Part shown: piece after piece, positions 1 through 64,000 of the stretch
How the letters are laid out: the number at the start of each line of letters is the position of its first letter
Numbering within the stretch: position 1 is the first letter of the stretch
Assembly (NCBI GenBank): GCA_014379625.1
Contig: JACMLJ010000065.1
Location: forward strand, 1 to 64,000
Source: Ferruginibacter sp.
GTDB taxonomy: Bacteria > Bacteroidota > Bacteroidia > Chitinophagales > Chitinophagaceae
Direction of reading: 5' to 3'
Length of the DNA: 64,000 nucleotides
Notes under the pieces: generated by a model
Database searches by the model: none
The model's input: only the letters and a program-made list of their open reading frames with translations
Told to the model about the DNA's origin: nothing
Translations under genes and position numbers: made by a program

Positions 1-2
1 AA

Positions 3-188
3 CTGCATAAAATAATGAAGGCCGACGGGCCGGAAAGGATTGAACAGGAATGGTGGTTGCAGGAAGGACAACACCGGGATTATTATTGCGTGGAAGATGA
101 AGAGGGGCACAGGTACTGGTTATTCCGCTCCGGGCATTATGATGCCACTAAATCTTATCAATGGTTTATCCATGGATTTTTTGCATAA
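3..188 (+). CDS. imuB: C-terminal fragment of ImuB-like DNA polymerase Y family protein (truncated by window edge)
   Basis: Open frame from the window edge: LHKIMKADGPERIEQEWWLQEGQHRDYYCVEDEEGHRYWLFRSGHYDATKSYQWFIHGFFA*. It resembles ImuB C-termini and lies directly upstream of dnaE2, the usual imuB-dnaE2 order. Confidence 0.75.
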   Translation: MHKIMKADGPERIEQEWWLQEGQHRDYYCVEDEEGHRYWLFRSGHYDATKSYQWFIHGFFA

Positions 189-199
189 AGATTTGAAAT

Positions 200-3100
200 A
201 TGAATTACACAGAATTACAGGTAACCACTAATTTTAGTTTTCTGCGTGGGGCCTCTCACCCTGAAGAGTTGGCAGAACAAGCCGCAACACTTGGATACAA
301 TGAAATAGCCATAACCGACAGAAACAGTTTTGCCGGTATCGTGCGTGCCCATGTTGCTGCTAAAAAAAAAGGCATCCGCATTATCCCCGCCTGCCGCCTC
401 GATCTGCTGGATGGACTCCCCCTGCTGGCCTTTCCAACTAATAGTAAAGCATATTCGCAACTTTGCAACCTGCTCACAACAGGAAACCGGCGTGCAGAAA
501 AAGGGGAATGCCATTTATATAAAGCCGATGTGTACCAGTATGCCAGCGATGTAAAATTTGTTGTGCTGCCACCGGCCGGATTAAACGACCTGTTCAACTT
601 TGATCCAACATTTGCAAATTCATTAAAAGAATATCGTACTGCTTTCGGGGCTGATTTCTATATTGCAGCATCCCGTCGTTACCAGGGAGATGACAGCAAA
701 TATTTATACCGGTTGGCAGCGTTGTCATCACAATTAAATATACCCATGGTAGCAACAAATGATGTGCATTATCATGAAACGGCCCGTCGGCAATTACAGG
801 ATATTGTAACCTGCATACGTGAAAAATGCACCATCTATACCGCAGGTTTTCATTTGCATCCAAATGCCGAAAGATACCTGAAACCGAAAGAAGAAATGCT
901 ACGGTTGTTCAGGCAATATCCCGATGCAATATACCGTACACAGGAAATTACAGCAGCCTGTCAATTCTCATTGGATGAATTAAAATACGAATACCCCGAA
1001 GAGATAACTACAGATGGCCGCAGTCCACAGGAAGAACTTAGTTTTCTTGCCTGGCAGGGTGCCACCCAACATTTTGGAGATTGTATTCCTGAACAAACCA
1101 TTAAGGCAATTCATTATGAATTAGCCTTTATTGAACAAATGAATTATGCAGCCTATTTTCTCACCGTTTATGATATTGTACGCTTTGCCAGGCAGCAGAA
1201 GATTCTTTGCCAGGGCCGTGGTTCTGCGGCCAATTCAACTGTTTGTTATTGTCTTGGCATTACTTCTGTTGATCCTACAAAATTCGATCTGTTGTTTGAA
1301 CGTTTTATTTCTTCCGCCCGCAATGAACCACCGGATATTGACGTGGATTTTGAACATGAACGCCGGGAAGAAGTGATTCAATATATCTATCAAAAATATG
1401 GGCGTGACAGGGCGGCCATTGTTGCTACGGTTACCCAGCAACATCAAAAGGGTGCCATCAGGGATGTAGGAAAAGCGATGGGATTATCGGTGGATACGAT
1501 TAACCGTTTGTCGGGTTCTATCTGGGAATTTACCGACGAATGGTTTGAAGGCAAGCGATTATCCGAACAAGGTATGAACCCCGGCGATCAGCATCTTTGC
1601 AAAGTATTACAGCTTACCAGGGAATTCATGGGCTTTCCACGGCAGTTGGGCCAGCATACGGGAGGCTTTGTAATTACCCGTGGTAAGCTGAGTGACCTGG
1701 TACCAATTATGAATGCACGCATGGAAGACAGAACCTGCATTGAATGGAACAAGGATGATATTGATGCACTGGGTTTTATGAAAATAGATGTGCTGGCATT
1801 GGGCATGCTCACCTGCATCCGCAAAGCTTTTGATATTGCAAAACAACATTATGGTCTTGATCTGACGCTGGCGAATATCCCACAGGATGATCCTGCTGTG
1901 TATGAAATGATCTGCCATGCGGATACCATCGGTGTTTTCCAGATTGAGAGCCGTGCCCAGCAGACCATGTTACCCCGGCTGAAGCCAAGATGCTTTTACG
2001 ACCTGGTGATTGAAGTGGCGATTGTAAGACCCGGACCCATACAGGGCGATATGGTGCACCCCTATTTACGGCGTCGCAATGGAGAAGAACCGGTTGAATA
2101 TCCATCGAAGGAACTGGAAGAAATTTTAGGCCGTACTTTGGGTGTTCCATTATTCCAGGAACAGGCAATGAAGATCGCCATAGTAGCGGCAGGCTTCACA
2201 CCGGCCGAAGCAGATGAATTGCGCCGGAGCATGGCCACTTTTAAAGCGAAAGGGTTGGTCACAAAATTTGAAGAAAAATTGATCAAAGGCATGATGGAAA
2301 GAGGCTATCAACTGGAATACGCCCGGCGTGTTTTTAAACAACTGGAAGGTTTTGGCAGTTATGGTTTTCCTGAAAGCCATGCCGCAAGTTTTGCATTGCT
2401 GGTATATGTGTCGAGCTGGATCAAATGTTATTACCCGGATGTGTTTGGCTGTGCTATACTGAACAGTATGCCGATGGGTTTTTACCAGCCTGCACAGATC
2501 ATTGGTGATGCAGGCAAACATGGGGTAGAACTGAGACCGGTTGATATCAACTATTCGGTGTGGGATAATCAACTGGAAGAAAAATCAGGTAAGTATTGTG
2601 TACTTCGTCTTGGCTTCAGGCAGGTGAAAGGTTTGCGACAGGATGATATAAAGATATTGCTAACTGGCAGAAAAAAAATGTACAACAGTATCAATGAGCT
2701 CCGTGATATTGCTATACCGGAAACGGCGCTGGAGAAATTAGCGGATGCAGATGCATTCAGGTCTATTGGTCTTGATCGCCGCCAGGCATTGTGGGAAGTA
2801 TCTACCAAAGACCGGCCGGTTGCATTATTTTCCGGTCAGCCTGCAACAGATGCACAAGGAGAAAACATATCCCTCCCCGTTATGACCATATCCGAACATG
2901 TGGTACATGATTATGCTGCCACTGCATTGTCTTTAAAAGCACACCCGGTAAGTTTTGTAAGAGAAAAACTTGACCAGCTTCATATTCTGTCAGCTAAACA
3001 ACTATCCACGTTTAAAGATGGTGCATTTGTAAAAGTTGCCGGGCTTGTTTTGGTGAGGCAACGGCCCGGAACAGCAGGCGGTATTTGTTTTATGACCATT

Positions 3101-3421
3101 GAAGACGAAACAGGGTTTGCCAACCTGGTTATTTTTCCGGACCTCTTTGAAAAATTTAGAAAGGAAATTTTACAATCGCGGCTCATCATGGTGGAAGGTA
3201 AGTTACAAATTGAAGGAGAAGTGATTCATGTGATCGTAAAGCGTTGTTATAATTTTTCTCCTTTGTTGAGAACCCTTACCCCGGAAAATACTGAAACCCT
3301 GCCCCTGTTAACCCTGGCATACCCGGATGAAAAATCTATTCCGCCGGGTTTGGACAAGCGGTCGCAGGTAAGGGAAAATACAGAGAAAAAGATTTTTCCG
3401 GGGGGAAGGAATTTTAAGTGA
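200..3421 (+). CDS. dnaE2: Error-prone DNA polymerase DnaE2 (PHP domain, C-family polymerase alpha)
   Basis: 1073 aa ORF; PHP N-terminus (YTELQVTTNFSFLRGASHPEELAEQAATLGYNEIAITDRNSFAGIVRA), catalytic PPDIDVDFEHERREEVIQYIYQKYGRDRAA, C-terminal OB-fold region. Confidence 0.95.
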   Translation: MNYTELQVTTNFSFLRGASHPEELAEQAATLGYNEIAITDRNSFAGIVRAHVAAKKKGIRIIPACRLDLLDGLPLLAFPTNSKAYSQLCNLLTTGNRRAEKGECHLYKADVYQYASDVKFVVLPPAGLNDLFNFDPTFANSLKEYRTAFGADFYIAASRRYQGDDSKYLYRLAALSSQLNIPMVATNDVHYHETARRQLQDIVTCIREKCTIYTAGFHLHPNAERYLKPKEEMLRLFRQYPDAIYRTQEITAACQFSLDELKYEYPEEITTDGRSPQEELSFLAWQGATQHFGDCIPEQTIKAIHYELAFIEQMNYAAYFLTVYDIVRFARQQKILCQGRGSAANSTVCYCLGITSVDPTKFDLLFERFISSARNEPPDIDVDFEHERREEVIQYIYQKYGRDRAAIVATVTQQHQKGAIRDVGKAMGLSVDTINRLSGSIWEFTDEWFEGKRLSEQGMNPGDQHLCKVLQLTREFMGFPRQLGQHTGGFVITRGKLSDLVPIMNARMEDRTCIEWNKDDIDALGFMKIDVLALGMLTCIRKAFDIAKQHYGLDLTLANIPQDDPAVYEMICHADTIGVFQIESRAQQTMLPRLKPRCFYDLVIEVAIVRPGPIQGDMVHPYLRRRNGEEPVEYPSKELEEILGRTLGVPLFQEQAMKIAIVAAGFTPAEADELRRSMATFKAKGLVTKFEEKLIKGMMERGYQLEYARRVFKQLEGFGSYGFPESHAASFALLVYVSSWIKCYYPDVFGCAILNSMPMGFYQPAQIIGDAGKHGVELRPVDINYSVWDNQLEEKSGKYCVLRLGFRQVKGLRQDDIKILLTGRKKMYNSINELRDIAIPETALEKLADADAFRSIGLDRRQALWEVSTKDRPVALFSGQPATDAQGENISLPVMTISEHVVHDYAATALSLKAHPVSFVREKLDQLHILSAKQLSTFKDGAFVKVAGLVLVRQRPGTAGGICFMTIEDETGFANLVIFPDLFEKFRKEILQSRLIMVEGKLQIEGEVIHVIVKRCYNFSPLLRTLTPENTETLPLLTLAYPDEKSIPPGLDKRSQVRENTEKKIFPGGRNFK
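3235..3421 (+). repeat. Direct repeat copy 1: in-frame 3' end of dnaE2
   Basis: cgtaaagcgttgttataatttttctccttt...aagatttttccggggggaaggaattttaagtga matches 5171..5357 closely. Confidence 0.95.
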
Positions 3422-3494
3422 TCGTGTTGACAAAATGTGCAACAAAACCCGGAATTTTAAAATGTAGCCAGACCCATGTTACATGAAAACTGCT

Positions 3495-4757
3495 TTATTC
3501 CAACCAAAATGCATCAGACATTCTTTCCTGTTCCGCAGCAGTAATTTTATATTTCTTCGCCAGCTTTTTCCAACCTGCTACAGCATTGATTACTTCCTTT
3601 ATTATTTGATTGGCATCTTGCTGGCTTAAACGAAAGAAGTTCGCAACTTCTAACGCTAAATCAAGATCAAGTGAATTATCATGCTCACTTATATTTAAGC
3701 TCAATCCTTTTCCGAACTCATTTGGATTGATATCGTATGCAGGAGAAAGTATCCAGCCGGTATTGGTAAGCAGAAAACCATGGTTACGTAAATGGTCATC
3801 CGTGTTTTTTACACAAATGCTGAAAACAATTCTCCGCCACAATTGTACCAGGTTATTTGTTATATCAGCGCCATGTCTTGTTATAAATTCTACCAATTCC
3901 AGGTAACTTACCCCGCTTGAATTTTCACCATCGCTATGCCCCAATAAGGTCATCGCCGAAGCAAAGTGAATTCTTTCACCTGCTGCAGTTCTGTCGAAAC
4001 GCTTGGTAAGAAAAGTATGATAACTACTATTGAATTTTTGAATCCTGCCGGGTGCTGCATTGATACCAGCATTTAACGCAAGTTGATTTACAACCATTTC
4101 CCAGGCAGCTATATCCTTATCATCATTCCTGCTGGGAAATTTTGCAATCCACAAATTATGCTCCGTGTCTGTTACACTTGCTTTAGGCCTGGCACCGCCC
4201 AAAGAAGAACCAGGAGCGATCAGCATACCAATCCATTTTAAATAATCAGGGTCATCAATATTGCCCTCTTCAAATTTTAAACTTGCTTCTTCGAGATCCC
4301 TGAGCATTGCCCATGGTGGCGAGGCCATCTCTTTATTGTCATTTAAAAAAGGACCTTGCGGTGCTGTTTTAAAACGCAGGGCGCCCATTCTGTGTCTGTC
4401 AAATACGCCTAACAAAAAATCTGACTCTACTAATTTTTTGGGGGCTCGCTTTTCAATTCTTGCTATTGCAGCTTCTCTTCTCTGCATTAATACCCGTCCC
4501 CACCGATCAGGGCAGGAATCCAGGAAAACACCAAAGTTTTCTTTTTCATTTCTGGGATAATAGGCTCCGGAATAGAACTGCATATCCGGATCAATCATTT
4601 GTGAAAAACCAGTCCTAAGCCATTCATTAGCATACTCAAAAGAAAATACTTCTTTACCTCTGCCTGTTACGGCAATTAACATCCCCATCACAACAGGTTC
4701 ATCCAATCCTTGCCAGTGGGCATATACCTGTATTTCTATTCTTTCTTTTGCCATCAC
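3495..4757 (-). CDS. hipA: HipA-family serine/threonine kinase toxin
   Basis: 420 aa; HipA-like motifs GGARPKASV, LWIAKFPSRNDDKDIAAWEMVVNQLA, KNTDDHLRNHGFLL, LSPAYDINPN. Directly downstream of a HipB-like HTH gene. Confidence 0.92.
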   Translation of the reverse strand: MMAKERIEIQVYAHWQGLDEPVVMGMLIAVTGRGKEVFSFEYANEWLRTGFSQMIDPDMQFYSGAYYPRNEKENFGVFLDSCPDRWGRVLMQRREAAIARIEKRAPKKLVESDFLLGVFDRHRMGALRFKTAPQGPFLNDNKEMASPPWAMLRDLEEASLKFEEGNIDDPDYLKWIGMLIAPGSSLGGARPKASVTDTEHNLWIAKFPSRNDDKDIAAWEMVVNQLALNAGINAAPGRIQKFNSSYHTFLTKRFDRTAAGERIHFASAMTLLGHSDGENSSGVSYLELVEFITRHGADITNNLVQLWRRIVFSICVKNTDDHLRNHGFLLTNTGWILSPAYDINPNEFGKGLSLNISEHDNSLDLDLALEVANFFRLSQQDANQIIKEVINAVAGWKKLAKKYKITAAEQERMSDAFWLE

Positions 4758-5068
4758 TATAATTTTTTGGGGGCCCTTTGCTTTACATTCAATCCTGCAT
4801 CCTGTAGTTTCCTGCCTAAGACATCATCTGCTCCTACTTTTAGCAGGTCTTTTTCCAGGTTTAGTACAAATAGCACCTGGGCACATGATGCCAAAGAAAC
4901 GCCGGGTATTCCTTTTTCTATAGACAACAATGTAGGCCGGCTAATACCAGCCCGTTCTGCTACCTGCTCTGCACTTAGTTTTCTTCGCAAACGGGCCAGC
5001 TTAATATTTTCACCCAATTCTTTTAAAATCCTGCTTATAGATGGAAGTAATATTTCTTTGCTTTTCAT
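4757..5068 (-). CDS. hipB: HipB-like XRE/HTH antitoxin
   Basis: 103 aa with HTH (LGENIKLARLRRKLSAEQVAERAGISRPTLLSIEKG); its stop overlaps the hipA start region. Confidence 0.88.
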   Translation of the reverse strand: MKSKEILLPSISRILKELGENIKLARLRRKLSAEQVAERAGISRPTLLSIEKGIPGVSLASCAQVLFVLNLEKDLLKVGADDVLGRKLQDAGLNVKQRAPKKL

Positions 5069-5072
5069 AACA

Positions 5073-5120
5073 GTAAATATAATTTACAAAATTAGGCATT
5101 TTTGTAAAGTAAAATTTACA
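5073..5120. promoter_or_regulatory. Two inverted repeats upstream of hipBA, candidate antitoxin operators
   Basis: GTAAA-tataa-TTTAC at 5073..5087 and TGTAAA-gtaaaa-TTTACA at 5103..5120, just upstream of the hipB start at 5068. Confidence 0.55.
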
Positions 5121-5170
5121 TTAAGTGAGTTTTATCAAATTATACTTTTATACGGTGCTAATTGCTGATT

Positions 5171-5357
5171 CGTAAAGCGTTGTTATAATTTTTCTCCTTT
5201 ATTGAGAACCCTAACCCCCGGCAAATAATGAAAACCTGCCCCTGTTAACCCAGGCATACCCTGATGAAAAATCTATTCCGCCCGGGTTGGACAAGCGGTC
5301 GCAGGTAAGGGAAAATGCAGAGAAAAAGATTTTTCCGGGGGGAAGGAATTTCAAGTA
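5171..5357 (+). pseudogene. Direct repeat copy 2: degenerate, start-less copy of the dnaE2 3' end
   Basis: Near-identical to 3235..3421 with small indels (e.g. ctaacccccggcaaataatgaaaacctg versus cttaccccggaaaatactgaaaccctg) that break the frame. Confidence 0.93.
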
Positions 5358-5541
5358 ATAGCATGCTTATGATACCAGCTTTTGTTTTTCATAGCATCAT
5401 CGTTGCGTCGCAATCCTTTCATCAGCATACCTGCGGGCAACATTTTATTTTCAGCTTTTAATATATACTCAACGAAGGGCAGGTAAAATAATATCCCGCG
5501 AATGATTACTGAGCGTTTTAAATGTTTTAGCGGTTATAGGA

Positions 5542-6078
5542 TTATGCAGTTGCGACAACCCTTTCTTTCTTTTTCAAAAGCAAGGCACTGATCAACGAAA
5601 CAGCCAGGCCTACCGGAAGAATTTCTGAATAGGTAAGCAGCGCATTAAAAAACGGGTTCTTATACATTTCGCCGAACTTAGCCATTGCTGCACTTTGTTT
5701 GGCTATCTCTGCCTGGCCGGCCCCGGATGCTTTTAGTTTTTCCAATACATGCGCACTGTATTTTTCAGCAAAATCGGGTATGAAGAAATAGTAATCGATC
5801 AGCCAGACAATCACATACATGGTAGATGCGATGAGGGTGATATATAACCCTACCCGGAAAGCTTTACCGAAAGATATTTCTCCTCCATTGTGTTTATCCC
5901 TCGTAATTTTGGTTCCCACAAAAATTAGTGAAAAAGCAAGGATCATGAGGGTGTAGCCATAGAGCATGCCGTTATTGAAATCAATATCACCCGCTTTACC
6001 CAATATCATCAGGCCGATAAACAGTGAAGTGCTGATCAGCCCGGCAATCAATCCACAAATAAGAATAGTTTTTTTCAT
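5542..6078 (-). CDS. DUF4199-like membrane protein
   Basis: 178 aa with several TM segments; MKKTILICGLIAGLISTSLFIGLMI... GGEISFGKAFRVGLYITLIASTMYVIVW. Confidence 0.75.
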   Translation of the reverse strand: MKKTILICGLIAGLISTSLFIGLMILGKAGDIDFNNGMLYGYTLMILAFSLIFVGTKITRDKHNGGEISFGKAFRVGLYITLIASTMYVIVWLIDYYFFIPDFAEKYSAHVLEKLKASGAGQAEIAKQSAAMAKFGEMYKNPFFNALLTYSEILPVGLAVSLISALLLKKKERVVATA

Positions 6079-6194
6079 TTGATTTGTTTTAGTTAGAAGA
6101 TGACCGTAAAATTGGTGCTCCAGCTTTAGATTGGACTCATACTTTCGGGTGATTTTGACGTTCTACGCCTTTTTCACCTATAAGGATGAACGCA

Positions 6195-6671
6195 TCAGGC
6201 CAAAAGGCCGGTTCTTTTTGCTTTCTCAATGGCCTGGGTTCTTCGTTTCACCTCTAACTTTTCAAATAACCTCGATGAGTGGGTTTTGATGGTATTCACT
6301 GATAAATATAAACGGGAAGCGATCTCCTGGTTACTTAAACCTTCAGACATTAATGACAATACCTCCCACTCGCGTTTGCTGATGCCGTGGGTGAGGAGCA
6401 GTTTTTCATCAGGAACAAAATCTCCGGCAGGCTTGCTTATGTATATCTCTTTTTCAATAATTATGGTTTCGGTTTTTGGCTTGCTTAATTTGATGGCCAG
6501 CCAAATACCCAGGCTGGTAAATATGAGGGCAATTACGCCAATATAAACTTCAAAAGCATGGTCCATGATCACAAAACGGAATTCCAGCCATTTCAAAAAT
6601 AAAAGGATACCGGCGAGCGATGCGCCATAGAGGATAACCAGTTTGTTTTTCGAAAACATTTTGCCAAACAT
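6195..6671 (-). CDS. LuxR-type helix-turn-helix transcriptional regulator with N-terminal TM segments
   Basis: 158 aa; C-terminal [57 protein letters not shown] is a LuxR HTH; two hydrophobic segments at the N-terminus. Confidence 0.88.
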
Positions 6672-7215
6672 GCCAGGTCTGATTTTTTGAAAAGATAAAT
6701 AAATTTAAGCAATAGAGGAGTTTGGCTTCAATATAAAACACCACAATTAATTGAAATAATATCACTTAATTCAAAATCGTTATTGCAATGTGCATTTCAA
6801 TTAACGCTACCGTTTGATGCAAATGGACGGTGGATAAACCGCACATGACTCCCAGTCGTGGCTGGTGTTCCAACCAGTCAGGGACAAAGGCATCAATAAA
6901 ACCTGTTTTTGCTTATTCTATCGTTTTATCCTGGAATGCACCTGCAAAGCCAATTACAGGAACCTTTTAATTGCCACGGTTACAACCCTCAATGCAGATT
7001 GCGGTGCAGTAAATGACCAACCAGCTTTTCATGGTTTTTAATTTTTAATCCGGTCAAATAATCAAATTTGTTTATTGTAAAATACTAAATTAAAAATAGG
7101 GAATATTTTAATTGACAATTGATAATATGCTGGTGGAAAGGTGTGCAATTTTGATAAAAACCAAGTTGTATTTATATTGGTTTTTTTGTACATTAGCCCC
7201 CTAAATCAAAAAATT

Positions 7216-7875
7216 ATGAAAAAAATAATCATTGCCTTCTGTACCGTTTCCTTCCTGCTGGCCTGCAACAGTGAAGACAAATCCGGTGCAAAAACTGAAG
7301 AAGCAAAAATGGATTCAACCACTACGGTTTCAAAAGAAAAGTCTGACGAATGGGTGCCTGTTGATTCTGCCACTGCTATGAAATCGATGATGGAAGCCGG
7401 CACACCGGGTCAGCAACATACTATGCTGGCAAAAAGTGATGGAAAATGGACGGCCGAAACCACCATGTGGATGGCGCCCGGTGCGCCCCCAATGGTGGCC
7501 AAAAGCAGCGCTGTAAATAAAATGGTGCTCGGGGGCCGCTACCAGCAAACAAGCTTCAAAGGGGATTTTATGGGTATGCCTTTTGAAGGCTCCAGCACTA
7601 CCGGCTACGACAATGCTAAAAAAATGTATTTTACTACCTGGATGGATAATATGAGTACGGGTTTGATGAACATGGAAGGCACTTGGGATGAAGCTTCGAA
7701 ATCCATAAATTTTAAAGGCAAAATGCTCTGCCCCGCCAATGGTAAAGAATGTGAAATGAGGGAAGTGTACAAATTTGTGGATGATAATACGCAGGTGATG
7801 GAAATGTACGGCCCGGATATGAAAACCGGGAAAGAATACAAAAGCATGGAAATAAAATTTGTAAAAAGTAAATAA
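7216..7875 (+). CDS. DUF1579-like lipoprotein
   Basis: Likely start at the internal ATG 7216 (MKKIIIAFCTVSFLLACNSEDK, lipobox LLAC); GGRYQQTSFKGDFMGMPFEGSSTTGYDNAKKMYFTTWMDNMSTG is DUF1579-like. Confidence 0.85.
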   Translation: MKKIIIAFCTVSFLLACNSEDKSGAKTEEAKMDSTTTVSKEKSDEWVPVDSATAMKSMMEAGTPGQQHTMLAKSDGKWTAETTMWMAPGAPPMVAKSSAVNKMVLGGRYQQTSFKGDFMGMPFEGSSTTGYDNAKKMYFTTWMDNMSTGLMNMEGTWDEASKSINFKGKMLCPANGKECEMREVYKFVDDNTQVMEMYGPDMKTGKEYKSMEIKFVKSK

Positions 7876-7895
7876 GTATTTGAAAGTTATTATTA

Positions 7896-7928
7896 AACAG
7901 GCTGCCTATTTTAAGGCAGCCTGTTTTC
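7896..7928 (+). terminator. Rho-independent terminator after the DUF1579 gene
   Basis: aaacaggctgcc-tatttta-ggcagcctgttttctttt: strong stem followed by T-rich tract. Confidence 0.85.
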
Positions 7929-7954
7929 TTTTCTTTTTAGGCCCCGTCCATGCG

Positions 7955-8460
7955 TGATTACAATGGCCTTAATTTCTATACAATATCGCCCGGCATTATG
8001 CCGCCTCCTTTCGGGGATGCTGGTTTGCGTTCGAGGTAAGCAATCCTTCTTTAATTTAAATTTCCCTGGTATGCTGATAGTGCTACAGGTTTGAATGCTT
8101 CTATTTGGGTAATCATCTTTTAGTATAGTTTGGCAATTTTACCTGCCGTTGCTGTGATGGCATATTTGTTTGCTCCTTTGGCTTTCATTCGTTGAAAATA
8201 ATCTCCTAACCAATGATCACTTTTTTATACTGCATTGGGGCATACTTAAAGGATAATACTGCGGTATTAGTTTTCTTTTTCAATACATGACTGCTGATCT
8301 GTTTACCGCCAGATATTTTATTATTGAGGCGCAGGTTTAGCAGCCAATAAATCTTTTATCGGTTTTCCATTTGTATAATCAGTGAATACCATTCGCAATT
8401 TTGAAGATAGGGATGCAAAACAATTGCTTTCCAGGTTTGAAATTCACTTCTTTCCATTCC
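7955..8460 (-). pseudogene. Decayed IS110-like transposase C-terminal region
   Basis: Minus-strand translation with stops/frameshifts: LRLNNKISGGKQISSHVLKKKTNTAVLSFKYAPMQYKKSDHWLGDYFQRMKAKGANKYAITATAGKIAKLY*KMITQIEAFKPVALSAYQGNLN*RRIAYLERK. Confidence 0.65.
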
Positions 8461-8476
8461 CTCCTAATTTCTAAAA

Positions 8477-9571
8477 ATGATATCTCCGGAAATTAAAAAT
8501 AATATCTCCCGAATTATTCCCTTTGGTATAATCTGGTTGATCTTTAGCATTGTTTATTCTCTACTCGAAAGAGGGCTTCTTGGCGATCTTAATAATTACC
8601 CGTCAACAGGAAATCCTTACAGTTTTAGCAGAACTATTTTTATTACGGCAACTACTGCACTTATAACGGGATTAATCATTGGAACTATTGAAATACTCTA
8701 TCTCAATAAGTTATTCCTCCAACAGGGTTTCGTCAAAAAGATTGTGTATAAGACAACAATATATTGTGCAGTAATTATTTCTTTTCTTTTGATAAACACG
8801 CTAATTTATAATTCTATTGAACTTAAAACAGATGTTTTTAATCAACTGGCGTGGAATAACGTTTGGGCATTTTTCTCAAGCTATGCCTTTTGGAGTGTTG
8901 AAGTGTACATCGCTGCGATAATTGGTATTTCTCTTTTTTATACTGAAGTCAGTGGTAACCTTGGCCAGGGTGTTCTTAATAATTTTTTTACCGGAAAGTA
9001 CCATACACCCGTAGAGGAGGAAAGGATTTTTATGTTTTTAGATATGAAATCTTCTACCGCTATAGCTGAAAAACTCGGTCATATTAAATACTTCAGCATG
9101 CTTAGGGATTATTACTCCGATTTATCTAATCCAATTATTAAATATTCAGGAGAAATTTATCAGTATGTGGGTGATGAAATTGTTGTGTCATGGAAGCTCA
9201 AAAACGGACTGGAAAACAATAATTGCATTCACTGTTTTTTTGCTATGAAGGCGGCAATCAAAAAACAAAGTAAAAAATACATTGATGAATTTGGTTTATT
9301 ACCTGAATTCAAAGCAGGGTTTCACTTTGGAAAAGTGACCACAGGGGAAATAGGCGTTATCAAAAAGGATATCATATTCACTGGTGACGTACTTAATACG
9401 ACTGCACGTGTACAAGGACTTTGCAATACTTATAAAGCTGACATACTTATTTCCGATTGTTTGATGAATAAGCTTCACCTTAGTTCTCAATTTAAAATCA
9501 AAGCATTGGGGGAAAATGAGTTGAAAGGAAGAAACGAAAAGATAAATTTATTTACTATTATGCCGTTTTAA
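8477..9571 (+). CDS. Membrane-anchored class III adenylate/guanylate cyclase
   Basis: 364 aa; N-terminal TM helices; cyclase catalytic domain RIFMFLDMKSSTAIAEKLGHIKYFSMLRDYY...YQYVGDEIVVSW...GFHFGKVTTGEIGVIKKDIIFTGDVLNTTARVQGLC. Confidence 0.93.
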   Translation: MISPEIKNNISRIIPFGIIWLIFSIVYSLLERGLLGDLNNYPSTGNPYSFSRTIFITATTALITGLIIGTIEILYLNKLFLQQGFVKKIVYKTTIYCAVIISFLLINTLIYNSIELKTDVFNQLAWNNVWAFFSSYAFWSVEVYIAAIIGISLFYTEVSGNLGQGVLNNFFTGKYHTPVEEERIFMFLDMKSSTAIAEKLGHIKYFSMLRDYYSDLSNPIIKYSGEIYQYVGDEIVVSWKLKNGLENNNCIHCFFAMKAAIKKQSKKYIDEFGLLPEFKAGFHFGKVTTGEIGVIKKDIIFTGDVLNTTARVQGLCNTYKADILISDCLMNKLHLSSQFKIKALGENELKGRNEKINLFTIMPF

Positions 9572-9598
9572 AATATTAATTCATGAAGTGTTCAAGTA

Positions 9599-9841
9599 AT
9601 GTTGAAAATGCCTGTTACATACACAAAGAACTCAACTGTTGGAGCGCAACAGAATTACAAGAAATTTCAGGCTACACAAATGGACGACTTTATCAGTGTA
9701 ATTGAGAAAGCAAAAAAGACTTGCGAAAACGCAGGGGAGACAATATCCAATCATTTTGCCGACATGAGCAAAATGACAGGTTTAGCTAAAGGTGCTCAAT
9801 GCGAAATTCCTGATATTGCTTTGACGAGGTATGCCTGCTAT
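9599..9841 (+). pseudogene. DinD-like (DNA-damage-inducible protein D) N-terminal remnant
   Basis: ISVIEKAKKTCENAGETISNHFADMSKMTGLAKGAQCEIPDIALTRYACY resembles the conserved DinD N-terminal region and then stops; following sequence is degenerate. Confidence 0.6.
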
Positions 9842-10393
9842 TGATTTGCACAAAATCACCCTTCCGTTCAATACCTGTTTTTTACTAAATAAGCACGTAA
9901 AAGTGGTTTAAGGTCTTTGCCTGCTCAACGACTGTGGAAGACCTACATCTTCTAATAACATTCCTGCACACCATATCAAAGGAAACATAATTCACGGCAC
10001 ACCCGAACCAAACCTGTCTGCCGAATGCAATCAGGGCGAAGGCTTACACAAGTACTGGTGAGAATTAGGCGGAAAACTTTTTGAAATTAACAAAAGCAAC
10101 ATTGGTTTGGTTCTTTTTTTAATCCTATTCCCTGTTCTTGTCAATCCTATTATTTTCAACCCCGCAAAAGATAACGTGTATATCGGTAACACCTTCCAAT
10201 TGATGATCCGGTTTTCTCTGAATACGAAAGCATCCCGGAACTGTACATCCAAATGCGAGAACGCAGGGTCGTGGTTATTAATGGCACTACTTTGTAAATA
10301 CGGTTACAGCCACCCTGCTTAAGGCCGGTTCAACAATCTAATAAACGGTACAAAAAATTACTTACTTTTATTGTCTATTAAAATCAATCAATC

Positions 10394-10852
10394 ATGCCGG
10401 TTTACACCCTTAAAATCAATGGTAAACAATTTAAAGCGGATGTAGTTGCTGATACGCCCCTGTTATGGGTATTGAGAGACCACCTGGGACTTGTGGGTAC
10501 CAAGTTTGGCTGCGGTATCGCCCAATGCGGGGCCTGTACGGTTCACCTGAACGGTGTGGCAGTTAAATCCTGTGTATTGCCTGTGTCTTCTATCAAAGCA
10601 GCTGCGATCACCACCATCGAAGGCCTTTCTGAAAAAGGTGACCATCCCTTACAACTTGCCTGGGATGAAATTGATGTACCTCAATGTGGCTATTGCCAGG
10701 CAGGCCAGATCATGACGGCTGCTGCCCTTCTAAAAAGAAAACCACACCCCGGGGAGGAAGAAATTGATAGTGCCATGCATGGTAATATATGCCGTTGCGG
10801 CGCCTATCACCGCATTCGCGAAGCTGTAAAATTAGCCAGTACTAAAATCTGA
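10394..10852 (+). CDS. (2Fe-2S)-binding small subunit of xanthine dehydrogenase-family molybdenum hydroxylase (IorA-like)
   Basis: 152 aa; [16 protein letters not shown] and [16 protein letters not shown]...[16 protein letters not shown]. Confidence 0.93.
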
Positions 10853-10856
10853 AAAC

Positions 10857-13001
10857 ATGTCCAATTCAAACACAACCAGCAGAAGAGATTTTTTAAAATT
10901 AACCTCCCTCACCGGCGGCGGCCTCCTGCTTGGCTTTAGCTGGTTCAGCGCGGAAGCAGAAACCCCGGTAATTATCCATAACCTGCCGTTGGGAGCCACC
11001 AAGGGTTTTAATAGCTATTTATCTATTTCAACGGATGGCATTGTTACCATCTTTTCACCCAATCCCGAACTGGGGCAAAATATCATGACTTCCTTTCCCA
11101 TGATAGTGGCTGAGGAACTCGATGCAGACTGGACTAAAGTGAAAGTAGTGCAGGCCCCGCTTGATACAAAAAGTTTTGATCGCCAGCTTACCGGGGGAAG
11201 TGGCGCTGTGCCGCATTCCTGGAAAAGATTAAGGACGGCCGGCGCCACTGCAAGAAATATGCTGATACAGGCTGCCGCAAAACAATGGGAGGTAGCTGCA
11301 GAGGAATGTACTGCAAATAATGGCTTTGTAATACATGCCAAATCGGGCAGGCAACTTGGCTTTGGAGAATTGGCGGATCAGGCTGCTACCATGCCTGTAC
11401 CCAAAGAAGTTAAACTGAAGGACCGAAAGGATTTTAAACTAATCGGTACGGGTGTAAAGAATGTGGCCAATAAAGATATTGTGACAGGCAAAGGACTTTT
11501 TGGAATGGATGTTTACAGGAAGGGGATGTTGTTCGCCATGATTCAGCGCCCCGATGCCTTTGGTACAAAAATAAAGTCGGTAGATTCGGCAGCGGCCAAA
11601 GCAATGCCCGGTATTGTGGATGTGGTTGTTTTTAAAAATAATGTAGCTGTGGTGGGTAAATCTACCTGGGAAGTGAGCAAGGCCAGGAAATTACTGAAGA
11701 TCGAATATGAAAAGGACGGGGCCACTGAAAGTACGGCTGATCATACCAATATATTTACAACTTTACTCGATGGTGGAACGCCTGTGGTAAGGCGGAAGAA
11801 CGGTGATGTGGAAGCTGCTTTTAAAACTGCGGCCAAAATAATAAAAAGTGAATACCACGGCCCTTTTTTATCGCACGCCCCGATGGAGCCGATGAATTTT
11901 TTTGCCGATGTAAGACCTGATGGTGTAGAACTCATTGGTCCTACCCAAACACCCGGCAGCGCCCGTACGGCAACCTCAAAATTATTAGGCATCCCCGAAG
12001 ATAAGATCACGCTTGAAATTACAAGATTGGGCGGTGGCTTTGGCAGGCGGCTCAAATTTGATTACGTGGTGGAGGCGGCGGAATTATCCGGCATCATTAA
12101 GGCGCCGGTAAAACTGATCTGGTCGAGGGAGGATGATATGATGGGTGGCAGTTACCGTCCGGCTGTGCAATACCGGTTTGAAGCCGCCCTGGATAGCAGC
12201 GGCAACCTGGTAGGATACAAATGCCGGGGCGCGGGTATTAATGCGGGTAACCCTGTCCGTGAGGATAACTTTCCTTCAGGGGCCGTTGAGCATCTACTGA
12301 TCGACACTGTTGAACATAAATCCCCCATCACTACAGGGGCGTGGCGGGCGCCCATCACTAATTTTTTAGCTTTTGCAGAGCAGGCCTTTTTGGATGAAGT
12401 GGCTAACGCCGCAGGTAAAGACCCTGTGCAATTCCGGCTGGATTTACTGGATAAGGCGAGAAAGTCGCCGGTGGGCGCTATCAAATATAATATTGACCGG
12501 ATGGAAAATGTGATAAAAATGGCTGCGGAAAAATCCGGTTGGGGAAAAAAGGCGGGGATTTCCCAGGGCTTTAGTGTTTACTTTTCCCATTCGTCTTACG
12601 TGGCTCAGGTATGCGAAGTGATGATGCAGGCCGGAAAACCGGTTGTAAAAAAGATATATGCGGTTTCCGATTGTGGGCAGGTGATCAATTTGAGCGGCGC
12701 CCGGCAACAGGTTATGGGTGGTATTGTTGATGGATTTGGACATGCCATGTATGGCAAAGTGACTTTTAAGAATGGCGCTGCAGAACAAAAGAATTTTAAT
12801 ACCTACCGGCTAATCCGCATGAAAGAGATTCCCCAGATCGAAACATATTTTGTTGATAACGGTATTGACCCTACAGGACTTGGAGAACCAGCCTTACCCC
12901 CAACCGGTGGTGCGGTGGCCAATGCAATTTTTAAAGCAACAGGTAAACGATTAAAAAATCAACCGTTCATTGATGAGGAAGTTTTTACCACTACCCCCTA
13001 A
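10857..13001 (+). CDS. Xanthine dehydrogenase-family molybdopterin-binding subunit (IorB-like), Tat-type N-terminus
   Basis: 714 aa; SRRDFLKLTSLTGGGLLLGFSW; LGGGFGRRLKFDYVVEAAELS; GLGEPALPPTGGAVANAIFKATGKR. Confidence 0.93.
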   Translation: MSNSNTTSRRDFLKLTSLTGGGLLLGFSWFSAEAETPVIIHNLPLGATKGFNSYLSISTDGIVTIFSPNPELGQNIMTSFPMIVAEELDADWTKVKVVQAPLDTKSFDRQLTGGSGAVPHSWKRLRTAGATARNMLIQAAAKQWEVAAEECTANNGFVIHAKSGRQLGFGELADQAATMPVPKEVKLKDRKDFKLIGTGVKNVANKDIVTGKGLFGMDVYRKGMLFAMIQRPDAFGTKIKSVDSAAAKAMPGIVDVVVFKNNVAVVGKSTWEVSKARKLLKIEYEKDGATESTADHTNIFTTLLDGGTPVVRRKNGDVEAAFKTAAKIIKSEYHGPFLSHAPMEPMNFFADVRPDGVELIGPTQTPGSARTATSKLLGIPEDKITLEITRLGGGFGRRLKFDYVVEAAELSGIIKAPVKLIWSREDDMMGGSYRPAVQYRFEAALDSSGNLVGYKCRGAGINAGNPVREDNFPSGAVEHLLIDTVEHKSPITTGAWRAPITNFLAFAEQAFLDEVANAAGKDPVQFRLDLLDKARKSPVGAIKYNIDRMENVIKMAAEKSGWGKKAGISQGFSVYFSHSSYVAQVCEVMMQAGKPVVKKIYAVSDCGQVINLSGARQQVMGGIVDGFGHAMYGKVTFKNGAAEQKNFNTYRLIRMKEIPQIETYFVDNGIDPTGLGEPALPPTGGAVANAIFKATGKRLKNQPFIDEEVFTTTP

Positions 13002-13109
13002 AAATCCTGTTATGCCAAATCGCGAACTATACCTCTTTTTCAAACAAGCATTTACCTTACAGTTTTCATTGGTAAGACAGTAAGAAATTCAGGAAGCATT
13101 TGAAACTTA

Positions 13110-13685
13110 ATGCCTTTACCGCTTTCACTGATATCAAACCACCAGGTTCATACAACACAACATCCAATAATGGCAATACAAAAACACGAAGTGTGGCAAA
13201 GAGGGCCATTGCCTGGTATACCCGCACTTCTACAACCTGTGGCCCATGCTTTATTACAGGCCCTTGAAGAAGTGAATGAACTGATGCTGAACTTTCCTTC
13301 GGAGTTACTTTGGGAGCGCCCGGCAGGATTAGCTTCGCCCGGTTTTCATTTACAGCATCTCAGCGGCGTGCTTGACAGGGTATTCACTTATGCCCGCAAT
13401 GAGGGGCTCAGCCAGCTTCAGTTTGATCAGCTTGCAGCAGAAGGAAAAAATGCGGAACCGGGATATACAACGGATCAGTTGGTGAAGCGGTTTGATATGC
13501 AGGTAAACAAAGCAATGGAACAGCTGTATATCACCGATGAACAAACTTTAACCGATTATCGCGGCATCGGAAGGGCTGGTTTACCCTCCACTGTAATCGG
13601 ACTTTTATTTCATGCTGCGGAACACACAATGCGGCATACAGGGCAGTTGATGGTAACCCAGGCGGTTATACGAAAAAACTTATGA
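13110..13685 (+). CDS. DinB-like family protein
   Basis: 191 aa (start possibly 13170); ELLWERPAGLASPGFHLQHLSGVLDRVFTYAR...TVIGLLFHAAEHTMRHTGQLMVT. Confidence 0.75.
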   Translation: MPLPLSLISNHQVHTTQHPIMAIQKHEVWQRGPLPGIPALLQPVAHALLQALEEVNELMLNFPSELLWERPAGLASPGFHLQHLSGVLDRVFTYARNEGLSQLQFDQLAAEGKNAEPGYTTDQLVKRFDMQVNKAMEQLYITDEQTLTDYRGIGRAGLPSTVIGLLFHAAEHTMRHTGQLMVTQAVIRKNL

Positions 13686-13801
13686 CTCCGACCGGGCAGG
13701 AACTTAAGTTGCCGCTGCTTTGAAACATAAGTTTTCTTTTTAGAAGCAGGATTCAATCATCTGTAATCGCGTCACACCTCATAAAGCCAGGCATCTTTGT
13801 T

Positions 13802-16800
13802 TTACCCGACATTCCCATCAATAATAGATTGATCTACATCCGCCTGGTTTTGCAATTCTTTTTTCAACCGCTTCAGCTTTTTACCATACGACAATTTTGT
13901 TATCAGTACAAACAGTACCGGCACTACAAAAATCGCCAGCGTGGTAGCGGCTAACATTCCCCCAAAAACCGTCCACCCAATTGTTTTACGCGACTCCGCC
14001 GCTGCACCGCTGGCAAATGCCAAAGGAAGCACGCCAAGGATAAAAGCCAGTGAGGTCATAATAATCGGGCGTAACCGAAGTTCAACCGCCTGTAAAGTTG
14101 CGGCTACAATATCTACACCACGGTCTACCCTTTCTTTTGCAAATTCAACGATCAGGATGGCGTTTTTAGCTGCCAGTCCGATCAGTGTGATCAGGCCAAT
14201 CTGCGCATATACGTTATTGGTAAGATTGGGCAGTAAGGTTAAAGTGAGGATCGAACCAAAAGCCCCGATCGGCACCGCGAACAACACAGAAAATGGAACG
14301 GACCAGCTTTCGTACAATGCAGCCAGGAAAAGAAATACAAAAATAATTGAGATGGCAAATATGGTGGTTGTACTGTCACCAGCTTTTATTTCTTCACGAC
14401 TTAACCCCGAAAATTCGTATCCGTATCCTGTGGGTAGTACCTGGGCTGCAACTTCCTTTAACGCGGTAATGGCCTGGCCACTGCTGATTCCGGGTTTGGG
14501 AGAACCGTTTATTTCAATGGAGCGGTAAATATTATAATGCGAGATCAGTGATGGACTTTCTATCACCCTGGTGGTAAGTAATGAACCAAGTGGTACCATA
14601 CCGTCCTGGCTATTGCGTACATAATATTTATTAAGTTCCCCAATGGAAGAACGGTACGAACTATCTCCCTGTGCCACTACCCTGAAGTTTCGCCCATACA
14701 GGTTAAAATCATTTACATAACTGCTTCCCAAAAGGGTTGACATGGTGCTATAAACATCCGACACGGAAACACCTAATTTTTTTGCTTTTTCTTTGTCAAC
14801 ATCCGCCTGGTAGCCGGGCGTATGCGAGGTAAAGAATGTAAAGGCCCCGCCAATTTCCGGGCGTTTATTTATCTCACCCAAAAATTTACGGGCAACCGAT
14901 TCAAACTGTTGTATATCATCTGTACTGGTGGTTTGCTGCAATTCAAAAGTAAAGCCGGCTGTCGCGCCCAGTCCGGGAATGGCTGGTGGGGCAATCGCCA
15001 TAATCCTTGCTTCTTTAATATCGGCGGTGCGTTTTTGAATTTCAGCAATTATACTTTTTAACTGCAGTTCTTTGGTGGTACGGTCATCCCAGGGCTGCAG
15101 GTTAACAAACATCGTACCCACATTTGATTTGTTGGAAAAGCTGATGATATTGAGACCTGCCAATCCACCCACAATTCTTACACCCGGAATATCCTGCACC
15201 CTCTGCATTACTTTCAACAGCATTTCCTTGCTACGGGTGGTAGAACTGGCTTCTGCCATTTCATAAGTTACAAATAAACGTCCCTCATCTTCAGAAGGTA
15301 TAAAACCGGCGGGCTTACTTTTAAATAAAAAAAACAGGCCCACGAACAAACAAACCAGCATGATCAGTACCAACGGTGTAGCCCTGATCCATTTTCCAAC
15401 ACTCCTCGTGTAAGCAGCGTTTATTTTGCCAAATCTTTTATTGAACCCACTAAAGAATTTATCAAGCAGGTTCTTTTTAGCGGCTGCATCTTTTGAAGGT
15501 TTTAGTAAAATAGAACATAAGGCAGGTGTAAGTGATAAGGCAACAAAGGCGGAGATGAGCACCGATACCGCAATGGTAATAGCAAACTGTTGGTATAACC
15601 TTCCCACAATACCGGGTATAAATCCAACCGGAACAAATACTGCCGCCAAAATCAATGCTATGGCAACAACAGGACCTGAAATATCTTTCATAGCCAGCCT
15701 TGTGGCTTCTTTTGCCGAAACTTTTGCGTGATCAATATAATGCTGCACCGCTTCCACAACCACAATAGCATCATCCACCACTATACCGATGGCCAGTACA
15801 AACGCAAACAACGTAAGTGTATTAATGGTAAAGCCAAATGGTATAAAAAAGATAAATGTACCAATAAGGGAAACAGGAATGGCCAGTACAGGGATAAGGG
15901 TGGCGCGCCAGTTTTGCAAAAAAAGAAACACCACCAGCACCACCAGCAGCAATGCCTCCGCCAGAGTGTACAATACTTCTTTGATAGAGACTTTTACCAC
16001 AGACACTGTTTCCAGCGGAACCATGTAATCAATATCTTTGGGAAATGTTTTTTTAATTTCCGTCAATGCTTTATTGATGCCTTCATAAGTGTCTAATGCA
16101 TTGGCGCCAGGCGCCTGGTAAATCAATACAAATGCAGCCGGCTTACCATTTACATATGCGTTGCTGCCATAATCAAACTTGCCCAGTTCTACCCTGGCAA
16201 CGTCTTTCAGGTAAACAAGGGTTCCTGTGGCAGGCACGGTTCTTACAATAATATTTTCAAACTGTTCTTTGGTATTGATCCGGCTATTGGTAAGCACGCT
16301 GTACTCAAAAGTTTGTACGGATGGTTGCGGGTTACCCCCTACCGAGCCGGCCGCTACCTGCAGGTTCTGCTCCGTTAAAGACCCGATGATATCGGTAGTG
16401 GTCATTCCAAGATTTGCCAGCTTTTCCGGATTTAGCCAGATCCGCATTCCAAATTCATCCGCCCGGGATACTATATCACCTACGCCCTTAACGCGCTGCA
16501 AGGCATCCTTTAAATAAATATTTGCATAATTACCCAGGAAATTTGCATCGTGTGTGCCATTGGGTGAGTAGAGCGCCAGGGCAACCATGATGCTGGGGTT
16601 ACGTTTACGAACGGTTAAGCCTAAACGCTTTACCGCGTCCGGTAGCGAAGGCTGTGCCACACTTACCCTGTTTTGTACATCCAGGGCGGCGATGTTTACA
16701 TCCGTACCAATCTCAAAATTTACGTTGATACTGCTTTGGCCGCTTGCAGTGCTGTTGCTCGAAATATAGGTCATACCGGGCGTGCCATTCACTTGTGTTT

Positions 16801-16999
16801 CAATAGGGGTAGTGGTTGTTTGCTCCACTGTTTGTGCATCTGCCCCCGTAAAATTGCCACTGATGGTAACTGTTGGCGGTGTTATATCCGGGTATTGGGC
16901 TATCGGCAATGTAGTTAATGCAATCAAACCCACCAGCACAATTACAATGGATATAACTATTGCCGTTACGGGTCTTTTTATAAAAGTATCTGCTATCAT
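13802..16999 (-). CDS. RND efflux permease subunit (HAE1/AcrB-like)
   Basis: 1065 aa; MIADTFIKRPVTAIVISIVIVLVGLIALTTLPIAQYPDITPPTVTISGNFTGADAQTVEQTTTTPIE; VVDDAIVVVEAVQHYI; GLAAKNAILIVEFAKE. Confidence 0.97.
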   Translation of the reverse strand: MIADTFIKRPVTAIVISIVIVLVGLIALTTLPIAQYPDITPPTVTISGNFTGADAQTVEQTTTTPIETQVNGTPGMTYISSNSTASGQSSINVNFEIGTDVNIAALDVQNRVSVAQPSLPDAVKRLGLTVRKRNPSIMVALALYSPNGTHDANFLGNYANIYLKDALQRVKGVGDIVSRADEFGMRIWLNPEKLANLGMTTTDIIGSLTEQNLQVAAGSVGGNPQPSVQTFEYSVLTNSRINTKEQFENIIVRTVPATGTLVYLKDVARVELGKFDYGSNAYVNGKPAAFVLIYQAPGANALDTYEGINKALTEIKKTFPKDIDYMVPLETVSVVKVSIKEVLYTLAEALLLVVLVVFLFLQNWRATLIPVLAIPVSLIGTFIFFIPFGFTINTLTLFAFVLAIGIVVDDAIVVVEAVQHYIDHAKVSAKEATRLAMKDISGPVVAIALILAAVFVPVGFIPGIVGRLYQQFAITIAVSVLISAFVALSLTPALCSILLKPSKDAAAKKNLLDKFFSGFNKRFGKINAAYTRSVGKWIRATPLVLIMLVCLFVGLFFLFKSKPAGFIPSEDEGRLFVTYEMAEASSTTRSKEMLLKVMQRVQDIPGVRIVGGLAGLNIISFSNKSNVGTMFVNLQPWDDRTTKELQLKSIIAEIQKRTADIKEARIMAIAPPAIPGLGATAGFTFELQQTTSTDDIQQFESVARKFLGEINKRPEIGGAFTFFTSHTPGYQADVDKEKAKKLGVSVSDVYSTMSTLLGSSYVNDFNLYGRNFRVVAQGDSSYRSSIGELNKYYVRNSQDGMVPLGSLLTTRVIESPSLISHYNIYRSIEINGSPKPGISSGQAITALKEVAAQVLPTGYGYEFSGLSREEIKAGDSTTTIFAISIIFVFLFLAALYESWSVPFSVLFAVPIGAFGSILTLTLLPNLTNNVYAQIGLITLIGLAAKNAILIVEFAKERVDRGVDIVAATLQAVELRLRPIIMTSLAFILGVLPLAFASGAAAESRKTIGWTVFGGMLAATTLAIFVVPVLFVLITKLSYGKKLKRLKKELQNQADVDQSIIDGNVG

Positions 17000-17049
17000 T
17001 ATTTTATTGCTTTAATAACCTCCACTTCCGGTTATTGAACATATATGGG

Positions 17050-18192
17050 TTATTTTTTTTCCATGCCTGCGGGAGCAGGTGCCTGTTGCGTAGCTGTACT
17101 GATCATTGCACCCTCCCTTAAATTCTGAACACCTTCCACTACTATTTTCTCCCCGCTTTGCAAACCTTCCTTTACAACAATGTCGGTACCGATCTGCTTT
17201 CCCAGGGCCACTTTCCTTTGTGATACCTTATTACTGTCATTGGGCACATACACAAAAAATTCACCCAGTTGCTCTGTTACAGCTTTATAAGGAATAATGA
17301 CGGATTGCGCGGAAGCGTTGCTTTTTATACGCACGGTACCATTCATTCCTGCAATCAGTAAATTTTTATTGTTGGGGAAAATCAGCCTTGCTTTAATGGT
17401 GCCGGTTTGCGGGTTAACTGCCCTGTCGAGCAAGGCGATTTTACCGGGATAGGGATAAACTTCGCCACCAAAGGCAAGGGTAAAAGTGGAGTCCCCGGGT
17501 GTTTGCTTTTCACTCACCAGTTTAGTAAAACGATAGATCTCTTTTTGGTCCACATTAAAATCCACCCCCAGTTCCCTATCAGATGACATCATATTAAGAA
17601 TGGTTTGTCCTGCAGTAACAGCGGTACCGGTCTTAACCGCTGATATACCAATTACTCCATCAAAAGGTGCGTAAACCTTTGTATATTTTACACTGGTTTG
17701 CACTGCCTGTATATTTGCACGTGATGCATCGGCCTGCTTTTTAGCAACTTCCAGTGCGGCATCCGCATTATCCACCAGTTGTTTGGCTACCGCATCATTT
17801 TTATCCAGTTCGTGATAGCGGTTGGCGTCTTTTTGCGCCTTGTTGATATTTGCCTCCTGTACTTTAAAATTAGCTATCGCCTGCTGGTAATTGGCCGAAT
17901 ACAATTGTTCATCAACGGAATACAATAGCTGTCCCTTTCTTACCCGGTCGCCATCTTTAAAGTAAACGCCGGTAATAAAACCACTCACCTGTGGCCGAAG
18001 TTCAACCTGGTTTAAAGGTGTAACCGTTGCCGGGTATTCATCATAATACACCGCATCCGATAAACGCGCTTCGGTTAGTGTAACTTTTGCCGGCGGCTGG
18101 GCTTGCTGAACCGGTGTTTTTTTGCCGGCACAGCCTGCCGTTGCTAAAACTGCGGCAAAACAAATATATTTATGCAGGGGATATAAAAACAT
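17050..18192 (-). CDS. RND efflux periplasmic adaptor subunit (AcrA/MexA-like)
   Basis: 380 aa lipoprotein; PQVSGFITGVYFKDGDRVRKGQLLYSVDEQ...VYAPFDGVIGISAVKTGTAVTAG. Confidence 0.95.
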   Translation of the reverse strand: MFLYPLHKYICFAAVLATAGCAGKKTPVQQAQPPAKVTLTEARLSDAVYYDEYPATVTPLNQVELRPQVSGFITGVYFKDGDRVRKGQLLYSVDEQLYSANYQQAIANFKVQEANINKAQKDANRYHELDKNDAVAKQLVDNADAALEVAKKQADASRANIQAVQTSVKYTKVYAPFDGVIGISAVKTGTAVTAGQTILNMMSSDRELGVDFNVDQKEIYRFTKLVSEKQTPGDSTFTLAFGGEVYPYPGKIALLDRAVNPQTGTIKARLIFPNNKNLLIAGMNGTVRIKSNASAQSVIIPYKAVTEQLGEFFVYVPNDSNKVSQRKVALGKQIGTDIVVKEGLQSGEKIVVEGVQNLREGAMISTATQQAPAPAGMEKK

Positions 18193-18241
18193 AGAACAGG
18201 TAATTTTAAATTGATTGATTAAACTTGTAATTCAAAAATTT

Positions 18242-19594
18242 TTAATAATTGATTTGCCCGAGGGCTTTTTGAACATCTATCTTACTGGCCAGTAACTGGT
18301 ACATCGCCGTATAATAATTAATTTGTGATGTGCGCAGATCCGTTTCAGCAGTGATCACTTCGAGGTAGGCTTTGATCCCGGAGCGATACTGCAACTGAAT
18401 TATATCATACACTTCTTTTGCCAGCAAAAGATTTTCTTTTAACGCAAGCCAGTTTTGCAGGTTGTTTTTATACATCGCCAGCGCCTGCGCATAGCCGGCA
18501 TTTACGGCCATTTTAAGGTTGATAATATCCAGTTCATTTCTTTGTAAGTCAAATTCCGCAATGCGGATTTCCGCCTTCCTTTTTCCACCCTGGAAAAGAG
18601 GAAAACCCAAGGTAAGGGCGGCAAAAGAACTGGGGTAATTATTACCGTATATTTTACCAAAATTATTATTCTGGTAATTAAGATTGTAGGCGCCATTGGC
18701 CGAAACGGTTGGCAGGTAACCCCATTTATAATATTTTACATTGTATTGTAAAAGTCTTTTTTGTGTTTCCAGCAACCTGTACTCTATCCTCGTGGTATAG
18801 TCCGGTCCCTGCAAGGTATCCAGCAGTATTTCCTTTTCCAACCGGGTGGTGTCATGCACAATATTCAACGTTCCTGTAACAGGGTAGCCCATCAGCGATT
18901 TAAGGTATTCGAGTTTTGCTTTCAGCAATTCTTCATTGCTTTTTTTGGCGGCATTCGAATTATTTAGTGTAATGGTCGCCCGTTTATAGTCAATCTTATC
19001 TGCAATACCCGACTTGTATTGATTATAGGCATCCTTTAAACTCCGCTCGATGCGCAAAATATTTTCGCCCGATATTTTTATTTGTTGCATGGTGGACAAT
19101 ACATCATAAAATGCTTTGGACACATCCGCGGCAACATCAATTTTATTGCTGCTGGTTGCCTGTCGGGCCTGTTGGCGTACATCGGTTCTGGTTCGGTTGG
19201 CCAGCAATACGTCTTTATTAAATATAGACTGGGTAAAGGTGAATTGGCCGGCGGAGGTATTATTAACACCGAGCTTTACATTGTTTCCACCGATAACAGC
19301 GGTTTGTATGATGAAATTATGCTGCAGGCTATAGTTGAAATTAACCTGGGGGTACATTTCCGACAATTTGCTTTTGATAGTAGATTCTACGATCTGCTGA
19401 TCAATCAATGATTGCCGAATCAGCGGCTGGTGTAAGATCGCATAATCGATCGCGTTCTTCAGGGTAACTTCAGCCAGTAAACTATCCCTGGGGGTTACCT
19501 GCGAGAGTAGCATAAAAGGAACGAGTACCAACCCGATAAACATCATTGTTGTTACAGGGTGTTGGTGTCTTTTTTTACTTTCAATCATATTCAA
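18242..19594 (-). CDS. TolC-family outer membrane efflux protein
   Basis: 450 aa; LKNAIDYAILHQPLIRQSLIDQQIVESTIKSKLSEMYPQVNFNYSLQHNF...YRSGIKAYLEVITAETDLRTSQINYYTAMYQLLASKIDVQKALG. Confidence 0.95.
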   Translation of the reverse strand: MNMIESKKRHQHPVTTMMFIGLVLVPFMLLSQVTPRDSLLAEVTLKNAIDYAILHQPLIRQSLIDQQIVESTIKSKLSEMYPQVNFNYSLQHNFIIQTAVIGGNNVKLGVNNTSAGQFTFTQSIFNKDVLLANRTRTDVRQQARQATSSNKIDVAADVSKAFYDVLSTMQQIKISGENILRIERSLKDAYNQYKSGIADKIDYKRATITLNNSNAAKKSNEELLKAKLEYLKSLMGYPVTGTLNIVHDTTRLEKEILLDTLQGPDYTTRIEYRLLETQKRLLQYNVKYYKWGYLPTVSANGAYNLNYQNNNFGKIYGNNYPSSFAALTLGFPLFQGGKRKAEIRIAEFDLQRNELDIINLKMAVNAGYAQALAMYKNNLQNWLALKENLLLAKEVYDIIQLQYRSGIKAYLEVITAETDLRTSQINYYTAMYQLLASKIDVQKALGQINY

Positions 19595-19773
19595 TACGGG
19601 TGTTACATTTATCTTTTCAACAATATTTATCTGTACCCAATGATGCAGGTTTTGATGAAATAAAACGCTGCAAAGATAATTTCAGCTATCCATAAAAAAA
19701 TTTATCCTTCCCCTGTTCATATTTCATTAACAACCGGTCGTCAAAACGGTGAGTATATTTCAAATTGCAGCAA

Positions 19774-20052
19774 TTATTTTCCTGAAATTTCACTGAGTTG
19801 CTCTATGAATGCCCGCAGCAATGACCGATTAAGTAAATAAGAATAATTACGGCCCTCTTTTTCAGTTGTTATCAAACCAGCTTCCATCAGCGTTTTGATA
19901 TGATGGCTCACGGAAGGTTGGGCGAGTTCGGTTAGATTCATTATCCGGGCGCATTGTATAGATCCCCCGCAGGCCGACATATCCACCAGTATCTTCAGCC
20001 GGTGTACATCGCCAAGGGCTTTGGAAATTTTTTCAAGCTGCCTTAGTTCCAT
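19774..20052 (-). CDS. ArsR-family HTH transcriptional regulator
   Basis: 92 aa; ISKALGDVHRLKILVDMSACGGSIQCARIMNLTELAQPSVSHHIKTLMEAGLITTEKEGRNYSYLLN. Confidence 0.9.
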   Translation of the reverse strand: MELRQLEKISKALGDVHRLKILVDMSACGGSIQCARIMNLTELAQPSVSHHIKTLMEAGLITTEKEGRNYSYLLNRSLLRAFIEQLSEISGK

Positions 20053-20374
20053 TAAAATACATTGATAGATGCAAATGTATCAATCATTGCTTATCTGCAC
20101 AAATATTTATTGTTTTAAGATTATACGAGGCACTAAAAATAGTTACGGCATTTACCGTTTATAGTTTCGGTTAGCCCTAATCGATCAGTTGACCGGAGCA
20201 ACATCTTTTATGCTAACATTTATTGGTTATTGCTGGATTGGCAGCGTAAAGCAGAATTTAAATGGTTCCTGGTAAAAGCCGGAAAAGGTAACCAATAAAA
20301 AAAAGTTCCCAAACTATCATTGGGGTAATTACTACTTTAACGGCAGGCTAAAAAGCAAATTTAATTCAGGTACT

Positions 20375-20992
20375 TTGCATAGCCTTGACCAGTATAAATT
20401 ATTCGAAATGGTTACCCAAAAATTAATACAGTCTATCAATGCCATTGTTTCGCTCACAAACGAAGAGTGGTTGCAATTGCTGAAGCTCACCGAAATAAAG
20501 ATCCTTAAAAAAAACAGCTACTTTTTAAGGGAAGGACAGGTTTGTGAATCCGTTGCGTTCGTTAATAATGGCACGTTAATCTATTTTAAATCGTTGGAAA
20601 ACGGCGACGAAATTACTACAGACTTTGCTTTTGATGGGGATTGGGTAACCGATAATCACAGCCGCTTAAATCATTCCCCTTCTTTCATCAATATAAAAGC
20701 GATTGAAGAAACGGAACTGCTGATCATTAAAAATAACGACCTGTTTGATTTATTTTACAGCATACCAAAATTAGAGCGGTTAGGGAGAATACTGATAGAG
20801 CAGGCTTTTATAAAGATTGCGCAGCACAGCATCGATTTGCAGGTGCTTTCAGCAACAGGGCGCTATGCCAGTCTGCTTGAGCAATACCCGGAGATATTGA
20901 AAAATATCCCGCTTCACCATATTGCCAATTATTTGGGTATTGCTCCCAAATCGCTCAGTCGTATCCGGAGGCAAATATTTAAGAAATGCTGA
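20375..20992 (+). CDS. Crp/Fnr-family transcriptional regulator
   Basis: 205 aa (start possibly 20408); KKNSYFLREGQVCESVAFVNNGTLIYFKSLENGDEITTDFAFDGDWVTD...LHHIANYLGIAPKSLSRIRRQIFKK. Confidence 0.92.
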   Translation: MHSLDQYKLFEMVTQKLIQSINAIVSLTNEEWLQLLKLTEIKILKKNSYFLREGQVCESVAFVNNGTLIYFKSLENGDEITTDFAFDGDWVTDNHSRLNHSPSFINIKAIEETELLIIKNNDLFDLFYSIPKLERLGRILIEQAFIKIAQHSIDLQVLSATGRYASLLEQYPEILKNIPLHHIANYLGIAPKSLSRIRRQIFKKC

Positions 20993-21071
20993 TTTGGTAA
21001 CAAATGTGGAGCAATTACCCTTCTCACACAGCCTAGCTTTGCATAACAATCTTCTTTAAAATTCAACAGTT

Positions 21072-21677
21072 ATGAAAAAGCACGTTCTTTTTTTTGTTGC
21101 GCTCTTTTTAACCGCAACAAATGTATTTGCACAAAGCGACACATCCAACAGCGTATTCCGCAAAACAGCGCCCCGCCATTATGCAGTAAACCAAGCCCTG
21201 GAAGCAGAAAGCCTGGTGCCCATGTTTTTTACCGGTGGTTATCATTTTGCCATCGGGTACCGGTATAAAAAATTCCGGTTAAGGGCAAGTGTGATCAACG
21301 GCGGCCATTATGATGCAGAACCTGCGGGGTTAAAAAACAGTTCGGCCGATTTTAAAAGGTACTACAAAACATCACCGGGCTTTTTCCTGGGGTACAATGT
21401 TTGGAAAAACCTTGAACTCTACTCTTTTGTGGAGATGCATACTTTTCGCATTGGGCAAAAAAACACCGGTATGCATCAAGATATCCGGAGCAACGATTTT
21501 GGCGGCGGTATAAGCTACCAGTTTTTTGTTGGCCGTTATTTTTATATTCAACCCGGCATGCACCTTTATTTGCGCGCCGGTAAAACTGCAGATTTTGATG
21601 GGGTAAAATATAATATTCCCCATGCAGATATTTCTCCCGTTCTGCGTTTGGGATTCAGGCTTTGGGAAAAATTTTGA
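21072..21677 (+). CDS. Secreted / outer membrane beta-barrel-like hypothetical protein
   Basis: 201 aa, signal peptide MKKHVLFFVALFLTATNVFAQ, alternating aromatic beta-strand pattern. Confidence 0.65.
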   Translation: MKKHVLFFVALFLTATNVFAQSDTSNSVFRKTAPRHYAVNQALEAESLVPMFFTGGYHFAIGYRYKKFRLRASVINGGHYDAEPAGLKNSSADFKRYYKTSPGFFLGYNVWKNLELYSFVEMHTFRIGQKNTGMHQDIRSNDFGGGISYQFFVGRYFYIQPGMHLYLRAGKTADFDGVKYNIPHADISPVLRLGFRLWEKF

Positions 21678-21837
21678 TTACCCGCCTTTTAAGTAATTTA
21701 CTCCACCAGGTACACCGCCCGTGGCTAATTAAAGAATTGCGTAAAAGATGTAGCTCTTTTCAATAAAGGTATAATACGTACTGTAATTAAATGCACCACC
21801 TTTGCATACAGGCTATTTACTGCAATAAATTTAAACA

Positions 21838-22953
21838 ATGAACAGAAGAAAATTTATAGGCATTGCCGGCGCATCCGTTTTGGTAGCAGGCGGAGGCTAT
21901 TATTTGTGCAGTGATAAAAATAATTTCACAAGGAATGATGTTAAAAAAAGTAGTTCAATCAAAACTCCTCTTTCGAATGATGAAAGAGAAATCCTTTACC
22001 TGGCATCGCTAGCGCCTAGCGGTCATAACACTCAACCATGGTTTGTAAAATACATCGAACCATATCATTGGGTAATCGGCAATGATAAAACCAAATGGCT
22101 ACCCGGTGTTGACCCTACTCAAAGAGAGACCATCCTGTCAATAGGCGCTTTTCTGCAAAACCTTGAATATGCGGCCAATAACCGGGGTTATGATTGCCAT
22201 TTCGATATACTGGCCACGCGTAACCAGGATGAAAATATCATGGATGTAAAACTTATCAAATCAGGGATTATCCATCACTATAATATTCAAAAAATAGTAC
22301 AACGCAGAACAGTGAGATCCAACTATCTTACCGATGCTTTGAAGAGTGAAGATGTAGATTATTTAATAAAAGAGGAGCCCGGCTCCATTCATTTTATATC
22401 TAACACGACAAAAGAATATGGGTGGCTGAACGAGCAAACCATCGAAGCCAATAGAATCCAGTCGTACCGGGAAGCTGCGCAAAAGGAATTGGCCAACTGG
22501 ATAAGATTTTCAAGCAAGGATGCGGAGCAATACCGCGATGGACTTACCACCGCAGGTATGGAAATAGAAGGAATACCCGGCTGGGTTTTAAGAAACTTTT
22601 ACGGAAAATCAGCCGTAATGAAAAACAGTTTCAGGAAAGAAAGCGTTGATAAAGTGAGGAAACAGGTATCCGCGTCTGCCGGCTGGCTACTTATTACAAG
22701 TAAAGACATTTCAATAACATCACTGCTTGAAACAGGTAAACGGATGCAGCGATTATTTTTAAAAGTACGCGAAAAAGCTATAGCGATTCATCCAATGACG
22801 CAAATATTGGAAGAATCCCCCACCAATCAAACTTTACATCAATCCATTGGCATTAGCGATCCCGTTCAATTTATTTTGCGCACTGGTTATTTAAAAACAT
22901 ATCCGCCCCCCGTTTCACTCAGGCGACCCGTGGAGCGGTTTGTACGTCATTAA
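21838..22953 (+). CDS. Acg-like FMN-binding nitroreductase-family protein
   Basis: 371 aa; MNRRKFIGIAGASVLVAGGGYYL signal; LASLAPSGHNTQPWFVKYIEPYHWVIGNDKTKWLPGVDPTQRETILSIGAFLQNLEYAAN; GRRMQRLFLKVREKAIAIHPMTQ-like C-terminus. Confidence 0.85.
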   Translation: MNRRKFIGIAGASVLVAGGGYYLCSDKNNFTRNDVKKSSSIKTPLSNDEREILYLASLAPSGHNTQPWFVKYIEPYHWVIGNDKTKWLPGVDPTQRETILSIGAFLQNLEYAANNRGYDCHFDILATRNQDENIMDVKLIKSGIIHHYNIQKIVQRRTVRSNYLTDALKSEDVDYLIKEEPGSIHFISNTTKEYGWLNEQTIEANRIQSYREAAQKELANWIRFSSKDAEQYRDGLTTAGMEIEGIPGWVLRNFYGKSAVMKNSFRKESVDKVRKQVSASAGWLLITSKDISITSLLETGKRMQRLFLKVREKAIAIHPMTQILEESPTNQTLHQSIGISDPVQFILRTGYLKTYPPPVSLRRPVERFVRH

Positions 22954-22969
22954 GAGAGGGTCTTTAAAA

Positions 22970-23632
22970 TTAAACCGTCCCCTTCATTTTTTCAGCATCC
23001 GCCAAAAATTGTTTTAATCCCAAATCCGTTAAAGGATGTTTCAACAATGCCAGAATGGATGAAAGCGGGCAGGTACATACATCGGCGCCGGCCTCGGCAC
23101 AGGCGATAATATGATTACCGTTACGGATAGACGCTGCTAATATTTCCGTTTCAAAACCCTGTATGTTGTAGATATTGCTGATCTGTGCAATGAGCTGAAC
23201 CCCATCCCAGCCACTATCATCAATTCGGCCGATAAAGGGTGAAACATAGGTGGCGCCTGCCTTTGCGGCGAGTATCGCCTGACCAGCACTAAATACCAGG
23301 GTACAGTTGGTTTTAATTCCATTGTCGGTAAACCACTTAATTGCTTTGATTCCCTCTTTTATCATTGGTACTTTTACCACAATGTTAGGATGAATGGCCG
23401 CCAGCTTTTTTCCTTCTTCCACGATTGTGGCAAATTCTACTGACAACACTTCAGCGCTGATATCGCCGTCTACAATTTCACAAATGGTTTTGTAGTGATT
23501 GGCGATAGCGGCTTCGCCTTTGATATTTTCTTTTGCCATCAAAGTGGGATTGGTAGTAACTCCATCCAATATACCTAATTCATTGGCTTCGCGTATATCT
23601 GCGAGGTTAGCCGTGTCGATAAAAAATTTCAT
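22970..23632 (-). CDS. fsa: Fructose-6-phosphate aldolase / transaldolase-like
   Basis: 220 aa; [35 protein letters not shown]...[18 protein letters not shown]...[32 protein letters not shown]. Confidence 0.93.
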
Positions 23633-23717
23633 ATTTATTTAGTTTGAAGTGTTTAGTTGGTGAATGGTCAATGGTGAATGGCCTATGTTTCACCATTGGC
23701 CTTTCACTTAGAAAAAT

Positions 23718-24857
23718 TTATTTACTAACGGAAAGTTTATACACTGAGACCGTATGATATTTTTGTCCGGGTAATAAAAGGGTGGAAGGGAATGCGGGCT
23801 GATTGGGTGAATCCGGGAAATGCTGTGTTTCCAGACAAAGGCCTGTATGCAGGTTGATAGCTTTTCCATCACTTGTTTTAATGGTACCATCCAGGAAATT
23901 TCCTGAATAAAACTGAAGGCCCGGTTCCATAGTAAACACTTCCAGTTTTCTTCCGCTTTTCGCCTCTGATAAGGTTGCCACTTTTTTTAGGGTAGAATCT
24001 TTTTTATTCAATACAAAATTATGGTCGTATCCACCCTCCACCGAATCGATGCGTAAACCGATTTTTGTGGCTTTGGTAAAATCAAAAGGCGTGCCCTTCA
24101 CGGGTGTAATTTTGCCGGTTGGGATCAGTGTACTGTCAACAGGTGTATAATTATCTGCATCTATTTCGAGTTCGTGATCAAGAATAGTATTGCTTACATC
24201 ACCGGTTAAATTAAAGTAACAATGATTGGTAAGGTTGATTACGGTAGCCTTATCTGTTGTTGCATTGTATTCGATCTTTAATTCATCGTCATCTGTTAAT
24301 GTATACTGAACATCCACTTTTAAATTGCCGGGATAACCTTCTTCTCCATCCCTGCTGAAATAACTAAGCAGTAAAGAAGGGAGTGAATCATTTTCTGTAG
24401 CTGACTCCCATACAACTTTATCAAATCCTTTATTACCACCATGCAAATGATTGGGTGAGTTATTGGTTGCCAAAGTATATACTGAAGTATCAATTTTAAA
24501 TGTACCCTTTGCGATGCGGTTTCCATAACGCCCAATTAATGCACCAAAATAGGGAGGCTTGGCCAGGTAACCGCCGAGGCTGTCGAAGCCAAGGAGGATG
24601 TTTGATTTTTTATCATTTTTATCTGCAGATACCCAGGAGGTAACAATCCCACCGTAAGTGGTTATTTTTACCTGTGTCCCTTTTGCATTGGTGAGCGTAT
24701 AGAGAAAAACTTCTTTACCATCCGCGTTTCCAAAAGCAGCTTTTGTTATTCCTTTTGTTGGTTCCATTTTATCTTCACTTTTTTGATTATTACAAGATGT
24801 AATTGAGGTTGCAAAGATAACTGCAATCCCCAGGCTAATCAGCGATATTCCTTTCAT
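23718..24857 (-). CDS. galM: Aldose 1-epimerase (galactose mutarotase)
   Basis: 379 aa; YGGIVTSWVSADKNDKKSNILLGFDSLGGYL...NSPNHLHGGNKGFDKVVWE...NLTNHCYFNLTG...GLCLETQHFPDSPNQPAFPSTLLLPGQKY. Confidence 0.94.
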   Translation of the reverse strand: MKGISLISLGIAVIFATSITSCNNQKSEDKMEPTKGITKAAFGNADGKEVFLYTLTNAKGTQVKITTYGGIVTSWVSADKNDKKSNILLGFDSLGGYLAKPPYFGALIGRYGNRIAKGTFKIDTSVYTLATNNSPNHLHGGNKGFDKVVWESATENDSLPSLLLSYFSRDGEEGYPGNLKVDVQYTLTDDDELKIEYNATTDKATVINLTNHCYFNLTGDVSNTILDHELEIDADNYTPVDSTLIPTGKITPVKGTPFDFTKATKIGLRIDSVEGGYDHNFVLNKKDSTLKKVATLSEAKSGRKLEVFTMEPGLQFYSGNFLDGTIKTSDGKAINLHTGLCLETQHFPDSPNQPAFPSTLLLPGQKYHTVSVYKLSVSK

Positions 24858-25058
24858 AATTTAATTGATAATTTGTTTAATTGATAATTGATATAGGGTT
24901 ATTAATAATTATTTCCGGTGTTTAAATGTACCTAATCCTGCCGCCCTGTTTTTACTTTACGATTTAATTGCGATTTTATTTGTGATTTTATTACGATGGG
25001 CTGCACCCATCGCTATTGTACTTCGCTCTTTCAGGGCTTGTTTTAGTCATTTTTACAT

Positions 25059-26750
25059 TTACTCCGGGCCATACATTTGCCATTCTAAAAGTGTTGGGGC
25101 AGTTTCTTTATTTTCAACGGTTAGCCTGAAATACTGTGCTGTAACAGGTTTAAAATTTTCTACATAACCGATGCCTGCAGTAGTAATATTAAAAATTGTT
25201 TTCCAATCCGCACCTGCTTTATATTGTAGCGTCAGGTTTTGTTTTTTTTGATCCCAGGGGTGCCAGGGTTCATCTACAATAAAGGTGGAGATTGGAATTG
25301 GCTTTTTAAAATCAACTTCGATGGTGGCTTTTCTTTGATCGTCAGCAGCAGTCCAGCGCGTGAGGCGATTGCCATCCAGCAAATTTTTGCTTCCTTCTGA
25401 TTCCGATTTTTGGGAAGAAGCAATTGCCTGTCGCCCAACCATCGGTGATGGGCTGATGACTGGTTCCCCTTCAAATTCTACCACCACTACCGTGTTAATT
25501 TTGTCAGGTGCTTTCACTGGTAAACGGATCAGTGAACGATTAACTTCAGCTTTTACCACCAATATTTTTGCCGGGGCCGCCAGTAAATATGCTTTTTTGA
25601 TTTTGTTGGTCATGGGTACCCGCAGTTCCCCGTTGACCGGGTAGTCAAATACATGCAGGTACAATTTCTGATTTTTCCGGGTGCAACGTCCATAGGATAA
25701 ATAAGCAAAGGGGCTGGCAGTTGTTTCATAAATTGATTCTTTATTTATTTTAAGCCATCGGCCCACCTGGGTCAGCCTGTCAATGCTTGGTTTGGGAATT
25801 TCGCCGAGTGATGTGGGTCCTACATTTAATAAAAAATTTCCCCCTTTACTTACAATTTCAGCAAGGTTTCTAATGATCGTGGTTGTACTTTTCCAGTTGG
25901 TATCGAAGGATTTATAACCCCAGGTATCATTCATGGTCATACATGCTTCCCAGTTTCTGCCCGGGAAACCTGTTGACGGAACAAACTGTTCCGGTGTTTC
26001 CGTATCTCCTTTAAATCCCCCGCCTAAGCGGTTATTCGTTATTAGTCCGGGATGCAGTTTAAGCAGCGGAAGAAATTTCTCTGCCCTGGCCGGAGTCATA
26101 TCCTGCGGCGTATCCCACCATAAAATATCAATCTTGCCATAATTCGATAAAATTTCGTTCACCTGGGGCACAGCAATCCTGTCGAGATAAACATCCATAT
26201 CACCATCCTGTGCTTTATCCCAATGGCCTCCGCTTGCGGCGCCACCCGGATGGTTCCAATCCTGTGCCTGCGAATAGTAAAACCCGATTCTCATGCCTTG
26301 CTTATGACAGGCTTCTACCAAGGGTTTCAACAGGTCTTTACCATAGGGTGTTGCATCCACCACATCCCAATCGGTTACGGTAGAGTTGAACAAGGCAAAG
26401 CCATCATGGTGTTTTGAAGTGATCACAATATATTTCATCCCCGCATCCTTCGCCATTTTAACCCAGGCTTCGGGATTATATTTTGCGGGATTGAACTGAC
26501 CGGCGTATGGCTTGTATTTATTCACAGGGATTTTGGCCCTGTTCATAATCCATTCGCCAATGCCCGGCACCTGCTTTCCGTCATAAGTTCCGGCAGGAAC
26601 GGAATACACACCCCAATGAATAAACATCCCGAACTTGGCATCCTTCCACCAGCCCATCTTACTGCTATCGGCAGGAGATAAATTTGGTTGCGACTTAACA
26701 GTGGACATGATCAACAATAATAAGGTAATGTGAAATAATATTTTTTTCAT
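25059..26750 (-). CDS. GH29-like alpha-L-fucosidase with C-terminal F5/8-type carbohydrate-binding module
   Basis: Likely start 26750 (MKKILFHITLLLLIMSTVKSQ); WWKDAKFGMFIHWGVYSVPAGTYDG...MKYIVITSKHHDGFALFNSTVTDWDVVDATPYGKDLLKPLVEACHKQGMRIGFYYS. Confidence 0.93.
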   Translation of the reverse strand: MKKILFHITLLLLIMSTVKSQPNLSPADSSKMGWWKDAKFGMFIHWGVYSVPAGTYDGKQVPGIGEWIMNRAKIPVNKYKPYAGQFNPAKYNPEAWVKMAKDAGMKYIVITSKHHDGFALFNSTVTDWDVVDATPYGKDLLKPLVEACHKQGMRIGFYYSQAQDWNHPGGAASGGHWDKAQDGDMDVYLDRIAVPQVNEILSNYGKIDILWWDTPQDMTPARAEKFLPLLKLHPGLITNNRLGGGFKGDTETPEQFVPSTGFPGRNWEACMTMNDTWGYKSFDTNWKSTTTIIRNLAEIVSKGGNFLLNVGPTSLGEIPKPSIDRLTQVGRWLKINKESIYETTASPFAYLSYGRCTRKNQKLYLHVFDYPVNGELRVPMTNKIKKAYLLAAPAKILVVKAEVNRSLIRLPVKAPDKINTVVVVEFEGEPVISPSPMVGRQAIASSQKSESEGSKNLLDGNRLTRWTAADDQRKATIEVDFKKPIPISTFIVDEPWHPWDQKKQNLTLQYKAGADWKTIFNITTAGIGYVENFKPVTAQYFRLTVENKETAPTLLEWQMYGPE

Positions 26751-26874
26751 AATTGACAGGTTTGCATCGAAATTATTCAAGCTGAGTAGAAGCTTATTTT
26801 GCAGAAGTTTTATTTCAAAATCCCGGTAAAAATACGGTTGAAATGTCATCTGTAAAAATATGCCTTTTTTATGG

Positions 26875-27882
26875 TCATAGCCCTGGTCCCGGATCAACAG
26901 CAGGCCATCCATTTACCCAGTTTATTTTCTTAATCTGTAGTTTTGACCGGCCCTTATCTCTTGCATCGTAGGCATGGTACACAAGGTAATCAGCGCCATC
27001 GAAAGCAGCCGCTGCATTGTGTCCTACGCCATACCAATTTTGATCTCCTTCCAATACCAGCGAACCACCGCCCACATTCATAGGTACACCATCCTTATCA
27101 GCAAATGGCCCGAATATTTTTTCGCTTCTTCCCACTATCATCTTGTAGGTACTTTTTTCTCCGCGGCAGCAATAGTCAAAGGAAACAAATAAATAATAAT
27201 AATTTTGGTGCCTGTAAATAAAAGGCGCTTCAATTGCCGCATCACCCGCCACTGAATCAGGGAGAATAAAATCTCTTTTACGGCTTGCAACGGTGTACCA
27301 GGTTTCGGGTTGTGCAAGAGTGGTTAAATCATCTTTCAGTTTTACTAATTTTATCCCGGTCCAGAAAGAGCCGAAAACCAGCCAGGGCTTTTTATCTTCA
27401 TCCATCACCAGGTTAGGATCAATAGCATTCCACATATCGCGGCCAGGTACTGATTGTATCAATTTACCATGATCAACCCATTTAAAATCTGCAGATGAAG
27501 GATCAAGCGTTTTGTTGGTGGCTACTCCAATGCAGGAAGTATTTTTACCAAAGGCAGAAACCGAATAATATAAATAATACTGCCCGTTATGGTAACTGAT
27601 ATCCGGTGCCCAGGTATGTCCGCTGTAACCCGGTACTGCATCCACGCCCCATTGAGGCGCTTTACTAAACACGGGTTTACCGCGCTTCCAGTGTTTCATA
27701 TCGGTTGAAGAAAAAACAGCAATACCACGCCCTGTGCCAAAAATATAATAAGTGCTATCCTGTCGTATGATCGCCGGGTCATGAACAGGGATAAGGGTAT
27801 CATTAAACAACCTTTGAGCCGCTGGTTGTGCATGTATTTGTGCGCTTAACAACAAACCGGAAAATACCAGCAGGCTTTTCAT
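26875..27882 (-). CDS. GH43-family arabinan endo-1,5-alpha-L-arabinosidase-like
   Basis: Likely start 27882 (MKSLLVFSGLLLSAQIHAQ); VHDPAIIRQDSTYYIFGTGRGIAVFSSTDMKHWKR...APDISYHNGQYYLYYSVSAFGKNTSCIGVATNKTLDP...IDPNLVMDEDKKPWLVFGSFW. Confidence 0.92.
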   Translation of the reverse strand: MKSLLVFSGLLLSAQIHAQPAAQRLFNDTLIPVHDPAIIRQDSTYYIFGTGRGIAVFSSTDMKHWKRGKPVFSKAPQWGVDAVPGYSGHTWAPDISYHNGQYYLYYSVSAFGKNTSCIGVATNKTLDPSSADFKWVDHGKLIQSVPGRDMWNAIDPNLVMDEDKKPWLVFGSFWTGIKLVKLKDDLTTLAQPETWYTVASRKRDFILPDSVAGDAAIEAPFIYRHQNYYYLFVSFDYCCRGEKSTYKMIVGRSEKIFGPFADKDGVPMNVGGGSLVLEGDQNWYGVGHNAAAAFDGADYLVYHAYDARDKGRSKLQIKKINWVNGWPAVDPGPGL

Positions 27883-27994
27883 TGAATCAAATATATTGCT
27901 ATTCATACCCATTCTTTTCCTCATTGATTAAAAGTTTATCCTAAAAGCCGTGGCATTAGCCGAAGGATGACTAACCACGCAAATGCGATTTCCT

Positions 27995-29038
27995 TTACTT
28001 ATTTTTTCCCTTTACTAACTGGATACCTTCCGTGGTCATAATCACCCGCTTTATAGTTCCGTCTTTATTATAATACAAATAGTCGATACAAACTGAACGG
28101 CGAAAACTGCTGCCCTCCGTTGGCAAGCTACCATTGTGATAAATAAAGTAAGACTTCCCTTTAAAATCGATGATGGACTGGTGATTGGTATTTGAGTTGC
28201 CGGCCACTTCATTTAAAATGCCTTTAAAAACCCACGGTCCTTCTATGGCAGAACTCATTGCATAAGCAATCTTTTCCGGAAATTCGTAGGCATAGGAAAG
28301 GTAGTACCATTTATTGTGTTTATGTATCCAGGGGGCTTCTGTAAAGTGGGGTAAATCAATGGTATGGATGGGGCCATCCAGTTCCGTCATGTTTTCCTTT
28401 AGCTTTGCATAATAACATTTGGTGTTACCCCAAAACAGGTAAGCCTGCCCGTTATCATCAATGATTACCGATGGATCTATATCATCCCAGCTAATGGTTG
28501 CACCGGTGGTCATGTCATTCGTAATAATTGCAGAACCGCGGGCATCTTTAAACGGCCCCGCGGGATGATCAGACACCGCAACACCAATGGCCTTTCCTTT
28601 AATGGTGGCGTGTGATACAGCTACATACCAGTAATACCTGCCGTTTCTTTCAATTACCTGCGAAGCCCAGGCATCATCCTTCGCCCATCCAAAATCTTTT
28701 ACCTTAAGCGGCACAGGGTGTTCTCTCCAGTTTACCATATCCGCTGATGAATAACATAGCCATTCGTGCATGATGTAGCCATCTTTTCGTGGCAGCCCCT
28801 CATCGTGCCCGGTATATAAATAAACAGAATCGCCATGCACCATTGCCGCAGGATCTGCCGTGTACTTATCCTTTATAATCGGGTTGCCGGCAATAACGGG
28901 GGTTTCTTTTAGCTGTGCCGAAACAACCGGGGCATACGAGACACCAGCGATAAATATTATCCATGCACAAAAGCGGTTGCTTAAAAAATGTCGCTGCAAT
29001 TTGGTAGCTGTACTATTCATGAATTTATTTTTTTTCAA
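27995..29038 (-). CDS. GH43-family glycoside hydrolase (arabinosidase/xylosidase)
   Basis: 347 aa; YTADPAAMVHGDSVYLYTGHDE...WAKDDAWASQVIERNGRYYWYVAV...IDPSVIIDDNGQAYLFWGNTKCYYAKLKENM...FTEAPWIHKHNKWYYLSYA. Confidence 0.92.
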   Translation of the reverse strand: MKKNKFMNSTATKLQRHFLSNRFCAWIIFIAGVSYAPVVSAQLKETPVIAGNPIIKDKYTADPAAMVHGDSVYLYTGHDEGLPRKDGYIMHEWLCYSSADMVNWREHPVPLKVKDFGWAKDDAWASQVIERNGRYYWYVAVSHATIKGKAIGVAVSDHPAGPFKDARGSAIITNDMTTGATISWDDIDPSVIIDDNGQAYLFWGNTKCYYAKLKENMTELDGPIHTIDLPHFTEAPWIHKHNKWYYLSYAYEFPEKIAYAMSSAIEGPWVFKGILNEVAGNSNTNHQSIIDFKGKSYFIYHNGSLPTEGSSFRRSVCIDYLYYNKDGTIKRVIMTTEGIQLVKGKNK

Positions 29039-29155
29039 TGCAACGGTGAGTTGAAGAAAGGCCTGTAATCATGATATGCATGGCCACCGGGCAACAGCCG
29101 AATTTCACACTCAATAACAAAAGTTTCCGGTGCTGCCTAAAACATCCACCATCCA

Positions 29156-29860
29156 TTATTTCCAGCTATTTTGCCCCGGCACCAGGTTTAAAAAAGAGTT
29201 TAATGAAGCGTTGTATTTTTTAGTATCCACCTTATAATAGAAAGCCCCTTTTTTTGAACCTAATTTATCTTTGTCTTTTAATTTCATCAATAATTTGGTG
29301 GATAATAATTTGCGATTGAAATTCCCCTTGTCAAACCCGGTATTGTAAACACATTGATATAAATTTTGCAACTGGGGTATAGTAAATTTTGCCGGTAACA
29401 ATTCAAACAATAACGGGTGCAGGGCCGCTTTATAGCGTAACTTTTCTTTGGCAAGCTCTACTATTTTTGTATGGTCAAATATCAGGTCGGGTAATTCATT
29501 GATCGAAAACCAGGCCGGGTGATAATGTTCAATGATCTGCTGTGTATATTGCTGAATATCGATCAATGCAAAAAAGGTGATAGAAACAGTGCGCTCTACT
29601 GTATCCCGGTCAATTGCTGAAAATGCGTGCAACTGTTCCATATACAATCCATCCAACCCGGTCAGTTCCTTTAAAACCCTTGCTGCCGCATCTTCCGCGC
29701 TTTCTTTTTCACCCACAAACCCACCAACCAAACTCCATTTTCCGCGAAAAGGCTCAAATCCCCTTTGAATTACCATCAGCTTTAATTCCTGTCCGTCAAA
29801 ACCAAAAATGATACAATCTACGGCGAAAAGAAACCGCTTCTGTTGTGAATACCGGCGCAT
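29156..29860 (-). CDS. Nudix-family transcriptional regulator (NrtR/AraR-like)
   Basis: 234 aa; Nudix-like core GKWSLVGGFVGEKESAEDAAARVLKELTGL and C-terminal winged-helix-like region TKLLMKLKDKDKLGSKKGAFYYKVDTKKY; lies inside the arabinose locus. Confidence 0.85.
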   Translation of the reverse strand: MRRYSQQKRFLFAVDCIIFGFDGQELKLMVIQRGFEPFRGKWSLVGGFVGEKESAEDAAARVLKELTGLDGLYMEQLHAFSAIDRDTVERTVSITFFALIDIQQYTQQIIEHYHPAWFSINELPDLIFDHTKIVELAKEKLRYKAALHPLLFELLPAKFTIPQLQNLYQCVYNTGFDKGNFNRKLLSTKLLMKLKDKDKLGSKKGAFYYKVDTKKYNASLNSFLNLVPGQNSWK

Positions 29861-29925
29861 AATAAATGTTGCTGATTTGGGAACTTAAAATTTATTACGA
29901 TGATAGTTTATGACCAATACTTGGT

Positions 29926-30162
29926 CCTTCGACTGTATCGACCTTCGGCTTCGCTCAGGGCGATCAGGCGATATCCCCCGGCTATAGCGCCCTTCGGCTT
30001 CGCTCAGGACGATCGGGCAACATCCTTCGACTCCGCTCAGGACTACATAATTCATCCTTCGGCTGTATCGCCCTTCGACTGCGCTCAGGACTGCATAACT
30101 CATCCTTTGGATTCGCTCAGGACGATCAGGTAACATCCTTCGACTTCGCTCAGGACAGTCCT
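29926..30162. repeat. Imperfect tandem array, about 33-bp period, of CCTTCGRCTNCGCTCAGGAC units
   Basis: Repeated ccttcggcttcgctcagggcgatcaggcgatat / ccttcggcttcgctcaggacgatcgggcaacat / ccttcgactccgctcaggactacataattcat / ... ccttcgacttcgctcaggacagtc. Confidence 0.9.
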
Positions 30163-31868
30163 TACCAGAACTTAACATATAATGCGATTATAATCAATAA
30201 GGTAATCACAATCAAAGCGGTTGTTTGCGGCTTTAATTTAAACATTTCCTTATCTAATAAGAATGCCTTTGGATTAATCTTCGGCCCACCAAGACTGATA
30301 GCCACCATAACGATCATGGTAAACAAAAATGACAGTCCCATGCAAATATGAAAAGGAATTACAAACACTTCTTTTCCGTTTTGAACAGTATGATAAGCAG
30401 TGTATAAAAAAGTTTCGTTGCCAAATAACTGCGGCGCGAATTCATTAAATAAAACTGATAAAAGAAAGCCCGTTAAAAGGCCTGCAATTGCTGCGGCCCC
30501 GGTAGTTCTTTTCCAGAACATACCCAGTAAAAACATAGCAAACACACCAGGACTTATATAACCGGTATATTGTTGTATAAATGTAAAACCACCCTTACCC
30601 CCAATGCCTAATAAGTCGCTCCATGTAAACATTACAGCCAGTATCATTGCAATCAAAACTGCAATTCTTCCCGTATACACCTGGCTTTTTTCAGACGACT
30701 CTTTCTGGAAATATTTCTTATGGATATCCAGGGTATAAATGGTTGATATACTATTTACTTTACCAGCAAGGGATGCTACAATTGCGGCAGTTAAGGCAGC
30801 AACCGACAAACCCTTTAACCCCGTAGGTAAAAAAGTGAGGACTGCCGAATATGCACCATCTTTCCCTCCCACTAAGGGGCTTAAATTTTTAGCCACTTCC
30901 GGATTGTTATATAAAACAAAAGCAGCGATACCCGGTAACATTACGATTAGGGGCATTAATAATTTTAAAAGCCCGGCAAATAAAATACCGGTACGGGCGG
31001 TTTGCAGATCGGCGCCCAAAGCGCGCTGTGTTATATATTGGTTACAGCCCCAGTAATTAAGATTAATGATCCAGATACCGGCTACATAGGCCAGCAAACC
31101 CGGGAAAGTAATGTATTTATTAATATCGTTTTGAGAAGAATCTGCAGTTGGTCTTGGAATGATCATTTTAAAATGCTCCGGCGCTTCCTTCATCAAAACT
31201 TTAAAACCCGCGATAGCATTCTGGCCTACACCAAAATATTCACCCACCGTGGTTAAAGCGATGTAGGTAGTAACCAACCCCCCGATGATCAATACCGCCA
31301 CCTGTATCACATCTGTATACGCAACCACTTTCATACCGCCTAAAGATATCAGCAAAGCGAATATTGCAAGTCCAACCATGATCGTATGAAGATAACCACC
31401 GCCGGCTATCCCATTAATAGCCACGGCGCCAAGGTATAAGATGGAAGTAAGGTTAACAAAAACATACAAAAACAACCAGAAAACCGCCATGATCAAAGCA
31501 GTTGATTCATTGTACCGTGTTTTTAAGAACTGTGGCATGGTATAAATCTTGTTCTTAAGATATACCGGAATAAACCAAACCGCTACTATAATAAGCGCAA
31601 TCGCTGCTATCCATTCATAAGCAGCAACAGCAATACCTAAAAAGAACCCCTCTCCACTCATACCAATAAATTGCTCTGCGGATATATTGGATGCAATTAA
31701 AGAAGCCCCGATGGCCCACCAGGTAAGCGTTCCTTCTGCCAGGAAATAAGCTTTGGCATCATGTTCATTTTTTTTGCGTTTATGGTAGATGCTATAACCA
31801 TAGCCGGCTACTATAATAAAGTACACAATAAATACCACGTAATCGGCAAAAGCGAGGTTCTTATCCAT
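30162..31868 (-). CDS. Sodium:solute symporter family (SSS) sugar transporter
   Basis: 568 aa, about 14 TM; AEGTLTWWAIGASLIASNISAEQFIGMSGEGF...YNESTALIMAVFWLFLYVFVNLTSILYLGAVAINGI; in the arabinose cluster. Confidence 0.95.
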   Translation of the reverse strand: MDKNLAFADYVVFIVYFIIVAGYGYSIYHKRKKNEHDAKAYFLAEGTLTWWAIGASLIASNISAEQFIGMSGEGFFLGIAVAAYEWIAAIALIIVAVWFIPVYLKNKIYTMPQFLKTRYNESTALIMAVFWLFLYVFVNLTSILYLGAVAINGIAGGGYLHTIMVGLAIFALLISLGGMKVVAYTDVIQVAVLIIGGLVTTYIALTTVGEYFGVGQNAIAGFKVLMKEAPEHFKMIIPRPTADSSQNDINKYITFPGLLAYVAGIWIINLNYWGCNQYITQRALGADLQTARTGILFAGLLKLLMPLIVMLPGIAAFVLYNNPEVAKNLSPLVGGKDGAYSAVLTFLPTGLKGLSVAALTAAIVASLAGKVNSISTIYTLDIHKKYFQKESSEKSQVYTGRIAVLIAMILAVMFTWSDLLGIGGKGGFTFIQQYTGYISPGVFAMFLLGMFWKRTTGAAAIAGLLTGFLLSVLFNEFAPQLFGNETFLYTAYHTVQNGKEVFVIPFHICMGLSFLFTMIVMVAISLGGPKINPKAFLLDKEMFKLKPQTTALIVITLLIIIALYVKFW

Positions 31869-31937
31869 AAGTAAGAATTTTGATTGTTTTTTTCAGGTTA
31901 AAATTTAATTGGCAATAATACAATTACAATGTTAAGT

Positions 31938-33437
31938 TTATTTATTGATTTGATAATACACTTCGTTCCAGCGCAATTCATTTTTAAACTGGTACAAATT
32001 AGTATCCTTTCCTATTAATGCAAATTCAATAGATGCCATCTCTGCAAAATCCTGCAAATGAGCAGCCGTGAGGTTCTGGCTATAACCCGTATGATGGGCG
32101 CCGCCGGCCAGTATCCAGGCAGCACAACCCGTTTTCATATCCGGCAATGGTTTCCATAAAACGCGGGCTACCGGCAGTTTGGGAAGGTCATGTAAGGGAG
32201 CAACCGCTTCTACTTCGTTAACCAGCAGGCGAAAACGGTTTCCCATATCTATCAGTGAGGCATTTAAAGCCGGTCCCCCATCGCAACTGAATACTAATCT
32301 TACCGGATCAGCCTTGCCGCCAATACCCAATGGATGTACCTGGCAACTCGGTTTGCCATGTGCTATGGACGGGCAAATTTCGAGCATGTGTGAACCCAGT
32401 ACCATCGGGTTCTTCGGATCAAAATGATAGGTATAATCTTCCATAAATGAATTGCCGCCGGGCAAACCGCTACCCATTACCTTCATCGCCCGTACAAGCG
32501 CCGCTGTCTTCCAGTCGCCCTCACCGGCAAAGCCATAACCACTCGCCATCAGGCGCTGGGCGGCAATTCCGGGCAATTGCGCCATACCGTGCAGGTCTTC
32601 AAATGTATCCGTAAACCCTTTATAATTGCCCGCCTCCAGGAATGCACGTAACCCGATTTCAATTTTAGCCGCCTCTCTTAAGGATTGATATTGCGCCCCA
32701 TCTTTTTTTAATGCGGGAACCAATGTGTACTGGTCTTCGTATTCACCGATCAGCAAATCAATGGACGCATCACTTGTTTCGTTGATTACTTTTACCAGGT
32801 CGCCAATGCCGTGTGTGTTTACTGCATAGCCAAACTTATATTCAGCTTCAACTTTATCGCCATCCGTTACGGCAACAAAGCGCATGTTATCTCCAAAGCG
32901 CACAAACTTTGCACCCTGCCAGTCATTCCATCCCGCGGCGGCACGGGTCCAGGTATTTAATTCTTCCAACACTTCCGGATCCTGCCAATGGCCAACTACT
33001 ACCTTCCTGTTCATCCGCATGCGGCTGACTATAAAACCAAATTCCCTGTCGCCATGCGCACTTTGATTGAGGTTCATAAAGTCCATGTCAATATCATTCC
33101 ATGGAATATCGCGGTTAAACTGTGTATGTAAATGACACAAGGGTTTTTGCAAAATTTTCAATCCGCCAATCCACATTTTCGCCGGCGAAAAAGTATGCAT
33201 CCATGCGATGATACCGATACAGTTCTTTGCTGTATTGGCTTCCATGCAAATGGCATAAATTTCTTCGGTGGTTTTAACCGTTGGTTTAAACACTAGTTTT
33301 ACGGAAATTTGCGGCGCATCGTTTAATGAAGCGGCAATTGTCTGGGAATGTAAGGCTACCTGCTTCAATGTTTCTTCACCATATAAATGCTGGCTGCCGG
33401 TTACAAACCATACTTCAAATTCTTTGAGATTTATCAT
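31938..33437 (-). CDS. araA: L-arabinose isomerase
   Basis: Likely start 33437 ([39 protein letters not shown]); [49 protein letters not shown]. Confidence 0.98.
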
Positions 33438-33648
33438 TGCTGGGACTTTTTTATTTTTATATTTTTTTGCGATGACGATGGGCATTAGCCATCATTATTA
33501 TATTTCGCGCTTTAAGGGCTGGTAGCTCAATTTTTGAACAAAACTCTCTCTTACTATACCAAAATTTATTATTCATCATACCCTGTATGGTATCCTGCAT
33601 CAAGTATCCAGCATCAAGCATCAAGTACCCGGCATCCCCCGTCCCCTT

Positions 33649-34347
33649 CTATTGCCCGTAATAACTATCCGGCCCATGTTTGCGTTCAAAATGCTTTTTG
33701 ATGAGTGAATCCTGCAGCCTGGGTGCATTGGGATTGATCTGTTCGGTTAATAATGCCATTTGCGCGATACATTCCAGTACGGCACTGTTGTACACCGCTT
33801 TCTCCGGGGTTTTGCCCCAGGTGAACGGCGCATGATTACCTACCAGTATCATTTCTATTTCTTCATAACCGAGGTTCTTCTCTTTCAGTGCATGCATTAT
33901 CTGGAAACCGGTTTCATATTCATAATTACCCTGTATCATTTCATCACTCATTGGTGGCGCGCAGGGGATATCCACCGTATTATGATCGGCATGTGTAGTT
34001 CCAAAAATAGGTATGGAACGATGGCTCTGCGCCCATGCGGTAGCGTAAGTAGAGTGGGTATGCACGATGCCCCCGATCTTTTCCCAATGCTTGTACAATA
34101 CAGCATGGGTAAGCGTATCAGAGGAAGGCCGGAGCGTACCTTCAACAATTTTTCCATCAAAGTCAACAATCACCATTTTTGCCGGTGATAAATCTTCATA
34201 AGGAACCCCACTTGGTTTAATGGCAAATACACCCGCAGTTCTGTCTGCCGCGCTCACATTTCCAAATGTAAATAACACCAAACCTAATTTGGGTAATTGC
34301 ATATTGGCATCATAAGCCGATTGTTGTATTTCATCGTATTTACTCAT
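33649..34347 (-). CDS. araD: L-ribulose-5-phosphate 4-epimerase
   Basis: 232 aa; LPKLGLVLFTFGNVSAADRTAGVFAIKPSGVPYEDLSPAKMVIVD...GGIVHTHSTYATAWAQSHRSIPIFGTTHADHN. Confidence 0.97.
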   Translation of the reverse strand: MSKYDEIQQSAYDANMQLPKLGLVLFTFGNVSAADRTAGVFAIKPSGVPYEDLSPAKMVIVDFDGKIVEGTLRPSSDTLTHAVLYKHWEKIGGIVHTHSTYATAWAQSHRSIPIFGTTHADHNTVDIPCAPPMSDEMIQGNYEYETGFQIMHALKEKNLGYEEIEMILVGNHAPFTWGKTPEKAVYNSAVLECIAQMALLTEQINPNAPRLQDSLIKKHFERKHGPDSYYGQ

Positions 34348-34349
34348 AT

Positions 34350-34475
34350 AAGTTGATCGTTGATGGTTGTTTGTTGATCGTTGTTCGTTGATGGTTGATC
34401 GTTGATGGTTGTTTGTTGATCGTTGTTCGTTGATGGTTGATCGTTGTTTGTTGTTTGTTGTTGGTTGTTGGTTCT
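34350..34475. repeat. Low-complexity tandem repeat (GTTGATSGTTGWTYGTTGTT...)
   Basis: gttgatcgttgatggttgtttgttgatcgttgttcgttgatggttgatcgttgatggttgtttgttgatcg... between araB and araD. Confidence 0.9.
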
Positions 34476-34540
34476 AAGTAAGTAACCGGCGATTTATATA
34501 TTATTCCATTACCTATTGCCCATTGCCCATTCACCATTGC

Positions 34541-36232
34541 TCATTCACCATTGCCTTCTGTTGCGCTCTCAATAAATTTTCCCAACTGCCGGTAACTGTT
34601 GTAACGCTGTTTGTAAATGCCCACACGTTCGGGGTTGGGAAAATATTCCGCATCAAAGCCCTGTCCCATCGCCATCATCGCATCTTCTACTTTTTCATAA
34701 ATACCTGCGGCTGTTGCAGCGAACATGGCTGCACCGAGGGCACAGGTTTGTTCTGATTTATGGATGCGGATAGGCATGTCCATTACGTCTGCCATCATCT
34801 GCATAATAAAAGGCGATTTTTTAGCAACGCCTCCAATCCCGATCAATCCTTTTACCGGCACCCCCTGTTCATTAAACCGGTCAACAATGGCTTTTGCGCC
34901 AAAGCAGGTTGCTTCTGCAATGGCACGGAATATTTTCGGTGCATCCGTTCCTAGGCTTAACCCCGAAATCGCACCTTTTAGCAATTGATTTGCATCGGGT
35001 GTACGCCTGCCGTTGAACCAGTCTAATGCGAGTTCATTATTTTCATCCGGCGGTAGCAACGCCGCCTCTTTACTCAATTCAGCTATGATATTGTTAGTGG
35101 CTTCTTCAATCAACTTTGCTGCGGTGGCCTTATCGATTATGGCCGACTTTGGCAACAGTTTTTGCAGCGGCCATGCCAGTATATTTTTAAACCATGCATA
35201 AGCATCACCAAATGCAGACTGCCCTGCTTCCATACCCATCATACCTGGAATGACTGAGCCCGGCACCTGTCCGCAAATACCCTTCACCAGTTTACCTTCC
35301 ACTTCGTTCATCGGCGCTACCAGCATATCACAGGTTGAAGTGCCCATTACTTTACTTAAATGATAAGCTTCAATCTGGCCGCCTACCGCTCCCATATGCG
35401 CATCAAATGCACCTACGCCAATTACCACACTGGTGCTAAGCCCGAGGCGTTGGGCCCATTCAGCAGACAGATTACCCACCCGCTGATCCGCGGTATAAGT
35501 TTCTTTAAACAGCTTTTTTGTAAATCCTTTGAGCAGGGGATCAAGTGATGCAAAAAATTCATCCGGAGGTAATCCGTCAAATGCTTCACTCCACAGGGCC
35601 TTGTGCCCGGCACTGCATACGCCGCGTTTCATCAGCTTAACATCCGTACCGCCTGAAAGCAGGAAGGGTACCCAGTCGCAGTGCTCAACCCATGAATACA
35701 CCGCGTCCCTCACCGCACTATCCGCACGTAAAATGCGTAGCAGCTTCGCCCAATACCATTCAGATGAATAGATGCCGCCAACAAATTGCAGGTAATTGAA
35801 ATCAAACTTTGTTGCATGCTCATTTATTTCTCCCGCTTCTTTTACAGCGGTATGGTCTTTCCATAAAACAAACATCGCATTGGGATTGGTTTCAAAAGAT
35901 GGCAACAATGCCAGCGGGGTACCTGTTTCATCCACTGCTACCGGGGAGGATCCGGTAGTGTCTACTGAGATGGCTTTGATATTGGCTGCCACGGCAGGTC
36001 CGGCTTGTTGCAAACAGCTTTTAATGGTTTGCTCGAGGCCTTCCACATAATCCAGCGGATGCTGACGAAACTGGTTTAAAGCAGCATCACAATACAAACC
36101 TTCTTTCCAGCGGGGATAGTAAAAAACGGCAGCAGCAATTTCATTTCCGTTAGCGGCATTCACAATGATGGAACGCACTGAGTCAGTTCCGTAGTCGACT
36201 CCTATTACAAATTGATCGTTCATAATGAGCAA
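34541..36232 (-). CDS. araB: Ribulokinase (FGGY family)
   Basis: 563 aa; FVIGVDYGTDSVRSIIVNAANGNEIAAAVFYYPRWKEGLYCDAALNQFRQHPLDYVEG...IGVGAFDAHMGAVGGQI...GIGGVAKKSPFIMQMMADV. Confidence 0.97.
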   Translation of the reverse strand: MLIMNDQFVIGVDYGTDSVRSIIVNAANGNEIAAAVFYYPRWKEGLYCDAALNQFRQHPLDYVEGLEQTIKSCLQQAGPAVAANIKAISVDTTGSSPVAVDETGTPLALLPSFETNPNAMFVLWKDHTAVKEAGEINEHATKFDFNYLQFVGGIYSSEWYWAKLLRILRADSAVRDAVYSWVEHCDWVPFLLSGGTDVKLMKRGVCSAGHKALWSEAFDGLPPDEFFASLDPLLKGFTKKLFKETYTADQRVGNLSAEWAQRLGLSTSVVIGVGAFDAHMGAVGGQIEAYHLSKVMGTSTCDMLVAPMNEVEGKLVKGICGQVPGSVIPGMMGMEAGQSAFGDAYAWFKNILAWPLQKLLPKSAIIDKATAAKLIEEATNNIIAELSKEAALLPPDENNELALDWFNGRRTPDANQLLKGAISGLSLGTDAPKIFRAIAEATCFGAKAIVDRFNEQGVPVKGLIGIGGVAKKSPFIMQMMADVMDMPIRIHKSEQTCALGAAMFAATAAGIYEKVEDAMMAMGQGFDAEYFPNPERVGIYKQRYNSYRQLGKFIESATEGNGE

Positions 36233-36337
36233 GGCAATGTTTTAGCAAATATAATATTATTTGTATAATTGACAATTATTTTTTTTCTAAGGCTTTACGG
36301 GTAGTTTCCAGGCAATAAAACCCGCCCAAACGCAAAA

Positions 36338-36365
36338 ACCACCTGTTGTTTACAACGGGTGGTAT
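36338..36365 (-). terminator. Intrinsic terminator downstream of kduI
   Basis: ccacctgttgttta-caacgggtgg stem; minus-strand reading is followed by TTTTT. Confidence 0.7.
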
Positions 36366-36394
36366 ATTCTTTTATTCTTTTTAATTATCAGCGT

Positions 36395-37225
36395 TTATCT
36401 TAGCGTGTGCACCGGTGCAGCATCCATATCCGGAAACGCCTGGTTTTCACCCGCCATACCCCAGATAAACCCATAGTTGGAAGTGCCTGATCCAAAATGT
36501 ACGCTCCAGGGAGCTGATATCACTGCTTCATGATTGGTTAACACCACATGCCTTGTCTGTTGGGGTTCTCCCATAAAATGAAATACGACCTGCGATTCGG
36601 GAACATCGAAATAAAAATATGCTTCCATCCTGCGGGTATGCGTATGCGGCGGAACCGAATTCCATACGCTGCCGCTTTGTAAAACGGTTAGCCCCATTAC
36701 CAACTGGCAACTTTTGATCCCATCGAGGTGAATATATTTATAAATTGTTCGTTGATTGGAAGTTTCCACCGCACCAAGGGAAACGGGTGATGCTTCTTCC
36801 CGTGTCATTTTTACAGTGGGATAAATATGATGCGCCGGAACGGACAGTAAATAAAACAGTGCGGGGTCGCCGGCATCCTGCGATTGAAAACTTACATCGG
36901 TTGTTTCCTTTCCGACATAAATACAATCCAATTTTTCAAGGTCATACCCCTGGCCGTTTACCAATACTTTTCCGGCGCCACCAATATTGATAATACCCAT
37001 TTCCCTTCTTTCTAAAAAATAACCGGCTTTCAGTTCTTCGTCATTCTCCAATACGATGGTGGAGTGAACAGGTTTTACGCCTCCAATGATCATCCTGTCA
37101 TAGTGAGAATACACAAGATTGATTGTATCGTCCTGCATCAGGCTTTCGCATACAAAATTTTTTCTTAATTCGCCGGTATCCATTGATGCCGTTTCCTTCG
37201 GGCTATTCTGAAATCTTATTTCCAT
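36395..37225 (-). CDS. kduI: 5-dehydro-4-deoxy-D-glucuronate isomerase
   Basis: 276 aa; MIIGGVKPVHSTIVLENDEELKAGYFLERREMGIINIGGAGKV...LVMGLTVLQSGSVWNSVPPHTHTRRMEAYFYFDV...PWSVHFGSGTSNYGFIWGMAGEN. Confidence 0.97.
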   Translation of the reverse strand: MEIRFQNSPKETASMDTGELRKNFVCESLMQDDTINLVYSHYDRMIIGGVKPVHSTIVLENDEELKAGYFLERREMGIINIGGAGKVLVNGQGYDLEKLDCIYVGKETTDVSFQSQDAGDPALFYLLSVPAHHIYPTVKMTREEASPVSLGAVETSNQRTIYKYIHLDGIKSCQLVMGLTVLQSGSVWNSVPPHTHTRRMEAYFYFDVPESQVVFHFMGEPQQTRHVVLTNHEAVISAPWSVHFGSGTSNYGFIWGMAGENQAFPDMDAAPVHTLR

Positions 37226-37665
37226 TGTATTGAATTTTTAATATTGAAGTGTCTGTTATTAATGCTGTAGCTCATCATAGTTGACATCATATCCTTCATT
37301 AGCGCCGGCATTACGTCGAGCATTTTTTTCCCCTCCGGTGATTTATAAAAGTCAATGTATTTTTATATTTCTGATATAGTAAAATATTTATCATAAATCT
37401 CTACCAGGTCTTTGTCATACATTTTTTTCGTCTATGCAATAGTCTCTTCCTTAACATAGGCCGCATACAAACTATCTCTTTGTGGATTTTTAGCGCCGGG
37501 TAAATTTTTAAAAGTCTGGCTTATCATATTTTCAACCATGGAGTTTACTAAGTCATCAGTTTTCATTAATTTAAAAAACGCTGTAATTTTTTCTTTCTTG
37601 GTTTGGGCTGAAGTATTAAACGCCAATAATCCAAAAAGGGCGGAAAGTAAAATAATTCTTTTCAT
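37216..37665 (-). pseudogene. DUF2059-like secreted protein with two internal in-frame stop codons
   Basis: Single continuous minus-strand frame: MKRIILLSALFGLLAFNTSAQTKKEKITAFFKLMKTDDLVNSMVENMISQTFKNLPGAKNPQRDSLYAAYVKEETIA*TKKMYDKDLVEIYDKYFTISEI*KYIDFYKSPEGKKMLDVMPALMKDMMSTMMSYSINNRHFNIKNSIQWK*. Confidence 0.85.
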
Positions 37666-37876
37666 AATTTTTTTATAGTACTGTTTTATTTTCATGGCGA
37701 ATGTCGTTCTATTCACCCAACAAATAACTTATGTCTTGTTTAAATCTTTACAATCCCGCTACCGGTTATCATAAGCAATGACCCGCCAATAAAAAAATAA
37801 CCTGGTTTTTATCAGCGGCCAGTTCTCGTCATTTCTCTTAGTAAACGACATCCTTAATTTTTAGCGCTTAATTTTT

Positions 37877-38665
37877 TCACTCATTCGCTGCTTTTCCTAA
37901 AGACGCCAGTATCCCCCCATCAACATACAAAATATGACCATTTACAAAATCAGATGCTTTGGAGGAAAGAAAGATCACCGCGCCCTGTAAATCATCGGGG
38001 TTTCCCCAGCGTTCGGCAGGTGTACGGCGAATAATAAAATCATTGAACGGATGCCCGTCCACCCGTATGGGCGCTGTTTGTGAGGTGGCAAAATAACCGG
38101 GGCCGATACCATTTACCTGGATATTGTGTTTGGCCCATTCCGTAGCCAGGTTTTTGGTCAGCATCTTTAACCCTCCTTTGGCCGCTGCGTATGCGCTTAC
38201 TGTTTCCCTGCCTACTTCACTCATCATGGAGCACATGTTTATGATCTTGCCACTACCCCGCTTAACCATATATTTACCGATATGTTTTGACATGATAAAA
38301 GGCCCGGTGAGATCAATTTTTAACACCAGTTCCCAATCGGCTACCTCCATATCCAACACCGGCGTACGCCGGATGATCCCAGCGTTGTTTACCAGGATAT
38401 CAATCGGACCTACTTCTGATTCAATTAATTCAATATATTCTTTTACGGCTGCTTCATTGGTTACATCAAATAAATAGCCATGCGCCTTGATACCATCAGC
38501 AGCATATTCAGCAATGGCGGTATCCAGTTTCTCCTGAACAAGGTCATTGACAATGATCTGCGCACCTGCTTTGGCAAGCCCGGTAGCCATTGACATTCCC
38601 AAACCATGCGTAGCTCCAGTTATTAAAGCATTTTTTCCGGTTAAATCAAATAACGATAGTGACAT
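37877..38665 (-). CDS. SDR-family oxidoreductase (gluconate 5-dehydrogenase / KduD-like)
   Basis: 262 aa; FDLTGKNALITGATHGLGMSMATGLAKAGAQIIVND...ILVNNAGIIRRTPV...YAAAKGGLKMLTKNLATEWAKHNIQVNGIGPGYF. Confidence 0.93.
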   Translation of the reverse strand: MSLSLFDLTGKNALITGATHGLGMSMATGLAKAGAQIIVNDLVQEKLDTAIAEYAADGIKAHGYLFDVTNEAAVKEYIELIESEVGPIDILVNNAGIIRRTPVLDMEVADWELVLKIDLTGPFIMSKHIGKYMVKRGSGKIINMCSMMSEVGRETVSAYAAAKGGLKMLTKNLATEWAKHNIQVNGIGPGYFATSQTAPIRVDGHPFNDFIIRRTPAERWGNPDDLQGAVIFLSSKASDFVNGHILYVDGGILASLGKAANE

Positions 38666-39088
38666 GTTTATTTTATTTTATTTTTATAATAATGAATTGA
38701 TGATGATTCAAAAATACCAGTACCTAAACAGAACAATAGCTATGAATTGTCTGAAAGTTCTTTCATAGCTATCTTCGGGGAGGATTTCTATGGCCATTGA
38801 TACTTTAAATAATGGTTTAACTGACAGCGTGGTGATTCTTTTTTCAACAATGCGGCTAAAGGTAGTATGTAACTACGTCGGTAGGCTACAATCAATTGTA
38901 TTTATTTGCGCAATCGAGTGCGTAGAACTTCAGGTTTGGTTCACGCACGCTTTCCTGGAATGAATAAGGAAGAGATTCAGTTTTAAAAACAATCCTTTGT
39001 CAGGTTAAGCGCAATTCATCCACTGTGATTGTTCCAATATTTCCCCATTGAGCATTCACCATTCACCATTCACCATTGACTTTTCACC

Positions 39089-40519
39089 TTAACACACTTT
39101 TATTACCTCCATATTCAGCAACGAACCTAATTTTTCAATTTTTGTGCTGATATGCCCCAGTCCGACCGCGCAATGATGAGCAGGGCCATAACTGTTCCAG
39201 TCGTTCACAAACTTTCTTGCACCGATTGAAAATTTATACCTGCTGTTGGTATTACCGATCTGCAAAACCGGGCCTGCAACAGATGCCCCTTCAGCAACCA
39301 GTAACATCAGTTTTCCATTAGTAGACTCCACTACGGAAAGTAAGGTAACCGGCCCGTTCTTAACCGACATTTCAACAGACAATCCACTACCCACTTTTCC
39401 ATGGTATACGCCTAGCGGGCGAACCTTGGTTTTGCCCTCCGAGATAGCAATATGACCCGGCCCGTCATGTCCCATCAGTACCACATCATCTTTAAAATCC
39501 ATTGCATAATATTCAGTGAACGAACCACCTGCGCCAAAAGAGTCCATGATCTTCATCGCCTGCGCATTTTTTATTTCATATTCCCCGGCTACAGGCACCC
39601 CATTGGCAGTGAGCAATGAATTACCCAGGATGATGGATGCTACCGCATTTTCGTTTTCTGCATTACCCGTGCCTTTATAATAATATGCCATCGAGCCTAA
39701 CTGGTATTGGTCTACCAGCCTGTCCAACGCGATTGAAGTAATGGCCGCATTGGTTAATTCCGCTGCTGAACAATCGGGTTGTACATCAAATACCTGCTGA
39801 AATAAAGTCACCCGTTGCGCAGCGTCGGTTGCGGTAACATTTTTTCGGTGTGCCACCAGTTCTTCCACTTCCAACAATTCGATATGGCCGCCAAAATGTG
39901 CGTATTGCTGTGTAAGATCGGTGTAAATATCCAACATGCCACTATAATAATGTCCCAGGCAACCCATGCGGTTGTAAAACATGGTATAAGCTACTTTCGC
40001 GGCTTCCACCCATTGCATGATTTCATTCCAGCATTCGGGATCATCATTCAGCATCCCGGTTACCTGGTGAAATTGTATACCGGCTCTTTTAAACACATTC
40101 GCGATTTCGGGTACCGGGCAGGCCGAACAATAGGCCAGCCATTCTCCCGTCATTTTAGTGCGGTCGGTGATTGCATTGAAAGCAGCATAATCAATGGATG
40201 CTTCCGGGGCCAGGTTAAGTATGATCACCGGCACTTTTGCCCGCTGCACCACGGGCAAAACGGTGGATGAGAGTGCATAGGTAGTAACGTATAAAAAGAT
40301 AATGTCCACATCTTCCCTTTTAAACAATTTTCCCGCTTCAAATGCCTTATCGGTTGTATCCACCAGCCCTGCATTAATGATCCGGGGATTCATTGCTTCC
40401 AGCTTTTGATGAACCTGGCCCATATACCCTTCCAGTCGTTCTTTCAACCCTTCAAACTGGGTCCAGTAGGTATCGAGGCCAATCCCAAATAGTCCAATTT
40501 TCATCTCATCATTTTTCAT
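39089..40519 (-). CDS. L-fucose/L-arabinose isomerase family protein
   Basis: 476 aa; MKIGLFGIGLDTYWTQFEGLKERLEGY...DVDIIFLYVTTYALSSTVLPVVQRAKVPVIILNLAP...GPAHHCAVGLGHISTKIEKLGSLLNMEVIKVC. Confidence 0.88.
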   Translation of the reverse strand: MKNDEMKIGLFGIGLDTYWTQFEGLKERLEGYMGQVHQKLEAMNPRIINAGLVDTTDKAFEAGKLFKREDVDIIFLYVTTYALSSTVLPVVQRAKVPVIILNLAPEASIDYAAFNAITDRTKMTGEWLAYCSACPVPEIANVFKRAGIQFHQVTGMLNDDPECWNEIMQWVEAAKVAYTMFYNRMGCLGHYYSGMLDIYTDLTQQYAHFGGHIELLEVEELVAHRKNVTATDAAQRVTLFQQVFDVQPDCSAAELTNAAITSIALDRLVDQYQLGSMAYYYKGTGNAENENAVASIILGNSLLTANGVPVAGEYEIKNAQAMKIMDSFGAGGSFTEYYAMDFKDDVVLMGHDGPGHIAISEGKTKVRPLGVYHGKVGSGLSVEMSVKNGPVTLLSVVESTNGKLMLLVAEGASVAGPVLQIGNTNSRYKFSIGARKFVNDWNSYGPAHHCAVGLGHISTKIEKLGSLLNMEVIKVC

Positions 40520-40712
40520 GGAAATTATTTTTTTGATCGTTGATCACTAGTTGTTTATGGAAGAGGTTTAAAGCTTACAAAGTTGAGCCCCATTCTATAA
40601 GTTCTTTACTAAACGAAAGTGATTCATTTTTCACCCTTCACCCCCTCCGAATGATCTTTAGCCCGGCAGCATTGCTCATTCACCATTCACCTTTCACCAC
40701 TGCCCCTTCGCG

Positions 40713-41741
40713 CTACGCCACCAGCCCCCCATCATCTTCCAGGAAAACCCCCAGCTCCTTCATCATGGAGCTATTACCAATATACAGTGGTGTTCGCTGG
40801 TGCAGGTCTTTAAATGCTATGTCTAATATCCTTTTTTTACCGTTTGTTGCCTTTCCGCCCGCAACTTCAAAAATGAATGCCCAGGGATTGCATTCATATA
40901 TCAATCTCAGTTTACCATTGGGGAATGCTCCGGTAGCTGGATTCAGGAATATCCCCCCCTTGATGAGGTTCCTGTGCAGGTCGGCAACCATGCTGGCTAC
41001 ATGTCGTTGGGTATAGGAACTTTCCTTCTCTTTATTTTTTTGCTGGATATGATCCAAGTATTTTTGAACACCTGTGGAGTAGTGATAATAATTGCCATGA
41101 TTCACCGAATAGATCCGTCCTTTTTCAGGGCACTTAATATCCGGGTGGCTTAAATAAAATTCTCCTATGGATGGGTCGAGTGTAAATCCGTTTACACTTC
41201 TTTTTGTAGCGAACACAAACATGGTGGAAGAACCATAGATCACATATCCGGCAGAAACCATATTTTTACCTTCCAACCTAAAGTCGCCTTCGTTACAGGG
41301 CTGTCCCCGGGTGCTTTTCCTGCTATAGATGCCAAATATCGTCCCGATGGAAATACAATTATCGATATTGCTGCTTCCATCCAAAGGATCAAAGGCAACA
41401 ATGTATTTACTTTTACAGCTCATTTCATCATCAAAAACCATTACATCCTCCAGTTCTTCACTTACAATTCCTGCACAACTAATCCCGCGTTTTAAAACCG
41501 CTATCATTTGATTGTTTGCAAACTCGTCTAATTTCTTTACCAGTTCTCCCTGTATGTTCACGGTACCCGTATCGCCCAGCATATCAACAAGTCCCGCCTT
41601 ATTTACTTCAATATTGATCAGCTTTGCAGCGAGGGAGATATCCCGTAATAAATTGCTGAGTTCACCCGTTGCCATCGGAAAATTGCGCACTTCAGAAACC
41701 CTGAATTCGTCTAATGTGAAAACATTCCGGTAGTTGCTCAT
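40713..41741 (-). CDS. fbp: Class 1 fructose-1,6-bisphosphatase
   Basis: 342 aa; SKYIVAFDPLDGSSNIDNCISIGTIFGIYSRKS...RHVASMVADLHRNLIKGGIFLNP...RLIYECNPWAFIFEVAGGKATNGKKRILDI. Confidence 0.98.
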   Translation of the reverse strand: MSNYRNVFTLDEFRVSEVRNFPMATGELSNLLRDISLAAKLINIEVNKAGLVDMLGDTGTVNIQGELVKKLDEFANNQMIAVLKRGISCAGIVSEELEDVMVFDDEMSCKSKYIVAFDPLDGSSNIDNCISIGTIFGIYSRKSTRGQPCNEGDFRLEGKNMVSAGYVIYGSSTMFVFATKRSVNGFTLDPSIGEFYLSHPDIKCPEKGRIYSVNHGNYYHYSTGVQKYLDHIQQKNKEKESSYTQRHVASMVADLHRNLIKGGIFLNPATGAFPNGKLRLIYECNPWAFIFEVAGGKATNGKKRILDIAFKDLHQRTPLYIGNSSMMKELGVFLEDDGGLVA

Positions 41742-41866
41742 TTGAAATAATTGATTGATTTATTATGGAGTTTTTTATTCCTTTAATTTCTAATGGCTTT
41801 GGAGTACCCCTGCCGTATCCGGCATCCAGTATTCAGCATCCAATATCCTGCATCCTGCATCCCCTA

Positions 41867-42682
41867 CTACTTCTTAAAAATCCCTTCCAGGTTGAGGATC
41901 TTTATATTCCGGAAATCAATTTCCTGCCCCTCACTTTGCAGGGCTATAAAGCCTTCCTTCAGCATTTTCCCATCCTGTTTGATAGCGGGATCGTAATTAT
42001 CCACTACACCACCGCCTATCTGTGGTTTGGAATACCTCAGCACCGTATCACCATTTATGATATGGGTGATAAGGGAATCGCCCAGCACAATAATTTCACC
42101 CCGCACCCATTGATCCCCCTCATAAGTTTTGGAACTGGAATTAATGCAATGCCGTTCGTCTATTTTACCCTCGAAAACCACATCTGTCCCTGGCGAGCAC
42201 ATATTACCGGTCGGCCTCGGAGCGCCGTTTCCGAGACCGGCCAGCAGTTGGAACTCTACGGAAATCGGCCAGTTTTGCTCACGCGGCATTGTTGCTGGGC
42301 TTTGCGAATGAAACATAACACCACTGTTTTTGAGCGTGTACCCAGGGGCGTCTTTTCGCCAGATACCCGTAAACCGGTATTCAAATATAAGGTGATAATA
42401 AGAAAATGGTTGTTGAAAATACAGGTGTCCAAACTGTTCGTTGAATGTATCGTACTGGTCGTACCGCACTTTTATAACGCTATCTTCCACGCGGAAAGTA
42501 TTTCCATAATTTTCGCCCGCTTCGTGATGGTTGATTTTTACTATCCAGTCTTTAATATCCCTGCCATTGAAAAGTGATTGCCATCCTTTTTTATCCGCTT
42601 CATCCTGTGCAAAAACAGGAATGCCAAGTATGATCGTCATTATTATTAAAAAACATTCGGGTTTAAAATAATTTAATTTCAT
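41867..42682 (-). CDS. DUF1080 (3-keto-disaccharide hydrolase-like) secreted protein
   Basis: 271 aa; KKGWQSLFNGRDIKDWIVKINHHEAGENYGNTFRVEDSVIKVRYDQYDTFNEQFGHLYFQQPFSYYHLIFEYRF. Confidence 0.92.
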   Translation of the reverse strand: MKLNYFKPECFLIIMTIILGIPVFAQDEADKKGWQSLFNGRDIKDWIVKINHHEAGENYGNTFRVEDSVIKVRYDQYDTFNEQFGHLYFQQPFSYYHLIFEYRFTGIWRKDAPGYTLKNSGVMFHSQSPATMPREQNWPISVEFQLLAGLGNGAPRPTGNMCSPGTDVVFEGKIDERHCINSSSKTYEGDQWVRGEIIVLGDSLITHIINGDTVLRYSKPQIGGGVVDNYDPAIKQDGKMLKEGFIALQSEGQEIDFRNIKILNLEGIFKK

Positions 42683-43524
42683 TGTCTGTTATTTTTAATG
42701 ATCCCTGCCTGTAATGCGCATCATTTGTAATTGGTTTGCTGCAAAAAATTTGAACAAGCTGGTTTGTCTTGCTGATCCCCAGTTATTGCTATTTAAAAAT
42801 AGCATCCGAATTACCCGCTTTCCCGCCTCCGCCCGGCACATAATATTTTTTCACCCGTCTGCAACCGGTTGCTTGCGGGGATTTATTCAACCCTTCCGCT
42901 GAGGTAACATTCAGATATCAAAAACTATCATCTTCAAACTTAGTGAATAATCGGTATCGTTCAAAAATTCACTCATTAAAGTCCCTGCATTCATTTTTGA
43001 TAATAAAAATATATATATTACTACTATGCCGTGACAGCGGCTTACCCCTGAGAAGAAATGCGGATCTTCATTTTACCGGCCGATCATTCTTTCGTATGCT
43101 TTTATCCTGCTCAATGGACAAAACAGAGAACGATTTAGCTCGAAAAGGTTACTAATTTACCCCTTGCGGAGTATAGGTGATTTTATTCTTGTATGTTTTA
43201 CAAAATTATACCTGGTGCTATCTTAATCGCAGTGGGGCACCAGGGCGAAAAGATGACAACAAGTTCTCAGTTTTTTGATACGGTATCACCTTCTGGCATT
43301 GAGCCATTTTCAAATTTTCAAATTTTCTCATTTTCACATTTGAAATTCAGGCTTTTCCTTTAGATTAATTTGGCACCTTATACCTCAAATAGATAGTTTT
43401 TTACAAGAATTGCAAGAAACTCCGTTCGGTTACATTATTAAACCTGCCATACACATAATCATCCTTGCAGAATGGGGGACCTTTTTGTATTTTAACATCC
43501 TTATTTCACAAAAAATTGCTTGTT

Positions 43525-44619
43525 ATGAAAAAAGTCGCACTTTTTTTTATCTCCATTTTTGCCGCAAATTTTATGATGTCCCAAAACGTAGGTATTGGAG
43601 TAGCCAACCCTTTATATGGAAAATTGCATGTAGCCAGTTCCGACAATATCTCCCAGGGATTGTTTGGGGCATTGGGCAGTGGTGGTATTTCCATTGACAA
43701 TAATGAACCGTTGGTCGGTTTTAATTTGTACACCAATGGCTCACGCAGATTTATGTCCAATGGATTTGGATCAATCTTGTACATGGAACGCAATACCGGA
43801 AAGTTGCGGTACAATGTATCCAATGCGACCGGCCTTGCAGATGCCTCCGTGCCAGCCTTTACCTCTTTATTAGCCATACAGGCTGATGGAAATGTGGGTA
43901 TTGGCACCACCTCTCCCACCGAAGCAAGGTTGCAGATACATGAACCGGCAGGCAATACCCAGTTTATTGCCGCTGCAGGCAGTAACCTGCCCGGTATCAG
44001 CACTTTTGTTCCTTCCACTTCACCCTCGATTGGTTTCAATGTGCGTTACCAGGCCGGACTTAAATTCATGGGCCCCGGGTATGGCGGATACTGGCAGTTT
44101 TCACCGACCCTGGGGAAGCTTTATTATTATTACTCCGGCACCAGTGGTATTGCTGATGGCAGTGTAAGTGCTGCTTTCGGCCTCGTAATTGACAGCAGCG
44201 GCAGGATGGGTATCGGAACTTCCATTCCTACGGCGCCGCTTCATGTAACCGGCAATGTAGTGTTTGGCAGCAGTAGTATTGACCCTGCCACCGGTTATAA
44301 ATTAAGCGTAGATGGAAAGATCATCTGCGAAGAATTAAAGGTGCAGTTAAATACCGATTGGCCCGACTATGTATTTGATGACGCCTATCCCCTCCCTTCT
44401 TTAGAAAGCCTTGAAACTAAAGTAATGGCCACCAAACATTTGCCCGGCATCCCTTCAGCATCCGATGTTAAGGCGCAACAGGGCATTGAATTGGGCGACA
44501 TGCAAAAACGCCTGCTCGAAAAAATAGAAGAAATGTACCGCTACATGTTCCGGATGAATAAAGAGAACAAATTATTGAAAGCGGAACTGGATGCCTTGAA
44601 ATCCCTGGACCGGCGTTAG
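43525..44619 (+). CDS. Secreted tail-fiber-like repeat protein
   Basis: Start likely 43525 (MKKVALFFISIFAANFMMSQNVGIGVANPLYGKLHVAS); repeated VGIGTxxPT motifs; C-terminal KHLPGIPSASDVKAQQGIELGDMQKRLLEKIEEMYRYMFRMNKENKLLKAEL coil. Confidence 0.75.
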   Translation: MKKVALFFISIFAANFMMSQNVGIGVANPLYGKLHVASSDNISQGLFGALGSGGISIDNNEPLVGFNLYTNGSRRFMSNGFGSILYMERNTGKLRYNVSNATGLADASVPAFTSLLAIQADGNVGIGTTSPTEARLQIHEPAGNTQFIAAAGSNLPGISTFVPSTSPSIGFNVRYQAGLKFMGPGYGGYWQFSPTLGKLYYYYSGTSGIADGSVSAAFGLVIDSSGRMGIGTSIPTAPLHVTGNVVFGSSSIDPATGYKLSVDGKIICEELKVQLNTDWPDYVFDDAYPLPSLESLETKVMATKHLPGIPSASDVKAQQGIELGDMQKRLLEKIEEMYRYMFRMNKENKLLKAELDALKSLDRR

Positions 44620-44881
44620 GTTCTATTGCCGCCTTTTAATACAGCCGTTAATTTTTCTTTGACGGGCAAAACAGGTAGCGCCGGGGTTGCCCGGTTCATT
44701 TGACTGCATGGCTTTTAACCTTAAAAAACAAATTATGGCAACAGGATTAAATCGTTTAGTGACGGACGCCGGCTTTAGCGTACGTCCCTGTCACCTGATG
44801 ATACCTGTTGACCCCGGATTTTGTTCATGGGGAAATGGCTGCAACCTGGTACTGTTTTATTAACCATTAACTCTTCATTTT

Positions 44882-47566
44882 ATGAAACTGATATTTCGGT
44901 TCACAGTTTTATTATCATTCTTGCTGGCTGCTTCCAAACATCTTTGCAGCCAGGAACTCGTACAAAGGATCAATGCATTAAACAGCTTAAAATACGATGA
45001 CTGGGTAAAAACAGTGAGGGACTTTTATACAGAAAAGAAGGCATTGGGTATTACTGACCGGAGCGGAACAGGTTATAACCAGGTTTCGCGTTTGCTTTGG
45101 TTTCACAAAGACAGGCTTGATACCAAGGGCAATATCGTAAACAGCGATCTCTATAACTTTCATGCGTATAAAAATTTTGTACAGGCCAACCAGTTACAGC
45201 CATTTGTAAGTGTATCTGCCCAAACGGCCGAATGGATCTATGGAAGCCCGGGTTTTGCCCGCAGCACTTCGGGTATTGCCAACGGTATTGGCAGGGTTAC
45301 TTTTGTAAAGCTAGACCCCAATGATGCGGGTAATGCCGCCAGCGCGACCATTTATGCCGGGGCGCCGAAAGGCGGGATATGGAAGGGTACTTTTAACAAA
45401 ACCACGGGCCTTGTGCCCAATTGGACCTGCCTGACTGACGGACTGCCAAATATAGGTGCATCAGACCTCTGTATACATCCAACCAACCGCAATATTTTGT
45501 ACCTGGTAAGTGGCGATAAAAATGCCGGTATAGGCAATAGCCCCAGCGGTATCGGTATCATGAAAACAACGGATGGCGGCGCCACCTGGCTGCCCACGGC
45601 TTTTTATGATGATGTTCCCCCTAGTTTTTCTTTTGGCACCATTCGTAAACTAATTATGGATAACAGTAACCCGCTCCGAATGTGGGCCGCCACCACCAAC
45701 GGAATCGTGCGCACCCTGGATGGCTGGCAAACCTTTACCACTGAGCAGGCTGGCAGTTTCTGGGATATTGAAAAAGGACAGAATTCCAGCAATCAACACC
45801 TGATCGCCTGCACCAGCAGCAGGGTGTATACCAGCAATAATTTTGGAGATACCTGGACTGCTGTAGAAAACAATGGCGGCACCGCCGATTATACTTTCAG
45901 CAGCAGCAGGGCCGAAATTTGTGTATCATCCGACTTTGTAAATAACCGATCTTTTTATCTTTGGTATGTCACAGGGTCGGGTACCACTACCAGTAATATC
46001 AAAATATATTCCGGCACTACCAGCACATGGACTGACCGGTACACAGGTACCAACCTGGCGCATGTATATACTGATTATTGCATGGCATTTGAAGCCAGCC
46101 AGAGCAACTCAAGTTTTTTATACGCCGGTGGGGTGGGCTTAAAACAGTCAGGCGACGGCGGCATTACCTGGACAGATATTAATGACGGCGTACCCGGTAG
46201 TGGCACTTTTTCGGGTAATATTCATGCCGACCAGCATTTTATGGCCTGGGACCAGGGATTTTTATTTTTGGGAAATGATGGGGGCGTGTATAATTACAAC
46301 TATAGCAATGGGGGCGCCGGTGCCGGCTGGCGCTTTATCAGCGATGGCATGTACATTACCCAATACTACCGGATCGGGTACTACAATGGGCCCAACGGGT
46401 TTGTGGCCCTGGGCGGGGCACAGGATAATGGTACACATAGCAGCAGTATCCGTGTAGGTTGTTGCGATGGTATGGAATGCCTCGTGGATTATAATAACCC
46501 GGATATCATTTATGTTTCATCGCAGGACGCCAATGTTAACCGTTCAACCAATGGCGGGAACAGTTTTTCTAATTTTAGTCCCGCTAACTTTGCCAATACC
46601 AGTGTATGGATTACCCCGATGGCCATGCATAAAACCAACCCGGCCATAATCGCCCTGGCCCAGGTAGATGAAGATGATGGCAATGACGGGAAGATACAGA
46701 TTTACAATGGAAGCTGGAGTGTAAAAGCAACCAATACTAACGCATTTGTATGGCTGGCATTTGCCAAAAGCGCCCCCAATGTGCTATATGGGATCACCAG
46801 CAGCCAGGTGGTAAAAATCACCGACGTAACTGCAGGTTCCCCCACGGTTACTACCTATTCTTTACCGGTAAGCGGGGCTACCTGCCTGGCCGTGGACCCG
46901 AATATATCATCACATTTATTTTACAGCGTGGGCGGCTATGGTTCAAACAAAGTATACGAAAGCACCAATAGCGGCCAAACCTGGACACCATTAAGCCTTA
47001 ACCTTCCCAATGTTCCGGTAAATTGCATTTTGATGGGTGAAAGCGCCAATGATGACCTGTATGTGGGTACCGATATCGGTGTATTTGTAAAGCTGGGGGC
47101 ATGGAGTTACTGGGCCCCCTTTATGAACGGACTGCCCAATACAAGGATTACTGATTTGGAAATGGGGAATGGCCTGCTCACCTGTGCTACCTATGGCCGG
47201 GGCCGCTGGTTCACTAATTTGTATGCCGCCTGTTCACCCCGGCTTGACCTCACTCCCGCCAATGACCCATCCAACAGCGCTACCACAGGTTACCAATATT
47301 ATACTGCAAGTGATACCATCGGTTCTACTAGGATCATAACCGGAGGTACCGGTACCAATGTAACTTACCGCGCCGGCAATTCCATTACGTTAAAGAATGG
47401 TTTTCACGCAAGGATCAACAATGAATTTTTAGGGATGATCGCGCCCTGTTTCCCGGGATCACCGGCGCCACTCGGCGGAAGGTTTGCCCCACTTTACTCA
47501 AAACCCGAAATGCAATTGCTAAAAGTGGTTTCGCCACAATACGATTATATGAACCCTGGCTTTTAA
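44882..47566 (+). CDS. Large secreted BNR/VPS10-like beta-propeller protein with C-terminal 3-coathanger-stack-like domain
   Basis: 894 aa; repeated GIMKTTDGGATW, GLKQSGDGGITWTDI, VNRSTNGGNSFSNF, KVYESTNSGQTWTPL; C-terminal YTASDTIGSTRIITGGTGTNVTYRAGNSITLKNGFHARINNEF. Confidence 0.85.
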   Translation: MKLIFRFTVLLSFLLAASKHLCSQELVQRINALNSLKYDDWVKTVRDFYTEKKALGITDRSGTGYNQVSRLLWFHKDRLDTKGNIVNSDLYNFHAYKNFVQANQLQPFVSVSAQTAEWIYGSPGFARSTSGIANGIGRVTFVKLDPNDAGNAASATIYAGAPKGGIWKGTFNKTTGLVPNWTCLTDGLPNIGASDLCIHPTNRNILYLVSGDKNAGIGNSPSGIGIMKTTDGGATWLPTAFYDDVPPSFSFGTIRKLIMDNSNPLRMWAATTNGIVRTLDGWQTFTTEQAGSFWDIEKGQNSSNQHLIACTSSRVYTSNNFGDTWTAVENNGGTADYTFSSSRAEICVSSDFVNNRSFYLWYVTGSGTTTSNIKIYSGTTSTWTDRYTGTNLAHVYTDYCMAFEASQSNSSFLYAGGVGLKQSGDGGITWTDINDGVPGSGTFSGNIHADQHFMAWDQGFLFLGNDGGVYNYNYSNGGAGAGWRFISDGMYITQYYRIGYYNGPNGFVALGGAQDNGTHSSSIRVGCCDGMECLVDYNNPDIIYVSSQDANVNRSTNGGNSFSNFSPANFANTSVWITPMAMHKTNPAIIALAQVDEDDGNDGKIQIYNGSWSVKATNTNAFVWLAFAKSAPNVLYGITSSQVVKITDVTAGSPTVTTYSLPVSGATCLAVDPNISSHLFYSVGGYGSNKVYESTNSGQTWTPLSLNLPNVPVNCILMGESANDDLYVGTDIGVFVKLGAWSYWAPFMNGLPNTRITDLEMGNGLLTCATYGRGRWFTNLYAACSPRLDLTPANDPSNSATTGYQYYTASDTIGSTRIITGGTGTNVTYRAGNSITLKNGFHARINNEFLGMIAPCFPGSPAPLGGRFAPLYSKPEMQLLKVVSPQYDYMNPGF

Positions 47567-47582
47567 ATAAATTTTTCAGTAC

Positions 47583-47613
47583 AAAAGGCTGCCATTAAGT
47601 GGTAGCCTTTTTC
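47583..47613 (+). terminator. Rho-independent terminator
   Basis: aaaaggctgcca-ttaag-tggtagccttttt hairpin with T-tract just after the 44882 gene. Confidence 0.8.
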
Positions 47614-47649
47614 GTTGAATTGGGAACACATTGTGGAGTTGATCGGCAG

Positions 47650-47679
47650 TATACAATTCCTTTATGGTGCAATTAAAAG
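47650..47679. CRISPR. Solo CRISPR-like repeat (degenerate 5' end)
   Basis: tatacaattcctttatggtgcaattaaaag, 26/30 match to the repeat at 48667..48696. Confidence 0.45.
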
Positions 47680-47739
47680 CGGGATTAAAAACTGAGGGTG
47701 GTCTTAGCATGATTCCGGCAGCTTTACCCCAGTGTATGA

Positions 47740-48258
47740 TTATCTTGATATAAAATATTTTTCAAATTCTTCCAGTTCTTTAAGTTCTGTTTCAACATAT
47801 TTTTTGAAAAGTTTCTCCCCTACCTGTGACAGCAAGGCCGAAATACCAACATCTATCAAACGGATACCATTATTAGTGAGCAGGATATTATCGAAAGGCT
47901 GCCCGGTAATATCCGAAGGTCTCCTGATGTCCCTGTGTACAAATCCCGCCTGGTGCAATTGATGCATTTCATCCAAAAAAACGGCTAACCATAGTTCTCT
48001 TTTTTCTGTCTCATAAGCCCGGTAATCAATAGGATAAATACGCTCCATTACCAGCATTTCGGCTTGCAGGTTGTCATCATAATCAAGCCGAAAAAATTTA
48101 CACACCAGCCCGTTTAAGTTGTTGGCATATTTCATTTTTTCGGCCTCGGACCCAATGTCAGACCTCGTATCGCCGGTAAACAGTTTTGCAACTGTATCTT
48201 CTGTAAGGGCAATCACTTTATTGTTGGCGCCGGTAGAAAGCAGGCGGGGATATTTCAT
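47740..48258 (-). CDS. Compact protein-kinase-like protein
   Basis: 172 aa; GANNKVIALTEDTVAKLF, MERIYPIDYRAY, MHQLHQAGFVHRDIRRPSDITGQPFDNILLTNNGIRLIDVGIS. Confidence 0.65.
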   Translation of the reverse strand: MKYPRLLSTGANNKVIALTEDTVAKLFTGDTRSDIGSEAEKMKYANNLNGLVCKFFRLDYDDNLQAEMLVMERIYPIDYRAYETEKRELWLAVFLDEMHQLHQAGFVHRDIRRPSDITGQPFDNILLTNNGIRLIDVGISALLSQVGEKLFKKYVETELKELEEFEKYFISR

Positions 48259-48306
48259 TTGGTTGTTTTTTTATGATTATTTCAGTTTGCCGGAATGAAC
48301 TCAAAT

Positions 48307-48329
48307 CCTATGGGTTAGAAACCCATAGG
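48307..48329. repeat. Perfect inverted repeat (10-bp arms, 3-nt loop)
   Basis: CCTATGGGTT-aga-AACCCATAGG. Confidence 0.9.
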
Positions 48330-48602
48330 TAGAAGACAGAGGTTAAACCCATTCGAATATAATCACTGGTTTCCGCAACGATTTAATTTAGCTAATTCGG
48401 CCCTACCCAATAACTGGCGGCGTTCAACCCAGGCATACAACAACAAAACCATCATTTCTTTTTTTGATTGCGGTAAAACCTTGAATATTGTCCACCATCT
48501 AATTTTTTATAGAGCTACCAAACATAAAAAATACTTCTACCAAAAAACAGAGGGGTTGTTGTTTCAATCTTTCTTTTTATGCGCCGTGGCCAGTTTTCAA
48601 CT

Positions 48603-48696
48603 ATTTCAATTCCTTTATGGTGGAATTAAAAGTATAAAAGATTCAGTTAATGGCAATTTAATTCTGGTTTCAATTCCTTTATGGTGCGATTAAAAG
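48603..48696. CRISPR. Minimal CRISPR-like array: two 30-nt repeats separated by a 34-nt spacer-like sequence
   Basis: atttcaattcctttatggtggaattaaaag (48603..48632), tataaaagattcagttaatggcaatttaattctg (48633..48666), gtttcaattcctttatggtgcgattaaaag (48667..48696); 27/30 repeat identity. Confidence 0.6.
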
Positions 48697-49224
48697 AATC
48701 CGATGGATGGCTTAGTATCAAGGGCTGGCCTTTCTCGCGTTCCGATATATCCCTGCTGCTTCAACCAATATGCCCCTGCCCGACAACCCCATTACCAAAA
48801 TGAGTTTTTGCTTCCCCGCTCCAAAAACCAAGAAAATATACGGGGTTAAAATGTTCATAACTTTTTTTTTTAAAACCCTTGCATTTTTTTAAATACCACC
48901 TTACCTTAGATGTCCAAAAGAAAAATAAATAATACTTGCTAACCCATATAGTACATCTTGCACCTGATGATTTTATTGTAGTGACGGAATTCTTTCAGCC
49001 TGGAATATAAGCTTCATTACCGCTGCCAAAAGTGCATTTCTTTCGCCTGTTAATTTTTATCCATTGGCCCATTTCCCATTTTTTTATCCATAAGCGCAAC
49101 CTACGCCTGCGCAAATGGCGTGGAATATTATTAACCTTTAAATAAAACGCTATGGTGTAAACAAAATGTAATGCTGTACCAACTCGACCGGATGAAAATT
49201 AATTCACTTTAAATTAAATTACGT

Positions 49225-51471
49225 ATGAACTATCAACCTTCCAACGGGCATACCGATGCGCTTACGGAGCCTAATTCCACCTCTTCCGTGGTATTCCCCG
49301 TTATTAAAAAATCAAAAAAATATGTTCCCGACAAAGATGAACAAAATGACAACCTCGCCAATGATTATTACGCATCCAATGAGCAGGATGAAATGATTGA
49401 ACTGGACTCAACGGTCGGCACCGACGAAAGCATTCCCGCCCAGGCTGTTCCATTTCCGCCACTCGCCGCCATCAGTAAAAATAAAGTGTATGGCCGTTAC
49501 AAGGGTCAACTGGGTAATTTTGAACTGGAGCTCCGGGTGGATATTGATGGTAATATGCCCCTCCAAAAAATAAGCGGCGACTACTATGTTATTTCCGGGC
49601 AAACCAAATCTTATTTCGGATCTTTTTCTGTAGGCAGTATCACCACCAGCATATTGAACAACGTAATAACCATCACCGGTACCGCCACCACCACATGGGC
49701 CACTTCCTTTAATAAGCTTAAAATCGTGATCAGGCAAACCCTGGTTTTGCAACCCCTGGCGCCGGCATTGTTGCAATGGTTCCATATTACCACCAATGCT
49801 CCCGGGGCCCTGTATGTTTGTAATAATTTTAGCAGGGCGTTCCGAACCGTTCGCCTTGAACAGGACCGCACTTCGGGGGTTATCCCCTTCGTTTCTTACA
49901 ACACCGGTGCGCTTCCATCGGGAGGACCTGCAAGGCTGCTTACCATTAATTCGGCCTATGGTGAAGCCGGCGTGGAAATGATCAATGCGGGCATTAGCAG
50001 CGTGGTACCCATGGCCCTTGCCGGCGTAGACGCAAAATGGACCAATGCTGAACTGCATGCCGCAATGGTGAACCACTTTAGCCTGTACCAAAACGCACCC
50101 GCCTGGGATGTGTGGTTACTACATGCCTATGAACACATTTCACCCGGCGTATTGGGTATTATGTTTGACCAGCTCGGGCTTCAGCGGCAGGGTTGCGCCG
50201 TATTTTACAAAGGACTGGGGGGCGCTTCCGCCGAACAGCAAAGATTGCAGGTATATGCCTGCGTACATGAGCTGGGCCACTGCTTCAACCTGTTGCATTC
50301 ATGGCAAAAAAGCCTTGCCACCCCGCCTAAACCAAATATTCCCAGTTCCCTGTCATGGATGAATTATCCGTGGAATTACCCTGCCGGACCGGTGGCTTTC
50401 TGGAACCATTTCCCCTTCCGGTTTGATCCGGTGGAACTGACCCATATCCGTCACGGGTTCAGAAATAATGTGATCATGGGTGGAAATCCATTTACAGTGG
50501 GTTCATCTTTACAGGATATTGGTGGGTTATTTGAAGATAACATTGAAAACACTGCCAATTTGGAATTGGAACTGGAAGCTAAAAAAACCTACTTACTGGG
50601 TGAACCCGTAGTGCTGGAAACAAAACTAAAAACAACCACTACCAAAAACAAACGGGTCATCAGTAACTTGCACGTTAATTATGGTTTTATAACAATTGGC
50701 ATTAAAAAACCTAGTGGCGAAATACTCGAATATGAACCCATCGCGGAAATTTGTATTGAACCAGAATACACCATTTTAAATAAAGACAATCCCGGTGTTT
50801 ACGAAAGTTCATATATAGGTTTTGGCAAACAGGGCTTTATTTTCGACCAACTGGGCACCTACCAGATCCGTGCGGTTTTTTATCACGAAGATGGCTCCAG
50901 GATTGTATCTGATACCTTGAAATTAAGGGTTAAATACCCCGTGGGCAAACAGGATGATGAAATAGCTGACCTGTTGCTGAATGAAGAAGTGGGCTATTTA
51001 CTTGCCTTTATGGGATCAGACGCACCCTACCTTCAAAAAGGCAATGATGCATTGAACCTGCTGGCGGAAAAATATAAAGATCATCCATTAGCTGTTTACG
51101 CGCAATTTATAAAAGGCGTAAACGAACAGCGTACCTTCAAAACCATCACCCCCGAAAAAAACCTGGAGGTAAGGCCACCAAATTTTGCGGGCGGGGAAGC
51201 ATTGTTGAATGAAGTGATCGATAAATCAAAAGCAGGGAAAGGTTTGGATAATATTAGTTTGAACCAAACCATGCAAATTCTTGCCAAGGCTTATCAACGG
51301 GAAGGAAATATGGAAGCTGCAGAGAATACTGTAAAAAATATAGTGTCGCATTTCAACAAGCAGCCTATAAAACCCGAAGTAAAAGAAATGATAGCGAGAG
51401 ATGCCGCCACCATTTTGGCGCCGGAAAAAAAGGATAAACAAAATGGTGAGGATATGGTTAATGAGGGTTAA
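49225..51471 (+). CDS. Metzincin-like zinc metallopeptidase-domain protein
   Basis: 748 aa; zinc motif VHELGHCFNLLHSW (HExxHxxNxxH) followed by candidate Met-turn PSSLSWMNYPW; long C-terminal region; no obvious signal peptide. Confidence 0.7.
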   Translation: MNYQPSNGHTDALTEPNSTSSVVFPVIKKSKKYVPDKDEQNDNLANDYYASNEQDEMIELDSTVGTDESIPAQAVPFPPLAAISKNKVYGRYKGQLGNFELELRVDIDGNMPLQKISGDYYVISGQTKSYFGSFSVGSITTSILNNVITITGTATTTWATSFNKLKIVIRQTLVLQPLAPALLQWFHITTNAPGALYVCNNFSRAFRTVRLEQDRTSGVIPFVSYNTGALPSGGPARLLTINSAYGEAGVEMINAGISSVVPMALAGVDAKWTNAELHAAMVNHFSLYQNAPAWDVWLLHAYEHISPGVLGIMFDQLGLQRQGCAVFYKGLGGASAEQQRLQVYACVHELGHCFNLLHSWQKSLATPPKPNIPSSLSWMNYPWNYPAGPVAFWNHFPFRFDPVELTHIRHGFRNNVIMGGNPFTVGSSLQDIGGLFEDNIENTANLELELEAKKTYLLGEPVVLETKLKTTTTKNKRVISNLHVNYGFITIGIKKPSGEILEYEPIAEICIEPEYTILNKDNPGVYESSYIGFGKQGFIFDQLGTYQIRAVFYHEDGSRIVSDTLKLRVKYPVGKQDDEIADLLLNEEVGYLLAFMGSDAPYLQKGNDALNLLAEKYKDHPLAVYAQFIKGVNEQRTFKTITPEKNLEVRPPNFAGGEALLNEVIDKSKAGKGLDNISLNQTMQILAKAYQREGNMEAAENTVKNIVSHFNKQPIKPEVKEMIARDAATILAPEKKDKQNGEDMVNEG

Positions 51472-51501
51472 CCATTGTACTCAGTACTTATCCAAAAAAT
51501 A

Positions 51502-51530
51502 GGGGCGGCTACAAGCTGCCCTTGTTTTTT
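51502..51530 (+). terminator. Rho-independent terminator
   Basis: ggggcggct-aca-agctgccc followed by ttgttttttct. Confidence 0.75.
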
Positions 51531-51533
51531 CTA

Positions 51534-51836
51534 TTACATTTCCCGGATCTTTGTGAGTACAAAAGGCTGACCCGCCATTAATTCTTCTAATTTAATTGCT
51601 TTAACCGCTCCGCTGAAAACAACCTTTATCCCGGCCTTTTGTAACGCGCCGGGTAAATTGCAGGGAAATAACTGCCTTACACCTCCCTCATAACGGATAC
51701 CAAAATTTGCATTGTCAATTAAAAATATTTCTCCTTCCTGGCCGGCTATGGTAGTTTCGGTTTTGCGGTCTGTAAAGCAATCATTTTCATTTAATTCCCC
51801 CTCAACGGAAGAATATTTTTGATCATTGTTGCCCAT
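51534..51836 (-). CDS. Small hypothetical protein
   Basis: 100 aa ORF MGNNDQKYSSVEGELNEND...; uninterrupted, with intergenic gaps on both sides. Confidence 0.55.
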   Translation of the reverse strand: MGNNDQKYSSVEGELNENDCFTDRKTETTIAGQEGEIFLIDNANFGIRYEGGVRQLFPCNLPGALQKAGIKVVFSGAVKAIKLEELMAGQPFVLTKIREM

Positions 51837-51966
51837 GGTAAATTAATTTAAATGGTGAAAATTACTAAGCACTTTTTATGGTAAGAAAAGTACAAATAAT
51901 TTCTCATTTTTAATAGAAACCAATTCATTTTTCTGCCCGCAAATTCATCCTTTTTATTCATATTTT

Positions 51967-52587
51967 TTAAGCGTCATGCCGGGTGCATTTCAAATTCATT
52001 CTGCCATACGCATGATATTGCTGATTCGGTTCACCAAGTATTTCCCGGAGTTTTACGTATGATCTGCGCATATTAGTTTTAACGGTTCCTTCAGGAAGGG
52101 CAAACAATTCGCTTATCTCCCTGCAGGTATAGCCGATGCTGAATAATTCTAATATCCTTCGCTCTTTGTACGGCAATAATGATAGAGATTTTAGTAGATA
52201 TATATGTTCTGACTTTTGTACCATAAATACTTTCGCTTTTATTTCATTTTCATCAATGGGGCAGGTAAGTTTCTTTTTCTTTACAAATTTACTGCGTAAA
52301 TAGTCAATGGATTCATTCCTGGTAATTGAGATCATCCATGTATAAAGGCTGCTTTTTTCGCTGTGGTAATTATTAATATTTAACCAAATTTTCAAAAACA
52401 CATTTTGCAGGATCTCTTCTGATGCCAACCGGCAGCCCACTGTATTTTTGATCCTGTCGAAAAGAGTGGCAGAATAAGCAGTATACAAGATAGAGAACGC
52501 TTTTTCGTTTCTCAACCGGAGCCGGGCAATCAAATCTGTTTCTGAAAAGGGTATTTTTTTTTTAACAATAACAACGTTCGGGGCCAT
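51967..52587 (-). CDS. ECF-type RNA polymerase sigma factor
   Basis: Likely start 52587 (MAPNVVIVKKKIPFSETDLIARL); region 2 NEKAFSILYTAYSATLFDRI...ASEEILQNVFLKIWLNI; region 4 LPYKERRILELFSIGYTCREISELFALPEGTVKTNMRRSYVKLREIL. Confidence 0.9.
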   Translation of the reverse strand: MAPNVVIVKKKIPFSETDLIARLRLRNEKAFSILYTAYSATLFDRIKNTVGCRLASEEILQNVFLKIWLNINNYHSEKSSLYTWMISITRNESIDYLRSKFVKKKKLTCPIDENEIKAKVFMVQKSEHIYLLKSLSLLPYKERRILELFSIGYTCREISELFALPEGTVKTNMRRSYVKLREILGEPNQQYHAYGRMNLKCTRHDA

Positions 52588-53173
52588 ACGCGGAAATAAT
52601 AAATAATTGTGCCATTCAATAGGGCTGGCAAACTGTTTAATCCTTTCAGATTTCTCATTAATAAGATTAAACAGAATGGGGCATTCAATAATAAATTTTT
52701 TATTACTGTGGATTACTTTACCCGGGTGCAAACAAAGGCAAATGGCAGTATTTCGGATATTTTCCGAAATTGTAACATCCCCGCTATTCATTCCTGGTAA
52801 ATAGCAGGTTATTTATACCGAAACGCTGGTTTTATTTCATCAAGACCGCTTAAGCCATGATCTTAATTTACAGACCAATTACGGTATGCCTGACCATATA
52901 TACCCGAACCGTGACCAGGCAACCGGTGAAAATGGTTCGATACATTTACCCGGAAACAAATTACGGACAGATCAATAACAATAATAAAATGATGTATTGA
53001 GCGAAGCGGGGAACATAAAAAAATCCCCACTGGCAACCTGCCGGTTATTTCGAAAATAGCCCCGTATAAAAAAGCAACCCCTGCACTGCACATTACTAAG
53101 TATCTTTGAGTGAAGCCCGCCAGTACCTAAAAAGATAAGTGATCAACCCAACTTAACCACGAATCTATTTTTT

Positions 53174-56100
53174 ATGTTACAGGCCAATAAGGACGCACCA
53201 AAAATACTTTCTGATAACCTCTTCCCGGTAGTGGGGGTTGGCGCATCTGCAGGGGGGTTGGAAGCCTTTAAACTATTGGTGAAAGCCATCCCTGAAAACA
53301 GCGGAACCGCTTATATCCTGGTGCAGCACCTCGACCCCTTCCATGAAAGCATATTAGCGGATATTTTGCAAAGGTTAACCAATATCCCCGTACTGGAAAT
53401 TACCGATAACATTACGGTGGCCCCCGATCATATCTACATTATCCCGTCGAATAAAATTTTAGTAGCAACTGATGGCGTACTTAAATTAGATGTGCGGCCG
53501 CCAAAGCCGGAAAAGAATATGCCGGTTGATATATTTTTCACCTCGCTTGCCGAAGTTCACCAGGAACATGCCATTGGCGTAGTGCTATCCGGAACAGGCA
53601 CTGATGGCACACTGGGCCTGAAGATAATTAAGGAGCATGGCGGAATTACTTTTGCGCAGCAATTGGAATCGGCACACTATGATGGAATGCCGCTCAGCGC
53701 GATCCAGTCAGACAATGTTGATTTTGTGCTCACCCCCGACCAGATCCCGGGAAAACTGCTGGAACTGGGCCGGTCACTGAACATTTTTTTAAAGCCCGGT
53801 AATGAAGTTCAACATGAAAAAGAAAATACCTTTAAACAAATCCTCATACTGCTAAAAGCGGGCAGACCGGTAGATTTTACTTATTACAAACAAAGCGCTG
53901 TCCGCCGCTGCATATTGCGCCGGATGATCATTAATAAGATAGAGAACCTGGGGGACTATTCCAGGTTCCTGGAAGATCATATAACTGAGCAGGAAATTCT
54001 TTACAGTGACCTGTTCTTTCCCCTCACGTCATTTTTCAGGGACAGTGAAATTTTCGATAATTTATGTGAAACCGTTTTTCCAGACCTGGTAAAAAACAAA
54101 TCATTGGCAGAGCCGTTAAGGATCTGGATAGCTGGTTGTTCTACCGGTGAAGAAGCTTATTCAGTGGCAATCTGCATAAGTGAATTTTTAGCAAATAATG
54201 ACCAGTCCGTAAAAATTCAGCTATTCGCAACAGATATTTCGGAAAAAGCGATCACAAAAGCGCGCAGCGGCAATTACATGCCGGCCGAACTGGAAAATGT
54301 TTCAGCAAACCGGCTGCATGAATTTTTTGATAAAACGAACGGGCACTACCAGGTGAAAAAACCAATAAGGGATATGTGCGTTTTTGCAACGCATAATTTT
54401 TTAAAAGATCCGCCTTTTGCACGAATGGACCTGATCAGTTGCCGCAATGTACTTATTTACATGGATCACTATTTACAGAAAAAGGCGCTGGCTACCTTTC
54501 ATTATGCATTAAACAATACCGCTTTTTTGCAGTTGGGCAAATCAGAAACTACGGATCAGTCACCTGAATTGTTTACTGCAGTAAACAATGCAGGTAAACT
54601 ATATTTCCGCAATGAAGTACCGAGGAGATTTATGCCTGCCACAACCGAACAAACAGAAAAGGCACTGAATAGAAGCGTCACCAGAACAGCAAAAAAAGAG
54701 GTTAAAAAAGACGACTTTCAAAAAATTACTGATGAAATTTTATTGTCGGGATATACCCCGGCGGGGGTGGTGGTGAACCAACTGTTCGACATCGTACAAT
54801 TTCGCGGATCAACCGGCCCCTACCTTGAACAACGCCCGGGTGCGCCCGGTATCAACGTTATAAAACTTGCACGGGATGGCCTGGCTTTTGAATTGCGCAA
54901 CCTGCTGTATAAAGTAAAAGCATTGATGAAACCACTCAGTAAAGAAGATATCCCTGTTGAAAATGGCGAGCGGTTAGTTAGCATCGAAGTGATCCCATTA
55001 TTGGATACAATTGAAATCCATTTTTTAATACTTTTTAAGAACAGTGAGGGTACCCGCCCTGTACCCAACACTACAGTTGATATTAAGGCGGGCGGGCTGA
55101 ACAAAACCCCCGGCTACCTTCACCTGCAACAATTAGAAAAAGAACTCAGCCAGGTACGTGAAGATATGCGGCGTATTACCGAAGAGCAGGAGGCAGCCAA
55201 CGAAGAATTGCAAAGCGCCAATGAAGAATTACTTTCAGGCAGCGAGGAATTACAGAGCGTCAATGAAGAGTTAGAAACCTCTAAGGAAGAAATACAAAGC
55301 ACTTTTGAAGAATTAATTATCGTTAACCGCGAACTGTATGAACGCAACCAACAATATAACGATGAACGGCAGTATTCCCAGGCAATAGTAAAAACGATCC
55401 GCCAGCCATTATTAGTGCTTACCAAAGAGTTAAGCGTGAAGAGCACCAATAGCGCATTTTATAAAACTTTTAAAGTGACGGAACCCGAAACAGAAGGTAA
55501 ATTATTAAATCAATTAGGTGAGCGGCAATGGGATATACCGGCACTAACCGGTAAACTAAAAAATATCCTGAATCACCAAAGCTTTGAAGATTTTGAAGTA
55601 AGCTTAACCTTTCCAGTTATCGGGGAAAAAACAATGTCGTTGAATGCCAGCCAGATGTTTAACGAGAATAGCAGCGAACAATTGATATTGCTGGCAATAG
55701 AAGATATTACCGAAAAAAAAGCGCTTGCTAAAAAAGAACAGGAATTTGCCAGGATACTCTTAAATGAGCGCCGGGTACTGCACGATTTCTTTATGCAAAC
55801 ACCTGCCTTTCTTTGCATTTTAAGGGGGCCCCAACATATTTTTGAAATGGCCAACCCGCTCTACATGGAGTTAACAGGTAACCGCAACATTCTTGGCAAA
55901 CCTTTTAGTGAAGCGCTTCCTGAATTAAAAGAACAGGGATTTGCTGAACTGTTGGATAAGGTTTACGAGACAGGCGAATCTTTTACCGGGAAAGAAATGC
56001 AAATAAGTATTGATCGCGGGAAAGGAACGCTGGAACCTGTTTATCTTAATTTTAATTATAAAGCGCTTATTAACAGCAATGATGAAGTGGAGGGGATTTT

Positions 56101-57724
56101 ATTTTTCGCCTACGATGTATCTGAACAGATCTTTGCGCGGCGGCAGGTTGAGGCAAATGCTGCTTTGCTGCAAAACATGTACATGAATGCACCGGCTTTT
56201 ATTTGCACATTAAGCGGGCCGGAACTGATTTATGAGTTGGTTAACCCTGCTTACCAGCAGTTGTTCGGCAGGCGGGTATTATTAGGCAAGCCACTTACGG
56301 AGACTGTACCGGAGTTGAAAGACCAGCGCTACAAAAAAATGCTGGACAAAGTTTACTACACAGGGGAAATATTCGTGAATAAGGAATTTCCCTGTATGCT
56401 CGCACGTGATGAAAATTCGGTGCCCGAACTCAGGTATTTCAATTTCACCTACCAGCCCATGTATGATGATAAGGAAAACATACATGGTATATTGGTTTTT
56501 GGATACGAGGTAACGGAGGAAATCCGGGGCAGAAAATTACAGGCGGAAAATGCGGCGGAACGGATCGCGGTACTGGAAGCGATTCCGCAGTGCGGATGGA
56601 CGGCCCACGAAAATGGCGGTTTCAATTATGTAAATAAATTTTTCGTTGATTATACAGGGATGACTGAACGGGAGATACAATTGTGGGACTGGATAAAAGT
56701 GGTGCACAATGACCAGGCGGATGAAACCCTTAAAAAGTATAAACAATTAATACAAAAAAGAAATGATTTTGATCTTGAATTTCTGATGAAAAGAAATCTT
56801 GATGATTCTTACCGGTGGCATTTGCTCAGGGCGCTGGCGATAAGGGACCACCAGTCGGGAATGATCATATCCTGGGTAGGTACCATTACCGATATTCACG
56901 ACCAGACATTATTTGCGGAAGTACTGGAAAAGCAGGTTGCCGAAAGAACAAAATCGCTTAAGATATCCAATGCCGAATTGGAACATTCCAATAAAAACCT
57001 GGAGCAGTTTGCCTACATTGCCTCGCATGATTTGCAGGAACCACTTCGCAAAATTCAGATATTTTCTTCGATGCTGAACGACCACTTTGCCGACATCCCC
57101 GAAAAGGCAAAAGAACTGATCAACAAAATCAATTCCTCCTCAGAAAGAATGACGGTGCTTATAAAAGATGTACTCAATTTCTCCAAGTTAACTATGTCTG
57201 AATTTACACTTGAAAAAACTGATTTGAATGAGATACTAAATGCCGTGGTAAGCGAATTTGATTTATTGATCAGTCAAAAAAATGTCGTTATACATACAGA
57301 TAAGTTGCCCGTAATTGAAGCCGTTCCATTGCAGATGAAGCAACTTTTTTATAACCTGGTCAGTAATTCGATAAAATTTTCCGCACCCGGCAGAAACCCT
57401 GTTATCACGATATCCTGCCGGGCGCTTCCGCCGGTGGAAGTAAAAAAACATGCACAACTACACCCGGAACTTGCTTATTGTGAGCTTATTTTGGAGGATA
57501 ATGGTATTGGCTTTGATCAGCAATTTGCCGAAAAAATATTTTTAATTTTCCAGCGGTTACATAGCAGGCATTTATACGCGGGCACAGGCATAGGGCTTGC
57601 GCTATGCAACAATATTGTTATCAACCACCAGGGAGCAATATACGCAGAAGCTATAGAAAACAAAGGGGCTGCCTTTCATATTTTACTACCCCTTCAACAA
57701 TCTAAAATAGCCTTTATCTCCTGA
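53174..57724 (+). CDS. CheB-CheR-PAS-histidine kinase fusion protein
   Basis: 1516 aa; CheB VGVGASAGGLEAFKLLVKAIP / VVLSGTGTDGTLGLKIIKEHGG; CheR RIWIAGCSTGEEAYSVAICI / CRNVLIYMD; coiled coil EEQEAANEELQSANEELLSGSEELQSVNEELETSKEE; PAS; HisKA FAYIASHDLQEPLRKIQIFSSML; HATPase LILEDNGIGFDQQFAEKIF. Confidence 0.95.
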   Translation: MLQANKDAPKILSDNLFPVVGVGASAGGLEAFKLLVKAIPENSGTAYILVQHLDPFHESILADILQRLTNIPVLEITDNITVAPDHIYIIPSNKILVATDGVLKLDVRPPKPEKNMPVDIFFTSLAEVHQEHAIGVVLSGTGTDGTLGLKIIKEHGGITFAQQLESAHYDGMPLSAIQSDNVDFVLTPDQIPGKLLELGRSLNIFLKPGNEVQHEKENTFKQILILLKAGRPVDFTYYKQSAVRRCILRRMIINKIENLGDYSRFLEDHITEQEILYSDLFFPLTSFFRDSEIFDNLCETVFPDLVKNKSLAEPLRIWIAGCSTGEEAYSVAICISEFLANNDQSVKIQLFATDISEKAITKARSGNYMPAELENVSANRLHEFFDKTNGHYQVKKPIRDMCVFATHNFLKDPPFARMDLISCRNVLIYMDHYLQKKALATFHYALNNTAFLQLGKSETTDQSPELFTAVNNAGKLYFRNEVPRRFMPATTEQTEKALNRSVTRTAKKEVKKDDFQKITDEILLSGYTPAGVVVNQLFDIVQFRGSTGPYLEQRPGAPGINVIKLARDGLAFELRNLLYKVKALMKPLSKEDIPVENGERLVSIEVIPLLDTIEIHFLILFKNSEGTRPVPNTTVDIKAGGLNKTPGYLHLQQLEKELSQVREDMRRITEEQEAANEELQSANEELLSGSEELQSVNEELETSKEEIQSTFEELIIVNRELYERNQQYNDERQYSQAIVKTIRQPLLVLTKELSVKSTNSAFYKTFKVTEPETEGKLLNQLGERQWDIPALTGKLKNILNHQSFEDFEVSLTFPVIGEKTMSLNASQMFNENSSEQLILLAIEDITEKKALAKKEQEFARILLNERRVLHDFFMQTPAFLCILRGPQHIFEMANPLYMELTGNRNILGKPFSEALPELKEQGFAELLDKVYETGESFTGKEMQISIDRGKGTLEPVYLNFNYKALINSNDEVEGILFFAYDVSEQIFARRQVEANAALLQNMYMNAPAFICTLSGPELIYELVNPAYQQLFGRRVLLGKPLTETVPELKDQRYKKMLDKVYYTGEIFVNKEFPCMLARDENSVPELRYFNFTYQPMYDDKENIHGILVFGYEVTEEIRGRKLQAENAAERIAVLEAIPQCGWTAHENGGFNYVNKFFVDYTGMTEREIQLWDWIKVVHNDQADETLKKYKQLIQKRNDFDLEFLMKRNLDDSYRWHLLRALAIRDHQSGMIISWVGTITDIHDQTLFAEVLEKQVAERTKSLKISNAELEHSNKNLEQFAYIASHDLQEPLRKIQIFSSMLNDHFADIPEKAKELINKINSSSERMTVLIKDVLNFSKLTMSEFTLEKTDLNEILNAVVSEFDLLISQKNVVIHTDKLPVIEAVPLQMKQLFYNLVSNSIKFSAPGRNPVITISCRALPPVEVKKHAQLHPELAYCELILEDNGIGFDQQFAEKIFLIFQRLHSRHLYAGTGIGLALCNNIVINHQGAIYAEAIENKGAAFHILLPLQQSKIAFIS

Positions 57725-57962
57725 AAGCAATGGCTTTTTAGTTAAGGATTTAACGGCTGTTATTAAAGCGGTGGTAAAATTGATCATTAGAATTACCGCT
57801 TCAGCCGAAATATTTTCCGACTAGGCCCAACAAAGAAAATATAAGGTTTTATCACCGATCAGAGGGTGGAGTGCAATTGGATCAAATTGTTATAATGCAG
57901 GAAGAAAGACCGGTATCGGGAATTTATTAAAGGTTGCGCATGTTTTGGCTGATACAACCCCA

Positions 57963-59048
57963 TCAATGATTTTTGGTGGGCTGCAAAAGTGTATCTAATG
58001 GTAGCTCTTCAATTCCCTGGTGTTTACTTTGCTGATGGGGCAGGTGATACTGTTCGTAAAATTGTTTTTTATAATCCCTGTACTTACTTACCGCACCCAG
58101 CCAGCTCATTAATTTTATGTAATACCATGCCAGGTCTACCTGGTGTGGCTTAAAACCGCTTCTTGCACTTTTTGGAAACAAATGGTGGTTGTTATGCCAT
58201 TCGCCGGCAACAAAACCGGGCCATAATTGATTAACCGAATTGTCTTTGTGATTGTAATCAACGCCATCCCTTTGTTTATCAGTTCCTTTACCATGGCCTT
58301 CATAATTAAAAGTGCGTACCCCGACAGCCCAAAAGGCCGCCGCCCCAAATAAGCTGCAGGCCAGTGCATGCCCACCCAACAGGTAAAAAGCAAGGTACCA
58401 GAAAGACCAGTTCAATATCCAGGCCCGAACGGCCCGGTATGGATTAACATAAGAGCCCCAGCGCTGGTATTGCGCGTATGTATTGGCCTTCACGCCCGTA
58501 TGCTTCATCAGCATCTTTACCCGGTTATAATCACTTTCACTTAAGTTTTTGGCAATCGGCTGGTGATTCACATCCGCTAAAAAACAATATAAAAAACCGG
58601 CATATGCATTATAAGGATCACCCGGCTGGTCAGATTTAGCATGATGTACATGGTGGGAGATAACATATATCTCTTCAGGAATAGCACTTATCGTAAGATT
58701 TTGTGTAAAGAAACGCCAAAACTTATTACGGAATTTATAGGCCCCGTGCGTGCAGTAACGGTGGTGCCAGATGGTGCCATGCGTGCCCATGATGATCATA
58801 CTGTAGATAAAGGCTGCCAGCAGGGTCCATATACTGAGAAAGTTAACTATAAACACCACAAAAAAAGGTACCAGGCAAATCACCCTTAGCCAGCTAAAAA
58901 ATGGCAACCAGTTTTTGCGTGATTTAAATATATTCAATCTTGAAAAAAACTCTCCGAAAATTTGATTCACTGAAGGCTTAATCAAATTTCCCTGGTCATC
59001 CTTCCACCCGTATGAAGGTACCTGTAACACATTATCCAAAAATGCCAT
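57963..59048 (-). CDS. Acyl-CoA/fatty acid desaturase
   Basis: 361 aa; HxxxxH/HxxHH histidine motifs HGTIWHHRYCTHGAY, HHVHHAKSD, EWHNNHHLFP. Confidence 0.92.
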   Translation of the reverse strand: MAFLDNVLQVPSYGWKDDQGNLIKPSVNQIFGEFFSRLNIFKSRKNWLPFFSWLRVICLVPFFVVFIVNFLSIWTLLAAFIYSMIIMGTHGTIWHHRYCTHGAYKFRNKFWRFFTQNLTISAIPEEIYVISHHVHHAKSDQPGDPYNAYAGFLYCFLADVNHQPIAKNLSESDYNRVKMLMKHTGVKANTYAQYQRWGSYVNPYRAVRAWILNWSFWYLAFYLLGGHALACSLFGAAAFWAVGVRTFNYEGHGKGTDKQRDGVDYNHKDNSVNQLWPGFVAGEWHNNHHLFPKSARSGFKPHQVDLAWYYIKLMSWLGAVSKYRDYKKQFYEQYHLPHQQSKHQGIEELPLDTLLQPTKNH

Positions 59049-59474
59049 AAATATATTATTTTATATAAAAAATTTAATAAGTATGCCCCTAAGTTAACCT
59101 TTAAAGTATATAAGAAAGTGAAACCAATACTTAACCTGTCAACCCTGGATCATTTTAACTTTTATAAAAAATATAATTTTAAGACCTAATATAGCTGATT
59201 AATCCCGGTAAACATGCAAAACTGTAAATAATATAACTTATTTCCAAAATTGTGTAATAATTGTCCGGGCCGTACCGCAATTTTCATATAAAAAGACAGT
59301 TCTTGTCGCCCAACCTTATTCCCGCTTTAGGCGCCAGTATGTTAAAAACTTACAAACAAGTTTTCCCTTTTGGGCAGATGATTACTAATGGAATAGGGCA
59401 TTTCTTACATTAGCACATTAACAAATTAGCTCATTAGCACATTTGAAAGTATTGATGGGTAAGTTGCCGGTTAA

Positions 59475-59702
59475 TCAGGTGATTTTCTTTGGAGGTAAGG
59501 CAAAAGCGAGTGCATCATGTTCAAAGTGTCCGTTATGTGAACCATCACAAAATGGCTTATTTTTAGACAGGCCGCAACGGCAAATACCCAATACTACTCT
59601 TCCACCTAAATCATATTGATTTCCCGTTCTGTCAACGATTTCAAAATCACCTTCAATTTTAAGCGATCCATTACTGTTTACGGTAATTTTTGTAGTTGCC
59701 AT
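59475..59702 (-). CDS. CDGSH iron-sulfur domain protein
   Basis: Start likely 59702 (MATTKITVNSNGSLKIEGDFEIVDRTG); CRCGLSKNKPFCDGSH signature. Confidence 0.93.
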   Translation of the reverse strand: MATTKITVNSNGSLKIEGDFEIVDRTGNQYDLGGRVVLGICRCGLSKNKPFCDGSHNGHFEHDALAFALPPKKIT

Positions 59703-60325
59703 TTGTATCTGTTTCTCCAAAAATATGCAATTAAATTTCAACGGCAGCAATTGCTGCTCCTTTGGTTAAATAAAAATTGTCAATGGTGACCAGAAATCTA
59801 TCGTGTGGGCAAAATACCTTGCAAGCATACCAAATTGCGCTTATCATTTGCCAGCCACAATCGCCAGTAAGTATCACAACTTCCAAAGATAGGGGCCCCG
59901 TAAACTAAAATAGCTAACAGTTAAAAAAGTGGAGTTGCAGCATTGTAATCTTTTAGTAAAATTAATTACCAGAATTTGGTACTTTTGCAATGAAATCAAT
60001 ATAAAAGCTACTTTTGCAAAAGCGATTGCTCAATGCTATTAACTTCAGAAAGGAAACATTGGTGGCTTATCCAAAATTCTTAGCCAGGTTGAAAGATATT
60101 TTGTCATCTCTCCATCCGTTGCAATGATACTAAAGATCAAAAGGTTAATTTGAAAAAATAATTATTAATTTTCAATGTGTACATACACGTGGGAATAAAA
60201 ATATTCCGGAACAATTAAGTTATAGTGGATAAAATCTTAGCGTTGCATACTGGTAAAATCCCGATTGGATATATATCCTGTGGAGCAGTTAGTTTTGGTT
60301 TAACATTGCATGCAAATCTTTTTTT

Positions 60326-60757
60326 ATGAAACAAAAATTGAACTGCATTTTGCTGATCGATGATGACGAGGCTACTAATTTTTTAAGCAATATCATTATT
60401 GAAGAATCAGGGTGTGCACTTGATATAAAAACCAGGCAAACCGCAAAAGCCGCGCTGAAATACATTACAGACAGTTCGCAGCCGGGCTGCAAATCTGGTT
60501 ACTTCCCATATCCCGAACTGATTTTCCTCGACATCAATATGCCTGCAATGGATGGATGGGAATTCCTGGAAAAATATAAAGAAATAAAGAATAACCTTCC
60601 GCACATACCCATTATCATAATGCTTTCTACCTCCATTAACCCCGATGACAAACTAAAAGCGATGGGTTTATCCGAAATATCGGATTATTATAATAAGCCC
60701 ATAACATCAGAAATGATCCGGCAAGTCGTTGATAAATATTTCCCCGCCTATGTTTAG
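60326..60757 (+). CDS. Response regulator (stand-alone REC domain)
   Basis: 143 aa; ILLIDDDEATNFLSNIII...PELIFLDINMPAMDGWEFLEKY...IPIIIMLSTSINPDDK...YYNKPIT. Confidence 0.95.
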   Translation: MKQKLNCILLIDDDEATNFLSNIIIEESGCALDIKTRQTAKAALKYITDSSQPGCKSGYFPYPELIFLDINMPAMDGWEFLEKYKEIKNNLPHIPIIIMLSTSINPDDKLKAMGLSEISDYYNKPITSEMIRQVVDKYFPAYV

Positions 60758-61170
60758 ATCAATTACAAGTTTAGCCAATACGACAAATTACTGCCGGATG
60801 ATCTACCCTGTATCAGGTATAAAAAATAATAGCAGTATGGTGGTGTTGAATTCTTGTTCCGGAGAATCAAAATGTTGGCAGGCTAACGAGGCCAGTGTGC
60901 CGGATCGCATTATAACTTCTAAAAAATACTGAAGGCAGATTTATTATAACCCTGGTCAAAAATCTTCCAGCGTTATATTAACCGTAAAGTGACGCTTTGA
61001 TTTGTGAATAGTGAATAGTCAATGAAGAAATATAGAATTGTCACAATGGACAATTTACGCTTAACTTAAGCCCGGTACATCAAACGATACAAGCAACCCA
61101 CTTTAATTATCAAAAAACTGGCATTTATATTGGTTTGTTGCAATGAACAATTGTACAAAAAAATATAAAT

Positions 61171-62493
61171 ATGAAAAGTACCATCCCCCTCATTTTTAGT
61201 AGTGTATACTTATTGGTTAACCTTTCGGTTTGGGCGGGTACAGACAAACCCCGCAATACTTTACCTGGCACCCGGACTGTTAATGATAGCTTGCCTGCAC
61301 CTTATGAAACCAAATCAGTCAAAAATTTCAGTAAGGTTATTGGATGGGCAGATGGTAAGGTGCCTATCGCCCCTAAGGGCTTCACCGTTACAAAATTCGC
61401 TGATGGCCTTCAGCACCCAAGATGGATATATGTAGGCGGCAATGGCGATATTTTCGTAGCAGAATCCAATACCATACTAAAAGGGTTATTAAAATTGGGG
61501 GCGAAAATTTCCCGAAAGATCAAAACACAACATATTGGGGAAAGCGCTAACCGCATTACTATGTTCCGCGATGCGGATAAAAACGGTGTACCGGAGGAGC
61601 GCTATATTTTAAAAGAAAATCTGAATCAGCCATTTGGGATGCTGATAATGAAAAATCACTTTTATGTGGCCAATACGGATGCATTATTACAATTTGACTA
61701 TCAGTCGGGTGATGTAAAATTAAATGGCCACGGAACTTCAGTTGTAAAACTGCCCGCCGGAAAACATAACCGGCATTGGACAAGAAATATTATCGCCAAT
61801 AAAAAAGGGGATAAAATCTATATCGCTGTTGGCTCAGGATCCAATGTTGCAGAAGAGGGGCTCAACAATGAAATAAGAAGGGCAGATATACTGGAAATAA
61901 ATCCTGATGGCACAGGTGAAAGGATTTATGCAGCGGGCCTGCGTAATCCCGTAGGCATGGATTGGGCCCCTGGTACAAATACTTTATGGACGGCCGTAAA
62001 TGAAAGAGATGAATTGGGTAACGAACTGGTTCCGGATTATTTAACGGGTGTAAAAGAAGGGGGTTTTTATGGCTGGCCATTTGCTTATTACGGGCAAAAT
62101 CCTGATCCAAGGATGAAAAAAAATCCAAAACCAGAACTGGTTAGCAAAACAATTGTACCGGACCTTTCGCTTGGGGCGCATACCGCTTCACTGGGTCTGG
62201 TATTTTATAACAAAAAAGCATTCCCATCTAAATACCATAACGGCGCATTCATTACACAACACGGTTCCTGGAACAGGAAAGAATTATCAGGTTACAAAGT
62301 TGTATTTGTTCCATTTAAGAATGGCAGGCCGGCAGGGAAAATGGAAGATTTTTTAACCGGTTTCAAAGTGGACGGTTCTAAAGATAGCGAGGTGCGGGGC
62401 AGGCCGGTAGGGCTGGCAGTATTAGGAGATGGTTCTATACTGGTATCTGATGATGTTAACAATATAATCTGGAGGATCAGCGCTGATAAGTAG
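61171..62493 (+). CDS. PQQ-dependent sugar dehydrogenase-like (sorbosone dehydrogenase family) protein
   Basis: 440 aa; signal peptide; GFTVTKFADGLQHPRWIYVGGNGDIFVAESN...AAGLRNPVGMDWAPGTNTLWTAVNERDELG...HGSWNRKELSGYKVVFVPF. Confidence 0.93.
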   Translation: MKSTIPLIFSSVYLLVNLSVWAGTDKPRNTLPGTRTVNDSLPAPYETKSVKNFSKVIGWADGKVPIAPKGFTVTKFADGLQHPRWIYVGGNGDIFVAESNTILKGLLKLGAKISRKIKTQHIGESANRITMFRDADKNGVPEERYILKENLNQPFGMLIMKNHFYVANTDALLQFDYQSGDVKLNGHGTSVVKLPAGKHNRHWTRNIIANKKGDKIYIAVGSGSNVAEEGLNNEIRRADILEINPDGTGERIYAAGLRNPVGMDWAPGTNTLWTAVNERDELGNELVPDYLTGVKEGGFYGWPFAYYGQNPDPRMKKNPKPELVSKTIVPDLSLGAHTASLGLVFYNKKAFPSKYHNGAFITQHGSWNRKELSGYKVVFVPFKNGRPAGKMEDFLTGFKVDGSKDSEVRGRPVGLAVLGDGSILVSDDVNNIIWRISADK

Positions 62494-62620
62494 GGGATTT
62501 GCCCCGGGGTTGTGACAGCCATGCAGGTAAAGTATTTAAATTGACATTTAATTTCACGGTAACATGCTTCTGTTTCAAATGATGTACTTTCATTATAATT
62601 TACCCTTTTAATATTACATC

Positions 62621-63508
62621 ATGTTTGAATCAGCGATTGAAAAAATTTCCGGCTTTACAAGGCCACTTCATACTATTTCACGAACCTACGGAGGATTAGT
62701 TATTCCGGGATCCTCGACTTTCTTTTTTGTAAATGATAAAGGGGTGGCCATTACCTGTAAGCATGTAGCCAGTTTAATACCTGCTGCCGACGACATTAAT
62801 GCCGCTTACCTTAAGTTTAAAAGGGAAAGGGATAAACTTGCAAATGATAGCAGGTACCATAAACTTTTAAAGGGGTTGGAAACAAAATATAAATATGATA
62901 AAGAAACAACCGTTCAGTTAAAAAATAATTTTTTGAATTGTTTTGACAAACTGGAACAAATAACCTGTCATGTACATCCAACGTTAGACCTGGCGATCAT
63001 TGAATTCAAAGGCTTTGAAAAAATACTATACAACGGGCATGCAAGCTTTATAAAGAACAGCAGTAATATCAGGCAGGGTAAATATTTATGCAGGATCGGC
63101 TTCCCTTTTCCTGAATTTAATAATTTTAAACATAACCCTGCGTCAGACGATATTGAATGGACCAATACCGGAAATCCCAATTCACCCACCTTCCCTATTG
63201 ACGGGATCATTACCCGTTTTACCGGAGATGCAACAGAAGGAATTACCGGGATAGAAATGAGTACCCCGGGGTTAAAAGGCCAAAGTGGCGGTCCGCTATT
63301 TGATACGGATGGAAAAATTTACGGGATGCAGTTTGCCACCAACCATTTGCATTTAGGTTTCGACCTGCAGGACAAGGAAATAATGAACGGCGGTAAAAAA
63401 ACAAAAGTATCCAACTACCCGTTTTTACATGTAGGCATAGCAATACATGCAGATAAAATAAAAACATTCCTCCGCCAGCATGCAATTGACTTTACAGAAT
63501 CGGATTAA
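62621..63508 (+). CDS. Trypsin-like serine protease
   Basis: 295 aa; candidate triad ITCKHVA (His), TLDLAIIEF (Asp), GLKGQSGGPLFDTDGKIYGMQ (Ser). Confidence 0.8.
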   Translation: MFESAIEKISGFTRPLHTISRTYGGLVIPGSSTFFFVNDKGVAITCKHVASLIPAADDINAAYLKFKRERDKLANDSRYHKLLKGLETKYKYDKETTVQLKNNFLNCFDKLEQITCHVHPTLDLAIIEFKGFEKILYNGHASFIKNSSNIRQGKYLCRIGFPFPEFNNFKHNPASDDIEWTNTGNPNSPTFPIDGIITRFTGDATEGITGIEMSTPGLKGQSGGPLFDTDGKIYGMQFATNHLHLGFDLQDKEIMNGGKKTKVSNYPFLHVGIAIHADKIKTFLRQHAIDFTESD

Positions 63509-63689
63509 GGCAGATTTTAAAGTATTCATCTTTTAAAAAATTGCGTAAACCTTAAACCTGGATAGCAACCTTACTGTTTTGGTAAGCGAACGATTTGTAA
63601 TAGCTATTGAATTTGAGGTTCACCGGGTTAGTTTACAAATTGCTTACAAGAATTTTTATTCGTTAATTTTGTCAATAAAAAATTACTAT

Positions 63690-63872
63690 ATGGAACATAA
63701 AAATAAATTGGCGGCACTCAACAAAGAAGCCCTTGAAAAGCTGGAGGAATATATGAAAGAGAAAGGCAGCGTTGAGCAAAATGACAAGATAGACAGCGCA
63801 AAGAATGAATGGCAGGTGGCGTACAATAAATTAATGGAAACATTGCTGGTGCTGGAAAAACTGGAAATATAA
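63690..63872 (+). CDS. Small coiled-coil hypothetical protein
   Basis: Internal ATG 63690: MEHKNKLAALNKEALEKLEEYMKEKGSVEQNDKIDSAKNEWQVAYNKLMETLLVLEKLEI. Confidence 0.55.
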   Translation: MEHKNKLAALNKEALEKLEEYMKEKGSVEQNDKIDSAKNEWQVAYNKLMETLLVLEKLEI

Positions 63873-64000
63873 TTTGCAGGGAAGAGGCCGCGGCCCTGTT
63901 ACCTATAAAAAAAATTAATGGGTGGTCAGGTGGTCGTATTTTAAAAATCACTATTTTTATTGTTCATCAAATAAAAAGGAGGTATTCATGCAATCTACAG

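Follow-up and report, generated by a model that had tools for sequence, protein, structure and literature searches.

Orphan type I-B CRISPR repeats around a kinase-like gene in a Ferruginibacter genome

Three CRISPR-like repeats surround a kinase-like gene in the 64,000-nucleotide stretch of Ferruginibacter sp. DNA analyzed here (contig JACMLJ010000065.1, positions 1 to 64,000; hereafter the window). Two of them form a doublet. The leader-side copy, R1 (48667-48696, minus strand, 30 nt), reads GTTTCAATTCCTTTATGGTGCGATTAAAAG, or CTTTTAATCGCACCATAAAGGAATTGAAAC in the crRNA sense, and is the consensus copy, an exact match with an intact handle. It is followed on the same strand by a 34-nt spacer (48633-48666) and by the degenerate copy R2 (48603-48632, minus strand, 27 of 30 positions identical, three mismatches), giving at least two repeats at an array period, here 64 nt. 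The solo repeat R3 (47650-47679, minus strand) matches at 26 of 30 positions (four mismatches), and its handle end is degraded (ATTGTATA). All three copies share an identical 24-base core, CAATTCCTTTATGGTGNNATTAAAAG. Between R2 and R3 lies the kinase-like gene (47740-48258, minus strand, 172 aa), whose start is about 345 nt downstream of the doublet and whose stop is about 60 nt short of R3. A sequence-only reading of the window had described this arrangement, and the doublet, the 34-nt gap and the third copy at 47650 are exactly where it had placed them, flanking the open reading frame on both sides as it had said.

Dinucleotide shuffles of the window yielded no matches of this quality. A search of the window that allowed nine mismatches gave no fourth copy. 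Around the three copies there was no additional degenerate repeat above the level seen in shuffles, and the rest of the 5.65-Mb assembly had no further copy at up to three mismatches in the core. The shuffles, together with the arrays in relatives described below, rule out a chance origin of the repeats; the same arrays and the lack of other genomic copies rule out an ordinary dispersed repeat family. No contig edge truncates an array here, since the repeats lie in the interior of a 249-kb contig. R1, R2 and R3 differ from one another at several positions, whereas intact arrays are almost uniform, and the changes in R2 relative to R1 turn a weak repeat stem into a 10-bp hairpin (-9.0 versus -2.3 kcal/mol). 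Unrelated features of the window include an Rfam group II intron D1D4-2 match on the minus strand at 9833-9950 (37.9 bits) and tandem and dispersed repeats of the CCTTCGGCTTCGCTCAGG and GTTGATCGTTGTT types at 29942-30156 and 34338-34487.

The same repeat occurs in true arrays in related genomes. Of 399 same-family genomes, 12 have the core at up to two mismatches, and a looser pattern, with more positions left free, occurs in 15. Most of these occurrences are regular arrays; those inspected closely have 7 to 272 copies and spacers mostly of 33-39 nt, and 34-nt spacers make up about 5% of all spacers in the relatives' arrays. The largest (L037, G203:C9) packs 272 repeats into 18 kb, with 292 pattern matches genome-wide. 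Outside the family, the R1 core recurs exactly in Bacteroidales MAG contigs (arrays L031 and L032), and the exact repeat is found in a Bacteroidales array. Type I-B cas genes lie near matching repeats at two loci: L036, where the array adjoins cas genes that PADLOC names Cas6b, Cas8b and Cas7b, and L033/L128, in a genome of another genus that we label G065. On the minus strand the window repeat terminates in ATTGAAAC, which type I-B crRNAs usually carry as their handle, and the cas genes and array orientation of G065 agree with this reading direction. Because of the handle and of the arrays with type I-B cas genes in relatives, we identify the window repeats as genuine type I-B CRISPR repeats that run right to left, toward the kinase gene. 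They resemble the Bacteroidota type I-B arrays (repeats ending ATTGAAAC/T) in a 30-nt repeat that is identical or within a few bases, in spacer length and in the handle, and differ in that there are just three copies, of which R2 and R3 are degenerate, and no cas genes that we could find. The sequence-only reading had seen the likeness to Bacteroidota CRISPR repeats, which the arrays in the same family and in Bacteroidales bear out, and the matching arrays that it had left to be sought do exist in relatives.

That reading had also reported no cas genes in the window, and a tblastn search of the window with 11 Cas proteins of relatives agrees. At 94% completeness, the host assembly (5.65 Mb in 99 contigs) may lack a cas operon; within it, searches found no Cas1, no Cas7/DevR and no Cas6b, and the Cas3 search returned only helicase matches, all below the cutoff. 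Between 47566 and 49225, where cas remnants might be expected beside the repeats, there were only background alignments, and the assembly holds no second array with the same repeat. Checked against phages, plasmids and the host genome, as had been suggested, the spacer had no protospacer among 50,697 INPHARED phage records (best E 4), none in IMG/VR by exact 27-mer and none in the plasmids of PLSDB (best E 0.3), and in its own genome it matched only itself.

The gene between the repeats has weak Pfam matches to Pkinase and APH, both below the cut-offs, and no solved structure matched it by sequence. Residues K25 and E38, an HRD-type motif (108-110), DN (123-124) and D-x-G (136-138) are invariant or nearly so in 14 homologs. 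Its upstream region contains a perfect palindrome, CCTATGGGTT-AGA-AACCCATAGG (48307-48329), present once in the window. The neighboring gene at 49225 has relatives in just one other genome of the genus. No copy of the kinase was found on viral contigs or plasmids. A general CRISPR linkage of the kinase family is ruled out by about 37 other loci in the family and order without matching repeats: 17 in the same family, with flanks of up to about 9 kb, have neither cas genes nor an array of the window repeat, and 20 further loci of the order, with 1.5-kb flanks, have no such repeat or merely a match with nine mismatches. Homologs at L070 (G332), L149 (G683) and L079 (G376) carry in-frame stops or truncations, which suggests that the gene is dispensable; intact and broken copies both occur in genomes without CRISPR nearby.

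In G065, an ortholog 70% identical to the window kinase sits inside a type I-B cas operon. The gene order there is cas6, an ORF without a Pfam match at the place of cas5, cas3, cas8b, cas7, a repeat doublet, the kinase, cas4, cas1 and the main array; PADLOC calls Cas7b, Cas8b, Cas3b, Cas4b and Cas1b, and Cas6 is confirmed by Pfam. The doublet and kinase, between cas7 and cas4 (L033 13023-15814), have the same order and orientation as in the window, with a gap of about 75 nt rather than about 345 nt. A third degenerate repeat, at a 66-nt period, reaches almost to the kinase start (0 of 400 shuffles). The kinase is at the trailer side of the mini-array, and between it and cas4 no repeat was detected. 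In the same G065 locus, a PemK/MazF-type toxin gene (7017-7343) lies in the stretch between a solo repeat and the main array (L033 5102-7489). The linkage of kinase and doublet in two genera was noticed post hoc and has no clean P value, though chance is an unlikely explanation for it, and we infer a common origin. A shared ancestral locus is weakened by the kinase tree, in which the window and G065 kinases are not sister and form one clade in only 4% of bootstrap trees, though the two may still share one origin.

Ectopic repeats are an established class (PMC9458426), and they occur elsewhere in the family. G127 has a solo repeat (L102 1500-1529, within L130, G127:C74 at about 77178-77207) flanked by an endolysin gene (PHROGs) and a phage integrase gene; after it comes a second repeat-like sequence that is split. 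The G127 repeat resembles the solitary repeat units from which RNA anti-CRISPRs derive (PMC10651486) and is a candidate RNA anti-CRISPR (Racr). In G385, a solo repeat (L034 7415-7444, G385:C317) overlaps the stop codon of a gene resembling methylmalonyl-CoA mutase and is the single copy found genome-wide, while an array of 47 repeats in the congener G196 shares its core. G211 has an ectopic doublet with one spacer (L108 1500-1594, G211:C48), and on another contig a repeat beside Cas1 and Cas4; G146 has a solo ectopic repeat.

Could the doublet regulate the kinase? In a CreTA/CrePA-like module, a crRNA-like antitoxin guide from the doublet would direct Cascade to the kinase promoter and repress a toxic or defensive kinase, and the window copy would be the same module. 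We consider this unlikely. In its favor, the doublet is upstream of the kinase on the same strand in two genera, the doublet-kinase unit of G065 lies inside a cas operon, and creA genes typically have degenerate ectopic repeats (PMC9458426; PMC8501985). Like CreTA/CrePA (PMC8501985, PMC9458426, PMC12737573), the loci combine a single spacer with one or two ectopic, degenerate repeats beside a small gene, in G065 within a type I-B operon; they differ in that neither seed complementarity nor, in the window genome, Cascade was found, and in that toxicity of the kinase is putative. In CreA guides, spacer nucleotides 1-5 and 7-11 are the ones that base-pair with the toxin promoter (PMC8501985). The window spacer matches the kinase promoter at 8 of 10 seed positions, a score reached by 111 of 200 shuffles. 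In G065, the first spacer (S1) matches at 6 of 10 positions, and the second at 8 of 10 near the kinase start, which 3 of 200 shuffles reached and which, as one of ten tests, is not significant. An 11-nt identity between spacer and promoter in G065 covers crRNA positions 19-29, and its position outside the seed and within the third degenerate repeat rules it out as a CreTA signature. Cascade was found in G065 but not in the window genome, so a repressed toxin would be free there, and since kinase homologs persist without CRISPR nearby (about 37 without such repeats, 17 of which have flanks of up to 9 kb without cas genes), the gene needs no CRISPR repression. The model is thus unsupported for the window and at most possible for G065, and the regulatory-RNA role that had been raised for the window repeats likewise lacks support here, since neither a Cas6 nor a Cascade gene turned up and the spacer has no significant seed match to the kinase promoter.

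The repeats might instead have arrived on a mobile element, as a solitary repeat unit or RNA anti-CRISPR, or by recombination without cas genes. This too seems improbable: other genomes of the family do have ectopic units of one or two repeats, including the G127 copy with its phage endolysin and integrase neighbors, but among the tested neighbors no phage integrase, lysis or structural gene was recognized except a tail-fibre-like similarity in the ORF at 43465, the repeat core is absent from IMG/VR, and viral contigs and plasmids lack the kinase. Viral solitary repeat units and Racr (PMC10651486) likewise consist of a single CRISPR-like repeat outside an array, whereas the window is apparently chromosomal, its genome has no cas genes that we found, and it also has a doublet with a spacer. 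It is very unlikely that the doublet is a working mini-array whose cas genes act in trans from the 6% that the assembly lacks. R1 retains the consensus repeat and handle, and the assembly is incomplete and in 99 contigs, but Cas1, Cas6 and Cas7 are all absent and there is no second array with the window repeat.

We therefore favor, as the probable explanation, a relic: the genome would have lost the cas genes of an ancestral type I-B CRISPR-Cas locus and kept the three repeats. We infer such a loss, and not the entry of a fragment already devoid of cas genes. What survives is a two-repeat, one-spacer array and one solo repeat, with the array read toward the kinase gene as its ATTGAAAC handle indicates. 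The kinase would most likely be a passenger from within or beside the ancestral locus, where G065 still has it. Because neither Cas6 nor Cascade turned up, a transcript of the unit would be neither processed nor loaded, and the doublet is probably inert. The relic reading is consistent with copies that have diverged, with a spacer for which no protospacer was found, with the failure to find Cas1, Cas7 and Cas6b, with arrays in relatives and with the kinase ortholog beside a doublet in the G065 operon. Against it, the 24-base core is perfect in three copies, more than old random decay might leave, and no decayed cas fragment lies beside the repeats. The earlier proposal of a relic array split by insertion stands in part: the repeats are orphan type I-B repeats, as a relic would leave, but a split by insertion of the kinase is not borne out by G065, where the kinase is on the trailer side and no repeat was detected from it to cas4. 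Bacteroides fragilis has truncated type I-B loci and, as a further known case, a short orphan array (PMC5704556). The three-repeat orphan there is likewise short, has no associated cas genes and belongs to the same phylum; the window differs in having the kinase between its copies and in that genome-wide searches for four Cas families found no member of any.

The locus is an orphan type I-B remnant, ordinary in kind, with one lead: the kinase beside doublets in two genera. Taken to be a relic, it is a further example of an orphan CRISPR remnant and illustrates that single repeats can stay readable after the loss of cas genes. In G065-like genomes, a degenerate mini-array in a type I-B operon could conceivably control the 172-aa kinase as a guard or abortive-infection effector, with the window copy having outlived its cas genes, but we rate this scenario as doubtful. 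The linkage of this kinase family to doublets in two genera is a specific, testable lead, and if the kinase proved to be crRNA-controlled in G065, the relative with Cascade, it would represent a new protein class among CRISPR-guarded effectors.
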